From assembly GCF_025153455.1 (NCBI RefSeq), contig NZ_JANZNT010000001.1, forward strand, positions 1-64,000: a stretch of 64,000 nt of DNA, in the 5' to 3' direction. Source of the stretch: Sphingomonas sp. BGYR3 (lineage in GTDB: Bacteria; Pseudomonadota; Alphaproteobacteria; Sphingomonadales; Sphingomonadaceae). Of the stretch, positions 1 to 64,000 are shown piece after piece. Numbering within the stretch: the first letter of the stretch is position 1; each line of letters begins with the position of its first letter. Position numbers and translations under genes: made by a program. A model generated the notes under the pieces. The model searched no databases, was not told the origin of the DNA, and saw only the letters and a program-made list of their open reading frames with translations.

Positions 1-122
1 GAACGCAGCAACTCTACCTTGCCCGCGTCCTTGTCCACGCACACCACGTCATGCCCGAAATCCGCAAAACACGCCCCGGACACCAACCCCACATAACCCG
101 AACCTATCATCACCAGCTTCAT
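1..122 (-). CDS. ugd: UDP-glucose 6-dehydrogenase, N-terminal fragment (cut by window edge)
   Basis: Only the first 40 codons lie in the window. The reverse strand opens with ATG at 122 and reads MKLVMIGSGYVGLVSGACF, followed by an FADFGHDVVCVDKD stretch. This is the N-terminal Rossmann fold of the UDP-glucose/GDP-mannose dehydrogenase family: a G-x-G-Y-V-G dinucleotide loop at residues 7-12 and an acidic residue ending the second strand, as expected for NAD binding. The family oxidises UDP-glucose to UDP-glucuronate for exopolysaccharide. GDP-mannose dehydrogenase is a less likely alternative that cannot be excluded from 40 residues. The interval 123-261 between this start and the next gene holds no gene; it is presumably the leader of this one. 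Confidence 0.85.
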   Translation of the reverse strand, partial: MKLVMIGSGYVGLVSGACFADFGHDVVCVDKDAGKVELLR

Positions 123-261
123 GGTCATCATCCCATCAGTGCCCGGACAGGGGCTGCGGGATCGCCATGCCCGACCGGGTCGTGCAAATGCAAGCTATGC
201 CGTGCAGCATTCGCCGTCGGCCGTAATCGCGGGGAATGGTCGGTGCAGGAGCTGCCCTCGT

Positions 262-1044
262 TCAGGCGGCCGGGTCACCCTGTTCCGCCGGTGCCCTTGC
301 CATGCCGGTTTCGATCATCGGCAGGATGATCCGGGCGAGGTCGGGTGCGCAGATCAACAGGTCGGGCAGCATCGGATCGGCCCGGTTGTAGCGTAGCGGC
401 GATCCATCAATGCGGCTTGCGTGCAGCCCGGCCGCCAGCGCAACCGCAGCGGGGGCGCAGTTATCCCATTCATACTGCCCGCCGCTGTGCAGATAGATGT
501 CCGCCTCACCCCGCACGACCGCCATCGCTTTTGCTCCGGCAGATCCCATCGGCACCAGTTCGGCCCCCAGCGCCTCGGCCACCGCCATCGCATCCGCGCC
601 GGGGCGGCTGCGGCTGACCAGCATGCGGGGGGGATTGGCCGGGGGCGGGGCAGGGGGCACCTCTGCGCTGTCCAGCACCCGGCCCAGCGCGGGCAGCGCG
701 ACCGCGCCGATCGCCGGTTTGCCGTCGATGGCTAGGGCAATATGGACCGCCCAATCGTCCCGCCCCTCGCGATATTCGCGGGTGCCGTCCAGCGGATCGA
801 TGATCCAGACGCGGCTGCGGTTGAGCCGATCCGGGCTGTCGGCGGATTCCTCTGACAGCACGGCGTCGTCCGGGCGCGCCTCTGCCAGTCGTTCCAGGAT
901 CAGCGCATTGGCCGCACGGTCGCCCTCTGCGCCCAGCGCCTCGTCGGCGAGGTCGCCCGCCGCGCGCAGATCCATCAGCAATCGCCCCGCCGCCTCTGCA
1001 ATCGACCGTGCCAGCTCGACATCGGTCATCGCATCGGCGCTCAT
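262..1044 (-). CDS. cysQ: 3'(2'),5'-bisphosphate nucleotidase CysQ (inositol-monophosphatase family)
   Basis: This 260-residue cytosolic phosphatase removes the 3'-phosphate from adenosine 3',5'-bisphosphate, the by-product of sulfate assimilation. It carries the metal-binding motifs of the lithium-sensitive phosphatase family: LSEES at residues 63-67 and DPLDGTREY at 83-91, where Asp83 and Asp86 would bind Mg2+. A C-terminal WDNCAPAAV motif supplies the last Asp. Its ATG overlaps the TGA of cysNC (ATGA), so it is the third gene of a cysD-cysNC-cysQ operon, and this context favours CysQ over a true inositol monophosphatase. Nothing looks truncated. Confidence 0.9.
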
Positions 1045-2963
1045 ATCACCGGCGCCCAGGCGCCCAGCACATGATCGACGATCCGCTCGGCCGCGGCCTC
1101 CGGCGTCTCGCGCGCTGTATCGACGATGATCTCGGGCCGTTCCGGCACTTCATAGGGGCTGTCGATCCCCGTAAAGTTCTTGAGCCCGCCGGCACGCGCC
1201 TTGGCATACAGGCCCTTCACGTCCCGCGCCTCCGCCACCTCCAGCGGCGTGTTGACAAAGATCTCCACGAACTCGCCATCGCCCATCATCGCGCGCACCA
1301 TTTCCCGCTCCGCACGGAAGGGGGAAATGAACGCCGTCAGCACGATCAGCCCGGCATCGGTCATCAGCTTGGCCACCTCACCCACCCGGCGGATATTCTC
1401 CACCCGGTCGGCATCGGTAAAGCCCAGATCGCGGTTCAGGCCATGGCGCACATTGTCGCCGTCCAGCAGGAAACTGTGCTTGCCCAGTGCGAACAGCCGC
1501 TTTTCGACCAGGTTGGCGATGGTCGATTTTCCGGAACCGGACAGGCCGGTAAACCAAAGGAGGCGCGGTTCCTGCCCCTTTTGCCGGGCATGGGCATCGC
1601 GGCTGATGTCCACCGCCTGCCAATGCACATTCTGGCTGCGGCGCAGGGCAAAGCGGATCATGCCCGCCGCGACCGTTGCATTGGTCAGCTTGTCGATCAG
1701 GATGAACCCGCCCAGCGCGCGATTGTCGGCATAGGGTTCGAATGCGACCGCCCGGTCCAGATAGACCTCTGCATCGCCGATATCGTTCAGGCCCAGCGTC
1801 TTGACCGACAGCCGCTGCATCGTGTTGACGTCGATGGCGCATTTGGGCGGCTGTACCGTCGCGCTGACGGTCTGTGCCCCGATTTTCAGCCAATAGGCGC
1901 GGCCGGGCAGCAATTCCGCCTGATCCATCCAGACCAATGTGGTCAGGAACTGATCGGCGGCCTGGGGCGGATCGCCAGCCGCGGCGATGACGTCGCCCCG
2001 CGAACAATCCACCTCGTCCGTCAGTGTCAGCATGACCGACTGGCCAGCGCCTGCCTCGGTCAGATCGGACGGCATGGCGACGATGCGGTCGACATGGCTG
2101 GTCCGGCCCGATGGCAGGATGCGCACCGGATCGCCCGGCTTGACCATCCCGCTCTCGATCAACCCGGCAAAGCCGCGGAAGTCCAGATTGGGCCGGTTGA
2201 CCCATTGCACCGGCATACGGAACGGCCGCGCCCGGTCGCGCGCGCCGTCGACCTCCACCGTTTCCAGATGCTCGATCAGCGTCGGGCCCGAATACCATGG
2301 GGTGTGATCGGACCGCGCCGCGATATTGTCGCCGCCCAGACCCGAAATCGGGATGGCCAGAAACGCCTCGATGCCGATGGACGCGGCAAATTCCCGGTAA
2401 TCCGCAACGATCGCGTCGAACCGCGCCTGATCATATCCGATCAGGTCCATCTTGTTCACCGCCAGCACGATGTGACGAATGCCGATCAGCGACGCCAGAT
2501 AGCTGTGCCGCCGCGTCTGGGTCAGCACGCCCTTGCGCGCGTCGATCAGGATGACGGCAAGGTCGGCCGTGGACGCACCCGTCACCATGTTGCGCGTATA
2601 TTGCTCGTGCCCGGGCGTATCCGCGACGATGAACTTGCGCTTTTCGGTGGCAAAGAAGCGATAGGCGACGTCGATGGTGATGCCCTGTTCGCGCTCGGCC
2701 GCCAGCCCGTCTACCAGCAGGGCAAAATCGATTGCCCCGCCCTGTGTGCCCACCCGCCGCGAATCCGCCTCCAGGCTGGCGAGCTGGTCTTCGAAGATCA
2801 TCTTGGAATCGTACAGCAGCCGCCCGATCAGGGTCGATTTGCCGTCATCCACGCTGCCGCAAGTGATGAAGCGGAGCAGCGATTTGCGCTGGTTGAGGTC
2901 GAGATAGGCGTCGATATCCTCGGCGATCAGCGCGTCGGGCGTGTAGGCGGGGGCATCCTGCAT
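1041..2963 (-). CDS. cysNC: Bifunctional sulfate adenylyltransferase large subunit / APS kinase
   Basis: This 640-residue fusion carries out two steps of sulfate activation. The N-terminal EF-Tu-like GTPase (CysN) has the P-loop GSVDDGKS at about residues 36-43, the switch motif [11 protein letters not shown] near 115 and NKMD near 170; it drives ATP-sulfurylase chemistry together with CysD. The C-terminal APS kinase (CysC) starts with a second P-loop, GLSGSGKST, near residue 470 and contains the [10 protein letters not shown] substrate motif. The ATG at 2963 was chosen because it overlaps the cysD stop as TGATG; the open frame continues upstream, but only through cysD in another frame. The fused CysNC form is common in proteobacteria. 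Confidence 0.95.
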
Positions 2964-3892
2964 CAGAAATACCCTTCCTGCTTTTTCTTTTCCATGCCCG
3001 TCCCGCCGGCATCCTTGTCGATGACGCGGCCCTGACGTTCGCTGGTCGTCGTCAGCAGCGTTTCCTGCACCACGTCGCTCAGCGTCGCCGCCGTGCTTTC
3101 CACCGCGCCCGTCAGCGGAAAGCAGCCCAGCGTGCGGAACCGGATCGACCGCATAGTGATGTCCGGCATCCGGCCCAGCACGCGCTCCAGCCGTTCGGGA
3201 TCGTCGGCCATCAATAGCTGACCTTCCCACTCAAAGGTCGGGCGGGGCGCCGCGAAGTAAAGCGGGACGATCTCGATCCCCTCCGCCATGATATATTGCC
3301 AGATGTCCAGCTCGGTCCAGTTGGAGATCGGAAAGACGCGGATGCTCTCGCCCTTGTGCTTGCGAGCGTTATAGAGGTGCCACAGTTCCGGTCGCTGGTT
3401 CTTGGGGTCCCAGCGATGGGCGGCCGTGCGGAAACTGAACACCCGTTCCTTGGCCCGGCTCTTTTCCTCGTCACGCCGCGCACCGCCGAATGCCGCATCG
3501 AAGCCATGATGGTCGAGCGCCTGTTTCAGCCCCTCCGTCTTCCACATGTCGGTGTGGAGCGGGCCGTGATCGAACGGATTGATGCTGCGCGCCTGCGCCT
3601 CCGGATTCTGCCAGACCAGCAATTCCATCCCCGCCGCAGCGGCCGATCGTTCGCGAAGGTCGTACATCGCCCGGAACTTCCACGTCGTATCGACGTGCAG
3701 CAGCGGAAAGGGCGGCGGGGCGGGGTAAAATGCCTTTTTGGCAAGATGCAGCATCACCGCCGAATCCTTGCCGATGGAATAGAGCATCACTGGCCGCTCT
3801 GCCTCAGCCACCACCTCCCGCAGGATGTGGATTGCCTCAGCCTCCAGGCGTTGAAGATGGGTGAGTGAGGGGAAATCCGGTGCTGATGCCAT
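2963..3892 (-). CDS. cysD: Sulfate adenylyltransferase small subunit
   Basis: This 309-residue PP-loop ATP pyrophosphatase forms adenosine 5'-phosphosulfate with the GTPase part of CysNC. The PP-loop [10 protein letters not shown] lies at about residues 39-48, followed by the family-typical HVDTTWKF and [17 protein letters not shown] segments. An in-frame GTG at 3901 would add three residues, but the ATG at 3892 ([10 protein letters not shown]) is preferred. It is the first gene of the operon and its TGA overlaps the ATG of cysNC. The leader between 3893 and the terminator at 4051 should contain the promoter, but I could not pick a convincing -35/-10 pair. Confidence 0.95.
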
Positions 3893-4050
3893 GCCAGCCA
3901 CCTAAGCGCGGCAAATCCGGGCCGCTACCAACTTTATGTTTAGGGTTTGCAACGCCCGGCGGCAGCTTCCGCTTCATGCCGGTGACGAGATCGACCGATC
4001 AATGTCGAGCTTGCGGTTATCGTGTGGGTGCATCAGCTCTGCGTTACGCA

Positions 4051-4086
4051 CAAAAAAACAGCGGCCGCCAGAGGCAGCCGCTGTTC
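4051..4086 (-). terminator. Rho-independent terminator of the small exported-protein gene
   Basis: Read on the minus strand, a 13-base arm AACAGCGGCTGCC pairs with GGCGGCCGCTGTT across a three-base loop, with one mismatch, and is followed directly by a run of seven T. It lies 20 bases past the stop of the 82-residue gene at 4106-4354 and upstream of cysD on the same strand, so it would insulate the cys operon from it. Confidence 0.85.
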
Positions 4087-4105
4087 CGTCTCAACTCAGC
4101 AAAAC

Positions 4106-4354
4106 TCAGTTGCTGTCCGAGCTGTCATCTTCATCAGCGATGATGATGATGCCACCGACAACGGCAGCAGCAGCCACGACACCGATGATGATGCCCGTGC
4201 TGCCTTCAGCGCGGCTGGCCTTCTTCGCCGGGGTCGCCTGACGGGCAACCTTGGCGACCGACAGCTTGGCTGCCGAGTTTGCTTCGGCGGCAACGACCGG
4301 GGTCGCGGCAACCGACAGAGCGGCAACAGCCGTCATGAGTTTCATAATGCGCAT
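4106..4354 (-). CDS. Small exported/membrane protein with acidic Asp/Ser tail, function unknown
   Basis: This 82-residue protein has an N-terminal signal peptide (MRIMKLMTAVAALSVAA, probable cleavage after VVAA), a basic Lys/Arg-containing middle (residues about 28-48), then one strongly hydrophobic, Val/Ile/Ala/Gly-rich segment (GIIIGVVAAAAVVGGIIIIA, about 53-72), and ends in DEDDSSDSN. The layout fits a periplasmic or single-span inner-membrane protein with a short acidic end. The ATG at 4354 has an AGGGAG ribosome site six bases upstream; later Met codons at residues 4 and 7 are possible starts. It has its own strong terminator and a long leader, so it is transcribed alone. I recognise no named family; similar short proteins seem frequent in sphingomonads (recollection, not tested). 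Confidence 0.75.
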   Translation of the reverse strand: MRIMKLMTAVAALSVAATPVVAAEANSAAKLSVAKVARQATPAKKASRAEGSTGIIIGVVAAAAVVGGIIIIADEDDSSDSN

Positions 4355-4796
4355 AAGATACTCCCTTTGTAGACTCCGGCATCCACGATGCCGTGGAACC
4401 TGCAGATTCCATGAGCCGAGATCCGGTTAACGGATTTGCTGCCCCGCAGCAAGCTCAAAAAATGCCTGTCCCGGGCCTAGTCTCCACAAGCCCGAGCAAA
4501 TCACCTACGGATTTATTGTCAATCAATCGTTAAATCGAAACGTACTGCCGCATTTTCGATCGTTCCGTCGTAAATCGAACAAGAAAACCGCCAATTTTTG
4601 TCGACTCTATTGGCAAAACACCGGTCATGCGCGAAACGACCGTCGGTTTGCGTGTAATTCCGGCATGTTCTGTTGCCATTGCGCAACATATCTCAATTCT
4701 GTCGAGTAAAACGCGATGGCCGGCAGGGCGCTGTTTCCGCTAACACGCTGCGCCGCAATGGTTGAACCGCGATCCTCGCCGCCGCATATCGCGGCG
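4355..4796. other. Intergenic region with divergent promoters, locally AT-rich
   Basis: No gene is seen here. Bases about 4500-4620 are clearly richer in A and T than the surrounding DNA, as expected for a promoter zone between the leftward small-protein gene and the rightward protease gene. On the minus strand a perfect TTGACA hexamer occurs at 4517-4522 with no convincing -10 partner. If it is a -35 box, the small gene has a leader of more than 100 bases. Confidence 0.35.
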
Positions 4797-5906
4797 ATGC
4801 TCGTTCAGCTTCGTCGGCCCGCAATCATCGCTGCCAGCCTGTCGTTCGCGGCTCTTGCCCTGACCGGGGCAAGCGGCATCGCCAGGGACCCGGAGCATGC
4901 GGCGGTTCCTGTTTCGGCCGATCGGCCTGCGGTCGATCCGGCAAGCTTTACCGCCCAGGGAGAGCGATCCTCGCTCGAACACGCCGAAAGCCGGTTGCAG
5001 GCGATCGGCTTGCGACTGGCCATCGCTGCCCGGCCGTGGTGCGACCAAGTTCAGCCGGGCATCGGCTGGTCGCTTCACACGGCCGAACAATATGACGCCT
5101 CCGGCCGCGCAGCAGTCGAGGCAGCGGTGGGATTTGATGGCCACCCGGCGGTTGTGGCGGTGGTCGGCGGCGGCCCGGCCGACCGGGCGGGCGTTCGGGC
5201 GGGAGATCTCGTCCTGTCCGTTGGCGCCGTCGATCTTGCCACGCATCCTGGCGATGAACCCACCGATCGGGTCAACCGCATCGATCGCGGGGTGGCCGAA
5301 TTGCCTCCGGAAAAGGGCATTCCGATGCGCCTCGCCCGCAAGGGGGCCGCTCCGCTGGATGTCACGGTTACGCCGGTTCCCGCCTGCCGCACGCGGTTCG
5401 AACTTGACCTGTCCAACGCTCTGCAAGCGCAGGCCGATGGCCGCCTAGTCCAGATCGGCTTCCGCTGGCTGGAACGGATGGACGATGCCGACCTTGCCGT
5501 GATCGTCGCGCATGAACTGTCGCACAACATGCTGCACCATCGGCGACGGCTGGAGGCGGCGGGTGCCCGCTGGGGCCTGGTATCCGGTTTCGGCCGCAAT
5601 GCCGGTCTGTTCCGCGAAACCGAGATGGAGGCCGACCGGCTTGCGGTGCATCTGCTGGCGCGGGCGGGCTATGACCCTGCGCGCGGCGCCGTCGTCTGGC
5701 CGATGGTGGAGCGGGAGACGGGCTCGTTCGGCCTTGCCCGCAGCCGCACCCATCCCCCCGCCAGCCAGCGGATTGCGATCATGCAGGATGAAGCGCGATT
5801 GCTTGCGCCAAAGGGCGATGACCGGCCGCCCGCACTGCTCGCCCATCGCCATCGCCCGCTCACCGGCAAATGGCGCACGTTGCTGTCCGCCGAAACGGAT
5901 CAGTGA
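4797..5906 (+). CDS. Exported PDZ-M48 family zinc metalloprotease
   Basis: This 369-residue exported protease is placed in the periplasm by a signal peptide (MLVQLRRPAIIAASLSF through GASGIA). A PDZ domain spans about residues 105-190 (PAVVAVVGGGPADRAGVRAGD is its carboxylate-binding and helix region). The M48 catalytic domain follows, with HELSH at residues 239-243 and the third zinc ligand in ETEMEAD around 276-278. M48 proteases of this kind degrade misfolded envelope proteins; the PDZ domain would select substrates. The ATG at 4797 was chosen because the signal peptide starts there; in-frame ATGs at 4716 and 4758 would add a non-hydrophobic extension. It converges on, and overlaps by seven bases, the ThDP enzyme gene. 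Confidence 0.85.
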   Translation: MLVQLRRPAIIAASLSFAALALTGASGIARDPEHAAVPVSADRPAVDPASFTAQGERSSLEHAESRLQAIGLRLAIAARPWCDQVQPGIGWSLHTAEQYDASGRAAVEAAVGFDGHPAVVAVVGGGPADRAGVRAGDLVLSVGAVDLATHPGDEPTDRVNRIDRGVAELPPEKGIPMRLARKGAAPLDVTVTPVPACRTRFELDLSNALQAQADGRLVQIGFRWLERMDDADLAVIVAHELSHNMLHHRRRLEAAGARWGLVSGFGRNAGLFRETEMEADRLAVHLLARAGYDPARGAVVWPMVERETGSFGLARSRTHPPASQRIAIMQDEARLLAPKGDDRPPALLAHRHRPLTGKWRTLLSAETDQ

Positions 5907-7558
5907 GCCGCGCGCAGCGCCGCGATGGTCGTGCCGGGTGAGATCACGTCGATATCCGTCACGCAGTGGATCAGCCTGAGGCCGGGCCGCGTCAGTGCCG
6001 CGTCCAGTGCGGGCGAGAAATCGGCGGTCCGCTCCACCCGTTCCGCCCAGCCGCCATAGGCGCGGGCAAGCGCCGCAAAATCGGGATTGTTCAGCCGCGT
6101 GCCGCTGATCCGGGCGGGATATTCACGCTCCTGATGCATCCGGATCGTCCCGTATCCGCTATTGTCCACCAGGATGACGATCAGGTTCGCACCATGCTGG
6201 ACCGCGGTGGCCAGTTCCTGTCCATTCATCAGGAAATCGCCGTCGCCGGCAACGGCGACGACCTGCTTGTCGGGATGGCGCAGGGCCGCCGCAACGGCGG
6301 CCGGCACGCCATAGCCCATTGCACCACAGGTCGGGGCCAGTTGGCTGGGTTGCATCCCGTATCGCCAGTATCGATGCCACCATCCGGAAAAATTGCCGGC
6401 GCCGTTGCAGATGATCGTCTCTTCCGCGCCCATCCGCTCGCGCATCGCCAGGACGCATTGGCCCAGGTCCATGGCCACGCCGTCCCGAACGCGCGGGGTG
6501 GACCAGTCCAGCCATTCGGCATGGGCATCCGCGCCTGCGCGCCGGGCGGTGGCGGGCGGCTCGGCTGCGGCCAGCATCGCGGCAAAGGGGAAGGGCGCGC
6601 TTTCGACCGCGATGTCCGCACGATAGACGCGGTTCAGCTCGCCCGGATCGGGATGGACATGGATCAGCGTCTGTCCGGGATGGTCGGGCGTGATCAGCGT
6701 GTAGCCGTCCGTCGTCGCCTCGCCCAGCCGCGGCCCGACTGCCAGGATCAGGTCAGCCGACCGGATCCGCTCGACCAGTTTCGGATTGGGGCCATAGCCA
6801 AGATTGCCGGCCCAGACGGGGCTGTCATTGGCAATCGCGTTCTGCCGGCGAAAGGCTGCGGCAACCGGAATGCCCCAGCTGCGCGCGAAACAGTCAAAGG
6901 CGCCACCTGTCGCCTCGTCCCATCCCGCGCCGCCGACGATCGCCACGGGACGCTCGGCCGTTCTCAACCGGTCCAGCACATCGGTAAAGGCGGCGGGGTC
7001 CAGCGGCCGGTCCACGCGCGCTGCCGCGGGCCGGTCCGTTGCGGCAACCCGGTCGCACAGCATGTCTTCGGGCAGGGCGATGACGACCGGGCCGGGCCGT
7101 CCGCTCGTTGCCACTGACCATGCCCGCGCGACATATTCGGGGATGCGCGCCGCATCCTCGATCCGCGTCGCCCATTTGGCGATCGGCGCGAACATCGCGG
7201 GCAGGTCGATTTCCTGAAACCCCTCCCGGTCCCGCATCCCGCGATCGACATCGCCGATGAACAGGATCATCGGGATGGAATCCTGCATCGCGACATGAAC
7301 GCCGATGCTGGCATTGGTCGCGCCCGGCCCGCGCGTGACGAAACAGATGCCCGGCCGTCCGGTCAGCGTGCCATCGGCGCACGCCATGAACGCCGCGCCC
7401 CCTTCCTGACGACAGGTGACGACGTCGATGGCCGCGGTGTCGTGCAACGCATCCAGCACCGCCAGGAAACTTTCGCCCGGCACCTGGAACAGGCGGTCGC
7501 AACCATGGGTGATCAGGGCATCGACCAGGATCCGGCCGCCCGTTCGGTTCATCGTCAT
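5900..7558 (-). CDS. Thiamine-diphosphate enzyme, acetolactate-synthase-like
   Basis: This 552-residue protein has the three-domain layout of ThDP-dependent decarboxylases/ligases. The N-terminal pyrimidine domain contains the proton-relay Glu at residue 52 (RQEGGAAFMA), a central domain follows, and the C-terminal pyrophosphate domain has the GDGDFLMN...N Mg/ThDP motif (about residues 435-470). It resembles acetolactate synthase large subunit, but no ilvN-like regulatory subunit is adjacent and no ilv genes are near. A peripheral role (a glyoxylate carboligase-like, oxalyl-CoA-like or 2-keto acid enzyme) is therefore as likely as branched-chain biosynthesis. A second ATG at residue 3 is a possible start. 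The substrate cannot be assigned. Confidence 0.8.
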   Translation of the reverse strand: MTMNRTGGRILVDALITHGCDRLFQVPGESFLAVLDALHDTAAIDVVTCRQEGGAAFMACADGTLTGRPGICFVTRGPGATNASIGVHVAMQDSIPMILFIGDVDRGMRDREGFQEIDLPAMFAPIAKWATRIEDAARIPEYVARAWSVATSGRPGPVVIALPEDMLCDRVAATDRPAAARVDRPLDPAAFTDVLDRLRTAERPVAIVGGAGWDEATGGAFDCFARSWGIPVAAAFRRQNAIANDSPVWAGNLGYGPNPKLVERIRSADLILAVGPRLGEATTDGYTLITPDHPGQTLIHVHPDPGELNRVYRADIAVESAPFPFAAMLAAAEPPATARRAGADAHAEWLDWSTPRVRDGVAMDLGQCVLAMRERMGAEETIICNGAGNFSGWWHRYWRYGMQPSQLAPTCGAMGYGVPAAVAAALRHPDKQVVAVAGDGDFLMNGQELATAVQHGANLIVILVDNSGYGTIRMHQEREYPARISGTRLNNPDFAALARAYGGWAERVERTADFSPALDAALTRPGLRLIHCVTDIDVISPGTTIAALRAAH

Positions 7559-7598
7559 CCCCGATCCTAACCGGACAGCGCCGGTTTGGCCAAGAGGG

Positions 7599-8009
7599 TC
7601 AGCGATCGATCACCAGGCTGCGCAGATTGGGGGCCAGCGGTTCGCCCGCATCGTCGGACATCAGCCACCGCTCGGCCGCCTCGACCGATTCGAACAACCG
7701 GGCGACCCGTGCCTCGGCCGCGCGGATCAGCTGCATCCTGGCCAGCGAGGATGCGGTGACAAAGGCGAGCTTGCGCGATTGCACATGGGGGTCGTTCAGC
7801 ATCCGGCGGAATGCCTCGACCATTTCCTGCGACTGGATCTGCATTTCGCGCACATCGGCCAGCGTCACGTGGCCGGGCGACAATCGAGCATACAGCGCGT
7901 TCCGCTCGGTAATGAACGCCTGAAGCAGCGCCGGGTTGAAAAAACCCTTCAGCGTCATTCGCGCCAGATTGCGCTGACCGTCGATTTCGATCGAATAACT
8001 GCCCTGCAT
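7599..8009 (-). CDS. Small cytosolic protein of unknown function, STAS/SpoIIAA-like fold suspected
   Basis: This 136-residue protein begins MQGSYSIEIDGQRNLARMTL and has no signal peptide or membrane segment. A short beta-strand start, a central FVTASSLARMQLIRAAEAR segment and a C-terminal helix holding an E-A-A-E-R-W-L motif resemble the small SpoIIAA-like/STAS proteins annotated in sphingomonads, but I cannot confirm the family by eye. It follows the ThDP gene on the same strand 40 bases upstream, so the two could be co-transcribed. Its leader (8010-8160) is shared with the divergent CoA-transferase operon. Confidence 0.6.
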   Translation of the reverse strand: MQGSYSIEIDGQRNLARMTLKGFFNPALLQAFITERNALYARLSPGHVTLADVREMQIQSQEMVEAFRRMLNDPHVQSRKLAFVTASSLARMQLIRAAEARVARLFESVEAAERWLMSDDAGEPLAPNLRSLVIDR

Positions 8010-8160
8010 TGGGGCGGCATAGCGGCTTGTCGTTAATCATCGGTAAGCGAAACCACCGGAACGGTTAGGTATTGCGCACACACCCTGCGCGGTCAGGTTG
8101 CTTGACCCGCCAACGGGCCAGTGCCTATCGGCTGTGGCGATGACGGGAGAGATTCGCAGA

Positions 8161-8867
8161 TGAACAAGCTCTATCCCACTGCCGCGGCGGCGCTGGACGG
8201 TCTGTTGCGCGATGGCATGACGATCTGTGCCGGCGGGTTCGGTCTGTGCGGTATTCCGGAACGGCTGATCGACGCGATCCGCGATGCCGGCGTCAGGGAT
8301 CTGACCATCGCCAGCAACAATGCCGGAATCGACGGCGAGGGGCTGGGCAAGCTGCTGCGCACGCGCCAAGTCAAAAAGATGATTTCGTCCTATGTCGGCG
8401 AGAACAAGGAGTTCGAGCGGCAGTATCTGGCCGGCGAGCTTGAGGTGGAATTCTGTCCCCAGGGCACGCTGGCCGAACGGTGCCGGGCGGGCGGGGCGGG
8501 CATCCCCGGATTTTACACCAGGACCGGCGTCGGCACGAAAGTGGCCGAGGGCAAGGAGGTCAAGGTGTTCGACGGCGAGGAGTACATCCTCGAACGCGGC
8601 ATCCGCGCCGACCTTGCGATCATCAAGGGGTGGAAAGCGGACGAGATGGGCAACCTCATCTTCCGCAAGACCGCGCGCAACTTCAATCAGCCGATGGCGA
8701 CCGCCGCCAATATCTGCGTGGCAGAGGTGGAGGAAGTGGTGCCCGTCGGCTCGCTCGATCCCGATCACATCCATCTGCCCGGCATTTACGTAAAGCGGAT
8801 GATCGTCGGCGCGCCGTACGACAAGAAGATCGAGTTCCGCACCGTGCGTGAGCGGACGGCCGCGTGA
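8161..8867 (+). CDS. scoA: 3-oxoacid CoA-transferase subunit A
   Basis: This 235-residue subunit A of the family I CoA-transferase (succinyl-CoA:3-oxoacid type) moves CoA from succinyl-CoA to acetoacetate, feeding ketone bodies and leucine-derived acetoacetate into central metabolism. The CoA-binding glycine motif [10 protein letters not shown] lies at about residues 24-33, and the family-typical [11 protein letters not shown] and [11 protein letters not shown] segments follow. The ATG at 8161 follows a GGGAGA ribosome site. The TGA overlaps the GTG of the next gene. Subunit B is not adjacent: it lies one gene further on. Confidence 0.93.
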
Positions 8868-9739
8868 TCCGAACGCTTTCGCTTGCCGCTGCTGCCGCCG
8901 CGCTGTCCGCCTGTGCGGTCACGCCGCCGCCGCGCGCTGCCGGCACGACCACCAGCGGCCCCGAACAGCCCGGCCGCCAGTATCGCTGGCAACTCGGATC
9001 GGGCGAGGCAGCGGTCCTGTCGCGGCAGGCGCATCTGGCGATGGCGTCCTTTGTCGCCGCGCACGCAAAGGGGCCGGCATCCAGCGTGGTGCTGGCCGCC
9101 GGATCGACGCCCGCCGCACCGCGCTTTGCCGATTGCGGCAACCGTCCGCGCGCCGTCGTTTACGACATTGACGAAACGGTACTGCTGAACACCGGGGCCA
9201 ATTACGACAGTGCCGTGCGCGGCGATCCGCCGTTCGACCCGGCTCGATGGAGCCAGTGGGAACAGGGCGGCGCCGAAAAGGTGGAGGCTGTTCCCGGGGT
9301 GATCGATGGTATTGCCGCGATCCGCGCCGCCGGCGTCACCGTCGTGTTCAATTCCAACCGCGATCGCGCGGCCGCTTCCGCCACTGCCGCCGCGCTCGCA
9401 TCGGTCGGCATCGCCGGGGCGGTTCCGGGCGAAACCCTGTTCCTGAAGGGCGATGTGGCACCCGGCTCGGCCAAGGACCCGCGCCGGGCGGCTATCAATA
9501 CCCGATACTGTGTCATCGCGATGGCGGGCGACAATCTGGGCGATTTTGCCGATGCCTTTAACGACAAGGCGCTGACCACGCCTGCGCGCCGGGCGCTGGC
9601 GCAGGATGCGGCGACCGCGTCGCTCTGGGGCAATGGCTGGTTTCTGATCCCCAACGCGCTTTATGGCGCATGGGAAGGGGCCGGGTTCGACGACCTGTTC
9701 CCCGCCGACAAACGCTGGACGCCAAAGGAGGGCGAGTAA
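8864..9739 (+). CDS. HAD-superfamily acid phosphatase lipoprotein (class B/C, e(P4)-like)
   Basis: This 291-residue lipoprotein has a signal peptide ending in the lipobox LSAC, with Cys17 as the acylated residue. The HAD catalytic motif [12 protein letters not shown] gives Asp101 (nucleophile) and Asp103, and NSNRD and AGDNLGDF supply motifs II and IV. The family contains acid phosphatases and the 5'-nucleotidase lipoprotein e(P4), which dephosphorylate nucleotides in the envelope. It starts at GTG overlapping the scoA stop (GTGA), and its TAA overlaps the ATG of scoB (TAATG), so it is translationally locked between the two subunits of a cytosolic enzyme. No functional link is obvious. Confidence 0.88.
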
Positions 9740-10389
9740 TGGCCTGGACCCGCGATGACATGGCTGCCCGCGCCGCGCGCGAGCTTCGCGACGGTTTCTA
9801 CGTCAATCTGGGCATCGGCATCCCGACGCTGGTGGCGAACCATATTCCCGAAGGCGTCACGGTGACGCTGCAATCGGAAAACGGGATGCTGGGTATCGGT
9901 CCGTTCCCGTTTGCGGGCGAAGAGGACCCGGACCTGATCAACGCGGGCAAGCAGACGATCAGCGAGCTGCCCCATTCCGCCTATTTCAGCTCGGCCGACA
10001 GCTTTGCCATGATCCGTGGCGGCCATATCGACCTGACCGTGCTGGGCGCGATGGAGGTCAGCCAGGGCGGCGACATCGCCAACTGGATGATCCCCGGCAA
10101 GATGATCAAGGGGATGGGCGGGGCGATGGACTTGGTCGCCGGCGTCAAGAAGATCATCGTCGTCATGGAACATAACGCCAAGGACGGATCGCCCAAGTTC
10201 ATCCCCGAATGCACGCTGCCGCTGACCGGGCGGAACGTGGTCGACATGATCATCACCGATCTGGCCGTGTTCCAGCGCGCGGATCATCAGTCGCCGTTCC
10301 GGCTGATCGAGCTTGCCCCCGGCGTGACGGTGGACGAGGTCGCGGCAAAGACCACCGCCGAGTATCAGGTCGCGCTGGCGGCCGCCTGA
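9739..10389 (+). CDS. scoB: 3-oxoacid CoA-transferase subunit B
   Basis: This 216-residue partner of scoA carries the active-site glutamate: Glu47 in [12 protein letters not shown], which forms the covalent glutamyl-CoA thioester in this family. The [18 protein letters not shown] and [14 protein letters not shown] segments are typical of beta subunits. The start overlaps the previous stop by one base. It converges on the S10 carboxypeptidase gene, with 24 bases between the two stops. Confidence 0.93.
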
Positions 10390-10413
10390 ACCGGCCGCCG
10401 CCAGCGCCGCCGG

Positions 10414-11943
10414 TCAGCGCGCCCGGATAAAGGCGCGCAGATCGGCGGACAGTTTCTTCAGATCCTCGTCGCGCACATACATCATGTGCCCGGCATGATA
10501 GTAATGCCACTGGATGCGGCCGTCCGTCGGCATCCCGGTGCGGTTCAATGAATATTCCGCGCCAAAGAACGGCGTGGCGAAATCATAATAGCCCTGACCC
10601 ACCCAGACGCGCAGGCGGCTGTTTTCGCGCAAGGCCTGGCCGATCCACGGCGCGACGTTCAGATAGCCCTCGCCGCCGCGCGGGCCGCCGATCTTCCAGT
10701 CCCAGTCGCGCACGCCGCCAATCGCCGAATAGGTGACGTCGGGCGAGTATTTCAGCACTTCGCGCGCATATTGGTTCATCGCCGCGGTATAGGCGCCGTC
10801 GATGCCGTAAAAGCTCGGGTCATTGTCCGGCTCCTCGCCCGCATTGTCATAGTCGCGGCCGGTATAGCGCGTATCCAGCCGCCCGATCGTCTGACCGCGA
10901 TCGCGCAGCAGCTCCTTATAGAACCGGCCGGGCGTCAGCCGCAGATCCGCATTGGCCAGATACGCCTGGCTGACCCCTGTAAAGCGGGACAGCTGCGGCA
11001 GGATCGCCTGTCGCTCCGCCTGGCTCAGGCTGTTACCCTTGAGCAGCGCGGTGGCATAGGGGCCGATGGCAAAGGCGCGTGCCTCCTCGACAAACGCCTC
11101 GACCGTCGCGGGCTTGTCCGCCACCTTGCCATGATACCATGCGGTCGCCGCCATGCTGGGCAGGTTGGTGACATAGCCCAGCTCGTTCCCCGGCGAATCC
11201 GCTGCCTGGCTGAAATCCAAGATCGCGGAAATCAGGATGATACCGTTGACCGTGACGTCGGTATAGCTGCCCTCCAGCTCGCGGATCACCGCCGCCGATC
11301 GCGTCGTGCCATAGCTCTCGCCGCCGATATATTTGGGCGCATTCCAGCGGCCATGTTCATTCAGCCACAGCCGGATGAATTCCGCCATCGACTTGGCGTC
11401 CTGGGTCACGCCCCAATAATCCTTGGGGTCGGTTTTGCCGAGCGCGCGGCTGAACCCGGTGCCGACGGGGTCGATGAATACCAGGTCGGTGACGTCTAGC
11501 AGCGATTCGGCATTGTCGATGACCGGAAAGGGCGGGGCGCCGTCATCCTTTGCATCGCCGGGCACGACCACGCGGCGCGGCCCGAATGCGCCCATATGCA
11601 GCCACAGCGATCCCGAACCCGGCCCGCCATTCCACAGAAACGTCACCGGCCGGTTGGGATCGACCGGCCCGTCCTTCAGATAGGTATAGGACGTGATCGA
11701 TGCGAGCGGCTTGCCGTCCTTGTCCTTCAGATAGGTGTCGCCCGCAATCGCGCGATAACTGATCCGCTGGCCGCCAAAGGTGCCGGTGTGCCGCGTTTCG
11801 GACCGAACTGGCGGCGGGATGGCGGCATCGCCCTTTGCCTCTGCCTTGTCGGCGGCCTTATCGGCGGCGGGCGGCGTCTGGGCGGTGGCAGGCAGGATCA
11901 GCGTGCAGGCGGCAAGGCTGGCGGCTAAAATGGCTGAACGCAT
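10414..11943 (-). CDS. Exported serine carboxypeptidase, peptidase family S10
   Basis: This 509-residue exported peptidase starts with a clear signal peptide (MRSAILAASLAACTLILPATA). The S10 features are in order: NGGPGSGSLWLH (oxyanion region), GESYGTTRS with the nucleophilic Ser, and HAGHMMY near the C-terminus for the catalytic His; FIDPVGTGFSRA is also typical. The family releases C-terminal residues from peptides at acidic pH. The open frame extends upstream of 11943, but the signal peptide decides the start. No operon partner is seen; it is divergent from the epimerase gene. Confidence 0.9.
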   Translation of the reverse strand: MRSAILAASLAACTLILPATAQTPPAADKAADKAEAKGDAAIPPPVRSETRHTGTFGGQRISYRAIAGDTYLKDKDGKPLASITSYTYLKDGPVDPNRPVTFLWNGGPGSGSLWLHMGAFGPRRVVVPGDAKDDGAPPFPVIDNAESLLDVTDLVFIDPVGTGFSRALGKTDPKDYWGVTQDAKSMAEFIRLWLNEHGRWNAPKYIGGESYGTTRSAAVIRELEGSYTDVTVNGIILISAILDFSQAADSPGNELGYVTNLPSMAATAWYHGKVADKPATVEAFVEEARAFAIGPYATALLKGNSLSQAERQAILPQLSRFTGVSQAYLANADLRLTPGRFYKELLRDRGQTIGRLDTRYTGRDYDNAGEEPDNDPSFYGIDGAYTAAMNQYAREVLKYSPDVTYSAIGGVRDWDWKIGGPRGGEGYLNVAPWIGQALRENSRLRVWVGQGYYDFATPFFGAEYSLNRTGMPTDGRIQWHYYHAGHMMYVRDEDLKKLSADLRAFIRAR

Positions 11944-12079
11944 CGGTCGGTGATTTCCCCCATTGATTTCGATCAGCTTAGCCGCGTGCCGACGCCATGC
12001 AAGCCATGCGGATGCCGCCCGGCACGCGGGCGTCGCATCGCTCGACAGTCGCGGCGATTTTTGCCACTCGTCCTGGTCC

Positions 12080-13042
12080 ATGACGATCCTGCTCACTGGT
12101 TCATCCGGCTGGCTTGGTCGGTTCCTTGCCCCGATGCTGCGCGATGCGGGGCACCGGGTCGTCGGCCTCGACGTCGCGCCGGGCGCGGATACACAGGTGA
12201 TCGGATCGGTCGCCGACCGCGCGCTGATCGACCGGGTGTTCGCCGAACACGCCGTCCGGGCGGTCATTCATTCCGGCGCGCTGCACAAGCCCGATATCGC
12301 GCGCTATCCGGCGCAGGCATTTGTCGACGTCAACATCACCGGCACGCTCAACCTGCTCCAGGCGGCGGTCGCGGCCGGGCATGACCGGTTCGTCTTTACC
12401 TCCACCACATCCCTGATGATCAGCCAGGCGATCCGGGACGAGGCGGGGGATGCCGCCGTCTGGCTGGATGAAACCAGCGGGCCGATTGAGCCGCGCAACA
12501 TCTATGGCGTCACCAAATATGCCGCGGAACAGCTCGTCCGGCTTTACCATGCCACGCAAGGGTTGAACGCCATCATCCTGAGAACAGGGCGTTTCTTTCC
12601 CGAAGATGACGACACCCATGGCGACCCGCCGGGCGAAAATCTGAAGGCCAACGAATTTCTCAACCGCCGCCTGACAGTGGAGGATACGGCACGCGCCCAT
12701 ATTGCTGCGCTGGACGCCGCGCCCCGGATCGGCTGTGCGACCTATCTGGTCAGCGCGCCGACGCCGTTCAGCCGTGATGAGGCGGCGGCGCTGAAACAGG
12801 ATGCGCCCGCCGTCATCGCCCGGCACTTTCCCGACGCCGCTGCCCGCTATGCGGCACGCGGTTGGCAACTGCCGTCCAGCATCGGCCGCGTCTATGATTC
12901 CGCCGCGATCCAGCGCGACCTCGGCTTTCGCTTCGACACCGATTTCGCATCGATCCTGTCCGCGCTCAGCACCGGCGCGCGAATGCCCTTTGCCCACGAC
13001 CCGGATTATGTCGGGCCGGTCACATGCTCTTCCCAACCCTGA
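12080..13042 (+). CDS. NAD-dependent epimerase/dehydratase family protein
   Basis: This 320-residue extended short-chain dehydrogenase has the NAD-binding loop TGSSGWLGRF at residues 5-14 and the catalytic Y-x-x-x-K in YGVTKYAAE, with FTSTTSL as the preceding Ser/Thr strand. Such enzymes epimerise or dehydrate nucleotide sugars or reduce related substrates. A substrate cannot be read from the sequence. ATG 12080 (MTILLTG) was preferred to upstream in-frame ATGs because it starts directly with the Rossmann strand. Confidence 0.85.
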   Translation: MTILLTGSSGWLGRFLAPMLRDAGHRVVGLDVAPGADTQVIGSVADRALIDRVFAEHAVRAVIHSGALHKPDIARYPAQAFVDVNITGTLNLLQAAVAAGHDRFVFTSTTSLMISQAIRDEAGDAAVWLDETSGPIEPRNIYGVTKYAAEQLVRLYHATQGLNAIILRTGRFFPEDDDTHGDPPGENLKANEFLNRRLTVEDTARAHIAALDAAPRIGCATYLVSAPTPFSRDEAAALKQDAPAVIARHFPDAAARYAARGWQLPSSIGRVYDSAAIQRDLGFRFDTDFASILSALSTGARMPFAHDPDYVGPVTCSSQP

Positions 13043-13100
13043 AAGATATGATAAATGTTAGCGGTAGCGGGGATAGACCAAACGCCGCAGTGGAGGGGTT

Positions 13101-14348
13101 ATGAAGGGTTTTTCGGTACGGGCGCGCCTGCCGTTGCTGGGCGCCGCGGCATTGCTGGTCGCCGGTTGCGGCGGGTCGGGAGGTAGCGCATCGGCCGGGC
13201 CGGTCGCATCAGCGCCAACGCCCGCCCCGACGGTCAGCCCGCCTGCGCCGCCCGCACCTGCGCCTGCGCCGTCGCCTTCTCCGTCACCGTCGACGACAGC
13301 AACCAGCTTCGCCGCCGCCATGTCGCCGGGCTGGAACCTCGGTAACTCGCTGGAGGCGATCAATGCCACCGGCGCGCCGTTCACCGTTTCCCAGGAAACC
13401 CATTGGGGCAATCCCGCGGTCAACCGCCAGTTGCTAAATGCCGTTGCGGCAGCGGGGTTCAAGAGCGTCCGCATCCCCGTCGCCTGGCGGCAATATGCCG
13501 ATGGCAGCGACCGGATCGGCGCCGCGTGGCTCAATCGGGTGCAACAGGTGGTGGACGATGCGCGCGCCGCTGGCCTGACCGTGATGATCAACGTCCACTG
13601 GGACGGCGGCTGGCTACAGCCCACCAATGCCGCGCGGGACGAGGCGACGGCCCGGCTGCGCAGTTACTGGACGCAAATTGCGACCCGGTTTCGCGATTAT
13701 GACGATCGACTGGTCTTTGCCGGCACGAACGAGATCATGGTCACCGACGTTTATTCCGCGCCGACGACCGAAAACTGCACGGTCCAGCGCGGGTTCAATC
13801 AGGCGTTTGTTGAGGCCGTGCGGGCGACCGGCGGCAACAATGCCAACCGCTTCCTGGTGATTCAGGGCTATAACACCAACATCGATTTCACCGTCGCGTG
13901 CAACGCCACCTTGCCGGTGGACAGCGCATCGGGCCGCCTGATGATGGAGGTCCATTATTACGACCCCTTCGACTTTGCGCTCAATGAAAAGAGCACGCTA
14001 TGGCAATGGGGATCGGGTGCGACCAATCCGGCCAACACTCCCAACTGGGGCGGAGAGGCCTATACCGACGCGCAGTTCGACAAGATGAAAACGACGTTCG
14101 TGGACAAGGGCGTGCCGGTCATCCTTGGCGAATATGGCGCGATCCTGCGTACGGAATATGATCCGTCCGGCACCTATCGCACCGCGTGGAACCGCTATGT
14201 CACCCGGTCGGCGCGTCAGCGGGGGCTGGTCCCGATGTACTGGGACAATGGCTATACCACCAACCATGCGTTCGGGCTGTTCAACCGGTCGACGGGGGCG
14301 GAAGCCTATCCGGCGTTGATCGACGCGATTGTCGATGCGGGGAAATAG
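13101..14348 (+). CDS. Lipoprotein glycoside hydrolase family 5 (cellulase-like)
   Basis: This 415-residue surface or periplasmic glycosidase has a signal peptide with lipobox VAGC (Cys23), then a Pro/Ala/Ser linker (about residues 35-66). The GH5 barrel follows: GWNLGNSLEA at 77-86, the RIPVAW strand, the proton donor Glu211 in AGTNEIMV, and the nucleophile Glu344 in VILGEYGA. Endo-beta-1,4-glucanase is the common activity, but mannanase and other specificities occur in GH5. ATG 13101 has a GGAGGGG ribosome site. No other cellulolytic gene is adjacent. Confidence 0.9.
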   Translation: MKGFSVRARLPLLGAAALLVAGCGGSGGSASAGPVASAPTPAPTVSPPAPPAPAPAPSPSPSPSTTATSFAAAMSPGWNLGNSLEAINATGAPFTVSQETHWGNPAVNRQLLNAVAAAGFKSVRIPVAWRQYADGSDRIGAAWLNRVQQVVDDARAAGLTVMINVHWDGGWLQPTNAARDEATARLRSYWTQIATRFRDYDDRLVFAGTNEIMVTDVYSAPTTENCTVQRGFNQAFVEAVRATGGNNANRFLVIQGYNTNIDFTVACNATLPVDSASGRLMMEVHYYDPFDFALNEKSTLWQWGSGATNPANTPNWGGEAYTDAQFDKMKTTFVDKGVPVILGEYGAILRTEYDPSGTYRTAWNRYVTRSARQRGLVPMYWDNGYTTNHAFGLFNRSTGAEAYPALIDAIVDAGK

Positions 14349-14417
14349 GCCAGCTTCACGCCCGAAAATGTCGCCGATGCTTGCTCCTGCGACCGAAAAG
14401 GTTAAGGGAGCGGCATC

Positions 14418-15863
14418 ATGGCCTCCAAACCGCTGACCCTGTACGAGAAAATCTGGGCCGATCACGTGATCGAGCGCCGGGACGATGGCACCTGCCTGAT
14501 CTTCATCGACCGGCATCTGGTGCATGAGGTGACCAGCCCGCAGGCGTTTGACGGCCTGCGCGCCAATGGCCGCCGCGTCCGCCGGCCGGACCTGACCCTG
14601 GCGGTGCCCGACCATAATCTGCCGACAACGGCGCGGGTCGATGCGGCGGGCCAAGAACTGCCGATCGCTGATCCCGCCTCGGCACAGCAGCTGGCGGCGC
14701 TGCGCCGCAACGCGCCGGAATTCGGCATCGATTATATCGACGCGCTCAGCGAACGGCAGGGAATCGTTCATGTCGTGGGGCCGGAACAGGGCTTTACCCT
14801 GCCGGGCACCACGCTGGTCTGCGGCGACAGCCATACCAGCGCGCACGGGGCGCTGGGGGCGCTCGCATTCGGCATCGGCACCAGCGAGGTGGAGCATGTG
14901 CTCGCCACGCAGACGTTGCTGCTCAAGCAATCGAAAACCATGGAAATCCGGGTCGACGGTACGCTGGGGCCGGGCGTCACGGCCAAGGATGTCGTGCTGC
15001 ACATCATCGGTCGCACGGGCGCTGCCGGCGGGACCGGCTATGTCGTCGAATATACCGGAGACGTGATCCGCGCTTTGTCGGTCGAGGGGCGGCTGACCAT
15101 CAGCAACATGTCGATCGAGGGGGGCGCGCGTTCCGGCCTGATCGCGCCGGACGACACGACGTTCGCGTATCTGAAGGGGCGGCCGATGGCGCCGCGGGGC
15201 GAACAGTGGGACCGGGCCGTCGCCTATTGGCGCACGCTGGCCAGCGACCCCGGCGCCGAATATGACCGGGTCGTGCGGATCGATGCACAGGATATCGCCC
15301 CCACGCTCACCTGGGGCACCAGCCCGGAGGATGTGGTGCCGATCACCGGCAGCGTCCCCGATCCCGACAGCTTTGCCGACCCGTCCAAGCGCGAGGCGGC
15401 CCGCAAATCGCTCGCCTATATGGGCCTGGAACCCGGCACGCGGATGCAGGACGTGCCGGTCGAGCATATCTTTATCGGCAGCTGCACCAACAGCCGGATC
15501 GAGGATCTGCGCGCCGCCGCCGCCGTGGTAAAGGGTCGCCGCGTTGCCAGCGGCATCCGGCAGGCGCTGATCGTGCCTGGATCGGGGCTGGTCAAGCGGC
15601 AGGCGGAGGCAGAGGGGCTGGACCGCATCTTTACCGACGCCGGCTTCGAATGGCGCGAACCGGGCTGTTCCATGTGCCTGGCGATGAACCCGGACAAGGT
15701 GCCGGCCGGCGAACGCTGCGCTTCCACTTCGAACCGCAATTTCGTAGGACGGCAGGGGCCGGGCGCACGAACCCATCTCGTGTCGCCCGCCATGGCCGCC
15801 GCAGCAGCAGTGACCGGGCGGCTGACCGATGTCAGGGAGTTGATGGGAGGGGATCGTTCATGA
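14418..15863 (+). CDS. leuC: 3-isopropylmalate dehydratase large subunit
   Basis: This 481-residue aconitase-superfamily subunit isomerises 2- to 3-isopropylmalate in leucine biosynthesis. The three [4Fe-4S] ligands are visible: Cys356 in IGSCTNSR, and Cys417 and Cys420 in GCSMCLAMN. The [19 protein letters not shown] segment is the family signature. The length is normal. The TGA overlaps the ATG of a 41-codon gene that separates it from leuD. Confidence 0.96.
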
Positions 15864-15985
15864 AGCGTGTCATCGTGCTGCTTGTCGCCGGCACCATCAT
15901 CAGCGGCATCGCCGCCGCCTATGCCGCCTCCGCTGCCAAGGGCCGTACCCCGGTCACCGAAGCGGTTGCCGAAACCACCGAATAA
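15860..15985 (+). CDS. 41-residue single-span membrane or exported peptide between leuC and leuD
   Basis: The ATG overlaps the leuC TGA (ATGA), and the frame encodes [20 protein letters not shown], then [21 protein letters not shown]. Residues 4-24 form one hydrophobic helix or an uncleaved signal sequence, followed by a short polar tail. A coupled start, a basic N-terminus and a regular hydrophobic segment argue for a real gene, although 41 codons is near the limit of what can be judged. No family is recognised. The frame is also open upstream inside leuC, but that part reads like a shadow. Confidence 0.55.
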
Positions 15986-16024
15986 CGGCGCCTGCCGCCA
16001 ACGCCAGACCGGAGCTGCCCAGCG

Positions 16025-16654
16025 ATGCAAGCCGTGACCAGGGTCGAGGGGCGCGCCTATCCCTGGGGCGCCAAGAATATCGACACCGACATCATCATCC
16101 CTGCCCATTGGCTGAAAACCGTCAGCCGTGAGGGGCTGGGGCGGGGCGCGTTCGAATCCGTGCGCGCAGAGCCGGGCAACCTGTTCGATGATCCCCGCTA
16201 TGCCGGATCGCCCATCCTGATCGCGGGCGAGAATTTCGGCTGCGGGTCCAGCCGCGAGCACGCCGCCTGGGCGATGGCCGACATGGGCATCCGGGCGGTG
16301 ATCGCGCCCAGCTTTTCCGACATCTATTCCGGCAATGCGTTCAAGAACGGCATCGTTACCGTCGAACTGCCCCAGGCGGCGATCGACCGGCTGGTCGAAG
16401 TGGCGCGGACGGACGCGATCACCATCGATCTGGAAACGATGACGGTGACGACCGCCTTTCAGGACCGGTACGAATTCACCATGGATCCCTTTCGTCGCCA
16501 GTGCCTGATGCAGGGGCTGGACGAAATCGGGATGACACTGGCAAAAGATACCGCAATTTCGAATTATGAATCCATGGTCGCTGCCAAGCGGCCCTGGATC
16601 AAGCGGGAGAGCGGTGATGCGGGCCTTGCTGTCACGGGAATCGGGCGGACCTGA
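16025..16654 (+). CDS. leuD: 3-isopropylmalate dehydratase small subunit
   Basis: This 209-residue swivel-domain subunit of the LeuCD isomerase has the recognisable [13 protein letters not shown] and [16 protein letters not shown] segments, the latter holding the active-site Ser/Arg. Length is normal for the longer (about 200-residue) LeuD class. It starts 39 bases after the small peptide gene and its 3' end overlaps the next gene by 38 bases. Confidence 0.95.
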
Positions 16655-17615
16655 AACTCTGGAACTGGCCGACCTCCCCGATCCGGTGGCGGGTCCGGGG
16701 CAGGTTGTGGTGCGGGTTCACGCCTGTGCGATCAATTATCCCGACGTCCTGATCATTCAGGATCAGTATCAGTTCCGGCCCCAGCGCCCCTTTGCCCCGG
16801 GCGGTGAAATCGCGGGCGTGATCGACAGCATCGGGCCGGGCGTTACCGGATGGTCGGTGGGCGACCGCGTGATGGCCGTGCCGGGCCATGGCGGGATGGT
16901 GGACCGGATCGCCGTCAGCGCAGCCCAGCTTTTGCCCCTGCCCGAGGGGCGGTCCTTTGCCGAAGGGGCGGCGCTCGTCCTCACCTATGGCACCAGCATC
17001 CATGCGCTGGTCGATCGCGGCCGCATCGCTGCCGGCCAGACGCTGCTGGTGCTGGGCGCGGCGGGCGGCGTCGGCCTTGCCGCCGTGGAACTGGGCAAGG
17101 CGTTCGGCGCGCGGGTCGTCGCTGCGGTTTCCAGCCCGGAAAAGGCGGAGGCGGCGCGGCAGGCCGGGGCCGACGAAGTCGTCGTCTATGCGCGCGGTCC
17201 GCTTGACCGGGATGGTCAGCGCGCGCTGGCGGAACAGTTCAAGGCGGCGGTCGGTGCGGCCGGGGCGGAGGTGATCTATGATCCGGTGGGCGGCGATTAT
17301 ACCGAACCGGCGCTCCGTTCGATCGGCTGGGCTGGGCGCTATCTGGTCGTCGGGTTCCCGGCGGGCATCCCGAAACTGCCGCTCAATCTGACGCTCCTTA
17401 AAAGCTGCGATGTCTGCGGCGTGTTCTGGGGTGCCTTTGCGATGCGCGATCCGGCGGCGCACCGCGCCCATGTCGACACGCTGTTCGCGCTCTGGCGGGA
17501 AGGGCGGATTGCCCCGCGCATCAGCGAAACCTTTCCCCTTGAACGCGGCGGCGATGCCATCGCCCGCATGGCCGCACGTCAGGTGATCGGCAAACTGGTC
17601 GTCACGATGGACTGA
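16617..17615 (+). CDS. Zinc-independent medium-chain NADPH:quinone oxidoreductase family
   Basis: This 332-residue alcohol-dehydrogenase-superfamily protein starts [17 protein letters not shown]. It has the GroES-like N-terminal domain ([13 protein letters not shown], typical of quinone reductases rather than Zn alcohol dehydrogenases) and the nucleotide loop [16 protein letters not shown]. The family reduces quinones or 2-enoyl compounds with NADPH. ATG 16617 has a GGGAGAG ribosome site inside leuD, giving a 38-base overlap in another frame, so it is probably co-transcribed with leuCD. Confidence 0.88.
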
Positions 17616-17691
17616 TCGCCCCGTTGCCAGCCGCGTTCATGCTGCCTATCTGCCACAATGGACAGGATCAGCGCACAGGGGATGCGACCGA

Positions 17692-18018
17692 ATGACGACT
17701 TTTGACGACCGCGAACGGGCTTTCGAGGCGAAGTTTGCGCATGACAACGAGCTTCAGTTCCGGGTGAACGCCCGCCGCAACAAGCTGCTCGGCCAATGGG
17801 CGGCCGAAAAGATGCGCCTGACGCCGGAGGAATCCGATTCCTATGCCAAGTCGGTGGTCCAGGCGGATTTCGAGGAAGCGGGCGACGAGGATGTCGTGCG
17901 CAAGCTGCTGGGCGATTTGACCGGCGCGGGCGTCGAGATTTCGGACGCCGAAATCCGGGCTGCGCTCGATCTGATGACGATCGAGGCGCGCCGACAGCTG
18001 ATCGAAGCGCAGGACTGA
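17692..18018 (+). CDS. DUF1476 protein, F1-ATPase zeta inhibitor family
   Basis: This 108-residue, highly charged, helical cytosolic protein (MTTFDDRERAFEAKFAHDNE...) matches the alphaproteobacterial DUF1476 family, whose Paracoccus member is the zeta subunit that blocks ATP hydrolysis by F1FO-ATPase through its N-terminal segment. The N-terminal FDDRERAFEAKFAHD and RNKLLGQWAAE blocks are the conserved part. It precedes bolA by five bases and grxD soon after, so the three appear to form one unit. ATPase inhibition in this organism is inferred from family membership alone. Confidence 0.85.
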   Translation: MTTFDDRERAFEAKFAHDNELQFRVNARRNKLLGQWAAEKMRLTPEESDSYAKSVVQADFEEAGDEDVVRKLLGDLTGAGVEISDAEIRAALDLMTIEARRQLIEAQD

Positions 18019-18023
18019 CGCCG

Positions 18024-18263
18024 ATGCCGATGGCAGCCAGCGAGATCGAAACGCTGATCCGGCAGGGGATCCCCGATGCGGAGGTGGAAATTACCGATCT
18101 GGCCGGCGATGGCGACCATTATGCCGCGCGGGTGACGAGCGAGAGTTTCCGCGGAATGCCCCGCGTGCGTCAGCATCAGGCGGTCTATGCCGCGCTGGGC
18201 GGGCGGATGGGCGGCGTGCTGCACGCGCTGCAACTGACAACGGCCGTGCCGGTCAAGGAGTAA
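18024..18263 (+). CDS. bolA: BolA family protein
   Basis: This 79-residue BolA-fold protein has the core [20 protein letters not shown] and the [14 protein letters not shown]...HALQL end. The conserved His residues would share a [2Fe-2S] cluster with a monothiol glutaredoxin, and that partner is the next gene, four bases downstream. The pair is a known iron-sulfur trafficking and iron-sensing module. A second ATG two codons in is an alternative start. Confidence 0.9.
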
Positions 18264-18267
18264 GGCA

Positions 18268-18591
18268 ATGAGCGACGATACCCATGCCCGCATCGACGGG
18301 CTCGTAAAATCCAACGACGTGGTGCTGTTCATGAAGGGCAGCCCGCTGTTCCCCCAGTGCGGATTTTCCAGCCGCGCGGTGGCGATCCTGAACCATCTGG
18401 GTGCCGAGTTCGAAAGCGTCGACGTGCTTCAGGATCAGGGCATCCGTCAGGGGATCAAGGAATATTCCGACTGGCCGACCATCCCGCAGCTTTATGTCCG
18501 CGGCGAATTCGTCGGCGGGTCGGACATCATGATGGAAATGTTCGAAAGCGGCGAACTTGCCGCGCTGGTGGCGGGTCAGGACGCGAACTGA
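18268..18591 (+). CDS. grxD: Monothiol glutaredoxin, Grx4/GrxD family
   Basis: This 107-residue protein has the CGFS active site at residues 31-34 ([18 protein letters not shown]) and the glutathione-binding WPTIPQLY and GGSDI motifs. Monothiol glutaredoxins deliver [2Fe-2S] clusters and bind BolA, encoded directly upstream. After the stop, a weak hairpin between about 18615 and 18657 with a T-run at 18656-18662 may end the transcript, but its loop is long and I give it little weight. The rest of 18592-18877 shows nothing recognisable. Confidence 0.93.
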
Positions 18592-18877
18592 TCCTTCCAG
18601 ATTGACGCGTAAAAGCGGCTGGTCAGCGTTCGGCATATCCGGGCGCGGCCGGCCGTTTTTGTTTGTCCTGGGGCGATAGCGGGTTGGCGGGCCGATGAGA
18701 GATCGGATGGTCATCGACCCGCCATTGAAGCGTACTTGCGCTCGCTGCCCCTAGCGTTGCACCGGACGTGCCAATCCTGGCGCTTGTCTCAATAGCAACG
18801 GATTCACTGGTTAACGGGGCAGGGCACCGCCCGCTGGCTGTAAGGATTTTCGACAGGCGGCTCAGCCCGCCGTTCGA

Positions 18878-19939
18878 TCAGTCGCCCTTTTTCATCGCCT
18901 CGATCAGCCGCTTGACTTCCTGGCTGCGGCCGCGGGGCAGGATCAGCACATCCTTGCCACTGGCTACCACGATCAGGTCCTCAACCCCGACCATGGCGAT
19001 GCGCGCCCCGTCGGTCTGGACCAGGCATCGCTCGGTATCGATGGCGATCACATCGCCCTTGTGCGCATTGCCCGCCGCGTCGGATGCGCTGATCGCGTGC
19101 AGCGCGTCCCAGCTGCCGACATCGCTCCACCCCATCGAAACCGGGACGACCGCGACCCGGTCGGCCCGTTCCATGACGGCATAGTCGATGGAATCGGACG
19201 GCGACCGCGCAAAGGCGTCGGCGTCGGCGTGAATGGCAATGCCGTCATGCCGGGCCAGCTCGATCGCCTCCGCCGCCGCGCTGCGCATCGCCGGGGCAAA
19301 CTGGTCGAGCGCCGCCAGATAGGCATCGGCCCTGAACAGGAAGATGCCGCCATTCCAGGCATGATCGCCGCTGGCCAGCATCGCCTCGGCCTTGTCCAGC
19401 GGCGGCTTTTCCACGAACCGGTCGACGCGGTGCACGCCGTCGGCCATCCGATCGCCCACCTTGATCCAGCCATAGCCGGTTTCCGGGGCATCGGGCTGAA
19501 TGCCGAACGTGACCAGCCAGCCCTGTTCCACCATCGGCCGGGCCGCCGCGATGGCTGCATGAAAGGCGGAAACGTCCGCAATGACATGGTCGGACGGCAT
19601 CACCAGCAGCATCGCATCGCCCCCGCCTGCGGCAATCGCGGCCAGCGCGATGGCAGGGGCAGTGTTGCGGCCCATCGGTTCCAGCACGATTGCCGCCGGA
19701 CGGATGCCCACGTCGTCCAGCTGCTGCTGGATCAGGTCGGCGTGCTGCGCATTGGCGATGACCAGCGGCGCGGCAAACGCCTCTGTATCGGCGGTCCGCA
19801 GTGCCGTCATCTGCAGCATCGTCTGATCGCCGGTCAGCGCCAGCATCTGTTTCGGCATCTCCGGCCGTGACATCGGCCACAGGCGTGTGCCCGAACCGCC
19901 CGACAGGATGACGGGTGTGATCAATGCGGCCTTGGTCAT
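18878..19939 (-). CDS. Mannose-1-phosphate guanylyltransferase
   Basis: This 353-residue nucleotidyltransferase makes GDP-mannose for polysaccharide synthesis. The N-terminal signature LSGGSGTRLWPMSRPEMPKQ (residues 12-31) and the FVEKP motif are characteristic. It lacks the C-terminal phosphomannose isomerase domain of the longer bifunctional type. ATG 19939 was chosen as the natural start just before the first Rossmann strand; the open frame continues upstream to 20065, but that extension is not family-like. It is divergent from the BlaI regulator, so the operators at 20083-20119 could also affect its promoter. Confidence 0.9.
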   Translation of the reverse strand: MTKAALITPVILSGGSGTRLWPMSRPEMPKQMLALTGDQTMLQMTALRTADTEAFAAPLVIANAQHADLIQQQLDDVGIRPAAIVLEPMGRNTAPAIALAAIAAGGGDAMLLVMPSDHVIADVSAFHAAIAAARPMVEQGWLVTFGIQPDAPETGYGWIKVGDRMADGVHRVDRFVEKPPLDKAEAMLASGDHAWNGGIFLFRADAYLAALDQFAPAMRSAAAEAIELARHDGIAIHADADAFARSPSDSIDYAVMERADRVAVVPVSMGWSDVGSWDALHAISASDAAGNAHKGDVIAIDTERCLVQTDGARIAMVGVEDLIVVASGKDVLILPRGRSQEVKRLIEAMKKGD

Positions 19940-20080
19940 CACGTCGTCCCCCACGGCGCGGGCATGTGCCGGCCAATCGCTGTTTTCAGTCTCCTGCCCG
20001 TAACTTGGGCGGCGCGGATGGGCAACGGGCATCGGGCCGGCTTGTTCCGATAGCGAGACATTCATTTTGCGTTCAGCCTA

Positions 20081-20119
20081 TTGACTACAGATGTAATCAA
20101 GTCGATTACAACCGTAGTC
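20081..20119 (+). promoter_or_regulatory. Tandem BlaI/MecI-type operators overlapping a promoter
   Basis: Two 16-base dyads lie 27 bases upstream of blaI: GACTACAGATGTAATC at 20083-20098 and GATTACAACCGTAGTC at 20104-20119. Each contains the TACA-N2-TGTA core (CGTA in the second) known for BlaI/MecI boxes, and the second is nearly the reverse complement of the first. A TTGACT hexamer at 20081 followed 17 bases later by GATTAC could be the promoter, so repressor bound here would block RNA polymerase. Autoregulation is the inference. Confidence 0.7.
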
Positions 20120-20145
20120 GTGGGTTTGTTCATTGGGGAGTCGTC

Positions 20146-20514
20146 ATGTCGGAACGGATCAGCGATGCCGAACATGCGGTGATGGAGGTCCTTTGGGAGG
20201 ACAGCCCGCTGACGGCACAGGAAGTGGTCGAGCGCATCCCGGCGGAACGCGACTGGAGCGCGAACACCGTCAAGACGCTGCTCGGCCGCCTGCTTGCGAA
20301 GAATATCATCGCGCATGAAGAGGATGGCCGCCGCTATCGCTATCGCCCGCTGGTGGCGCGCGAGGATTATGTGGAGGGCGAATCCCGCCGCCTGATGGAT
20401 CGTCTGTTCGGCGGGCGTCTGACCCCGCTGGTCGCTCATATGGCAGAGCGCGATGCTCTGACCGCGGATGACATTGCCGAGATCGAGGCCCTGCTGCGAG
20501 AGCTGAAGCAATGA
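20146..20514 (+). CDS. BlaI/MecI/CopY-family transcriptional repressor
   Basis: This 122-residue winged-helix repressor has its DNA-binding domain at the N-terminus (SDAEHAVMEVLWEDSPLTAQ and SANTVKTLLGRLLAK) and a C-terminal dimerisation helix. In this family a membrane M56 protease senses a signal and triggers cleavage of the repressor. That protease gene follows immediately, with an ATGA overlap. ATG 20146 has a GGGGAG ribosome site. No beta-lactamase gene is near, so the regulated genes are probably this operon itself or genes elsewhere. Confidence 0.92.
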   Translation: MSERISDAEHAVMEVLWEDSPLTAQEVVERIPAERDWSANTVKTLLGRLLAKNIIAHEEDGRRYRYRPLVAREDYVEGESRRLMDRLFGGRLTPLVAHMAERDALTADDIAEIEALLRELKQ

Positions 20515-22181
20515 TCGGCTGGGCGGTGGAAACGCTGGTGGCGACGACGCTGCTGATGCTGCTGGTCCTGGCGATCCGGGGGCCGGTGCGGGCGCGGTTC
20601 GGACCGCATATCGCCTATGCGCTATGGTCGATCCCGCTGGCGCGCATGGTGTTGCCGCCGCTGCCCGGCGACTGGCAGTGGAGCGCGCTGTTCGCCCCTG
20701 CGGTGGAGCGTATGCGCACAGCAGAAGTGGTGGCAGGCGCGCTGGATCCGTCCGCGCTGCCGGCTGACCTGGCCGACCGGGCGATCCCGCTTGCGTTGGC
20801 GGGGGACAGCGTGCCGGTCGCGCTGGTGCCGCCAACGCTGGTCACGGACGGCGCCCCGGTCGCTGCGCTGATGATCGCGCTGTGGATCGTCGGCGGTATC
20901 GCGTTCCTTGGCTATCATCTGGTGGCGCATGCCCTGTTCGTCGCGCGGCTTCAGCGCAGTGCGCGGCTACGATCGGTCGTTGCCGACGGGACGGTGCGGG
21001 TCATCGAAACGGACGAGACCACCGGCCCGCTTGCCTTTGGCATCTGGCGAAAGACCATCGCCTTTCCCAGCGATTTCGGGGAACGTTATGACGAACAGGA
21101 GCGCGCCCTCGCGCTGGCGCACGAGCTTGGCCATCACGCGCGCGGCGATCTGATCGCCAACTGGGCTGCGCTCGCGATGCTGGCCCTTCACTGGTTCAAT
21201 CCGGTCGCGTGGCGGGCATATCGCGCCTTTCGCGCCGATCAGGAACTGGCCTGCGATGCCCTGGTGCTCGCCGGTCGACCCCAATCGCTGCGGCACGCTT
21301 ATGGCCGTGCGATCGTCAAGAGCGCGCATGGGGGCGCGGTCTCGGCGGCTTGTCACCTGCATACGATCAACGACCTCAAAGGGAGGCTGAAGATGCTGAC
21401 GAAACACGAACCGACCCCCCGCAGCCGCGTCGTCGCCGGGGGCATCACCCTGACGGGAATTGCGCTGGCCGGACTTGCGCTGACCGCTTCGGGCACTGCT
21501 GCTGCCAAAAAGATGCGGGAAGGCGTGGAACGCGCCACCGGCGTCGAACTGGCCGCGATCGACCTGCCTTCCGCCATCGCGCCGCTGGCTCCGGCGGCCC
21601 CGGCTCAGACGGCTGAACCCGCCACGCCGGAAACACCGGCCAAGCCGGCATTGCCGGAGGATGAAGCGAAGCGGACGGTCAAGGTCATCCGCGTCGACAA
21701 GGGCGATGCCCGGGTCATCACCGTCGATCGTGGCCTGGACCAGCAGGTGCTCGATGGGCTGGTCGCTGACAAAAAGCTGTGGCGCGAGAATGCGGAAAAG
21801 CTGGCCCGGATGCCCGAAATCCAGATCCCCGAAATCCGCGAGGGCAAGTGCGGCAAGGGCGATGGCATGATGGTGCAGCGGACGGATGACAAGGTGGGTG
21901 GCAAGTCGGTCACCGTCATCTGCACCGACCGGATCGAGGCGATGACCCTGAACGCTACCAGGCTTGCCGATGTCGCCATGGCCGATGCCAAGGGTGCCCG
22001 GGTGCTGGCGCTGCGCTCGCGGACCATGGGCCTCAGCAGCGCGATGATGGGCCTGCGCCATGCCCGCAAGTCGATCGAGATGCAGGACAGCCTGTCCGCC
22101 GATCAGAAGCGCGAGGCGCTGGCCGGGATTGATCAGGCGATCCGCGAGATCGCACAGGAACAGCAGTCGCCGGAGGAGTAA
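20511..22181 (+). CDS. M56-family (BlaR1-like) membrane zinc protease, sensor
   Basis: This 556-residue membrane protein begins with hydrophobic segments (about residues 5-23 and 33-50, another near 120-145). The cytosolic gluzincin loop HELGHH at residues 204-209 has a downstream FRADQELACD that supplies the third zinc ligand. A further membrane span (ITLTGIALAGLALTASGTAA) lies near residue 310-330, followed by a long, Ala/Pro-rich then charged C-terminal region of about 220 residues. There is no penicillin-binding sensor domain, unlike BlaR1, so the signal is unknown. It would cleave the adjacent repressor. Confidence 0.88.
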   Translation: MIGWAVETLVATTLLMLLVLAIRGPVRARFGPHIAYALWSIPLARMVLPPLPGDWQWSALFAPAVERMRTAEVVAGALDPSALPADLADRAIPLALAGDSVPVALVPPTLVTDGAPVAALMIALWIVGGIAFLGYHLVAHALFVARLQRSARLRSVVADGTVRVIETDETTGPLAFGIWRKTIAFPSDFGERYDEQERALALAHELGHHARGDLIANWAALAMLALHWFNPVAWRAYRAFRADQELACDALVLAGRPQSLRHAYGRAIVKSAHGGAVSAACHLHTINDLKGRLKMLTKHEPTPRSRVVAGGITLTGIALAGLALTASGTAAAKKMREGVERATGVELAAIDLPSAIAPLAPAAPAQTAEPATPETPAKPALPEDEAKRTVKVIRVDKGDARVITVDRGLDQQVLDGLVADKKLWRENAEKLARMPEIQIPEIREGKCGKGDGMMVQRTDDKVGGKSVTVICTDRIEAMTLNATRLADVAMADAKGARVLALRSRTMGLSSAMMGLRHARKSIEMQDSLSADQKREALAGIDQAIREIAQEQQSPEE

Positions 22182-22264
22182 GCGCCCGGCCATTGCCGTC
22201 GACCCCTGGGGAGGGGCGGGGCCGGAGCGGAAGTTAACCCCAGATTGCTTCCGGCCGGTTCCGG

Positions 22265-22298
22265 CGGGGCTGTCCCGATCCTTCGCGGGACAGCCCCG
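22265..22298 (+). terminator. Strong hairpin after the BlaI/M56 operon
   Basis: A perfect 12-base stem, CGGGGCTGTCCC at 22265-22276 and its complement at 22287-22298, with a ten-base loop. It lies 83 bases past the M56 stop. No long T-run follows (only TTCG), so it is either a weak intrinsic terminator or an RNA-stabilising hairpin. Confidence 0.6.
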
Positions 22299-22364
22299 TT
22301 CGTCATCGGCCCGTATGCGTCATCCGCTCTTGCCTCGCCGGATGGCCATGGCCATGTCCTTTCC

Positions 22365-23222
22365 ATGACTGCTCCCCCCACCGGCATCGCGATGCGGATC
22401 GATCCGCTGGTCCTGCGCGTGCTGGCGCCCAATCCGTCGCCCTATACCTATACGGGGACGCAGACCTATCTGGTCGTCGGCGATGCCGATGCTGCGGTGA
22501 TCGATCCCGGCCCGGACGATCCGGCTCATCTGGACGCCATCCTGGCGGCCCTTGGCACCCGGCGGCTGGAGGCGATCCTGTGTACCCACACACACCGCGA
22601 CCACAGCCCGGCCAGCCGGCCGCTCAAGGCCGCGACGGGCGCGCCGATCATCGGCTGCGCACCCCTTTCGATCGACGATGCGGGGCCGCGCGCCGATGCA
22701 GCGTTCGACCGCGACTATGCCCCCGACCGCGTGCTGGCAGAGGGCGATCAGGTCGCCGGAACCGGCTGGACGCTGACGGCACTGGCAACGCCGGGCCATA
22801 CGTCGAACCATCTGTGCTTTGCGCTGGAACAATCGGGCGCATTGTTCACCGGCGATCACGTCATGGGATGGTCGACCAGCGTCGTTGCGCCGCCCGACGG
22901 GGACATGGGCGATTATCTGGTCAGCCTGGAACGACTGATGGCGCGGGACGACCGCATCTATTATCCCGCCCATGGCGATCCCATCGAACGGCCGCAGCGG
23001 TTCGTGCGCGGCCTGCTCGGCCATCGCAAGCAGCGGGAGGGGCAGATTCTGCGCCTGCTGGGCGAAGGGGTGGGGGCAATCCCCGCCATGGTGGACCGGA
23101 TGTATGTCGGCCTTGACCCCCGCCTTGTAGGTGCGGCGCAGCGATCGGTGCTGGCGCATCTGATCGACCTGGAACGGCGCGGCCTTGTGGCCGGGGCCGG
23201 GGACGAATGGCGCGCGTCATGA
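22365..23222 (+). CDS. Metallo-beta-lactamase-fold hydrolase (LACTB2-like)
   Basis: This 285-residue cytosolic MBL-fold hydrolase has the metal motif CTHTHRDHSP, with His75, His77, Asp79 and His80, then the further ligands in TPGHTSNH and FTGDHVMG. The C-terminal winged-helix-like tail (GEGVGAIPAMVDRMYVG) is typical of the LACTB2/glyoxalase-II-like branch, whose members act on RNA or thioesters. The substrate is not decidable here. ATG 22365 fits the family start; the frame is open upstream through the hairpin. It overlaps the next gene by four bases. Confidence 0.85.
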   Translation: MTAPPTGIAMRIDPLVLRVLAPNPSPYTYTGTQTYLVVGDADAAVIDPGPDDPAHLDAILAALGTRRLEAILCTHTHRDHSPASRPLKAATGAPIIGCAPLSIDDAGPRADAAFDRDYAPDRVLAEGDQVAGTGWTLTALATPGHTSNHLCFALEQSGALFTGDHVMGWSTSVVAPPDGDMGDYLVSLERLMARDDRIYYPAHGDPIERPQRFVRGLLGHRKQREGQILRLLGEGVGAIPAMVDRMYVGLDPRLVGAAQRSVLAHLIDLERRGLVAGAGDEWRAS

Positions 23223-23932
23223 CCCGTGGTTTCGCCCGTCAGCCATTACTGATCGCCATTGCCGTGCTGCTTGCCGCGATCCTTGCGGTGCTGGCCTGGC
23301 TGGCGTGGCAGCGGCACCAGGAAACCGAGGTGGTCACGCGGGACGAAAGCGGCGTCGCCGTCACCCGCGTCATCACCGCCCGGCTGTCCGGCGCGGGCGA
23401 GCTGCGCGTCTCGCGCCTGAACGGGACGATCCAGGCAACGGCAGAGGATGTCCGCTGGGGCGGGGTGCTCCGTTCCCGATTGGTGACGAAAGCGCCGTAC
23501 AGCGTAGATTATTACGTCGACCTGTCCGCCATCCGGCCCGGCGACCTGGAATGGAATGACGACAGCCGCACCCTGATCGTCAATGCGCCGGAGGTGACGG
23601 TCGGCACCCCCAATATCGACGAAGGATCGGTGTCGGTGTCGGAGGTCGACGGCCTGTTCGTCACCCGTGCGGCCGGACAGGAACTGGCCCGCCGCGCCTC
23701 TGCCTCCGCCACCAGCGGGGCAGGCGCCGCTGCCCGCTCGCCCGAACGCATGGCGCAGGCGCGCGAATTTGCCCGGCGCTCGGTCACCCGCGTGCTGGGG
23801 ATGCCGCTGGCCGCCACCGGCTATGGCGATGCGCGGGTCGTCGTCACCTTTCCCAACGAACGCCGCATCGACGATGGCGAACGCTGGGACGTGACCCGCC
23901 CGGTGGACGAGGTGCTGGCTAACCGCGGCTGA
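23219..23932 (+). CDS. DUF4230 protein, single membrane anchor
   Basis: This 237-residue protein has an N-terminal membrane anchor (LLIAIAVLLAAILAVLAWLA, about residues 8-27) and a soluble domain with the DUF4230 look: SVDYYVDLSAIRPGDLEWN, then NAPEVTVGTPNID. Function is unknown for the family; topology suggests a periplasmic domain. The ATG at 23219 overlaps the previous TGA; an in-frame ATG at 23207 would add four residues. Confidence 0.75.
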   Translation: MTRGFARQPLLIAIAVLLAAILAVLAWLAWQRHQETEVVTRDESGVAVTRVITARLSGAGELRVSRLNGTIQATAEDVRWGGVLRSRLVTKAPYSVDYYVDLSAIRPGDLEWNDDSRTLIVNAPEVTVGTPNIDEGSVSVSEVDGLFVTRAAGQELARRASASATSGAGAAARSPERMAQAREFARRSVTRVLGMPLAATGYGDARVVVTFPNERRIDDGERWDVTRPVDEVLANRG

Positions 23933-24007
23933 CCCGTCGCGCGTCCGCATAGTGTGGACGGCGAAAAGCTGGTATGGTGCCCGCGGCTATTCGGGGGGAT
24001 GGGCATC

Positions 24008-24784
24008 ATGGCAACATTGGCAGCGGCACCCGGCGGGGTGCAGGCGCGCGGCGATCGTTTCTTCATTCTGTCGGCCATACTGATGGCATTGGTGATGGTT
24101 GCCGGATTTTCGTTTCAACTGGCCATGGGCCGGTCCAGCTTCAACGCCGCGCCGCTGACCCACGCCCATGGCATCGTCTTTTTCGGATGGGTCGTGCTGT
24201 TCGTTGTCCAGACGATGCTGGGCACCACCGGCGCGCTTCGCCTGCATCGCACGCTTGGCTGGATCGCGGCCGGCTGGATGGTGGCGATGGTGATCCTGGG
24301 GATTGCCATCACCGTTGCCCGCACCCGCGCGGGAACCGTGCCGTTCTTCTTTACGCCGCAATATTTCCTCATCGCCAATCCGATGACCGTCCTTGGCTTT
24401 GCCGGGCTGACCATCGCCGCCATCGTCAACCGGCGGCGGCCGGAATGGCACAAAAGGCTGCACCTGTGCGGCATGGCGATGCTGCTTGGTCCCGGGTTCG
24501 GGCGGTTGCTGCCGCTTCCGTTCATGATCCCATGGGCGTTTGAATCGGCCTATGTCGTCGGCCTTGTCTTTCCGATCGCCGGTATGATCGCCGATCTGCG
24601 GCGCAGCGGACGGGTGCATCCGGCATGGTGGTGGGGTATGGCTGCGCTGGTTGGCACGATGCTGGCGTGGGAAGTCATCGCCTATTCCACGATCGGCGAT
24701 GCCATCCATGCTGCCGTGACGGCCGGAACGCCGGGCGCGGCCATTGCGCCGCTCGATTACCCGCCGTTCCCGCCCATGGCTTGA
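24008..24784 (+). CDS. Multi-pass membrane protein of unknown function
   Basis: This protein of about 258 residues has at least six hydrophobic helices. Conserved-looking polar residues include the His of LTHAHGIVFFGW and HRTLGW, and the WHKRLHLCGMAML block. Paired His near helices hint at a haem- or metal-binding integral membrane protein, but no family is recognised with certainty. ATG 24008 is preferred because GGGGGG lies nine bases upstream; ATG 23999 is the alternative. It stands between DUF4230 and nadA with short gaps. Confidence 0.7.
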   Translation: MATLAAAPGGVQARGDRFFILSAILMALVMVAGFSFQLAMGRSSFNAAPLTHAHGIVFFGWVVLFVVQTMLGTTGALRLHRTLGWIAAGWMVAMVILGIAITVARTRAGTVPFFFTPQYFLIANPMTVLGFAGLTIAAIVNRRRPEWHKRLHLCGMAMLLGPGFGRLLPLPFMIPWAFESAYVVGLVFPIAGMIADLRRSGRVHPAWWWGMAALVGTMLAWEVIAYSTIGDAIHAAVTAGTPGAAIAPLDYPPFPPMA

Positions 24785-24839
24785 ACCCCGCGCCCATCCG
24801 GGCCATGTGGGCGGCGACCATGCGAGGAGGGACTTCCCA

Positions 24840-25838
24840 ATGAACGCGCCGACCCTGCCGACGGGCACCGATCTGCTGGACGAGATCATGCGCCTCAAGC
24901 GAGAGCGCAATGCCGTCATCCTCGCCCATTATTATCAAAAGCCGGAGATTCAGGATCTGGCCGATTTCGTCGGCGATTCGCTCGATCTCAGCCGAAAGGC
25001 GGCGGATACCGATGCCGATGTCATCGCGTTCTGCGGCGTGCGCTTCATGGCCGAAACCGCCAAGATCCTGTCGCCCGAAAAGATCGTGGTGCTGCCCGAC
25101 ATGGACGCCGGCTGTTCACTGGAGGACAGCTGCCCCCCGTCGCAGTTCGCGGCGTTCCGGGCGCAGCATCCCGATCACATCGCGCTCACCTACATCAACT
25201 GTTCGGCGGCGGTGAAGGCGTTGTCGGACATCATCGTCACCAGCTCCTCGGCCGAAAAGATCCTGAGCCAGATTCCAAAGGATCAGAAGATCATCTTTGG
25301 CCCCGACCGGCATCTGGGCGGGTACATCAATCGTAAGATGGGCCGCGAAATGCTGCTGTGGCCGGGCGTCTGCATCGTGCACGAAGCGTTCAGCGAAACA
25401 GAGCTGCTGAAGCTGAAGGCGCAGCATCCCGGCGCGCCCGTCGCCGCGCATCCGGAATGTCCGCCGCATATCCTGGACCATGCCGATTATGTCGGTTCGA
25501 CCAGCGGCATCCTTTCCTTTGCGCAGGATTTCCCCGGCGACACGCTGATCGTCGCGACCGAACCGCACATCATCCATCAGATGGAAAAGGCGCTGCCCGA
25601 AAAGAATTTCATCGGCGCGCCGGGCGCGGACGGCAACTGCAACTGCAACATCTGCCCCTACATGGCGCTGAACACGATGGAAAAGCTGTATCTGGCGCTG
25701 CGCGATCTTCAGCCGCGGATCGAGATCGAGGAAGGCCTGCGGGTCAAGGCCAAGCGCAGCCTCGACCGGATGCTCGCCATGGCCGGGGGCACCGTCGGTC
25801 TGGGCGACCTGGGTCCGCTGGCAATCGACGGGGATTGA
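24840..25838 (+). CDS. nadA: Quinolinate synthase
   Basis: This 332-residue [4Fe-4S] enzyme condenses iminoaspartate with dihydroxyacetone phosphate to quinolinate for NAD synthesis. Diagnostic segments are LAHYYQKPEIQD, DMDAGCSLEDSCPP and the cysteine-rich GNCNCNICPYMALNT near the C-terminus. A GAGGAGGG ribosome site supports ATG 24840. nadB and nadC are not in the window. Confidence 0.96.
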   Translation: MNAPTLPTGTDLLDEIMRLKRERNAVILAHYYQKPEIQDLADFVGDSLDLSRKAADTDADVIAFCGVRFMAETAKILSPEKIVVLPDMDAGCSLEDSCPPSQFAAFRAQHPDHIALTYINCSAAVKALSDIIVTSSSAEKILSQIPKDQKIIFGPDRHLGGYINRKMGREMLLWPGVCIVHEAFSETELLKLKAQHPGAPVAAHPECPPHILDHADYVGSTSGILSFAQDFPGDTLIVATEPHIIHQMEKALPEKNFIGAPGADGNCNCNICPYMALNTMEKLYLALRDLQPRIEIEEGLRVKAKRSLDRMLAMAGGTVGLGDLGPLAIDGD

Positions 25839-25842
25839 AACC

Positions 25843-25865
25843 CGTCGCTGCGCTCGCAATGACGG
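25843..25865. repeat. Probable fragment of a sphingomonad REP-like element
   Basis: The short gap between the convergent nadA and halogenase stops reads CGTCGCTGCGCTCGCAATGA then CGG. On the minus strand this is the start of a CGTCATTGCGAGCG-type extragenic repeat that I recall as common in related genomes. There is only one copy in the window, so the assignment rests on recollection. Confidence 0.35.
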
Positions 25866-25869
25866 TGGG

Positions 25870-27360
25870 CTAGGCTTCTGCCAGTGCCGCCCGATGCGCG
25901 GGAAAGTTGCTGCCGCACGCGGCGATGAACCGGCGCACGTCCGCTACGTCCCGCACCCGCGTTTCGGCGGGCCTCAGCCGGGCGGGAAAGGTGCCGTATC
26001 CGGCCATCAGCGCATGCCAGCTCATCGGCGTATAGTATCGCGCAATGCCCAGCCCCTCGATGGTGGCGGCAACGTCGCCCCGCGTGAACCAGGCGGTCAT
26101 CACCTGCTTCAGCGGATCGGATAGCGCCTCGATCCCCGCTGCATCGGTCCAGTAATCCGACGCCTGCCGCCGGTTCATCCGGTAATGCGCCACGATGTAA
26201 TCCCGGATCCCCTCGTACCGCGCATTGATCGTGCGGTTGAACGTGTCGCGGTGGCGGGGGGTAAAGCCGCCATCCCAATAGGTCTGGATGAACGCCTCCA
26301 GCGTCGCCTGCACGATATGCAGCGCCGTCGCCTCCAGCGGCTCCAGAAACCCCTGGGACAGGCCGACGGCCAGGCTGTTGGAAACCCAGCTGTCGGCAAC
26401 CCGCCCGACCTTCATGTCCAGGAACCGGACCGGCTGATCGTCGGGCAGGTCGATATGACGGCGAAACTCCGCCTCGGCCGCGTCCTTGTCGATATACCGG
26501 CTGGAATGGACATAACCGTTGCCGACCCGGCTGGTCAGGGGAATGCGCCACACCCAGCCTGCGGACAGGGCCGTCGCCCCGGTCTGCGGCGCGATCTCGC
26601 CATCGGGCAGGGGGGTGGGGGCGACCACGGCCCGGTCGTTGAACAGATTGTCGGCGAACGGCAGGAACGGCACGCCCAGCGCCTGCTGATGGATCAGGCT
26701 GCGAAAGCCGGAACAGTCGATGAAAAAATCCCCGGCCAGCCGCTCCCCGCCATCCAGGATCAGCGCGGCGACCGTCCCTTCGCCCGTCACCTCGACCCGG
26801 TCGACCGTGCGCGACAGGTGTGCCGCGCCCATCGCCGTCGCCCGTCCGCGCAGGAACGCCCCCACCTTGTGCGCGTCGAAATGATATCCGTATCCGATGC
26901 GGAACGGGAAATGATCGGGCGCAATCGGTGCCCGGCCATGCTCGGCCAGCCACGCGGTCAGATACCAGTCGTCGGGATGGGCGGGCACATCCTCCCCGCG
27001 CCGGCGCGCGGCACAGGCGGTCAGGAAATCGGGTTCGCTATGCCGGTCGATTTCGGTGGGAAAGGGGTGGAAATAGCTGGCCGGGCCGTCATTGCCGCCC
27101 CATCCGCTGAACCGGATCCCGGTCTTGTACGTCGCATCGCACGCCGGCATCCATTCGCGCTCGGCGATGCCCAGCGTGTCGAAAAAATGCTTGAGGTGCG
27201 GCGTCGATCCCTCGCCCACGCCGATGATGCCGATGTCCGGGCTTTCCACCACGGTCACGGCGACCCCGCGCCCGCGCCCGTGATGCGCGATCAGGCACGC
27301 GGCCATCCACCCTGCCGTTCCGCCGCCCAGGATGACGATATGGTGCGCCGTCCCGCTCAC
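25870..27360 (-). CDS. Flavin-dependent tryptophan-halogenase-family protein (copy 1)
   Basis: This 496-residue flavoprotein has the FAD-binding GGGTAGWMAA motif (residues 12-21), the catalytic lysine at position 79 (ATYKTGIRF; the same number as Lys79 of PrnA), the WxWxIP halogenase signature in GWVWRIPL, and the Glu of FLEPLEATAL. By family it would use FADH2 and O2 to make HOCl/HOBr relayed through Lys79. No tryptophan or secondary-metabolite genes are nearby; it is the last gene of the maltodextrin operon, starting with GTG overlapping the esterase stop (GTGA). The substrate is unknown. Confidence 0.85.
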   Translation of the reverse strand: MSGTAHHIVILGGGTAGWMAACLIAHHGRGRGVAVTVVESPDIGIIGVGEGSTPHLKHFFDTLGIAEREWMPACDATYKTGIRFSGWGGNDGPASYFHPFPTEIDRHSEPDFLTACAARRRGEDVPAHPDDWYLTAWLAEHGRAPIAPDHFPFRIGYGYHFDAHKVGAFLRGRATAMGAAHLSRTVDRVEVTGEGTVAALILDGGERLAGDFFIDCSGFRSLIHQQALGVPFLPFADNLFNDRAVVAPTPLPDGEIAPQTGATALSAGWVWRIPLTSRVGNGYVHSSRYIDKDAAEAEFRRHIDLPDDQPVRFLDMKVGRVADSWVSNSLAVGLSQGFLEPLEATALHIVQATLEAFIQTYWDGGFTPRHRDTFNRTINARYEGIRDYIVAHYRMNRRQASDYWTDAAGIEALSDPLKQVMTAWFTRGDVAATIEGLGIARYYTPMSWHALMAGYGTFPARLRPAETRVRDVADVRRFIAACGSNFPAHRAALAEA

Positions 27361-28304
27361 CCGTCATCGCTCCACAGCCATGCCAGCACCTCGTCCAGCC
27401 GCTCGGCCCAGGCCCGCTCGTCATGTTCCGTGCCGTGATACACTTCGGCCCTGAAATCCTTGCCCTGACGCCAGCCTGCGGCCTTCAGGCTTTCGACCCC
27501 GCGTTCGAAATAGGGGCCGTAATACTGGTCCAGCGTCGCCGTGCCCCGGTCGATCCACAGCCGCCGACCCCTGGGCGCGCCAAGCGTTCGGGTCAGATAG
27601 GTTTTCCACAGCGCCTTCATCCCCGCGCCTTCGGAGTTCATGGTGCGCGGATCGCCCATCGGCCAGTGGATCGACAGCGCCCCCGCCCGGCCGAACACGC
27701 GCGGATATTTGGCCAGCGCCTCGACCGAAATCAGGCCGCCCATGCTCGACCCCATGATCGCGGTATCCGACGGGCCGGGCAGGGTGCGGTAATTCCGGTC
27801 CACCCACGGCTTCAGCTCGCTGGTCAGGTAGCGGAGGTAGCCCGCCGAAATAACGGGTTTGCTGTCGGCACTGCGGACCATCTCCGCGCGCTCCTGCCCT
27901 TTTGCCGCACGATACAGGCTGTCGGGCAGATAGGTGCGATACCGGTCGCCCTCCGCATTCCACGTACCGACGATAATGAACGGCTTTGCCGCGCCCTCGT
28001 CGATCAACCGCTGGGCCGTGACATCGGCGCCCCACACCTTGCCATATCCCGACAGTTTGGGATCGAACAGGTTCTGCCCGTCGGGCATGTACAGCACGCG
28101 ATAGCGGGTGCGGGGCGCGGGATAGCCGCGCGGCAACCAGAGGGTCAGGCGGGGGGACGCGGTGTGCCGCGATGCAATGGGCTGCACCTGCACCAGCGTG
28201 CCGTTGCGATCCGCCGGGCGGATGGCGGCACCATCCTGCGCACCGACCGGCCCGGCGGCGGTCAGCATCGCCGCCGCACCCAGGCATAGCATCCCGCGCA
28301 CCAT
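27357..28304 (-). CDS. Exported alpha/beta-hydrolase, esterase-D-like
   Basis: This 315-residue exported hydrolase has a signal peptide (MVRGMLCLGAAAMLTAAG, cleavage near GAQ), the YMPDGQNLFD strand typical of the esterase-D/feruloyl-esterase-like group, the nucleophile elbow MGSSMGG with Ser187, and a C-terminal His in GTEHDERAW. It may remove ester decorations from imported or surface-bound oligosaccharides. It lies between the alpha-glucosidase gene (24-base gap) and halogenase copy 1. Confidence 0.85.
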   Translation of the reverse strand: MVRGMLCLGAAAMLTAAGPVGAQDGAAIRPADRNGTLVQVQPIASRHTASPRLTLWLPRGYPAPRTRYRVLYMPDGQNLFDPKLSGYGKVWGADVTAQRLIDEGAAKPFIIVGTWNAEGDRYRTYLPDSLYRAAKGQERAEMVRSADSKPVISAGYLRYLTSELKPWVDRNYRTLPGPSDTAIMGSSMGGLISVEALAKYPRVFGRAGALSIHWPMGDPRTMNSEGAGMKALWKTYLTRTLGAPRGRRLWIDRGTATLDQYYGPYFERGVESLKAAGWRQGKDFRAEVYHGTEHDERAWAERLDEVLAWLWSDDG

Positions 28305-28328
28305 CGCCCCGTCCTTCCCTCCGATTGC

Positions 28329-29951
28329 CTACCGGTCGGATTCTATGACGATCGCACCATGGGCTGGCAATTCGGTTGCGGTCGCCCCGTTCACGGCCAT
28401 GGCGATCCGGCCATTGCCGCCGGTCCACGCCATCGCCCGGTCGGTCAGGTTGAACGCACATTGCATCCGCTGCGCACCTAGCGTCCGTTCGAACACGATA
28501 TGCCCGGCCGACGCCTCGATCACCGTCATCTCGCCCCAGCGCAGCGCCGGGTGCCCGTTGCGCAGCGACAGGGCGGCCCGCGTCTGGGCCAGCATCGACT
28601 GGGGATCGCGCTCCTGCCGGTCCACCGCCAGCGCCGGGTGATCCGGGCCAAAGGGCAGCCATGGCCGCGCGTCGGAAAAGCCATGGCCGGGCGTGTCCGC
28701 TTCCCACACCATCGGGGTGCGCGCGCCGTCGCGGCTCAGCGTCATGGGCCAGTTGGCGATGGCTTCGGGATCGCGCAGATCCTCCTGCGCGATATCCACC
28801 TGGGTCAGGCCCAGCTCCTCGCCATTATAGAGGAAGATATTGCCGCGCAGGCACGCCAGCAGCGTCGTTTTCATCCGGCCAAAGGCCGCGGCCTGATCGG
28901 GCGATGCCCAGCGCGAAATGGCGCGCGGCGCATCGTGATTTTCGAATGCCCAGCTGGGCCAGCCCGTTCCCGGCTGTTCCGGCCACCGGCCCAGCGCCTC
29001 GGCAACATGGCTGCCGTCCAGCCGGTCGGCATAGAGGAAATCAAAGCTATAGGCGCTGTTCAGCCGCCGGCCACCGGCTGTGAATGCCTTCATCTCCGGA
29101 TCGGGGTCAGGCCCGCCCACCTCTGCCACCGTAAAGGTCGCGCCATATTCGTCCAGCACGCCGCGCAGCCGCTCCAGGAACAGCGGAATGTCGGCATGGG
29201 ACTGGTTATGGACGTGCTGCTGGAAATCGAACGGGCGCGTGCGCGGCTTGCCCGTGTCCGGCGCGGGCGGATTGTCGCGCAGTTCGGGATCGTGCATCGC
29301 AAAGTTGATTGCATCCACGCGGAACCCGTCGACGCCGCGTTCCAGCCAGAACCGGGCCGTGGCCAGCAACGCGTCCTGCACCTCGCGGTTGTGGACGTGC
29401 ATCTGCGGCTGGCTGGCCAGGAAATTGTGCAGATAATATTGCCCGCGCCGCGCGTCCCATGTCCAGGCGGGGCCGCCGAACACCGATTGCCAGTTGTTGG
29501 GCGGGCTGCCATCCGGGCGGGCATCGGCCCACACATACCAGTCCGCCTTTGCATTGGTCCGGCTCGACCGGCTCTCGGCGAACCAGTCATGCTGGTCGCT
29601 GGTGTGGGAATAGACCTGATCGATGATCACCTTGAGGCCCAGCGCATGGGCGCGGGCGACCAGTGCGTCGAAATCGTCCAGCGTTCCGAAAATCGGATCG
29701 ACATCGCAATAATCGCTGACGTCATATCCGAAATCCTTCATCGGCGACGTAAAGAATGGCGACAACCAGATCGCATCCACGCCCAGCGAAGCGACATGGC
29801 CCAGCCGCTGCGTGATGCCCGGCAGGTCGCCGACGCCATCGCCGTTCGAATCCTGAAAACTGCGGGGATAGATCTGATAGATCGCGGCACCGCGCCACCA
29901 TTCATGGGCGCTCTTGGCCGGTGCCATGCCGTTCATGTCGGGCGCGTTCAC
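28329..29951 (-). CDS. GH13 alpha-glucosidase (oligo-1,6-/maltodextrin type)
   Basis: This 540-residue cytosolic GH13 enzyme has no signal peptide. The catalytic triad is Asp213 (GFRVDAIN), Glu277 (TVAEVGG) and Asp340 (FENHD). The N-terminal YQIYPRSFQDSNGDGVGDL is the usual opening of alpha-glucosidases and oligo-1,6-glucosidases, with a calcium-like DSNGDGVGD loop. It would release glucose from imported maltodextrins. It starts at GTG overlapping the amylase stop (GTGA); an ATG six codons in is an alternative. Confidence 0.92.
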   Translation of the reverse strand: MNAPDMNGMAPAKSAHEWWRGAAIYQIYPRSFQDSNGDGVGDLPGITQRLGHVASLGVDAIWLSPFFTSPMKDFGYDVSDYCDVDPIFGTLDDFDALVARAHALGLKVIIDQVYSHTSDQHDWFAESRSSRTNAKADWYVWADARPDGSPPNNWQSVFGGPAWTWDARRGQYYLHNFLASQPQMHVHNREVQDALLATARFWLERGVDGFRVDAINFAMHDPELRDNPPAPDTGKPRTRPFDFQQHVHNQSHADIPLFLERLRGVLDEYGATFTVAEVGGPDPDPEMKAFTAGGRRLNSAYSFDFLYADRLDGSHVAEALGRWPEQPGTGWPSWAFENHDAPRAISRWASPDQAAAFGRMKTTLLACLRGNIFLYNGEELGLTQVDIAQEDLRDPEAIANWPMTLSRDGARTPMVWEADTPGHGFSDARPWLPFGPDHPALAVDRQERDPQSMLAQTRAALSLRNGHPALRWGEMTVIEASAGHIVFERTLGAQRMQCAFNLTDRAMAWTGGNGRIAMAVNGATATELPAHGAIVIESDR

Positions 29952-31765
29952 TTGCTCGCCTCACAGATCGCATAGCCAAGGGGGGGCAGGGCATAGGCCG
30001 CGCTGCCCGGCGCAGTGACGCTGGCGCACGGTCCATGCTTTGCGGTGAAGCCGCGCGTTGCCGGGTCCACCTCCACATTGCCGCTGACCGGTTTGGTGCC
30101 GGTGTTGAACAGCAACAGCGTTTCCGCGCCATTATCCGGGTCGAACCGCGATACGGCGAACAGACCCGGTTCCTTGCCATAGGCGCGCACCAGGGTCCTG
30201 CCCCGGCGCAGCGCCGCGCTGTCCCGGCGGATCGCCGCCAGCCGGGCAAAGGCGCGGAACAGCGGGTGGCCCGTGTCGAAATTGCTCGCCGCCGTCGTCC
30301 TGTCGGTGCCGATCAGGCGATTGTCGTTGTACACGGCGACCTTGCTGGGGAACATGTCCTCGCGCGCGTCCTGATCGATGCCGTCCCCGGCAAAGCCCTG
30401 TTCATCGCCCGAATAGATCGTCGGCACCCCGCGCAGGCCGAACATGAACGCATGGGCCAGCTCCACCCGCGCCAGCACCTCGGCATCGCCCGCCTTCGGA
30501 AACGCCTTGCGGACATAATGGCCGAACCGGCCGCCATCGTGATTGCCGGTAAAGGTCGGCAGGATATCCGCCCCCTCTGCATACAGCGCATCGCCGTCGA
30601 GCAGCCGGACGAACAGGTCGGTACCGCCCTTGCCGGCAATGCTTTCGATCACCGCGCTGCGAAACGCAAAATCCAGCACCGCGGGATAGCGGTCGACATG
30701 GGTAAAGCGCGCCAGCCCACCGGGATTGACCCCGTCCAGCGCCACTTCGCCAAAGATGTGGAAATTCGGAATGCCCTTTGCCTTTGCCCGCTGGCGCATG
30801 GCCGGCACGAACTTCTGCCAGAATTCCGGGTTCACATGGCGGGCGGTGTCGATGCGGAACCCGTCAATGCCGAACCGGTCGATCCAGCCGCCGAAAATGT
30901 CGATCATCCCCTGAACGACCACGGGGCTTTCGGTCATCAGGTCGTCCAGACCGACGAAATCGCCCATGGTCGAACTTTCGTTCTCGAACGTCGTGTTGCC
31001 GCGATTGTGATAATGGATGGGGTCGTTCAGCCACGCCGGCACCTTCACGTTCCGCTCGGCCTCGGGGACATAGGGGGTGTATGCCCAGTTCGGATCGGTC
31101 AGCCGGGCGAAATTGCCCGTCGTCATCACCTGATCCCCGGCAAATCCCGGATTGATCGCCTTGCCCTTCACGCCGCCCTGCCGGGAATAGGGATAGTCCG
31201 CACGGCTGCGATAGGCGCAATCGCCACATTCCCGGTACCGGATCACATCGGCCGTGTGATTGGCGATGATGTCCATATACACCTTCATGCCCCGGCCATG
31301 GGCGGCATCGACCAGCGCCTTGAAATCCGCATTGCTGCCGAAATGCGGGTCGACCTGCGTGAAATCGGTCACCCAGTACCCGTGATATCCCGCCGATTCC
31401 TGGCCCGGCCCGCCCTGCACGGGCTTGTTCCTGAAAATCGGCGCAACCCAGATCGCGGTTGCGCCCAGCGCCTGAATATAGTCCAGCCGCTGGATCAGCC
31501 CTTTCAGGTCGCCGCCATGGTAAAACCCCTTGTGCGCCGGGTCGAACCCATGCGCCATCCGGTCGCCGCCGATACCGCCCCGGTCGTTCGCCGGATCGCC
31601 ATTTTCGAACCGGTCGGGCAACAGGAAATAGATGACCTCATCCTGCGGCAACCGCTGGCGCAGCGCACGGGTCGCGGCCGGCGTCGCCTGTTGCGCAACG
31701 GCGATCTGGGGCAGCATCGCTGCGGCGGCGGCAATGCCCGCCATCCATCGGGAAACACGTGTCAC
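29948..31765 (-). CDS. Exported GH13 alpha-amylase/cyclomaltodextrinase-type enzyme
   Basis: This 605-residue exported GH13 protein has a signal peptide (MTRVSRWMAGIAAAAAMLPQ, AVAQ cleavage). The catalytic residues are Asp306 (GFRIDTARH), Glu340 (IFGEVAL) and Asp410 (TGNHDGGRF). The opening VIYFLLPDRFENGDPANDR is typical of periplasmic amylases in TonB-linked loci. The GTG at 31765 overlaps the halogenase stop as GTGA and begins the signal peptide, so it was chosen over the much longer open frame upstream. The exact product pattern is not predictable. Confidence 0.92.
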   Translation of the reverse strand: MTRVSRWMAGIAAAAAMLPQIAVAQQATPAATRALRQRLPQDEVIYFLLPDRFENGDPANDRGGIGGDRMAHGFDPAHKGFYHGGDLKGLIQRLDYIQALGATAIWVAPIFRNKPVQGGPGQESAGYHGYWVTDFTQVDPHFGSNADFKALVDAAHGRGMKVYMDIIANHTADVIRYRECGDCAYRSRADYPYSRQGGVKGKAINPGFAGDQVMTTGNFARLTDPNWAYTPYVPEAERNVKVPAWLNDPIHYHNRGNTTFENESSTMGDFVGLDDLMTESPVVVQGMIDIFGGWIDRFGIDGFRIDTARHVNPEFWQKFVPAMRQRAKAKGIPNFHIFGEVALDGVNPGGLARFTHVDRYPAVLDFAFRSAVIESIAGKGGTDLFVRLLDGDALYAEGADILPTFTGNHDGGRFGHYVRKAFPKAGDAEVLARVELAHAFMFGLRGVPTIYSGDEQGFAGDGIDQDAREDMFPSKVAVYNDNRLIGTDRTTAASNFDTGHPLFRAFARLAAIRRDSAALRRGRTLVRAYGKEPGLFAVSRFDPDNGAETLLLFNTGTKPVSGNVEVDPATRGFTAKHGPCASVTAPGSAAYALPPLGYAICEASK

Positions 31766-33288
31766 GCAAACGCCCTTTCGGTCTGAATTGGGGTGGCGGC
31801 ACAATGGGCCGCAATGAAATCGGCATGGGGGGGCAGCGCATCGGCCTGTCGCCGGGCATGGGTGGCGGCCAGCGACAGGAACTCGGCCAGCTGCGCCTCG
31901 CTCAATTGATCGGCCAGCGGGTGATAGCCGCCGGGCATGATCCCCTGGCCCAGCATCACCTGGGCCCAGCCATCCTCGGTAAACAGCTCCTCGTTGAACC
32001 GGACGACGCGGCCCGCCTCGCGGAACAGGGCGATCCGCCGGGTCAGGCTGTCGGGAACCGCCATCGCCCGGCACGCGGCCCAGAACTCGCCCGGCCGGCG
32101 ATTGGCATGGTAATGCAGGATCAGCATGTCGCGCACGCTGACGAACTCATGCGCCATCTGCCGATTGAACGCGTCCCGGCGCTCCGCCGCATCCTGTTCG
32201 CCGGGCAGGAACTGAAGCAGATGCGCAATGCCCGTCTGGATCAGGTGGATGCTGGTCGATTCCAGCGGCTCCAGAAACCCGCCGGACAGGCCAAGCGCCA
32301 CGACATTGTGCGACCATGCCCGGTCGCGCATCCCGGTCACGAACTGCAACAGGCGCGGTTCGGCGGTGGCGGGCGCGTCCAGGTTTGCCATCAGCGTTTC
32401 GGTCGCCATGGCGTCGCTCATATGGGCGCTGGAATAGACGAGGCCATTGCCCGTCCGGTGCTGCAACGGGATGCGCCATTGCCATCCCGCCTCGCGCGCG
32501 GTGGCGCGGGTAAACGGGGTCAGCGGCTCCACCCGCTCGCACGGCACCGCGACCGCCCGGTCACAGGGCAGCCAGTGCCGCCAGTCCTGATAGCCGACGC
32601 CCAGCGCCCCGCCGATCAGCAGCGCGCGAAAGCCGGTGCAATCGATGAACAGGTCGCCCGCAACCCGCCGTTCCCCGTCCAGCATCAGCGCGGCGACATC
32701 GCCGCTCTCTGCCTGTCGCTCGATGCTGACGATGCGCCCCTCGATCCGCTCGACGCCCCGCGCCTCGGCATAGCGGCGCAGGAACCGGGCATAGAGGCCG
32801 GCATCGAAATGATAGGCATGGGCAAGGCCGACCGGCGGCCCGTCCGCCCGCTGTTCCAGCACGCCGAACCGATTGGCGCGGGCGGCGAGCGCAGAGGGGG
32901 AGAAATCCCAAAAATCGGCCCCGCCACCACCCATGCGATGACGAAGCCAGTAGGGGAGGAACGGAAGAAGGCCCAGCGGCCGCCCGATCGCGCCAAAGGC
33001 GTGGATATACGCCTCGCCCGGTGCCAACCATCCGTCGAACCGGATGCCCAGCTTGAAACTGCCCTGGGTTTCGCGGACGAACTCTGCCTCGTCGATGGCA
33101 AGGCCCGCATTGAACGTGCGGATCGGCGGAATGGTCGCCTCGCCCACGCCGACCGTGCCGATCGTTTCGGATTCGATCAGCGTGATGCGCCACGCGCGCC
33201 CCAGAAAGCGGGAAAGCGCAGCCGCCGCCATCCACCCGGCCGTGCCGCCACCGGCAATGACGATATGTCGGGCTGGAGTGTCGGTCAC
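31762..33288 (-). CDS. Flavin-dependent tryptophan-halogenase-family protein (copy 2)
   Basis: This 508-residue homologue of copy 1 has GGGTAGWMAAAALSRF (FAD), GVGEATIPPI, Lys79 in GSFKLGIRF, the WxWxIP signature as GWQWRIPL, and FLEPLESTS. All hallmarks of an active flavin halogenase are kept. It is clearly diverged from copy 1, so this is not a recent tandem duplication. It starts with GTG after an AAGGGG ribosome site, 94 bases behind the TonB receptor gene, and overlaps the amylase gene. Confidence 0.85.
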   Translation of the reverse strand: MTDTPARHIVIAGGGTAGWMAAAALSRFLGRAWRITLIESETIGTVGVGEATIPPIRTFNAGLAIDEAEFVRETQGSFKLGIRFDGWLAPGEAYIHAFGAIGRPLGLLPFLPYWLRHRMGGGGADFWDFSPSALAARANRFGVLEQRADGPPVGLAHAYHFDAGLYARFLRRYAEARGVERIEGRIVSIERQAESGDVAALMLDGERRVAGDLFIDCTGFRALLIGGALGVGYQDWRHWLPCDRAVAVPCERVEPLTPFTRATAREAGWQWRIPLQHRTGNGLVYSSAHMSDAMATETLMANLDAPATAEPRLLQFVTGMRDRAWSHNVVALGLSGGFLEPLESTSIHLIQTGIAHLLQFLPGEQDAAERRDAFNRQMAHEFVSVRDMLILHYHANRRPGEFWAACRAMAVPDSLTRRIALFREAGRVVRFNEELFTEDGWAQVMLGQGIMPGGYHPLADQLSEAQLAEFLSLAATHARRQADALPPHADFIAAHCAATPIQTERAFA

Positions 33289-33340
33289 TGCAATCCCCTT
33301 CAGGAAAGACCACCGTCGATGGCAGGCCAGTCGGGCGGGG

Positions 33341-33371
33341 TGGCGGGGGGCCTGATGCCGGCCCCCCACCA
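33341..33371 (-). other. Intercistronic hairpin between TonB receptor and halogenase genes
   Basis: GGGGGGCC at 33345-33352 pairs with GGCCCCCC at 33360-33367 over a seven-base loop, and after one mismatch three more pairs extend the stem. There is no T-run, so it is more likely an RNA-stability or read-through-tuning hairpin. It would allow much more receptor than downstream enzyme to be made. Confidence 0.55.
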
Positions 33372-33382
33372 TCCGCATCGCG

Positions 33383-36154
33383 TCAGAACCGATAGGTGAA
33401 TCCCGCCAGGAAACGGCGGCCATAGGTCTGGTAATCCGTCACCGTTGCAGGACGGGTGGGATCGGCGACCGAGGCAAAGGGTTCATCGGTCAGGTTCTGA
33501 CCCTGGACATAGACCGACAGGCCGTTGAGCGGACCCGACTGGAAGTCGTAGCCGACCTGTGCATCAACGATCAGTTCCTCAAGCGCGGTTTTGCGGGCGA
33601 TCGAACCATCGAACGCACCAAAGTCGCCAAGGAAGCCTGAACGATAGCGCACGCTGCCGCGGGTGTTGATGCCCCATTTTTCGAAGAACACCGTGCCGTT
33701 GGCGACCCATTGCGAATAACCGGGGATCTGGTCGATGGCGCCTTGGGCATTTTCGACCTTGGTTTCGGTGTAGCCAACGCCGCCGGTCACGCCAAAGCCG
33801 TCCAGCGCACTGGTGATGACTTCGAACGGCAGGGTGAAGGCGAATTCCGCACCGTAGAAGTCGCCGCCGCCGGTGTTGATCTCGGTATCCAGCAAACCCA
33901 GCGTCGGCAGGTTCGGCGGCGCATTGGCGGGCAGCGGGAAGGCCGAGTAATCGAAGGCGAAGCGGCCGCCGTCGATATAGCTGACGATGTCCTTGTAATA
34001 GAGCTGCAGTGCGACGAAGCCTGAGCGTCCGAAATATTTCTCGAAGTTCAGGTCCAGGGCATTGGCCCGATACGGACGCAGATACGGGTTGCCACCACCG
34101 CCGGAGATGATCGGACGGCCTGGCGTGATGTCGTTGTTGACACCATAACCGATGGCGACGCGCATGTCGTCAAGCTGCGGCCGCATGATCTGACGCGACG
34201 CGGCAAAACGGACCACGAAATCGCTTTCAAAGCGTAGCGACAGGTTCAGGCTGGGCAGCACGTCCCAGTAATCCGTGCCGAGCGTCGTCACGACCGGACC
34301 CGTCGGGGGATAGATAAAGCCGGTCGACTTCTGTTCGGACCAGATCGCCTGAACGCCCAGGTTACCGGTCAGTGTCGCACCCGAGAAATCGTGACCCAGA
34401 TCGGCCTGGAGATAGCCGCTCATCAGGTCTTCCGACACGGAGTAGAGCTTCGACAGCACGTCCTGAGACGTGTTGGGGTCAAAGCGCAGCACGCCGCTTT
34501 CGGTCAGTGAACGGGGGTCGTAGCTGAGCACCGGACCAAGGCCCAGATAGCCGAGGTTAGTCGGTTCCAGCACGACGCTCTGCGGCACCGGCGCTTCGCG
34601 GGCGCCGTTGGCCAGCACCAGGAAGGCTTCGTCCGGGGTCAGTGACTTGGTGCGGTCGGTATAGGCAAGGCCAGCGCGAACGCCTGCGATGAACCCTGCG
34701 TCCTCGAACGTCTTGCCGACTTCGGCACGATATTGCTTCAGTTCGTCCTCGACCCGGCGGTCGTTATAGTATCCGGCCTGTATCCGACTGCCGCCCCAGC
34801 CGAGCGGATCGGTCAGCTTGATCAGGTTGGTGTCGGCATAGTTCAGCGTCGGCGTGAAAAAGATGCCCTTGCCGTTGTTCACAAACCGGATCGTGTCGGT
34901 TCGGTCGGCCGCGGCGAAATTGTCGCTGGGATCGTTCGGGTCGTCCCAGTCATAGCCGGTGCCGGCATAGCTCTGGAACGACAGTTCGGTACGGTCCGTG
35001 CGCGAATAGCCGAAATCAATAAAGGCATTCCAGCCGTCGTCGCCCTCATACTTCGTGTTGAAACCGAACGAATAGAGGTCGGATTCCTTGTCGAACCGAT
35101 CGTTCCGGATCACGCCCTGCACATTGCGGAACGTACCGGTGCGCCACACGCCGTTCTCGGCCGTCGCGCCGGCGGGGTCGAACGTGGTGCCGAAAAAGCT
35201 GAACGGCAATTCGATGCCGCGCTTGATCTGCTCGTCCTTGAACTTGGAGTAAAAGCCATCGACGGTGACCATCCAGTTCGGCGCCGGCTCATACTGGATC
35301 GTGCCGTTGATGCCGAGGCGCTTGAGCTGGGTCGAGGTCACGAACGACTTGGAGCCAGCCGGTGCCTGATTGCCGTTACCGGTCGGGTCGAAATAGCCCC
35401 AGGCGTTGAATTCCTGAACCTGGTAGGGCTCATCGACATAGGAGGCGGCGAGCGAAATGCCGAGCGTGTCGTCGGCGAACTGGTGAACGAAGGTGCCGTT
35501 CACGCGGTAGCCTAGGTCGCTCGACCCGGTATTCAACTTGCCCAGATCCGCATAGGAACCGCGCGCGCCAATCGCGAGCACCTTTTTCCCATATTCCAGC
35601 GGACGGATGGTGCGGACATCGACCGTGCCGACCAGGCCCTGACCGATCAAGTTGGCGGTCGGCGACTTGTAGATCACGACCTGATTGACGACTTCGGCGG
35701 GGAACTGGTCGAATTCGATGCCGCGATTGTCGCCGTTCGATGTCTGCTCGCGACCGTTCAGCAGCGTGGTGGAAAAATCCGGGCCGAAGCCGCGAATCGC
35801 GATGACGTTGGCGCGGCCATTGGCGCGCTGTGACGTGACGCCGGGCAGGCGCGCGATGGATTCGCCGATCGAGTTGTCGGGCAGCTTGCCGATGTCTTCG
35901 GCGGTAACCGATTCGACGATCTGATCGCTGTCCTTCTTTTCGCTGACCGCGCTCTGCAGCGAGGCGCGGAAACCGACGACGACGATGGACTGGTCCTGCT
36001 CGGCCGTTTCGGCCTGCTCCGTCGCCTCATCGGCGGCGGGGGCTGCGTCCTGCGCCATGGCAGGCGCAGCGGTCAGCGCCAGCGCCAGCGCGCTCGACGT
36101 CAGGCACAGCCGGCTGAGGCCAAGCGGGCCGCGCGCGTTGATGGAAACCTTCAT
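33383..36154 (-). CDS. TonB-dependent outer-membrane receptor (Caulobacter/sphingomonad family)
   Basis: This 923-residue outer-membrane transporter has a signal peptide (MKVSINARGPLGLSRLCLTS through APAMAQ), a plug starting at IVVVGFRASLQSAVSEKK, then ESIARLPGVTSQR and VIAIRGFGPDFSTTLLNGR, and a 22-stranded barrel ending in the terminal aromatic GFTYRF. The first mature residues are acidic; no classical SusD or sigma-anti-sigma partner is nearby. The ATG at 36154 precedes the signal peptide. Likely substrates, from its neighbours, are maltodextrins or related alpha-glucans; the receptor sequence alone cannot show this. Confidence 0.93.
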   Translation of the reverse strand: MKVSINARGPLGLSRLCLTSSALALALTAAPAMAQDAAPAADEATEQAETAEQDQSIVVVGFRASLQSAVSEKKDSDQIVESVTAEDIGKLPDNSIGESIARLPGVTSQRANGRANVIAIRGFGPDFSTTLLNGREQTSNGDNRGIEFDQFPAEVVNQVVIYKSPTANLIGQGLVGTVDVRTIRPLEYGKKVLAIGARGSYADLGKLNTGSSDLGYRVNGTFVHQFADDTLGISLAASYVDEPYQVQEFNAWGYFDPTGNGNQAPAGSKSFVTSTQLKRLGINGTIQYEPAPNWMVTVDGFYSKFKDEQIKRGIELPFSFFGTTFDPAGATAENGVWRTGTFRNVQGVIRNDRFDKESDLYSFGFNTKYEGDDGWNAFIDFGYSRTDRTELSFQSYAGTGYDWDDPNDPSDNFAAADRTDTIRFVNNGKGIFFTPTLNYADTNLIKLTDPLGWGGSRIQAGYYNDRRVEDELKQYRAEVGKTFEDAGFIAGVRAGLAYTDRTKSLTPDEAFLVLANGAREAPVPQSVVLEPTNLGYLGLGPVLSYDPRSLTESGVLRFDPNTSQDVLSKLYSVSEDLMSGYLQADLGHDFSGATLTGNLGVQAIWSEQKSTGFIYPPTGPVVTTLGTDYWDVLPSLNLSLRFESDFVVRFAASRQIMRPQLDDMRVAIGYGVNNDITPGRPIISGGGGNPYLRPYRANALDLNFEKYFGRSGFVALQLYYKDIVSYIDGGRFAFDYSAFPLPANAPPNLPTLGLLDTEINTGGGDFYGAEFAFTLPFEVITSALDGFGVTGGVGYTETKVENAQGAIDQIPGYSQWVANGTVFFEKWGINTRGSVRYRSGFLGDFGAFDGSIARKTALEELIVDAQVGYDFQSGPLNGLSVYVQGQNLTDEPFASVADPTRPATVTDYQTYGRRFLAGFTYRF

Positions 36155-36301
36155 GTCTGTCCTCCCCAGGATCCCGGCGGCCCGCTTCGTGTGGCGGTGG
36201 TGGTGTCTGTTTCGTCCGCGCAAGGGTGCTGAATTCAAGATCGGGCACCGTGCATCCGATGGCGCCTGAATGCGTTCGCCCCCTTGGCGCGGGCAACAAA
36301 T

Positions 36302-36335
36302 GTGCATACGAATACGCCTATGCACTCGTATGCAC
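36302..36335. promoter_or_regulatory. Inverted repeat, probable LacI-family operator
   Basis: GTGCATACGA at 36302-36311 and its exact complement TCGTATGCAC at 36326-36335 flank a 14-base spacer. The spacer itself ends in another TATGCAC (36319-36325), so three heptamer copies are present. It lies between the divergent TonB-receptor and LacI-family genes, about 100-150 bases from both starts, and would let the repressor control both. The GCATACGAATAC half recurs at 38556-38567 upstream of the MFS gene. Confidence 0.65.
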
Positions 36336-36438
36336 GGGGGCCAAAGGACAGGCCAGTGCGGCATTTCGGCATCACTGCAGCATACCCGATCTTTGAAACC
36401 GGGTGGCGCAAATCTGGGGGAGGGGGCATGGCCCGGCG

Positions 36439-37467
36439 ATGACGGCACCGCGCAAGATCACGAGTTTCGATATCGCCGAACTGGCCGGGGTGTCCCAGCC
36501 GACGGTTTCGCGCGCCCTGCGCGGCAGTCCGGCGATCAGCGAGGAGACGCGCAAGCGGATCGAGGCGATTGCCGCCCAGCTGAATTACAAGGTGGACAAG
36601 AACGCCTCGAACCTGCGCTCCCAACATTCGAACACGCTGGCCCTGCTGTTCTTCGAGGATCCCTCGCCCGATGACAGCCAGATCAATCCGTTCTTCCTGT
36701 CCATGCTGGGATCGATCACCCGCGCCTGCGCCCAGCGCGGCTATGACCTGTTGATCTCGTTTCAGCAGTTCAGCACCGACTGGCACAAGGATTATGAGGA
36801 CAGCCGCAAGGCGGACGGCATCATCCTGCTCGGCTATGGCGATTACGAAACCTATCGCGGGCGGCTGGAACAGCTGGTGGCACAGGGGACGCATTTCGTG
36901 CTCTGGGGCTCCAGCCGGGATGGACAGCCGGGCGTGACCATCGGTTCCAACAATTTTCAGGGCGGACATGATGCGACCCGCCATCTGATCGATCGGGGGC
37001 GGGGGCGGATCGGCTTTCTGGGGGATGCCTCCACCCATTATCCGGAATTCTTTGCCCGCTATCGGGGGCATGAGGCCGCGTTGCAGGCCGCCGGGCTGGC
37101 CAGCGATCCCGCGCTACAGGCCGATGCCCTGTCGAACGAGGCGGATGGCGAGGCGGCGGCCTCCGCCCTGCTGTCGCGCGGTGTGCCGTTCGATGCGCTG
37201 GTCTGTGCCAGCGATCTGATCGCCATCGGCGCGATGCGCACGCTTCAGGCCGCCGGCCGGGACGTGCCGGGCGATGTCGCCATCGTCGGGTTCGACAACA
37301 TCCCCGCCGCGCGGCTCACCCGCCCGCCGCTGACCAGCGTGGTGCAGGACAGCCGGGCCGCCGGGCAGATGCTGGTCGATACGCTGATCGGCCTGATCCA
37401 TGGCGAGGCGGTGCAGGATCAGGTCCTGCCCGTGCATCTAGAAATCCGGCAATCCAGCGGCGGCTGA
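36439..37467 (+). CDS. LacI-family transcriptional regulator
   Basis: This 342-residue repressor has an N-terminal helix-turn-helix (FDIAELAGVSQPTVSRALRG, about residues 11-30) and hinge, then a periplasmic-binding-like sugar-sensing domain (LLFFEDPSPDD..., VCASDLIAIGAMR, VAIVGFDNIPAARL). By position it is the likely regulator of the maltodextrin operon. ATG 36439 starts just ahead of the HTH; an upstream in-frame start at 36403 is less fitting. The true effector is unknown; a glucose- or maltose-type sugar is the guess. Confidence 0.93.
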   Translation: MTAPRKITSFDIAELAGVSQPTVSRALRGSPAISEETRKRIEAIAAQLNYKVDKNASNLRSQHSNTLALLFFEDPSPDDSQINPFFLSMLGSITRACAQRGYDLLISFQQFSTDWHKDYEDSRKADGIILLGYGDYETYRGRLEQLVAQGTHFVLWGSSRDGQPGVTIGSNNFQGGHDATRHLIDRGRGRIGFLGDASTHYPEFFARYRGHEAALQAAGLASDPALQADALSNEADGEAAASALLSRGVPFDALVCASDLIAIGAMRTLQAAGRDVPGDVAIVGFDNIPAARLTRPPLTSVVQDSRAAGQMLVDTLIGLIHGEAVQDQVLPVHLEIRQSSGG

Positions 37468-37495
37468 TCCGCCCGCTGGCCGCACCGCGCCACCC

Positions 37496-38443
37496 TCAGT
37501 GCGCTGCGGCCGGGCTGTCCTTCTTCTTGGGGAACAGGTGCAGCACGCCGACGATGGCGGCACCCAGGATCGCGCCGATGATGCCGCTGCCGATGGCAGT
37601 CACCGCCCATTCGACCAGGCCATGCACTGCGGGCACCGCACCCCCGGCGGCGACCGCCGCGTCGTGGATGACGTGCTCCGGCCAGTCCAGCCCGAACTCG
37701 GCCAGCCCATGGACGATGATCCCGCCACCGACCCAGATCATCGCGGCCGTCCCGATCACCGACAGGGTGGAAAGCAGGCGCGGCATCGCCGCGACCAGGC
37801 CCCGTCCGAACGCCGCCTGCGCCCCTTTGCCCTTGGCCAGGTGCAGGCCGATATCGTCCATCTTCACGATCACGCCGACCAGGCCGTAAACCCCGACCGT
37901 CACCGCCGTCCCGACCAGCGCCAGCACGATGGCCTGCTGCCAGATCGGGCTGGCTTCGACATCGGCCAGCGCGATGGCCATGATCTCTGCCGACAGGATG
38001 AAATCGGTGCGGATCGCGCCGGTGACCTGACGTTCCTCCAGCTCGGCCGGGTCGCTGATCGTCTCGACCCCCTCGCCGCCATGATGGCCGGACAGCTTGT
38101 GCGCCACCTTTTCCGCGCCCTCGAAACACAGATAGGCGCCGCCGATCATCAACAGCGGCGTCAGCAGCCACGGCAGAAACGCACTGATCACCAGCGCGGC
38201 GGGCAACAGGAACAACAGCTTGTTCTTCAGCGATCCCAGCGCGATCTTGCCGATGATCGGCAATTCCCGCTGCGGCGGCAGGCCGACGACATAACCGGGC
38301 GTCACCGCCGCATCGTCGATTACCACGCCCACCGTCTTGCTGCCCGCCCGCGCCGCTGCGGCCCCCGCATCGTCGATCGACGTCGCCGCCAGCTTGGTCA
38401 GCGTGGCCACATCGTCAAGCAGGGCAATCAGGCCGCTGGGCAT
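37496..38443 (-). CDS. DUF808 (YedI-like) inner-membrane protein
   Basis: This 315-residue membrane protein opens MPSGLIALLDDVATLTKLAA with the family-typical ALLDD and GVVIDDAAVTPGYVVG segments. Several hydrophobic helices follow (about residues 75-105, 165-195, 225-250, 280-305). Function is unknown for DUF808. It is placed head-to-tail against the LacI gene and divergent from the MFS gene, so it interrupts the sugar locus; a role there is not evident. Confidence 0.88.
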   Translation of the reverse strand: MPSGLIALLDDVATLTKLAATSIDDAGAAAARAGSKTVGVVIDDAAVTPGYVVGLPPQRELPIIGKIALGSLKNKLLFLLPAALVISAFLPWLLTPLLMIGGAYLCFEGAEKVAHKLSGHHGGEGVETISDPAELEERQVTGAIRTDFILSAEIMAIALADVEASPIWQQAIVLALVGTAVTVGVYGLVGVIVKMDDIGLHLAKGKGAQAAFGRGLVAAMPRLLSTLSVIGTAAMIWVGGGIIVHGLAEFGLDWPEHVIHDAAVAAGGAVPAVHGLVEWAVTAIGSGIIGAILGAAIVGVLHLFPKKKDSPAAAH

Positions 38444-38555
38444 GGTGCGGGATCCTTTGGGCGTTGGCGGGCGACTGGCACAGCCTTATCGGCGGTCGGC
38501 GGCGGCGGCTAGAGCCACTTCGGCAAAAATGACGCGGGTGCAGCGCATATCCCGC

Positions 38556-38567
38556 GCATACGAATAC
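38556..38567. promoter_or_regulatory. Second copy of the putative LacI-family operator half-site
   Basis: GCATACGAATAC, identical over 12 bases to positions 36304-36315 in the receptor/LacI intergenic region, occurs 69 bases before the MFS transporter ATG. A clean second arm is not visible here, although ACCGGT follows directly. The shared word suggests joint control of the transporter and the TonB operon. Confidence 0.5.
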
Positions 38568-38635
38568 CGGTTTCAATGGCCCGCGCTTGCCCGCAAGGTC
38601 GCGGCAACAACACAGCATCATGTAAGGGGAGGACC

Positions 38636-40126
38636 ATGGAAAAGCCGCGTCAGGGCTGGGCGGGTCTGTTCAACATCAGCTTCGGCTTTTTCGGCATCCA
38701 GATCGGGTTCGCGCTTCAGAACGCGAATATGAGCCGCATTTTCCAGACCCTGGGTGAATCGCTCGACAATCTGCCCGCGCTGTGGATCGCCGCGCCGCTG
38801 ACCGGATTGCTGGTGCAACCGGTGATCGGGCATTTCAGCGACCGGACCTGGCTGGGCCGCCTTGGTCGCCGCCGTCCCTATTTCCTGGCCGGCGCCGTGC
38901 TGGCTGCCCTGTCGCTGTTCCTGATGCCGCTGGCCGAACATCTGATCTTTGCCGCGATCATGCTGTGGCTGCTCGACGCCTCGCTCAACATCTCGATGGA
39001 GCCGTTTCGCGCGTTCGTCGGCGATATGCTGCGCAAGGATCAGCATACCGCCGGCTATGCGGTGCAGACGGCGTTCATCGGCGTCGGCGCGGTGGCCGGC
39101 TCGATGTTCCCTTGGGCGCTGACCAGCCTTGGCGTTGCAAACGAGGCTGCGCCCGGCGTGGTGCCCGACACCGTGCGATGGAGCTTCTGGGCGGGCGGGG
39201 CCGCGCTGTTCCTTGCCGTTCTGTGGACCATCGTGACCACCCGCGAATATTCGCCGGCCGAGCTTGCCGCCTTCGATGGCGAGGCAGAGGCGGCGGCCCA
39301 GCCCGTGCGCGCGCTGTCCGACCGCAGCATTGCCGCCCCCCTTGCCTGGATCGGCGCAGGCGCGGCGGTGATCGCCGCGGTTCAGGCATTTGCGCTGGAA
39401 AAGGAGATGTTCCTGCTCGGCGGTCTGCTGATCGGCTATGGCATCGCCAGCATCGCCGCCATCCTGCTCGCCCGCAACGGCCGGGACCAGCATATGCTGG
39501 CCAGCATCGTCGGCGATTTTGCCGGAATGCCCGACATCATGAAACGGCTGGCGCTGGTCCAGTTTTTCAGCTGGTCTGCGCTGTTCATCATGTGGATTTA
39601 TACCGCGCCCGTTGTCGCCGCGAACTATTTCGGCGCGACGGATACCAGCGGCGCGGCATTCAATGCCGGGGGCAACTGGGCGGGCGTGCTGTTCGCCATC
39701 TATAACGGCATTGCGGCGGTCGCGGCGCTGACCTTCCTGCCGCTGCTGGCGCGGCGGGTCGGCCGGGTGCGCACCCACATCATCGCGCTGCTGGCCGGGG
39801 CGGCGGGCTTTGCCGGCTTCCTCTTCATCACCGACCATCGCTGGCTGATCGTCAGCGAAATCGGCATCGGCATCGCCTGGGCCTCGATCCTGGCCATGCC
39901 CTATGCCATCCTCGCCTCGGCCCTGCCGCAGCAGAAACTGGGCATCTATATGGGCCTGTTCAACGTGTTCGTGGTCATCCCGCAACTGCTCGTGGCAACG
40001 GTCATGGGTACGATCATGAAAGTGTTCTTTCCCGATCAGCCGGTATGGACCATGGCCTTTGCCGCCGGGGTGTTCGTGCTGGCCGCGCTCGCCATGCTGC
40101 GCGTGCCGGAGCCTGAAGGGCACTGA
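38636..40126 (+). CDS. MFS sugar transporter (SLC45/maltose-type)
   Basis: This 496-residue, twelve-helix major facilitator starts MEKPRQGWAGLFNISFGFFG. It has the sugar:cation symporter pattern PVIGHFSDRTWLGRLGRRRP in loop 2-3 and the PFRAFVGDML segment. The relatives are SLC45-like sucrose/maltose symporters found in sphingomonad and Caulobacter maltose clusters. It would import products formed in the periplasm by the amylase. A GGGGAGG ribosome site supports ATG 38636. Confidence 0.88.
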   Translation: MEKPRQGWAGLFNISFGFFGIQIGFALQNANMSRIFQTLGESLDNLPALWIAAPLTGLLVQPVIGHFSDRTWLGRLGRRRPYFLAGAVLAALSLFLMPLAEHLIFAAIMLWLLDASLNISMEPFRAFVGDMLRKDQHTAGYAVQTAFIGVGAVAGSMFPWALTSLGVANEAAPGVVPDTVRWSFWAGGAALFLAVLWTIVTTREYSPAELAAFDGEAEAAAQPVRALSDRSIAAPLAWIGAGAAVIAAVQAFALEKEMFLLGGLLIGYGIASIAAILLARNGRDQHMLASIVGDFAGMPDIMKRLALVQFFSWSALFIMWIYTAPVVAANYFGATDTSGAAFNAGGNWAGVLFAIYNGIAAVAALTFLPLLARRVGRVRTHIIALLAGAAGFAGFLFITDHRWLIVSEIGIGIAWASILAMPYAILASALPQQKLGIYMGLFNVFVVIPQLLVATVMGTIMKVFFPDQPVWTMAFAAGVFVLAALAMLRVPEPEGH

Positions 40127-40136
40127 TCCTGAAATA

Positions 40137-40224
40137 AAATTACGCAGCGGAAACGAAAAAAGATCAGCTTTTGGGCGGGGCTGACAGCCGCGATCGCCTG
40201 TGGCACAACGCAATTAAATTACGC
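40137..40224. promoter_or_regulatory. Direct repeats AAATTACGC before the valine operon
   Basis: AAATTACGC occurs at 40137-40145 and 40216-40224, within the 147-base, locally AT-rich gap before mmsA. The second copy runs into an ACGCGT palindrome. The repeats could be binding sites of a regulator of valine catabolism; no regulator gene for the operon lies in the window. Confidence 0.35.
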
Positions 40225-40273
40225 GTTCATGAGTCGGCGTCAGACCGGCGATGATGCCACAGGAGACGATGCG

Positions 40274-41767
40274 ATGCGGATGATCGACCATTTTCTGGCC
40301 GGGCCAGTGCCCGCCGCGACGCGGCACGGCGATGTGTTCGATCCCAATGCCGGGACGGTTCAGGCCCGCGTGGCGCTGGGCGATGCTGCGGTGCTCGATG
40401 CCGCCGTCGCCGCGGCTCAGGCCGCTCAGCCCGGCTGGGCCGCCACCAATCCGCAGCGGCGTGCCCGCGTCCTGTTCCGGTTCAAGGAACTGGTCGAGGC
40501 GAACATGGACAGCCTCGCCCATCTGCTCTCCTCCGAACATGGCAAGGTGATTGCGGACGCGCGCGGCGACATTCAGCGGGGGCTGGAGGTGATCGAGTTC
40601 GCCTGCGGCATCCCCCACGCGCTGAAGGGGGAATATACCCCCGGCGCTGGCCCCGGCATCGACGTCTATTCGATGCGCACGCCCATCGGCATCGGGGCCG
40701 GCATCACGCCGTTCAACTTTCCCGCGATGATCCCGCTGTGGATGTCCGGCGTCGCCATCGCCTGCGGCAACGCCTTCATCCTGAAACCGTCGGAACGCGA
40801 TCCGTCGGTCCCCGTTCGCCTGGCCGAACTGTTCAGCGAAGCGGGGCTGCCCGACGGCATCCTTCAGGTCGTGCATGGCGACAAGACGATGGTCGACGCG
40901 ATCCTCGATCATCCCGCCATCGGCGCGGTCAGCTTTGTCGGGTCGTCCGACATCGCGCATTATGTCTATCGGCGCGGCGTCGATGCGGGCAAGCGGGTCC
41001 AGGCGATGGGCGGGGCCAAGAACCACGGCATCGTCATGCCCGACGCCGATCTGGATCAGGTGGTGGCCGACCTGTCCGGCGCCGCGTTCGGATCGGCCGG
41101 CGAACGCTGCATGGCGCTGCCCGTCGTGGTGCCGGTGGGCGAACAGACCGCCGATCGCCTGCGTGAAAAGCTGATCCCCGCAATCCATGCCCTTCGCGTG
41201 GGCGTCTCCACCGATGCCGACGCCCATTACGGCCCGGTCGTCAACGCCGCGCACCGCGCACGGGTGGAACAATGGATTCAGACCGGGGTGGACGAGGGCG
41301 CGGAACTGGTGATCGACGGACGCGGCTTTGCGCTTCAGGGGCATGAACAGGGCTTTTTCATCGGCCCCAGCCTGTTCGACCGCGTAACCCCGACGATGGA
41401 GAGCTACCGCGAGGAAATCTTTGGCCCGGTGCTGCAGATCGTCCGCGCGAACGATTTCGAGGAGGCGCTGCGCCTGCCCAGCGAGCATCAATATGGCAAC
41501 GGCGTCGCCATCTTTACCCGCAACGGCCACGCCGCCCGCGAATTTGCCGCGCGGGTGAATGTCGGCATGGTCGGCATCAACGTGCCGATCCCGGTGCCCG
41601 TCGCCTATCACAGCTTTGGCGGGTGGAAACGCAGCGCGTTCGGCGACGTGAACCAGCACGGGATGGAGGGCGTCCGGTTCTGGACCCGGGTCAAGACGGT
41701 CACCCAGCGCTGGCCCGATGGCGCGCCGGACGGTAGCAATGCGTTCGTCATTCCGACGATGGGGTAA
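40274..41767 (+). CDS. mmsA: Methylmalonate-semialdehyde dehydrogenase (CoA-acylating)
   Basis: This 497-residue aldehyde dehydrogenase converts methylmalonate semialdehyde to propionyl-CoA in valine degradation. The catalytic Cys279 lies in GSAGERCMALPV, the motif specific to the MmsA group, and TPFNFPAMIPLWM and KPSERDPSVP are the NAD-site segments. An AGGAGA ribosome site precedes ATG 40274. It is the first gene of the operon that ends with mmsB. Confidence 0.94.
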   Translation: MRMIDHFLAGPVPAATRHGDVFDPNAGTVQARVALGDAAVLDAAVAAAQAAQPGWAATNPQRRARVLFRFKELVEANMDSLAHLLSSEHGKVIADARGDIQRGLEVIEFACGIPHALKGEYTPGAGPGIDVYSMRTPIGIGAGITPFNFPAMIPLWMSGVAIACGNAFILKPSERDPSVPVRLAELFSEAGLPDGILQVVHGDKTMVDAILDHPAIGAVSFVGSSDIAHYVYRRGVDAGKRVQAMGGAKNHGIVMPDADLDQVVADLSGAAFGSAGERCMALPVVVPVGEQTADRLREKLIPAIHALRVGVSTDADAHYGPVVNAAHRARVEQWIQTGVDEGAELVIDGRGFALQGHEQGFFIGPSLFDRVTPTMESYREEIFGPVLQIVRANDFEEALRLPSEHQYGNGVAIFTRNGHAAREFAARVNVGMVGINVPIPVPVAYHSFGGWKRSAFGDVNQHGMEGVRFWTRVKTVTQRWPDGAPDGSNAFVIPTMG

Positions 41768-41774
41768 GCCGCCG

Positions 41775-42716
41775 ATGCTGGTCCGTTTCCTTGCCGCGCT
41801 GTTGCTGGTCCTTGGCCTTGCCGCGCCGGTGGCTGCGCAGGACAAGCGGATCGCGCTGACCTTTGACGATGCCCCGCGCGATCGCGGTGCCTTCCTGACC
41901 CCGGACGAGCGGACGAAGCGGCTGATCGACGGGCTGCGCCAAGCGGGCGTCGAACAGGCGGCGTTCTTCGTCAATCCCGGTTTCCTGTCCCGCCCGGACG
42001 GACAGGGGGGAGAGGCGCGGCTGGCCGCCTATGTCGCCGCGGGTCATGTGCTCGCCAACCACAGCTTTTCCCACCCCGCGCTGACCGACCTGACGGCCGA
42101 GCAATATCTGGCCGATATCGACCGGGCACAGGCCTGGCTGTCGAAACAGCCCGGCCATCGCCCCTGGTTCCGCTTCCCGTTCCTGAATGAAGGGCGCGCC
42201 GACAAGGCAAAGCGCGATGCCGTCCGCGCCGGCCTTCGCCAACGCGAGCTGACCAACGGCTATGTCACGGCGGACGCCAGCGACTGGAATCTTGAGGGGA
42301 TGACCATCGCCGCAAAACGCGCGGGAAAGCCGATGGACATGGACGCCCTGCGCGACCTCTATGTCCGGATGCACGTCGATGCGGCAGAGGCGTTTGACGG
42401 CATCGCCCGCACCGCGCTGGGCCGCTCGCCCGCCCATGTCATGCTGATGCACGAAACCGATCTTGCCGCCCTGTTCCTGCCCGATCTTGTCGCCGCGCTG
42501 CGGGAAAAGGGGTGGACCATCGTCACGGCGGACACGGCCTATGCCGATCCCATCGCGCCGCTCGCCATGACCGTCGACGTCCCCTCGGCTCAGGGCACGC
42601 TCACCGAAGCGATTGCGTGGGAAAAGGGCATGTCCCCCCCGCGCTGGTATGAAGGCAACAGCCCCGAAGTGGCGACCCGCTGGTTCGCTGAAACGGTGCT
42701 AAAGGAAGCAAAATGA
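41775..42716 (+). CDS. Exported polysaccharide deacetylase (NodB-like)
   Basis: This 313-residue exported protein has a signal peptide (MLVRFLAALLLVLGLAAPVA, AAQ cleavage). The NodB motif 1 is TFDDAPRD, motif 2 NHSFSHP supplies two metal His, and RFPFLNEG corresponds to motif 3. The family removes acetyl groups from chitin, peptidoglycan or other glycans. It begins seven bases after mmsA and its TGA overlaps the ATG of the acyl-CoA dehydrogenase, so it sits inside a valine operon although its job should be in the envelope. Confidence 0.88.
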   Translation: MLVRFLAALLLVLGLAAPVAAQDKRIALTFDDAPRDRGAFLTPDERTKRLIDGLRQAGVEQAAFFVNPGFLSRPDGQGGEARLAAYVAAGHVLANHSFSHPALTDLTAEQYLADIDRAQAWLSKQPGHRPWFRFPFLNEGRADKAKRDAVRAGLRQRELTNGYVTADASDWNLEGMTIAAKRAGKPMDMDALRDLYVRMHVDAAEAFDGIARTALGRSPAHVMLMHETDLAALFLPDLVAALREKGWTIVTADTAYADPIAPLAMTVDVPSAQGTLTEAIAWEKGMSPPRWYEGNSPEVATRWFAETVLKEAK

Positions 42717-43855
42717 CCCAGTTCGACCTGACCGACGATCAGCGCGAGATTCAGGAGCTTGCGCGCCGTTTCACTGCCGATGCCATCACGCCCTTTGCGG
42801 CAGAATGGGACGAAAAGCACATCTTTCCGCGCGACACGATCAAGGCCGCGGCGGAACTGGGCTTTGCCGCCATCTATGTCAGCGAGGCATCGGGCGGCAT
42901 CGGTCTTGGCCGGCTGGAGGCCGCGCTGATCATGGAGGCGATGGCCTATGGCTGCCCGTCGACCAGCGCGTTCATCTCCATCCACAACATGGCCGCCTGG
43001 ATGCTCGACCGCTTCGGATCGGACGCGGTGAAGGGCAAATATCTCGACAAGCTGGTCACGATGGACTGGATCGCCAGCTATTGCCTGACCGAACCGTCAT
43101 CCGGCTCCGACGCGGCGGCGCTACAGACCCGCGCGGTCCGCGACGGCGACCATTATGTCGTCACCGGCACCAAGCAGTTCATTTCCGGTGGCGGCGAGAA
43201 CGAGCTGTACCTCGTCATGGTCCGCACCGGCGAGGAGGGGCCAAAGGGCATTTCGTGCCTTGCCATCGAAAAGGATATGCCCGGCGTCAGCTTCGGCGCG
43301 AATGAGCGCAAGCTTGGCTGGCATTCGCAACCGACGCGGCAGGTGATCCTTGAGGACGTGCGCGTGCCGGTCGAAAATCTGGTGGGTGCAGAGGGGCAGG
43401 GGTTCCGCATCGCCATGATGGGCCTGGATGGCGGCCGGCTGAACATCGGGGCCTGTTCCCTTGGCGGGGCGCAACGCTGCCTCGACGAAAGCGTCGCCTA
43501 CGTAAAGGACCGCAAGCAGTTCGGTCAGCCGATCGGCGAGTTTCAGAATACCCAGTTCATGCTGGCCGACATGGCCACCGATCTGGAGGCCGCCCGCGCC
43601 CTGCTTTACATGGCGGCGGCCAAGGTGACGGCGGACGCGCCCGACAAGACGCGCTTTGCCGCCATGGCCAAGCGGCTGGCGACCGACACCGGCAGCGCCG
43701 TGGTCGACCGCGCGCTGCAATTGCACGGCGGGTACGGCTACCTGATGGATTATCCCATCGAACGATTCTGGCGCGACCTGCGCGTCCATTCGATCCTTGA
43801 AGGGACGAACCAGGTGATGCGCATGATCGTCGGCCGGGATCTGCTGCGCCAGTGA
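42713..43855 (+). CDS. Isobutyryl-CoA dehydrogenase (acyl-CoA dehydrogenase family)
   Basis: This 380-residue FAD enzyme has the YCLTEPSSGSDAA and TGTKQFISGGG FAD segments and the catalytic Glu363 in ILEGTNQVM, the position used by short/branched-chain acyl-CoA dehydrogenases. With mmsA, 3-hydroxyisobutyryl-CoA hydrolase and mmsB alongside, isobutyryl-CoA is the natural substrate. Overlaps with both neighbours indicate translational coupling. Confidence 0.92.
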   Translation: MTQFDLTDDQREIQELARRFTADAITPFAAEWDEKHIFPRDTIKAAAELGFAAIYVSEASGGIGLGRLEAALIMEAMAYGCPSTSAFISIHNMAAWMLDRFGSDAVKGKYLDKLVTMDWIASYCLTEPSSGSDAAALQTRAVRDGDHYVVTGTKQFISGGGENELYLVMVRTGEEGPKGISCLAIEKDMPGVSFGANERKLGWHSQPTRQVILEDVRVPVENLVGAEGQGFRIAMMGLDGGRLNIGACSLGGAQRCLDESVAYVKDRKQFGQPIGEFQNTQFMLADMATDLEAARALLYMAAAKVTADAPDKTRFAAMAKRLATDTGSAVVDRALQLHGGYGYLMDYPIERFWRDLRVHSILEGTNQVMRMIVGRDLLRQ

Positions 43856-44892
43856 GCGACGTCCTCATCACCCGCGACGGCGCGGTCGGCCGCATCCGGC
43901 TCAACCGGCCAAAGGCGATCCATGCGCTGACCACCGATATGTGCGCCGCCGTGCTGGCCGCGCTGGCCGAATGGCGCGACGATGCCGGCATCCTGGCGGT
44001 CCTGGTCGACCATGCGGATGGCCGCGGCTTCTGCGCGGGCGGCGATATCCGGATGCTGGCGGAAAGCGGCGGCGGCGATGGCGCGGCGGCGCGCCATTTC
44101 TTTCGCATCGAATATCGCATGAACCATACGCTGTTTACCTATGCCAAGCCGATCGTGGCCTTTATGGACGGCATCACCATGGGCGGCGGCGTCGGCATCA
44201 GCCAGCCTGCGCGCTATCGCGTGGCGACCGAAAACACCCGGCTGGCCATGCCCGAAACCGGCATCGGCCTGTTCCCTGATGTCGGCGGTGGCTGGTATCT
44301 GTCCCGCCTGCCGGGCCGCATCGGCCAGTATCTTGCGGTAACGGGCGCACGGATCGACGGGGCCGACTGCCTCGCCCTTGGCCTTGCCACGCATTTCCTG
44401 CCCGCTGAACGGCTGGAGGATGCCAAGGCGCGGATCATCGCCGACCCGATCGGGATCGAGGCGGTGCTGGCGGACCTTTCCGCCACGGCGCCACAGCCGC
44501 GCATCCTGTCCCATCGCGACGCCATCGACCGCCTGTTCGCCAGCGACCGGCTGGAGGAGATCGTGGCCGCGCTGGAAGCCGACGACAGCGACTTTGCCCG
44601 CGACACGCTAGTCACGATCCGCACCAAGTCGCCCCAGGCAATGAAGGTCAGCCTGAAGCTGCTGCTCGATGCAGCGACCATGCCGACGTTCGAGGATGAG
44701 ATGCGACAGGAATATGCCGTTGCCACCCGCGTCGTTCAGCGGCCCGACTTTATCGAAGGCGTCCGCGCGCTGATCGTCGACAAGGATAATGCCCCTGTCT
44801 GGAACCCGGCGGCGATCGAGGACATGACCGATCACATGATCGACCGCATCTTCGCGCCCCTGCCGGATGACGAGGCGTGGACGCCTGTCTAG
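43852..44892 (+). CDS. 3-hydroxyisobutyryl-CoA hydrolase
   Basis: This 346-residue crotonase-fold protein is longer than simple enoyl-CoA hydratases, as expected for 3-hydroxyisobutyryl-CoA hydrolase. Key segments are GRGFCAGGDIRML, ITMGGGVGISQ and the MPETGIGLFPDVGGGWYLSR signature of this hydrolase. It releases free 3-hydroxyisobutyrate, the substrate of mmsB two genes on. The GTG start overlaps the preceding TGA. Confidence 0.92.
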   Translation: MSDVLITRDGAVGRIRLNRPKAIHALTTDMCAAVLAALAEWRDDAGILAVLVDHADGRGFCAGGDIRMLAESGGGDGAAARHFFRIEYRMNHTLFTYAKPIVAFMDGITMGGGVGISQPARYRVATENTRLAMPETGIGLFPDVGGGWYLSRLPGRIGQYLAVTGARIDGADCLALGLATHFLPAERLEDAKARIIADPIGIEAVLADLSATAPQPRILSHRDAIDRLFASDRLEEIVAALEADDSDFARDTLVTIRTKSPQAMKVSLKLLLDAATMPTFEDEMRQEYAVATRVVQRPDFIEGVRALIVDKDNAPVWNPAAIEDMTDHMIDRIFAPLPDDEAWTPV

Positions 44893-44899
44893 ACCTCAT

Positions 44900-44980
44900 C
44901 GTCACCCCGGCCTTGAGCCGGGGTCCAGCTATTGCCAACCCGCCAGTGGGGCGGGACCCCGGCTCAAGGCCGGGGTGACG
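44900..44980. repeat. Extragenic palindrome with 27-base perfect arms
   Basis: Between hibch and ech, the left arm (44900-44926; CGTCACCCCGGCCTTGAGCC continuing GGGGTCC) is exactly complementary to the right arm (44954-44980) around a 27-base loop. It fills most of the 101-base gap without breaking the operon. The consensus resembles the CACCCCGG-type REP elements I recall from sphingomonads and Caulobacter. Confidence 0.85.
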
Positions 44981-44993
44981 GAAGGAAACAGCA

Positions 44994-45770
44994 ATGACCT
45001 ACGAAACCATCCTGGTCGAACCGCGCGCCGACGGCGTGACGCTGATCACGCTCAACCGGCCAAAGGCGTTGAACGCCCTGAACGCGCAGGTGCTGGCCGA
45101 TCTGCTGGCCGCGCTCGCTGCCTTCGATGCCGACCCGGCTCAGGGCTGCGCCGTCATCACCGGCAGTGAAAAGGCGTTTGCGGCCGGCGCGGATATCAAG
45201 GAAATGGCGGAAATGGGCTTTGCCGACATGTATGGCAGCAATCATTTCAGCGGGTGGGAGGCGTTTACCCGCACCCGCAAGCCGGTGATCGCGGCGGTTG
45301 CCGGCTATGCGCTGGGCGGCGGGTGCGAACTGGCGATGATGTGCGATTTCATCCTGGCCGCCGACACCGCAAAGTTCGGTCAGCCGGAAATCAAGCTGGC
45401 CGTCGCCCCCGGCATGGGCGGGTCGCAGCGGCTGGCCCGCGCGGTGGGTAAGGCAAAGGCGATGGAAATGGTCCTTACCGGCCGGATGATGGACGCAGCC
45501 GAGGCCGAACGCGCCGGCCTGGTCAGCCGCATCGTCCCCGCCGCCGATCTGGTCGACGAAGCACTCAAGACCGCCGCCGCCATTGCCGCCATGCCGCCGC
45601 TGGCGGTCCTGGCGAACAAGGAACTTGTCAACGCCGCGTTCGAAACCACGCTGGCACAGGGGGTTCAGTTCGAACGCCGCCTGTTCAACGGCCTGTTCGG
45701 CACCGCGGACCAGAAAGAGGGCATGGCCGCGTTCATGGAAAAGCGCCCCGGCACCTGGACCGGGCGATAA
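44994..45770 (+). CDS. Enoyl-CoA hydratase
   Basis: This 258-residue crotonase has the oxyanion and catalytic set [23 protein letters not shown] (Glu112) and [14 protein letters not shown] (Glu132), so both catalytic glutamates of true hydratases are present. It would hydrate methacrylyl-CoA (and other short enoyl-CoAs) in the valine pathway. The GGAAGGA ribosome site directly follows the palindrome at 44900-44980. Confidence 0.93.
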
Positions 45771-45781
45771 GGAGCAAGCCG

Positions 45782-46663
45782 ATGACCAGCATCGCGTTTA
45801 TCGGCCTTGGCAATATGGGCGGCGGCATGGCCGCCAATCTGGCAAAGGCCGGGCATGACGTGCGCGCCTATGACCTGTCGGAGGCCGCGCTGGATCGCGC
45901 CCGCACCGCCGGGTGCCTTGCCGCGCTGTCGGTGGAAGAGGCGGTTGCCGGCGCAGAGGCCATTGTCACCATGCTGCCCGCCGGCACCCATGTCGATCAG
46001 GTGTGGCGTGATCAGCTGATCCCGCTGGCCACGCCCGGCACGCTGCTGATGGATTGTTCGACCATCGATGTCGCCACGGCCCGCGCCGTGGCCGAAGCGG
46101 CGGCGACGCGCGGCCTGCTGGCGGTGGATGCGCCGGTATCGGGCGGCATTGCGGCGGCCAATGCCGGCACGCTCACGTTCATGGTCGGTGGGACGGACGC
46201 GGCCTTTGCCCGGGCCGAACCGATCCTGTCCGCCATGGGCAAATCCGTGATCCATGCCGGTGCCGTCGGCGCGGGTCAGGCGGCAAAGATCTGCAACAAC
46301 ATGATCCTTGGCGCGACGATGGCCGCGACGTGCGAGGCATTCGTGCTCGCCGAAAAGCTGGAGCTGGATGCAGGGCGGTTCTTCGACATCGCGTCGGTTT
46401 CGTCGGGGCAGAGCTGGTCGATGACCAGCTATTGCCCGGTCCCCGGCGTCGGCCCGGAAACGCCCGCCGACCGCGACTATCAGGGCGGGTTCGCTGCCCA
46501 ACTGATGCTCAAGGATCTGAAGCTCGCCATGGATGCCGCCGACGGCGCGGGCGCGGCCACGCCGATGGGCAAGCGCGCGGCCGAACTCTATCAACGCTTC
46601 GTCGATGACGGAAACGGCACGCTGGATTTCAGCGGCCTGATCCGGATGCTGGCCAAGGACTGA
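45782..46663 (+). CDS. mmsB: 3-hydroxyisobutyrate dehydrogenase
   Basis: This 293-residue beta-hydroxyacid dehydrogenase has IGLGNMGGGMAANLAKAG (NAD loop), DAPVSGG (substrate loop) and GQAAKICNNM with the catalytic Lys. It oxidises 3-hydroxyisobutyrate to methylmalonate semialdehyde, which mmsA, the first gene of the operon, then uses. It is the last gene, followed by two hairpins. Confidence 0.94.
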   Translation: MTSIAFIGLGNMGGGMAANLAKAGHDVRAYDLSEAALDRARTAGCLAALSVEEAVAGAEAIVTMLPAGTHVDQVWRDQLIPLATPGTLLMDCSTIDVATARAVAEAAATRGLLAVDAPVSGGIAAANAGTLTFMVGGTDAAFARAEPILSAMGKSVIHAGAVGAGQAAKICNNMILGATMAATCEAFVLAEKLELDAGRFFDIASVSSGQSWSMTSYCPVPGVGPETPADRDYQGGFAAQLMLKDLKLAMDAADGAGAATPMGKRAAELYQRFVDDGNGTLDFSGLIRMLAKD

Positions 46664-46669
46664 ACCCGT

Positions 46670-46743
46670 GTTCCTGCGAATGCAGGAACCCAGAGCCAAA
46701 CCGGCATCGCTTTGCACCCTTGGGCTCCTGCTTTCGCAGGAGC
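46670..46743. repeat. Pair of small palindromes (REP-like doublet) between convergent genes
   Basis: GTTCCTGC-GAAT-GCAGGAAC at 46670-46689 and GCTCCTGC-TTTC-GCAGGAGC at 46724-46743 are two eight-base stems with four-base loops, arms alike but for one compensated base pair. They fill the 87-base gap between mmsB and the permease gene, which converge, and may also act as bidirectional transcription stops. Confidence 0.75.
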
Positions 46744-46750
46744 ACCGCTC

Positions 46751-49273
46751 TCACAACCCCCTCAGCGCCTGTGCGGGGCGAACCGACATGATCGGGATCG
46801 ACCCCGCCAGCCCGATGGCCAGCGTGCCCAGCGCGCCGACGCCCAGCGTGCCCAGGACCAGCGCCCAGTCGGGCGACCAGCCGAATTCGAATATCCGCAC
46901 GATCACGAACCATGCCGCGCCAAGGCCCAGTGCCAGCGCCACGCCCGCAAGCACGCTAGCCAGCAGCGCATATTCGATCGCCTGCGCGCCCAGCACCTGC
47001 CACCGCGTCGCGCCCAGCGTTTTCAGGATCACACTATCATAGGCGCGCGCCTGCCGCGATGCCGCAATCGCGCCGACCAGCACCGCGATGCCCGCCAGGA
47101 TCGCGACCGATCCGGCCAGCAGGATCGCCGTCGACATCTGGCCCAGCAACACGCTCACCTGCGCCACCACCTCGCCCACATCGATCACCGAAACCGACGG
47201 GAATGCGGCCAGCAGCGCGCGGGTCATCCCCGGCTGCACCGTACCGGGCAGGGTGATCGTCGCGGCCAGGCTGTGCGGCGCGGCCTTCAGCGTCGATGGC
47301 GTGAACACCATGATATAGTTGAAGCCCATCGTTTCCCAATTCACCTGACGCAGCGATGCGATCCGCGCGTCGATCTCGCGGCCCAGCACCGACACGGTGA
47401 TCGTGTCGCCCACGCCGACCTGCATCACCTTCGCCGCTTCCTGATCCAGCGAAATCAGCGGCGGCCCTGCATAGTCCCCTGGCCACCACTTGCCCGCCGT
47501 CAGCTCCGATCCTTCAGGCAGCGTGTCGGAATAGGTGACGCCCCGTTCACCGCGCAGGAACCATGCGCCTTCGGGCAGGGTCTTCATGTCCGCCACCCGC
47601 TGCCCGCGAAACGCGACGATGGTGCCGCGCAGGGTGGGCACGATATTGAGGTCGGCGCCCGGCGCCTGCTGCCGCACCAGCGCGCCGAACGCCGCCTGCC
47701 GCTCAATGGGGATGTCCAGCACGAACTGGTCCGGTGCCTTTTTCGGCACGGTGTTGCGGATCTCGCTCGCCAGGCTCGACTGGATCGCCGCCAGCGTGAC
47801 GAACAGGGTCAGGCCCAGGCCCAGCGCAACCACCAGCGCCGATGTCTGCGCCCCCGGCCGGTACAGGTTGGTCACCGCCAGCCGCGCCAGCGGACGGCGC
47901 GGAGAGGGAAGCCGCCGCGCCAGCCAGCGCACCGCAACGCCAATGCCCAGCAGCAGCAGGATCGTGCCCGCAACACCGCCCAGCACCGCTGCGGCGAACA
48001 GCGGATCGCGCGCCGTGCCCAGCGCCAGCGCCAGCACCGCCGCCCCGGCCAGCGCGACCAGCGCCATTGTCCGCCGGTCGATCCGCGCCCGCCGGTCCAC
48101 CGTCTCGCGAAAGATCGCAGCGGCGGGCAGGGTCCGCGCGCGCGCCAGCGGGGGCAGGGTAAAGATCAGCGCGATCAGCACGCCATAGCCTGCACTGATC
48201 GCCAGCGCCCCCGGCGCGATGGCAAAGCCCGGCTTCACCGGCAACAGGTCCTGCACCGCCGTCACCAGGGCAAAGGGCAGGACGATGCCCGTCACCAGCC
48301 CCGCCGCAATCGCCAGCAATGCCACCGCACCCACCTGCATCAGGTAGATGCGGGCAATATCGCCCGACGACGCGCCCAGGATCTTCAGCGTGGCGATCCC
48401 GTTCCGCTTGATCGCCAGATAGGAACCAACCCCGTTGCTGACCCCGATCCCCGCAATCGCCAGCGCGGCCAGCCCGATCAGCGCCAGGAACTGGCCCATG
48501 CGCTCGAAAAACCGGCTGGTGCCCGGCGCCGCGCCATCGCGCGTTTTGATGTCCAGCCCCGCCTCCGGGAACGCCGCCTTCAACCGGTCGGCCACCGCCT
48601 TGGCATCGGTGCCATCGGGCGTGCGGATGCGGTATTTGCTTTCATACAGGCTGCCCGGCAGAATGAGGCCGCTGCGCCGCAACCCGTCGAGCGAGGTGAG
48701 CGCCACCGGGCCAAGCGTGAACCCTTCGCCCACCCGGTCGGGTTCGTCGGCAATGATGTCGTGGATGCGATACTCGGCATTGCCATACCGGATCATCTGC
48801 CCCGGCTTCAACGCCAGCCGCTCGGCCAGCGCCTCCCCGATCACCACCTCGTCCGCGGTCAGCCGCGCCGCCGCCCCGCCGCGCAGGGTCAGCGCGCCAT
48901 AAAGCGGATAGGCATTGTCCACGCCCTTCAACTCGGTCAGCACCGCTGATGGCCCGTTGGTTCCTGCATCGACCCGCTGGGCCATGGCGCGCAGGCGGAT
49001 GGTTTCGGACAGGCGACCGGCGGCGCGGAACGCGGCCTTTTCGGCCTCGCTCGCCTCGCGCTGCGTCATCTCCACCTCGACATCGCCGCCCAGGATCAAC
49101 TGGCCCTTGGACGCGATCTCGCCCGTGATCGCGCTGGTCAGCCCGCCGATGGTCGCCAGCGTCGCCACGCCCAGGAACAGACAGACGAACAACAGGCGCA
49201 GCCCGCGAAACCCGGCGTGCAGATCGCGCCGCGCGATCCGCCACAGCGCCGCCCAGCTCAGCCGCTCGCTCAT
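46751..49273 (-). CDS. ybbP: ABC exporter permease, FtsX/YbbP family
   Basis: This 840-residue membrane protein has one N-terminal span (LRLLFVCLFLGVATLATIGG), a large periplasmic domain, and repeated FtsX-like groups of membrane helices (GQFLALIGLAALAIAGIGVS region; further sets near residues 380-470 and the C-terminal quarter), ending SVRPAQALRGL. With the ATPase YbbA and divergent TesA-type esterase it reproduces the E. coli ybbP-ybbA-tesA arrangement. The substrate of YbbAP is not established. ATG 49273 overlaps the ATPase stop. Confidence 0.88.
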   Translation of the reverse strand: MSERLSWAALWRIARRDLHAGFRGLRLLFVCLFLGVATLATIGGLTSAITGEIASKGQLILGGDVEVEMTQREASEAEKAAFRAAGRLSETIRLRAMAQRVDAGTNGPSAVLTELKGVDNAYPLYGALTLRGGAAARLTADEVVIGEALAERLALKPGQMIRYGNAEYRIHDIIADEPDRVGEGFTLGPVALTSLDGLRRSGLILPGSLYESKYRIRTPDGTDAKAVADRLKAAFPEAGLDIKTRDGAAPGTSRFFERMGQFLALIGLAALAIAGIGVSNGVGSYLAIKRNGIATLKILGASSGDIARIYLMQVGAVALLAIAAGLVTGIVLPFALVTAVQDLLPVKPGFAIAPGALAISAGYGVLIALIFTLPPLARARTLPAAAIFRETVDRRARIDRRTMALVALAGAAVLALALGTARDPLFAAAVLGGVAGTILLLLGIGVAVRWLARRLPSPRRPLARLAVTNLYRPGAQTSALVVALGLGLTLFVTLAAIQSSLASEIRNTVPKKAPDQFVLDIPIERQAAFGALVRQQAPGADLNIVPTLRGTIVAFRGQRVADMKTLPEGAWFLRGERGVTYSDTLPEGSELTAGKWWPGDYAGPPLISLDQEAAKVMQVGVGDTITVSVLGREIDARIASLRQVNWETMGFNYIMVFTPSTLKAAPHSLAATITLPGTVQPGMTRALLAAFPSVSVIDVGEVVAQVSVLLGQMSTAILLAGSVAILAGIAVLVGAIAASRQARAYDSVILKTLGATRWQVLGAQAIEYALLASVLAGVALALGLGAAWFVIVRIFEFGWSPDWALVLGTLGVGALGTLAIGLAGSIPIMSVRPAQALRGL

Positions 49274-49974
49274 GCGCTGGCCCGGTCGGCGACGATCACG
49301 CCGTCGCGCATCTCGACCACGCGGTCGCACCGCTCGGCAAGGGCGGGGTCATGGGTGATGATGACCAGCGTTGCCCCCGCCGCCCGTTGCCGGTCGAACA
49401 GGATATCCTCGATCGCGCCGCTGGTCGCGCCGTCCAGATTGCCGGTCGGCTCGTCCGCGAACAGGATGGCGGGGCGGGGCGCGACCGCGCGGGCAATCGC
49501 CACGCGCTGCTGCTCGCCGCCCGACAGCTGCGCCGGATAATGCGTCAGCCGATGGCCAAGGCCTACCGCCTCCAGCTCGGCCCGCCCGCGCTCGAACGCA
49601 TCGGCCACGCCCGCCAGCTCCATCGGCACGGCGACATTTTCCAGCGCGGTCATGGTGGGCAACAGGTGGAAGGATTGCAGGACGATGCCGATCCGCCCCC
49701 GCCGCGCCCGGGCCAGTGCATCCTCGTCCATCGGGCCGAACTCCATGTCCGCCACCCGCACCTCGCCGCCGGACGCGCGCTCAAGGCCGGACAGGATCGC
49801 CATCAGCGACGATTTGCCCGAGCCCGAAGGGCCAAGGATGGCGACGCTCTGCCCCTGCGGGATGCTCAGGTCGATCCCTTTCAGGATTTCCGTCGGGGCG
49901 GCGCTGGTGCCAAGGGTAAGGGTGACATTGCGCGCCTGGATCGCAATATGGGAAGGCTCGACAGTGGCGTGCAT
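49270..49974 (-). CDS. ybbA: ABC transporter ATPase, YbbA/LolD-like
   Basis: This 234-residue ATPase has Walker A GPSGSGKSS, the signature LSGGEQQRV, Walker B ILFADEPTGNLD and the switch His in IITHD. It belongs to the MacB/LolD/YbbA class that pairs with FtsX-type permeases such as the overlapping downstream gene. ATG 49974 was chosen as the last Met before the core; the divergent esterase begins 20 bases away, so the promoters overlap. Confidence 0.92.
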   Translation of the reverse strand: MHATVEPSHIAIQARNVTLTLGTSAAPTEILKGIDLSIPQGQSVAILGPSGSGKSSLMAILSGLERASGGEVRVADMEFGPMDEDALARARRGRIGIVLQSFHLLPTMTALENVAVPMELAGVADAFERGRAELEAVGLGHRLTHYPAQLSGGEQQRVAIARAVAPRPAILFADEPTGNLDGATSGAIEDILFDRQRAAGATLVIITHDPALAERCDRVVEMRDGVIVADRASA

Positions 49975-49994
49975 TGGTAAGGGAAATCCCCGGC

Positions 49995-50741
49995 ATGGGT
50001 GTGAACTGGGTTCGGCGTGGAACGACATATGTGGCGCTGTGCGCTGCGGCGCAATTGCTTGCCGCCTGTTCGGGTGAACCGGCGGCGGACAATGTGGCGG
50101 ACCTCGCCGCCGACAATGCCGCCAGGCCCATGGCTCGGCCCGCCGCCGCCGGGGCGGAGGCCGCGAACGCGCGCCTCGTCGTCGCATTCGGGGACAGCCT
50201 TTATGCCGGCTATGGCGTTGCCCAGAACGAAAGCTTCCCCGCCGCGCTGCAACGCAGCCTGACGGCGCGGGGCATCGCCGCCGATGTCCGCAATGCCGGG
50301 GTGTCGGGCGAAACGACGCAGGGCGGGCTCCAGCGGCTGGCCTTCACGCTGGACGGATTTCCTCGAAAGCCGGACCTGCTGATCCTGGGCCTTGGCGGCA
50401 ACGACATGCTGCGCGGCATCGATCCGGCCGAAACCGACCGCAACCTGCGCGGGATGCTGGACCTGCTCAAGGAACGCGGCATCCCGGTGATGCTGACCGG
50501 CATGGTCGCCGCGCCCAATATGGGGGCCGATTATCGCCGCCGCTTCGACGCCATCTATCCTGCGCTGGCAAAAGACTACGGCGTGCCGCTCTATCCCTTT
50601 TTCCTCGACGGGGTGATCGGCGACCGCACGTTGATGCAGGCCGATTCCATCCATCCCAATGCCAGGGGGATCGATCGGGTGACGGATCGGGTCGCGCCGC
50701 TGGTCGCCACCGCGCTGAACCCGGCGGCTACCGGCGGTTAA
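49995..50741 (+). CDS. tesA: TesA-type arylesterase/lysophospholipase, lipoprotein SGNH hydrolase
   Basis: This 248-residue SGNH/GDSL hydrolase has block I VVAFGDSLYAGYG (Ser68), block III LGGNDML, and block V DSIHPNARG with the Asp and His. A signal peptide with lipobox LAAC (Cys25) makes it a lipoprotein, unlike periplasmic soluble E. coli TesA. Divergent pairing with ybbA is conserved across proteobacteria. An upstream TTG at 49974 would add seven residues but overlaps ybbA's start. Confidence 0.88.
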   Translation: MGVNWVRRGTTYVALCAAAQLLAACSGEPAADNVADLAADNAARPMARPAAAGAEAANARLVVAFGDSLYAGYGVAQNESFPAALQRSLTARGIAADVRNAGVSGETTQGGLQRLAFTLDGFPRKPDLLILGLGGNDMLRGIDPAETDRNLRGMLDLLKERGIPVMLTGMVAAPNMGADYRRRFDAIYPALAKDYGVPLYPFFLDGVIGDRTLMQADSIHPNARGIDRVTDRVAPLVATALNPAATGG

Positions 50742-50810
50742 CCCTCAATTTGCCTTCTCAACCGGGCGGTCAGGCGGCATTCGGGGCAACCCTCGTGGAG
50801 AATTGCCGCA

Positions 50811-51746
50811 ATGCGCCTTGCCCTTCCCATTGCCGTCCTTGCACTGGCCGTGCCGGGCATCGCCATGCCCCAGTCGCGCGGGCCATTCGTCATCGAACAG
50901 ACGGGGCAGGCGTTCGACACCATCGACGCCGCCGTGACAGAGGCGCATGACAGCAATTCGACCATCCTGATCGCGCCCGGCGTCTATCGCCAGTGCACGG
51001 TTCAGATTACCGGCAACATCACCTACCGGGCGCGGGAACCGGGCACCGTGGTGTTCGAGGGAGAGACGTGCGAGGACAAGGCGGCGTTCGTCCTGCGCGG
51101 CAAATCCTCGGTCGTCGACGGCATCATCTTTCGCGGGTTCAGCGTCGCCGACGGCAATGGCGCTGGCATCCGCATCGAACGCGGGAACCTGATCGTCCGC
51201 AATTCCATGTTCCTCGACAGTCAGGAAGGGATCCTGGGCGCGACCGACGAACCGTGGAACATCACCATCGACCGCTCGACCTTTGCCGGCCTTGGCCAGT
51301 GCGACGAAAGCGAAAGCTGCGCGCACTCGATCTATCTGGAAACGACCGGCCTGATCACCGTCACCCGATCGCGCTTCGAACGGGGCGAGGGCGGCCATTA
51401 CGTCAAGCTGCGCGGACCGCGCGTCGATATCCGCGACAACAGCTTTGACGACACGCGCGGGCGGAAAACGAACTACATGATCGACCTGTCCGTCGGCGGC
51501 ACCGGCATCATCGCGGGCAACAGCTTCGTTCAGGGGCGGAACAAGGAAAACTGGACCGCCTTCATCGCCGTATCGCCAGAGGCGCGGGAACATCGCGCGG
51601 CCGGCCTCCGGGTAGAGGGGAATGACGCGCGCCTTGCCCCCGGCGTCGACAAGAACCCCGTTTTCGTCGCCAATGCCAGCGGCGAGCGGCTGGCCATCGG
51701 CGCCAATACCCTTGGCCCCGGCATCCGGCCGTACGAAACGCGCTGA
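50811..51746 (+). CDS. Exported right-handed beta-helix protein
   Basis: This 311-residue exported protein has a signal peptide (MRLALPIAVLALAVPGIA). The repetitive strand pattern, for instance GAGIRIERGNLIVRNSMF, NITIDRSTFAG and ITVTRSRFERG, shows parallel beta-helix turns of about 22-24 residues. Such folds occur in polysaccharide lyases, pectinases and surface proteins. No catalytic set can be named. Four Cys in the middle (CTV, TCED, QCDESESC) may form disulfides, which fits the adjacent DsbD-like gene. Confidence 0.75.
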   Translation: MRLALPIAVLALAVPGIAMPQSRGPFVIEQTGQAFDTIDAAVTEAHDSNSTILIAPGVYRQCTVQITGNITYRAREPGTVVFEGETCEDKAAFVLRGKSSVVDGIIFRGFSVADGNGAGIRIERGNLIVRNSMFLDSQEGILGATDEPWNITIDRSTFAGLGQCDESESCAHSIYLETTGLITVTRSRFERGEGGHYVKLRGPRVDIRDNSFDDTRGRKTNYMIDLSVGGTGIIAGNSFVQGRNKENWTAFIAVSPEAREHRAAGLRVEGNDARLAPGVDKNPVFVANASGERLAIGANTLGPGIRPYETR

Positions 51747-51869
51747 TCCGGCCGCCGCGCCGCCATCGCTGGCGGTATGGCCCATGGCACGCATTGCCTG
51801 TGCGCCGCCGAACCCGCTAGGGCGGGGCGATGGGCGGCGGATCACCGTCCGCCCGACCGGGAATGGTGA

Positions 51870-53933
51870 ATGCGTCTTGTTCCGTCCGTAACGCTGGTCC
51901 TTCATGCGCTGATGCTGGCGGCCGCCATGCTGCTTACCCGGCCGGCATGGGCACAGGGGACCTCGCCCGGCCCGCATATCGCCATCGATCTGGTGGCAGA
52001 GACGGATCGACCCGCGCCGGGTGGCACGGTGACGCTGGCCTTCGATTCCCGGCCCGATGCCGGGTGGCATGGATACTGGCTCAATCCCGGGGCGGCCGGG
52101 GTTGCCACCCGCTATGACTGGACGCTGCCCGCCGGCGTCACGGCCGGGGCGCCGCGCTATCCGGTGCCGCACCGGCTGATCGTCGCGGACATCATGAACT
52201 ATGTCTATGAAGGGCCTTTCGCCCCGCTGGTCACGCTGACGCTGGATGCCGGGCTGGCCCCCGGCACCCGTCTGCCGGTCAGCGTGCGGCTCGATTATCT
52301 TGTCTGCACGAACGAGATTTGCGTGCCCGAACGGGCGGAACGGTCGATCACGCTGACCGTCGGGGATGGCGCGGTCGATCCGGGGCGCCGCGCCCGGTTC
52401 GATGCGTGGCGACAGGCGATCCCGCCCCCGATCGGCAGCGCGGCCAGCTTTGCCCTGTCCGGCAACGGCGATGCCCGCACCATCCGCCTCGCCATTCCCT
52501 TTCCCGCCGACCGCCCGATCGGCGATGCCTATTTCTTCCCGCTGACCGGCGATGTGATCGATTACGACGCGCCGCAGCGGGTGGTGCGCGACGGCGACCG
52601 GCTGCTCGTCGAAACCCGCGCCACCGGTACGGCGGCCCGAATCGAGGGCGTAATCGCCACCGATGCCGGGCGCGGCTTTGCCATCGCCGCAACGCCGGGC
52701 GATGTGCCGGCCCTGCCGTCCGGCGGGGTGGATTGGGGCGCGGCGCTGATTGCGCTGCTCGGCGCGCTGGCGGGCGGGGTGCTGCTCAATGTCATGCCCT
52801 GCGTCTTTCCGATCCTCAGCCTAAAGGCGCTCAGCCTTGCCAAGGCGGGCGGCGAGGAACGACAGGCGCGGCGGGAGGCGCTGGCCTATACCGCCGGGGT
52901 CGTGCTGGTCTGTCTGGCGCTGGGCGGCCTGCTGCTTGCGCTGCGGGCGGGCGGGGCCAGTGTCGGCTGGGCGTTTCAGCTTCAGAACCCTCAGGTGATC
53001 CTGATCCTGCTGCTGCTCGTCACCGCCATTGCCCTCAACCTTGCCGGGCTGTTCGAAATGACGTTGCCGGGGCCGCTTGCCCGCCTGACCGATGGCGGGT
53101 CGGGCGGTGCGTTCATGACCGGCGCGCTGGCCGCGTTCGTCGCCACGCCGTGCAGCGGCCCGTTCATGGCGGCGGCGCTCGGCGCGGCGCTGGTCCTGCC
53201 CGTCCCGGTTGCCCTCGCGATCTTTGCCGGGCTTGGCCTTGGCCTTGCGTTGCCGTTCCTGCTGCTCGGCTTCGTGCCGGCCCTTCGCCGCCGCCTGCCG
53301 AAACCCGGCACCTGGATGGTGCGCCTGCGCCACCTGTTGTCCGTGCCGATGTTCCTGACCGCGCTGGCGCTCGCCTGGGTGCTGGGTCAGCAGGCGGGGG
53401 TTGGCGGCATGACGCTGGGGCTGGGCGCGGCGCTGTTGTTCGGCCTTGGCCTGTGGTGGTCCGGCGGGCTTCAGCGGGGGATGAGCGCGCGTGCCTGGCT
53501 GCCCGGCACGCTGGCGCTGGTGCTCGGCCTTGCGGCAATCCCCCTGATCCGCCCGGCGCCCGCCAATGCCGCCGCAGAAATGCTGGCCGGCGCAGAACCG
53601 TTCAGCGAGGCGCGACTGGCCGCCCTTCGCGCCGAAGGACGGCCGGTCTTCGCCTATTTCACCGCCGACTGGTGCGTGACGTGCAAGGTGAACGAGCGGA
53701 CGGTGATCGATACCGATGCGGTCCGCAACGCCCTTTCCGGGGGCAAGGTGGCGGTGCTGGTCGGCGACTGGACCGATGGCGACCCGGCACTCGGCCGGTT
53801 TATTGAGGCGAATGGCCGCGCGGGCGTGCCGCTGTACCTGTGGTACGCGCCCGGCAAGCCTGAACCCGATGTGCTGCCCCAGATCCTGACCCAGTCCATG
53901 CTGACCGGGCGGGCGGGGGCGGGGGGTTCCTGA
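51870..53933 (+). CDS. DsbD/ScsB-like thiol:disulfide interchange protein
   Basis: This 687-residue protein has a signal peptide, an N-terminal beta-sandwich domain (about residues 30-260, with VCTNEICVP cysteines), a DsbD-type membrane domain of eight or so helices containing the redox pair in NVMPCVFPIL and ATPCSGPF, and a C-terminal thioredoxin domain with WCVTC (Cys602, Cys605). It would pass electrons from cytosolic thioredoxin to the periplasm. The two-Cys N-terminal domain resembles ScsB more than E. coli DsbD. Confidence 0.88.
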   Translation: MRLVPSVTLVLHALMLAAAMLLTRPAWAQGTSPGPHIAIDLVAETDRPAPGGTVTLAFDSRPDAGWHGYWLNPGAAGVATRYDWTLPAGVTAGAPRYPVPHRLIVADIMNYVYEGPFAPLVTLTLDAGLAPGTRLPVSVRLDYLVCTNEICVPERAERSITLTVGDGAVDPGRRARFDAWRQAIPPPIGSAASFALSGNGDARTIRLAIPFPADRPIGDAYFFPLTGDVIDYDAPQRVVRDGDRLLVETRATGTAARIEGVIATDAGRGFAIAATPGDVPALPSGGVDWGAALIALLGALAGGVLLNVMPCVFPILSLKALSLAKAGGEERQARREALAYTAGVVLVCLALGGLLLALRAGGASVGWAFQLQNPQVILILLLLVTAIALNLAGLFEMTLPGPLARLTDGGSGGAFMTGALAAFVATPCSGPFMAAALGAALVLPVPVALAIFAGLGLGLALPFLLLGFVPALRRRLPKPGTWMVRLRHLLSVPMFLTALALAWVLGQQAGVGGMTLGLGAALLFGLGLWWSGGLQRGMSARAWLPGTLALVLGLAAIPLIRPAPANAAAEMLAGAEPFSEARLAALRAEGRPVFAYFTADWCVTCKVNERTVIDTDAVRNALSGGKVAVLVGDWTDGDPALGRFIEANGRAGVPLYLWYAPGKPEPDVLPQILTQSMLTGRAGAGGS

Positions 53934-54015
53934 ACCTTTCCTACTTGTGCGGTGCAACCTGAATGTGCAGCATGGCGTTATGGCTTTCAGCTGACACTAA
54001 GGGGGGCGATCGCGA

Positions 54016-55551
54016 GTGGATGGAGCGTTCGATGAAATCTGGGGCCTTGGCCGCGGCGCCGGGGCCAGGCCGGGTTTCGACGCGATTGCCGCATGGATGG
54101 CCGATACGCCGCCTGCCGAACTTGAACGCCGGTTGCAGGCCGCCGAAACCATGTTCCGCCAGCTGGGCATCACCTTTGCCGTCTATGGCGACCGGGAGGC
54201 TGCGGAACGGATCATCCCGTTCGATATCGTCCCCCGCGTGTTCACCGCCGCCGAATGGTCCAGCCTCAGCGCGGGCCTGGTTCAGCGGGTGGATGCGATC
54301 AACGCCTTTCTGCGCGACATCTATGGCCCGCAAGAGATTTTGCGCGCGGGCATCCTTCCGCCCGAACTGATCCATTGCAACGACCAGTTCCGGCCCGAAG
54401 TGGTCGGCACGCGGCCCCCACACGATGTGTGGGCGCATATCTGCGGCATTGACCTGGTTCGCACCGGGCCGGACGAATTTTACGTGCTGGAAGATAACGC
54501 CCGCACGCCGTCGGGCGTCTCCTACATGCTGGAAAATCGGGAGGCGATGATCCGCCTGTGCCCGGAATTGTTCCGCAGCTTTCGGGTCGCGGCGGTCGAC
54601 AGCTATCCTGACCTCTTGCACGCGACGATGCAGTCGGTCGCGCCGCTGGGGCGGGAGCGTGATCCGCTGTGCGTCGTGCTGACGCCGGGCCATTACAATT
54701 CCGCCTATTACGAACACAGCTTCCTGGCTGATTCGATGGGCGTCCCGCTGGTCGAGGCGGCGGACCTGATCGTTGATGACGACATGGTCTATATGCAGAC
54801 GATCGGCGGCCGGGTGCGGGTGGACGTGATCTATCGCCGCATCGACGACGATTATCTGGACCCGCTGGTCTTCCGGCCGGATTCGATGCTGGGCGTGCCG
54901 GGCATCATGGCGGCCTATCGTGCGGGCAATGTCGCGCTGATCAACGCGCCGGGCAACGGCATTGCCGATGACAAGGCGATTTACAGCTATATGCCGGAAA
55001 TCGTCCGCTTCTATACCGGCAGCGAGGCAAAGCTGCCGAACGTCCAGACATGGCGCTGCCGCGAGCCGGAGGCGCTGGCCTATGTCCTCGATCGCCTGCC
55101 CGAACTGGTGGTCAAACTGGTCGACGGATCCGGCGGCTACGGGATGCTGGTCGGCCCGACCGCCAGCCATGACGAGATCGAGCAATTCCGCGCCGCCCTG
55201 ATCGCAGAGCCGCAGCGGTACATCGCGCAGCCGACGCTGGCCCTGTCCACCGTCCCGACCTTTACCGACAAGGGGCTGGCTCCACGCCATGTCGATTTCC
55301 GCCCCTTCGTGCTGACCGGCAGCCAGGGCGTAAAGGTCGTTCCCGGCGGCCTTACCCGTGTCGCGCTTAAGGAAGGGTCGCTGGTGGTCAATTCCAGTCA
55401 GGGCGGCGGGACCAAGGACAGTTTCGTCCTGCTGCCCGAATGTGGCAGCCAGCATCGCGAACAGGGCGAGGGTCAGGTTCAGGAACAGGCGCTGGTCGAT
55501 GAAACGCCCATCGACGGACAAAGTCAGGGCCGTTCTGGGGGGCTGGACTGA
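54016..55551 (+). CDS. Circularly permuted type-2 ATP-grasp protein
   Basis: This 511-residue protein belongs to the permuted ATP-grasp family (DUF404/DUF407). Visible hallmarks are IHCNDQFRPEVVG, GPDEFYVLEDNARTPSGVSY, LTPGHYNSAYYEHSFLA and VVKLVDGSGGYGMLVG, with nucleotide and metal residues in the E-D-N and D-G-S-G-G segments. ATP-grasp enzymes join a carboxylate to an amine, so a peptide or amide bond is the expected product. A GTG start at 54016 is the only fitting one. It is first of a tightly overlapping trio with Alpha-E and transglutaminase-like genes. Confidence 0.9.
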   Translation: MDGAFDEIWGLGRGAGARPGFDAIAAWMADTPPAELERRLQAAETMFRQLGITFAVYGDREAAERIIPFDIVPRVFTAAEWSSLSAGLVQRVDAINAFLRDIYGPQEILRAGILPPELIHCNDQFRPEVVGTRPPHDVWAHICGIDLVRTGPDEFYVLEDNARTPSGVSYMLENREAMIRLCPELFRSFRVAAVDSYPDLLHATMQSVAPLGRERDPLCVVLTPGHYNSAYYEHSFLADSMGVPLVEAADLIVDDDMVYMQTIGGRVRVDVIYRRIDDDYLDPLVFRPDSMLGVPGIMAAYRAGNVALINAPGNGIADDKAIYSYMPEIVRFYTGSEAKLPNVQTWRCREPEALAYVLDRLPELVVKLVDGSGGYGMLVGPTASHDEIEQFRAALIAEPQRYIAQPTLALSTVPTFTDKGLAPRHVDFRPFVLTGSQGVKVVPGGLTRVALKEGSLVVNSSQGGGTKDSFVLLPECGSQHREQGEGQVQEQALVDETPIDGQSQGRSGGLD

Positions 55552-56492
55552 TGCTGATGCTGTCCCGCTCCGCCGCGTCGCTCTACTGGCTTGGCCGCTA
55601 TGTCGAACGCGCCGATTTCATGGCCCGGCTGGTCGAAGCGACGATCCGCCTCGACGCGCTGTCCGCCCGCCCGGCGGGGGAGGCCGCGTGGGAAAGCGCG
55701 CTGGCCGTCACCTATAACAGTGAGGGGTTTGCCGCGACGGGCGAGACGCTGACCCCCACCCATGTTGCGCGGTATCTGACTACGGACGGGTCGCATTTCG
55801 GCTCGATCGTCCACTGCCTGCACATGGCGCGCGACAATGCCCGCGCCGTGCGTACCGCCCTGACGCGAGAGGCTTGGGCCGGCATCAACCGCGCATGGCT
55901 GTTGTTCAGCAGCCGGTCCAGCCCCGGCGGCGCGAATGCAACGCTCAACCTTGTCGAGGCGGTGAAGGCCGAAACGCGCGGGTTCGAGGGCGCGGTGCAC
56001 CGCATGATGAAGAACGAGGCGGTGTGGTTCATCCGCCTGGGCGCTGCGATCGAGCGGGCGGACAACACTGCGCGCCTCATCGACGTCAAATATCACCTCT
56101 TGCTGCCAGAGGGCGAGAAGGTCGGCGGCGTGATCGACCGGGATCAGTGGACAACGATCCTTCAGACCGTCTCTGCCGTCACCGCCTATCGCTGGCTCTA
56201 TTCAGAGGGGCTGAAACCGTCGCTGGTCATCGACCTGCTCACCACACGCGGCGAACTGCCGCGCAGCCTTGCCGCCTGTGTCGAGGAAACGGTCGAAATG
56301 CTCAGCCTGCTGGCCCGCCGCACCGGATTGCAGGGGGAGGCGGACCGCATGGCCCGTGCCCGCCTGTCGCGGATGCAGCGCACGCGTTCGGGCGATGTCA
56401 TCCTGGGCGGTCTGCACGAATGGCTGACCGGGTTCATCGCCGAAAATGAAAGGCTGGACGGCGTGATCGCCCGCCAGTTCCGGTTCGGCTGA
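55551..56492 (+). CDS. Alpha-E domain protein (DUF403)
   Basis: This 313-residue, mostly helical protein begins MLMLSRSAASLYWLGRYVERADFM, the family's invariant opening (AxxLYWLGRYxERA). Glutamates and aspartates along the helices suggest a metal or substrate site. Its partner is always a permuted ATP-grasp protein; the biochemical role is undescribed. It overlaps that gene (TGATG) and the next one the same way. Confidence 0.9.
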   Translation: MLMLSRSAASLYWLGRYVERADFMARLVEATIRLDALSARPAGEAAWESALAVTYNSEGFAATGETLTPTHVARYLTTDGSHFGSIVHCLHMARDNARAVRTALTREAWAGINRAWLLFSSRSSPGGANATLNLVEAVKAETRGFEGAVHRMMKNEAVWFIRLGAAIERADNTARLIDVKYHLLLPEGEKVGGVIDRDQWTTILQTVSAVTAYRWLYSEGLKPSLVIDLLTTRGELPRSLAACVEETVEMLSLLARRTGLQGEADRMARARLSRMQRTRSGDVILGGLHEWLTGFIAENERLDGVIARQFRFG

Positions 56493-57307
56493 TGCGGCTC
56501 GCCATCGAACACACCACCCATTACCGCTTTACGGAGCCTCAGGCCCGGCTGGTCCAGCTGCTGCGCCTGACCCCGCGCGACGATGCCAATCAGACGATCG
56601 TCAACTGGCGCATCGACGTCAGCTGCGACGCGCGGCTGCGGCACGGCATGGATGGGCATGGCAACGCCGTTACCATGCTCTATGCCGAAGGGCCGCTGGA
56701 CGAAATCGCGATCACCGTGGCGGGTGAGGTGCTGACCACCGACGGCACCGGTGTGCTGGGCGGGATTGCGGAAACGCTGTCCCCGATCGTCTATCGCCGC
56801 GTGACCCCGACCACCCTGCATGACGATGCGATCCGCGCCTTTGCCGACGGCATTGCATCGGCCCATTCCGAACGGCTGCCGCTGCTCCGGGCGCTCAACC
56901 ACGCACTGCCCGGCCATTGGGCGGGCCGGGCGCGCAAGACCGACCGGACAGAGGCCGCCGCCATGTTCGCCGCCGATATGGCATCGCCGCGCGACATGGC
57001 GCTGGTATTCGTGTCGGCCGCCCGGTCGCTGTCGATCCCGGCGCGCTATGTCGTCGGCTACAGTCTGGCCGCCGCCGACGCGCATGGCGCGCCCGGCCCG
57101 CATGGCTGGGCAGAGGCATGGGTGGACGGCCTTGGATGGGTCGGGTTCGACCCGTCCCAGGGCCATTCGCCGGACGAAGGTTATGTCCGCATCGCGGTCG
57201 GCCTCGACGCCGCCGGCTCCACCCCCATCGCCGGGATGCGCATCGGCCATGGTCAGGAAGTGCTGGACGTCGACGTCCATGTCGACCGGCTGGGCGGGGA
57301 AGGCTGA
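56492..57307 (+). CDS. Transglutaminase-like protein lacking the catalytic cysteine
   Basis: This 271-residue protein has the bacterial transglutaminase N-terminal beta domain (residues 1-80) and core. The core motif normally reads G-x-C-Q-D-x-A-H, but here ASPRDMAL puts Pro166 in place of the catalytic Cys, with Asp168 and Ala170 kept; SIPARYVVGY follows as usual. His204 (HGWAEAWV) and Asp220 (GFDPSQG) of the triad remain. The only Cys in the protein is Cys45, in the N-terminal domain. It is therefore probably not a protease or transferase of the normal kind; a structural or binding role with the ATP-grasp/Alpha-E pair is inferred. Confidence 0.88.
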   Translation: MRLAIEHTTHYRFTEPQARLVQLLRLTPRDDANQTIVNWRIDVSCDARLRHGMDGHGNAVTMLYAEGPLDEIAITVAGEVLTTDGTGVLGGIAETLSPIVYRRVTPTTLHDDAIRAFADGIASAHSERLPLLRALNHALPGHWAGRARKTDRTEAAAMFAADMASPRDMALVFVSAARSLSIPARYVVGYSLAAADAHGAPGPHGWAEAWVDGLGWVGFDPSQGHSPDEGYVRIAVGLDAAGSTPIAGMRIGHGQEVLDVDVHVDRLGGEG

Positions 57308-57422
57308 TCGACCGGGCGATCGGACGGTTGCGAGGCCGCCCTGTTCTCGATTAAGGGACATCGTAACATCTGATACGATCCGCCCGGCGCCGTCCGTGCG
57401 GACGAACCACAGGAGAGTTGCG

Positions 57423-58577
57423 TTGAGCCTGCCCGAGTTCGATTTCGCGCTTGGCGAGAATGCCGACATGATCCGCGAGAGTGTTCAGCGTTTCGCCGCT
57501 GATCGCATCGCGCCGCTGGCAGTCCGCGTCGATGCAGAGGACTGGTTCCCGCGTCAGGAACTCTGGCCGGCGATGGGCGAACTCGGCCTCCATGGCATCA
57601 CGGTGGCAGAGGCGGATGGCGGCCTTGGCCTCGGCTATCTGGAACATGTCATCGCGTGTGAGGAGATCAGCCGGGCGTCCGCCTCCGTTGGCCTCTCCTA
57701 TGGCGCGCACTCCAACCTCTGCGTCAATCAGATCGCGCGCTGGGCCTCGCCCGAGCAAAAGGCGAAATATCTGCCCAAGCTGATTTCGGGCGAACATGTC
57801 GGCTCGCTCGCCATGTCGGAATCCGGTGCGGGCAGCGATGTCGTCGGCATGCGGCTCAAGGCTGAGGCGGTCGATGGCGGCTATGTGCTGAACGGCACCA
57901 AATTCTGGATCACCAACGCCACCTATGCCGACACGCTGGTCGTCTATGCCAGGACGGGGGAGGGGTCGCGCGGTATCACCACCTTCCTGATCGAACGCGG
58001 CATGGCCGGGTTTTCGGTGGGGCAGAAAATCGACAAGATGGGGATGCGCGGCTCGCCGACGGCGGAACTGGTGTTCGACGACTGTTTCGTCCCCGAATCA
58101 CAGGTCATGGGCCCGCCCAATGGCGGTGTCGGCGTGCTGATGAGCGGCCTCGACTATGAACGCGCGGTGCTTGCGGGGATTCAGCTGGGGATCATGCAGG
58201 CGTGCCTCGACACCGTCCTGCCCTATGTCCGCGAACGCAAGCAGTTCGGCACCCCCATCGGCAATTTCCAGCTGATTCAGGCCAAGGTCGCCGACATGTA
58301 TGTCGCGCTCAATTCCGCCCGCGCCTATGTCTATGCCGTCGCCCGGGCCTGCGATGCCGGCCGCACCACGCGCTTCGACGCGGCCGGCGCGATCCTGCTG
58401 GCATCCGAAAACGCCTTCAAGGTGGCGGGAGAGGCGGTTCAGGCGCTGGGCGGGGCCGGGTATACCAAGGATTGGCCCGTCGAACGCTATCTGCGCGATG
58501 CCAAGCTGCTCGACATCGGCGCCGGCACCAACGAAATCCGCCGGATGCTGATCGGCCGGGAACTGATCGGCGCATGA
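57423..58577 (+). CDS. ivd: Isovaleryl-CoA dehydrogenase
   Basis: This 384-residue acyl-CoA dehydrogenase takes the first step of leucine degradation after the keto-acid dehydrogenase. The catalytic Glu246 lies in [11 protein letters not shown], the alternative position used by isovaleryl-CoA dehydrogenases, and [12 protein letters not shown] and GTKFWITN form the FAD site. The start appears to be TTG at 57423 (M-S-L-P-E-F-D-F), with an AGGAG site eight bases upstream; there is no in-frame ATG close by. The TGA overlaps the mccB ATG. Confidence 0.93.
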
Positions 58578-60193
58578 CCGCCCCCGTCCTGCCCACCGCC
58601 GTTCAGCCCGACAGCGAGGGGTTCCGCGCGAACACCGCGCACAACCGTGCGCTGGCGGAAAAACTCCGCGCCGACGTTGCCCGTGCCGCGCTTGGCGGCA
58701 GCGAGTCCGCACGGGCCAAGCACAGCGCCCGCGGCAAGCTGCTGCCCCGCGACCGGGTGGAACGGCTGCTCGATCCCGGCTCGCCCTTCCTGGAAATCGG
58801 TCAGCTTGCGGCCTTTGACCTTTATGACGGCGAAGTGCCCGGCGCCGGCGTCATCGCCGGCATCGGCCGCGTTTCGGGGCGTCAGGTGATGATCCTCGCC
58901 AATGATGCGACGGTGAAGGGCGGGACCTATTTCCCGATGACCGTCAAAAAGCATCTCCGCGCGCAGGAGATTGCGCTGGAGAACCGGCTGCCCTGCATCT
59001 ACCTTGTCGACAGCGGCGGCGCGAACCTGCCGCATCAGGCGGACGTGTTCCCCGACCGCGACCATTTCGGCCGCATCTTCTTCAATCAGGCGAACATGAG
59101 CGCGCGCGGCATCCCGCAGATCGCCTGTGTGATGGGCAGCTGCACGGCGGGCGGCGCCTATGTGCCCGCCATGTCCGACGAAACCGTCATCGTCCGCAAT
59201 CAGGGGACGATCTTCCTCGCCGGCCCCCCGCTGGTGAAAGCCGCGACGGGCGAGGAAATCAGTGCCGAGGATCTGGGCGGCGGCGACCTGCACGGCCGAA
59301 AATCGGGCGTGGTCGATCATGTCGCGGAAAATGACGAACACGCCCTCACCATCGTCCGCGATATCGTCTCCTACCTCCAACCTCCCCGGAACGGGGAGGG
59401 GGACCATGCGCAGCATGGTGGAGGGGTAAAATCCCCCCGCGCGCCGAAATACGCGGCGGACGATCTGTACGGCATTATCCCCCAGGATGTCCGCGCGCCC
59501 TATGACGTGCGCGAAGTCATCGCCCGGCTGGTCGACGCGTCAGAGTTTCACGAGTTCAAGGCGCTCTATGGCACCACGCTTGTCTGCGGCTTTGCCCATA
59601 TCTGGGGGATTCCGGTCGCCATCCTGGCGAACAACGGCGTGCTGTTCAGCGAGGCCGCGGTCAAGGGCGCGCATTTCATTCAGCTTGCGCAGCAACGCGG
59701 CATCCCCCTCCTGTTCCTGCAAAACATCTCCGGCTTCATGGTTGGCGGGAAGTATGAGGCAGAGGGGATTGCCAAGCACGGGGCAAAGCTGGTCACCGCC
59801 GTCGCCACCGCCACGGTGCCAAAGATCACGGTGCTGATCGGCGGCAGCTTCGGCGCGGGCAATTACGGCATGTGCGGCCGGGCCTATTCGCCCCGCTTCC
59901 TGTTCACCTGGCCCAATGCCCGGATCAGCGTGATGGGCGGGGAACAGGCCGCCAGCGTGCTCGCCACCGTCCACCGCGACGCGGATAACTGGACGCCCGA
60001 GCAAGCCGAGGCGTTCAAGGCCCCGATCCGCCAGCGGTACGAGGATGAGGGCAATCCCTGGCACGCGACCAGCCGCCTTTGGGACGACGGCATCATCGAT
60101 CCCGTCCAGACCCGCGACGTGCTGGGCCTCGCCCTCGCCGCAACGCGCGAAGCCCCGGTCGCCGACACCGGCTTCGGCATCTTCCGAATGTGA
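58574..60193 (+). CDS. mccB: Methylcrotonoyl-CoA carboxylase, carboxyltransferase subunit, with in-frame palindrome insert
   Basis: This 539-residue carboxyltransferase takes CO2 from biotin on MccA and gives it to 3-methylcrotonyl-CoA. Family segments: [70 protein letters not shown] and [12 protein letters not shown]. Between SYLQ (about residue 269) and [11 protein letters not shown] an extra stretch [16 protein letters not shown] is encoded by the 47-base palindrome at 59381-59427. The frame is kept because flanking bases make the insert a multiple of three, and the rest of the protein looks intact, so it is probably tolerated in a surface linker. Confidence 0.93.
59381..59427 (+). repeat. 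Double-hairpin palindrome, copy 1 (inside mccB)
   Basis: This 47-base element is identical to 60214-60260. Hairpin A: CCTCCCCG-GAA-CGGGGAGG (eight-base stem, triloop). Then GGG and hairpin B: ACCATGC-GCA-GCATGGT (seven-base stem), closed by GGAGGGGT. It lies wholly within the mccB coding sequence. Confidence 0.95.
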
Positions 60194-60213
60194 TCGGGAT
60201 CGACGACAATAAA

Positions 60214-60260
60214 CCTCCCCGGAACGGGGAGGGGGACCATGCGCAGCATGGTGGAGGGGT
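60214..60260 (+). repeat. Double-hairpin palindrome, copy 2 (upstream of the DUF559 gene)
   Basis: This is an exact 47-of-47 copy of 59381-59427, located 20 bases after the mccB stop and 28 bases before the DUF559 ATG. Together with the inverted copy at 60612-60664 it forms terminal inverted repeats of a unit of about 450 bases that contains the DUF559 gene. Confidence 0.95.
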
Positions 60261-60288
60261 CTTCGCCACCACGCGCGAAACCATCCGC

Positions 60289-60669
60289 ATGGCGCGCCGC
60301 GAGCGCCGATCCGGCAACCCGCCCGAAATACTGCTTTGGCGCGCGCTGAAACTCAGGCCGGGGGGCTTCAAGTTCCGGCGGCAACATCCGATTGGTCCCT
60401 ACAGTCTCGATTTCGCCTGTCTCAGCGCCCGGCTTGCCATTGAAATCGACGGCGAAGCGCATGGTCGCGGCGATGCTCCCGACAAAGATCAGGTGCGCGA
60501 CACGGCGCTGATGGCTCACGGGTTTCGCACCCTTCGCATCCCGGCGCGCGATGTGATGCAAACGGTGGACGACGTCGTGGTCGCCATCGTTACTGCGTGC
60601 CAGGCCGCTGGACCCCTCCACCATCCGCCGATGGCGGATGGTCCCCCTCCCCGTGCCGGGGAGGTTTAG
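60289..60669 (+). CDS. DUF559 endonuclease-domain protein (Vsr-like fold)
   Basis: This 126-residue small cytosolic protein begins MARRERRSGNPPEILLWRAL. The core HPIGPYSLDFACLSARLAIE then IDGEAHGRGDAPDKD matches the DUF559 pattern (Y-x-x-D-F ... E-I-D-G-x-x-H), related to the Vsr/restriction-endonuclease-like fold, with Asp and Glu as probable metal ligands. DUF559 genes have unknown function. Here the last 19 or so codons (LHHPPMADGPPPRAGEV) are encoded by palindrome copy 3 and the gene lies between inverted palindromes, splitting mccB from mccA. ATG 60289 was preferred to a longer frame that would run back through copy 2 into mccB. Confidence 0.85.
   Translation: MARRERRSGNPPEILLWRALKLRPGGFKFRRQHPIGPYSLDFACLSARLAIEIDGEAHGRGDAPDKDQVRDTALMAHGFRTLRIPARDVMQTVDDVVVAIVTACQAAGPLHHPPMADGPPPRAGEV
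60612..60664 (-). repeat. Double-hairpin palindrome, copy 3 (inverted, diverged)
   Basis: Read on the minus strand this has the same hairpin A (CCTCCCCG-GCA-CGGGGAGG), the same GGG linker and closing GGAGGGGT. Hairpin B is different: ACCATCCGCC-ATC-GGCGGATGGT, a ten-base stem. The stem is kept while the bases have changed, so the structure appears to be what is maintained. It overlaps the 3' end of the DUF559 gene. Confidence 0.92.
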
Positions 60670-60838
60670 GGATGCCCTGTCCTACACGCGCCCTGCACGG
60701 TAATCTGCGGCCAATGACCGCCAACCCTTTGATGCATCGGGATAACCCAACCACGCCGCGCCCGCCCAACCACCGTCAACCGCGCCCACAAACCGGGCCA
60801 TTTGTGTCAAAACTGTCAAATCTCATCGGGGCCAACCC

Positions 60839-62812
60839 ATGATCCAATCCCTCCTCATCGCCAACCGGGGCGAGATCGCCTGCCGGATCATCCGCACCGC
60901 ACGGGCCATGGGCATCCGCACCGTCGCGGTCTATTCCGATGCCGATGCCAATGCGCTCCATGTCCGTCAGGCGGATCAGGCGGTGCATATCGGCCCGTCG
61001 CCCGCCCGCGAAAGCTATCTGGTGGGTGACAAGATCATCGCCGCTGCAAAGGCGACCGGCGCAGAGGCGATCCACCCCGGCTATGGCTTCCTGTCCGAAA
61101 ATGCCGAGTTTGCAGAGGCGGTGACCGCCGCCGGGCTGATCTGGGTCGGGGCGACACCCCATTCGATCCGCGCCATGGGCCTGAAGGACGCGGCGAAGCG
61201 GCTGATGGCGGCCGCTGGCGTCCCCGTCACCCCCGGCTATCTGGGCGAGGACCAGTCGCCCGAACGCCTGCATGCCGAAGCCGACGCCATCGGCTATCCC
61301 GTGCTGATCAAGGCGGTGGCCGGCGGCGGCGGCAAGGGGATGCGTAGGGTAGAGGCGAGCGCCGACTTCCCCGATGCGCTGGCCAGCTGCAAGCGAGAGG
61401 CCGCGTCCAGCTTTGGCGACGACCGCGTCATCATCGAAAAATACATCCTGTCGCCCCGCCATATCGAGGTGCAGGTGTTCGGCGACACCCATGGCAATGT
61501 CGTCCACCTGTTCGAGCGGGATTGCTCGCTCCAGCGCCGCCACCAGAAGGTGATCGAGGAGGCCCCCGCACCGGGGATGAGCGCCGAAGCGCGCGACGCG
61601 ATCTGCGCCGCCGCCGTCCGTGCGGCCCAGGCGGTGGACTATGTCGGGGCGGGCACCATCGAGTTCATTGCCGACGCCAGCGACGGTCTGCGCGCCGACC
61701 GCACCTGGTTCATGGAAATGAACACCCGGCTTCAGGTCGAACATCCGGTGACCGAGGAGATCACCGGCGTCGATCTGGTCGAATGGCAACTCCGTGTCGC
61801 CAGCGGTGAACCGCTCCCAAAGCGGCAGCAAGACCTGTCGATCAACGGCCACGCCATCGAAGCACGGCTCTATGCGGAGGACCCGGCCAAGGGCTTCCTG
61901 CCGAGTGTCGGGCGTCTGGATTATCTGGATTTAGGCAAGTCTGGACGTGTCGAAACTGGCGTCGAGCAAGGCGACGCCATTTCATCCTTTTACGATCCGA
62001 TGGTGGCAAAGTTGATCTGCCACGGCAAAACCCGGCATGCCGCACGCACGGGGCTAACGGCCGTTCTCAATGATGTTCAGGTTTTTCCGGTTAAGACGAA
62101 TGCTGGCTTTCTGAGACGACTGTTAAGTCTGCCCGAGTTCGTCAGCGGCGCAATCGATACCGGGCTGATCTCACGGATCGGTGAGGTCATTACGGAACAG
62201 CCTGTGTCAGACGCCGTGCTGCTGGCTGCGTTGAGTTGGCGGCTTGAGACCTACATGGCTGCCGAAGCAGCGGGTGATATTGCGATGGCGCCGGAAGCAT
62301 TGTTCGGCTTTCGGCTCAACCGGCCGCGAGCGCCCGCGCATCTGCCATTCACCATGAACGGGGCGCATCACGTTGCTTACGCACTGCCAACCCGTACCCG
62401 CGCGGATTGGGAATGGGCGCTTACAATTGATGGCAGAATCGATCTCAAAGCGGAGACACTGCCGACAACGTATGGACCGTCGGCAGAAGACAACCCTTGC
62501 GGTCCGGTCATGATATTCGACGGTGGCGACGCCTATGAGGTTCGATTCGGCGCCGACCATGATGCTGCCGGGATTGGAACAACCGCAGACGGTGCCATCC
62601 TAGCTCCCATGCCGGGCCGGATCACCGCCGTCGAAGTTACCGCCGGCCAGTCCGTCGCCAAGGGCCAGCGCCTGCTGACGCTGGAGGCGATGAAGATGGA
62701 ACACGCGCTGACCGCGCCGTTCGACGGGACGGTGGCCGAACTCAACGTCGCCGAAAACGGTCAGGTGACGGAGGGGGCCGTGCTGGTCCGCGTGGAACGG
62801 GCAGGGGAATAG
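60839..62812 (+). CDS. mccA: Methylcrotonoyl-CoA carboxylase, biotin-carboxylase/carrier subunit
   Basis: This 657-residue biotin-dependent carboxylase alpha chain has biotin carboxylase SLLIANRGEIACRIIRTA and HPGYGFLSENAEFAEA, the ATP-grasp loop AGGGGKGMR, EMNTRLQVEHPVTE, and the C-terminal biotin carrier with Lys619 in LEAMKMEH. It would charge biotin for MccB. Bases about 61905-62600 (residues about 356-587) have markedly lower GC and different codon choice from both flanks, although the frame is intact. The separation from mccB by the DUF559 unit is unusual. No promoter was identified in 60670-60838. Confidence 0.94.
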   Translation: MIQSLLIANRGEIACRIIRTARAMGIRTVAVYSDADANALHVRQADQAVHIGPSPARESYLVGDKIIAAAKATGAEAIHPGYGFLSENAEFAEAVTAAGLIWVGATPHSIRAMGLKDAAKRLMAAAGVPVTPGYLGEDQSPERLHAEADAIGYPVLIKAVAGGGGKGMRRVEASADFPDALASCKREAASSFGDDRVIIEKYILSPRHIEVQVFGDTHGNVVHLFERDCSLQRRHQKVIEEAPAPGMSAEARDAICAAAVRAAQAVDYVGAGTIEFIADASDGLRADRTWFMEMNTRLQVEHPVTEEITGVDLVEWQLRVASGEPLPKRQQDLSINGHAIEARLYAEDPAKGFLPSVGRLDYLDLGKSGRVETGVEQGDAISSFYDPMVAKLICHGKTRHAARTGLTAVLNDVQVFPVKTNAGFLRRLLSLPEFVSGAIDTGLISRIGEVITEQPVSDAVLLAALSWRLETYMAAEAAGDIAMAPEALFGFRLNRPRAPAHLPFTMNGAHHVAYALPTRTRADWEWALTIDGRIDLKAETLPTTYGPSAEDNPCGPVMIFDGGDAYEVRFGADHDAAGIGTTADGAILAPMPGRITAVEVTAGQSVAKGQRLLTLEAMKMEHALTAPFDGTVAELNVAENGQVTEGAVLVRVERAGE

Positions 62813-62863
62813 GCGCTGGTTCAAATCTCGACACGAACCACCAAGTCTGGCTAGGCGAGCGTC

Positions 62864-64000
62864 ATGCAGGACCATTACGACATCGCCATCGTCGGGGCGG
62901 GCCATGGCGGCGCCCAACTCGCCATTACGCTGCGCCAGCGCGGATATGACGGGACCATCGCCCTGATCGGGGAGGAACCGGAACTGCCCTATGAGCGCCC
63001 GCCGCTCAGCAAGGAATATCTGTCCGGTGACAAGCCCTGGGAACGGATGCTGATCCGCCAGCCCGCGTTCTGGGAGGAACGGCAGATCGCGATGCTGACC
63101 GGCCGCCGCGTTGTCTCGGTCGATCCAATCACGAAGCAGCTGGCGACCGCTGATGGCGCATCCATCGGCTATGGCCAGCTTGTCTGGGCGACGGGCGGTG
63201 CGCCCCGACGGCTCGCCTGCGACGGGGCCGATCTGTCGGGCGTGTTCACCGTCCGCACCCGCGCCGATGCCGATACGATGATCGCCGCCCTGCCGGGGGT
63301 GGAGCAGGTCGTGGTGATCGGCGGGGGCTATATCGGTCTGGAGGCGGCGGCAGTACTGACCAAGCTGGGTCGCCGCGTCGTCCTGATAGAGGCGCTGGAC
63401 CGCGTGCTCGCCCGCGTCGCTGGCGAACCGCTTTCGCGCTTTTTCGAGGATGCCCACCGCGCCCACGGGGTCGACCTCCGCCTGAACAGCGCCGTTGCCT
63501 GCATCGAGGGGACGGATGGCCGGGCGACGGGCGTCCGGCTGGCCGATGGGGAAATCATCCCGGCGCAGATGATCGTCGTCGGCATCGGCATCGTGCCGGC
63601 CGTCGAACCGCTTCTGGCCGCCGGGGCGCAGGGCGGAGCGGGGGGCGTGCTGGTGGATGGCGAATGCCGCACCAGCCTGCCCGACATCTTTGCGATCGGC
63701 GACTGCGCCGCCCATGTGAACCGCTTTGCCGCGGGCGAAGCGCCGATCCGGCTGGAATCGGTTCAGAACGCGCATGATCATGCCAATCTGGTCGCCCGCC
63801 TGCTGACCGGGGATACGGGGCTTTCCTACGATGCCGTCCCCTGGTTCTGGTCGAACCAATATGACCTGAAGCTGCAGACAGTGGGCCTCTCCACGGGCCA
63901 TGACACAACGGTCACCCGTGGTGATCCGGCCGGCGGGCGCTTCTCCCTGATCTATCTGCGACAAGGTCGGGTGATCGCACTCGACTGCGTCAACATGACG
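62864..64000 (+). CDS. FAD/NAD-dependent ferredoxin reductase-like protein (3' end beyond window)
   Basis: All 379 codons to the window edge are open; the stop is not reached. The N-terminal FAD loop is [20 protein letters not shown], then [14 protein letters not shown] (ferredoxin/rubredoxin reductase signature), a second NAD loop [17 protein letters not shown], and FAIGDCAAH for FAD. Family members pass electrons from NAD(P)H to [2Fe-2S] ferredoxins serving oxygenases or P450s. It may be independent of the leucine genes; no ferredoxin gene is in view. ATG 62864 lacks a strong ribosome site. Confidence 0.9.

Follow-up and report, generated by a model that had tools for sequence, protein, structure and literature searches.

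A DUF559 nuclease gene bracketed by inverted cognate palindromes: a probable RAYT-like partner of a REP-like repeat

A small gene for a DUF559 endonuclease-like protein lies between two palindromes that face each other in the window, the 64,000-nucleotide stretch of Sphingomonas sp. BGYR3 DNA analyzed here. The question raised by this locus is whether the encoded protein is a dedicated partner of the repeats that enclose it, a passenger between them, or a gene with some other relation to them. The initial annotation had described facing palindrome copies, a coding frame that starts between them and ends inside the second, and a third identical copy about 0.8 kb away, and all of these were confirmed with the boundaries listed in Table 1. 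The segments at 60210-60244 and 60634-60668 are inverted copies with 94% complementarity across the hairpin part. Both palindromes of the unit contain two hairpins each, with folding energies of -15.9 kcal/mol (5') and -21.5 kcal/mol (3') and z-scores of -4.7 and -5.9 against shuffled sequences. The stop codon of the DUF559 gene (TAG, 60667-60669) lies at the outer boundary of the 3' palindrome, and the C-terminus of the protein is consequently translated repeat. The third copy matches the 5' palindrome at 49 of 49 nucleotides, starts 833 bp upstream of it, encodes 16 residues in the mccB frame, and is absent from all 29 aligned relatives of the same genus.

Table 1. Coordinates of the features at the DUF559 locus of the window and of the triplex motifs near E. 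coli ycjD
Feature	Position	Strand	Details
mccB-like carboxyltransferase gene (left host)	58574..60193	+	ORF and alignment to relatives; holds the third palindrome
Third palindrome copy	59379..59427	+	in frame within mccB
5' palindrome, full unit	60212..60260	+	two hairpins and mirror third arm
5' palindrome, hairpin 1	60214-60232		CCTCCCC-GGAAC-GGGGAGG, then GGG
5' palindrome, hairpin 2	60236-60252		ACCATGC-GCA-GCATGGT
5' palindrome, mirror third arm	60253-60259		GGAGGGG, exact mirror of purine arm GGGGAGG
DUF559 endonuclease-like gene	60289..60669	+	126 aa, first in-frame ATG to TAG
3' palindrome, inverted	60612..60668	-	hairpin 1 CCTCCCC-GGCAC-GGGGAGG; hairpin 2 longer; third arm GGAGGGG faces the DUF559 gene
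mccA-like biotin carboxylase gene (right host)	60839..62812	+	ORF; displaced by the insertion; adjoins mccB in empty-site relatives
ycjD triplex motifs, E. coli K-12 (locus L148)	4205-4241 and 4396-4424		both on the 3' side

The unit is compact, spanning about 460 bp, and consists of a gene for a nuclease of the Vsr/PD-(D/E)XK type inside two inverted cognate palindromes. The exact stem CCTCCCCGG..GGGGAGG has only four copies in the genome (3.12 Mb), three of them at this locus. Palindromes of the same type also occur elsewhere in the genome without the gene, some alone and others paired in inverted doublets with a spacing of about 80-100 bp, and these gene-free doublets share the stem types of the DUF559 palindromes and resemble REPINs.

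The window protein belongs to PF04480 (E = 4e-23; 81.8 bits against a curated cut-off of 20.6), and the Pfam scan returned matches only to DUF559, MTES_1575, and DUF2726. The residues that are invariant in 45 aligned members (E13, D41, E52, D54, H58, and R83) are all intact. A structure model (pLDDT 85) matches the DUF559 crystal structure 3hrl, the homing endonuclease I-Bth0305I (3r3p), and Vsr (1vsr), and the predicted fold is of the Vsr/EDxHD type. Neither the ORFs of the unit nor the Pfam scan revealed a transposase gene, and the scan detected no HUH/Y1 tyrosine transposase, the protein having a nuclease fold instead. The sole studied DUF559 protein is VsrA of Caulobacter, a Vsr-like, chromosomally encoded protein that is required for the SOS response when the methyltransferase ScmA is absent, and it has been proposed to act as a mismatch-repair nuclease rather than as a palindrome enzyme (PMC12907096). 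Two other assignments were considered and rejected. As a defense gene, the window gene showed only weak similarity to DpdF and methyl-directed-REase in PADLOC, and as a phage gene, it had a relative in only 2 of 50,697 phage records.

Since an exact-stem search alone masks the diversity of the family, bracketing was assessed by an unbiased, motif-free inverted-repeat test, which scores the best local alignment of the 200 bp preceding the domain to the reverse-complemented 200 bp that follow it. The null was obtained by shifting the same geometry within loci (5,178 windows), giving a 99% level of 13.5 and a maximum of 17; the window locus scores 35. All seven DUF559 genes of the same genome are bracketed by inverted palindromes at the 99% level, and the stem and loop sequence differs from one locus to another, with both ends of any one locus matching. 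This level is also passed by 21 of 30 alphaproteobacterial DUF559 loci, taken one per genome, and by none of 28 loci of ParE toxins, which are likewise a small, often mobile gene family and served as a control. Among Sphingomonadaceae, 41 of 44 DUF559 genes are bracketed. In other classes of the phylum, for which a separate null was computed, 6 of 14 loci pass its 99% level, and several others are one-sided. A scan of GTDB species genomes yielded 73 DUF559 loci among the best-scoring matches, 57 of which pass the 1% null, fractions that apply to well-conserved DUF559 genes. These loci reach several phyla, including Chloroflexi, Nitrospirae, Omnitrophota, and Desulfobacterota-type MAGs. Bracketing is absent in approximately 22% of the GTDB-scan loci and about one third of the alphaproteobacterial sample. 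Most DUF559 genes carry flanking palindromes, and the link that the initial annotation had drawn between gene and repeat was not refuted on this point.

The number of palindromes per genome was examined in 289 alphaproteobacterial genomes by counting the pattern CTCYCCN{2,16}GGRGAG, with the pattern read backwards serving as a control for composition. The excess of palindromes had a median of 36 in the 69 genomes with DUF559 and of 0 in the 220 genomes without it (p = 9e-24), copy numbers reaching hundreds per genome. The same tendency holds within families: enrichment is higher in the DUF559-positive members in 24 of the 26 families that have both states (Wilcoxon p = 4e-6). Copy number thus follows DUF559 presence, and the proposed link withstood this comparison as well. 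Thirteen of the 220 DUF559-negative genomes are palindrome-rich (G216, G338, G186, G290, G237, and eight others). A sensitive search of these thirteen found no full DUF559 gene, only fragments in four of them. Loss of DUF559, incomplete assemblies, or another partner may account for such genomes.

A closer relation between gene and repeat is visible in the similarity of palindromes among Sphingomonadaceae. Palindromes at alike DUF559 genes in different genomes have a similarity of 0.55, compared with 0.31 for different DUF559 genes within one genome and 0.26 for unlike DUF559 genes in different genomes. Because many modules occupy orthologous sites, the test was repeated with one locus per site, which preserved the correlation (n = 22, Mantel rho 0.52, p = 0.0002). 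The palindrome type tracks the DUF559 subtype and not the genome. Such matching is not predicted by a simple cargo model and argues against it.

The palindromes associated with DUF559 share a characteristic architecture, in which a pyrimidine arm and a purine arm, separated by a loop, are followed by a mirror of the purine arm (in the window, GGGGAGG ... GGAGGGG). Of 187 flank hairpins, 62% are followed by a good mirror arm, and 6% have one on the opposite side. The linker preceding the mirror arm measures either about 3 nt or 18-32 nt, the longer class containing a second hairpin. The mirror third arm would allow one strand to fold on itself as an intrastrand triplex, although the arm, read from sequence, indicates triplex potential only. 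A motif of this kind, the intrastrand triplex motif (TM or PIT motif), has been described from more than 260 genomes, where it also forms inverted pairs; neither a stable triplex in vivo nor an association with mobile elements was found, and no protein partner was named (Holder et al. 2015, PMC4666352). The ycjD gene of E. coli K-12 encodes a DUF559 protein. Comparison by eye with the published consensus identified an exact triplex motif 3' of this gene in K-12, together with a second motif at the 3' end that is degenerate in K-12 and exact in strain S1-CHI-01-A. No such motif lies 5' of ycjD, which makes the E. coli arrangement one-sided. The ycjD region is covered by 3,334 out of the 5,426 complete genomes of E. 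coli; in the ycjD-less strains that were examined, its place beside fabI is taken by a TetR regulator and an efflux adaptor gene.

Sites occupied in one species and empty in another provide a view of how the unit is distributed. The initial annotation had noted that the unit separates mccB from mccA, genes that are normally close, and had proposed a search for empty sites. Six relatives have such a site, with only 22-23 bp between the mccB stop and the IANRGE codons of mccA, which upholds the observation. Where a DUF559 gene is inserted at this position, it is bracketed by palindromes in six of six cases and stands in either orientation; two of the six (L014 and L015) were missed by the motif script and recognized by reading the sequence. 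Unrelated genes inserted at the same position carry such a palindrome in none of 11 cases. Three relatives (L010, L012, and L032) have a GIY-YIG nuclease there, with a different palindrome type. The mccB-mccA gap is an insertion hot spot in the genus and holds various unrelated small genes (L009, L011, L018, L019, L022, L025, L029, L030, L033, L034, and L037).

A further set of insertions is found in the ileS linker after PQWFIPMD, where many different in-frame palindromes occur in sphingomonads and short uninterrupted linkers in others. At this hot spot (L231 near base 548, G000:C1:1602447; L235-L262), the insertions are read as PSPSGEG-type peptides, and one relative has CGTC-like VTPAQAGV peptides. 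No target-site duplication was seen at mccB, mccB-mccA, or ileS in these comparisons, where even the nearest relatives reach an identity of only about 80%. DUF559 modules are often located at orthologous sites in different species, 41 loci falling on 22 sites. The module is mainly inherited vertically, and this distribution indicates that the unit is at most slowly mobile, like RAYT genes.

The explanation that best accommodates these observations, and that is probably correct, is that DUF559 is a dedicated nuclease partner of a REP-like palindrome, similar in role to RAYTs and unrelated to them. The protein would recognize its own palindrome in folded form, such as might arise in single-stranded DNA during replication, and would nick or cut it; repair of the break could then occasionally copy or insert the palindrome elsewhere. 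The palindromes would represent the spreading population, whereas the DUF559 module itself passes mostly from parent to offspring, as RAYT genes do. The RAYT-like part suggested for DUF559 by the initial annotation is supported to this extent, neither of the two comparisons that could have broken the link having done so and the matching of types disfavoring a simple cargo, with movement itself being what we infer. It is unlikely, by comparison, that DUF559 serves host maintenance, acting as a Vsr-like enzyme of repair or hairpin processing whose cleavage of folded palindromes averts replication trouble, with the palindromes spreading by other means and the gene kept near its substrate. The Vsr-like fold, the vertical inheritance of the modules, and the mismatch-repair role proposed for chromosomal VsrA in Caulobacter (PMC12907096) are consistent with this alternative. 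It leaves unexplained, however, why the gene is enclosed by inverted palindromes of precisely the type with which it pairs, why several DUF559/palindrome pairs coexist in one genome, and why DUF559 and palindromes occur together where relatives have an empty site.

A passenger role, in which another enzyme such as a RAYT or an IS200-type transposase mobilizes palindrome pairs and DUF559 is merely carried along, is quite improbable. Inserted DNA can ride in REP-like doublets, and palindrome-rich genomes without DUF559 do exist, but a passenger would not match the palindrome subtype, nor would copy number follow its presence. Nor would a passenger be expected to be almost the only one, as DUF559 would have to be in view of the negative ParE toxins and the other genes at mccB-mccA. 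Type matching, together with this same-site contrast, also speaks against the idea that the palindromes act as terminators or mRNA-stability hairpins, insulating the DUF559 gene or regulating it. Regulation of this kind would fit the presence of hairpins at the two ends of the gene and the position of its stop codon at the margin of the 3' copy, yet the same units lie away from DUF559, in doublets, in frame within coding genes, and at other sites, and reach hundreds of copies per genome. The gene-free copies largely refute the regulatory model, which is highly improbable. Chance co-occurrence or an artefact of GC composition has a negligible probability: GC-rich genomes (66% here) do yield some random G-rich inverted repeats, but the composition-matched reversed counts, the shifted windows, and the ParE control were all at background and refute this reading.

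DUF559 may not be the only nuclease in such a relationship. Stand-alone GIY-YIG genes are bracketed at 11 of 24 alphaproteobacterial loci (class-wide set L088-L117) by GTCATnCC..GGnATCC-like or related palindromes. Palindromes of this type are commoner in genomes with solo GIY-YIG genes (14 of 46 versus 2 of 50 genomes, p = 0.0006), and in a joint fit the effect of GIY-YIG (t = 2.9) is little above that of DUF559 (t = 2.5). The pairing of GIY-YIG with CGTC-REP-like palindromes is a weaker but important lead, parallel to DUF559. CGTC-tagged REPs have been reported to "apparently lack a dedicated transposase" (Di Nocera et al. 2013, PMC3733652). Tentatively, and with slightly less than even confidence, small stand-alone nucleases may be regarded as a general class of palindrome partners that replace a transposase, DUF559 acting for triplex-type repeats in several phyla and GIY-YIG for CGTC REPs, with spread occurring through cutting of folded DNA and its repair.

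Two abundant repeat families, the triplex motif (PMC4666352) and the CGTC REPs (PMC3733652), have had no known partner protein. The present data name a testable protein family for the former and a candidate for the latter, and they point to DUF559 as a hitherto overlooked partner by which one of the most common bacterial repeat families would be maintained or spread. A domain of unknown function thereby gains a concrete substrate hypothesis, linked to ycjD of E. coli. The data also suggest that a RAYT-like lifestyle evolved more than once, from unrelated nucleases. A literature search with thin coverage of subscription papers and bioRxiv preprints found no paper tying DUF559 to palindromes or GIY-YIG to CGTC REPs.

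Comparison with known systems places the unit among several of them without equating it with any. I-Bth0305I (EDxHD/Vsr fold) and Vsr of E. coli share the nuclease fold; the DUF559 gene differs from them in its bracketing by palindromes and has no link to mismatches or intron-insertion sites, and no intron or intein was seen at the window locus, where empty and occupied sites exist. The intrastrand triplex motif is similar in its architecture, CCCTCNCCC-loop-GGGNGAGGG-N3-GGGNGAGGG, and in its inverted pairs (PMC4666352). The window copies differ from it in having a hairpin linker in place of the 3-nt linker and TMECO consensus. Many DUF559 palindromes likewise have a second hairpin in that position, and the 3-nt form is present at other DUF559 loci. 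CGTC REPs (PMC3733652) are likewise palindromes without a known transposase that are common in Alphaproteobacteria, form head-to-head dimers, and occur inside genes as well. Their sequence, cGTCATnCC..GGnATCCA, resembles the GIY-YIG palindromes and not those of DUF559, and the CGTC tag, the AT-starting stem, and the CCA tail are all absent from the window palindromes. With respect to REP/RAYT systems, DUF559 differs as a nuclease without an HUH/Y1 domain, and its palindromes lack GTAG at their ends and possess a mirror third arm. The two systems nevertheless have in common a lone gene with inverted copies of a short palindrome on both sides, the occurrence of this palindrome genome-wide both alone and in inverted doublets, the presence of several gene/palindrome types in each genome, a mostly vertical inheritance of the gene, and, probably, cognate specificity.
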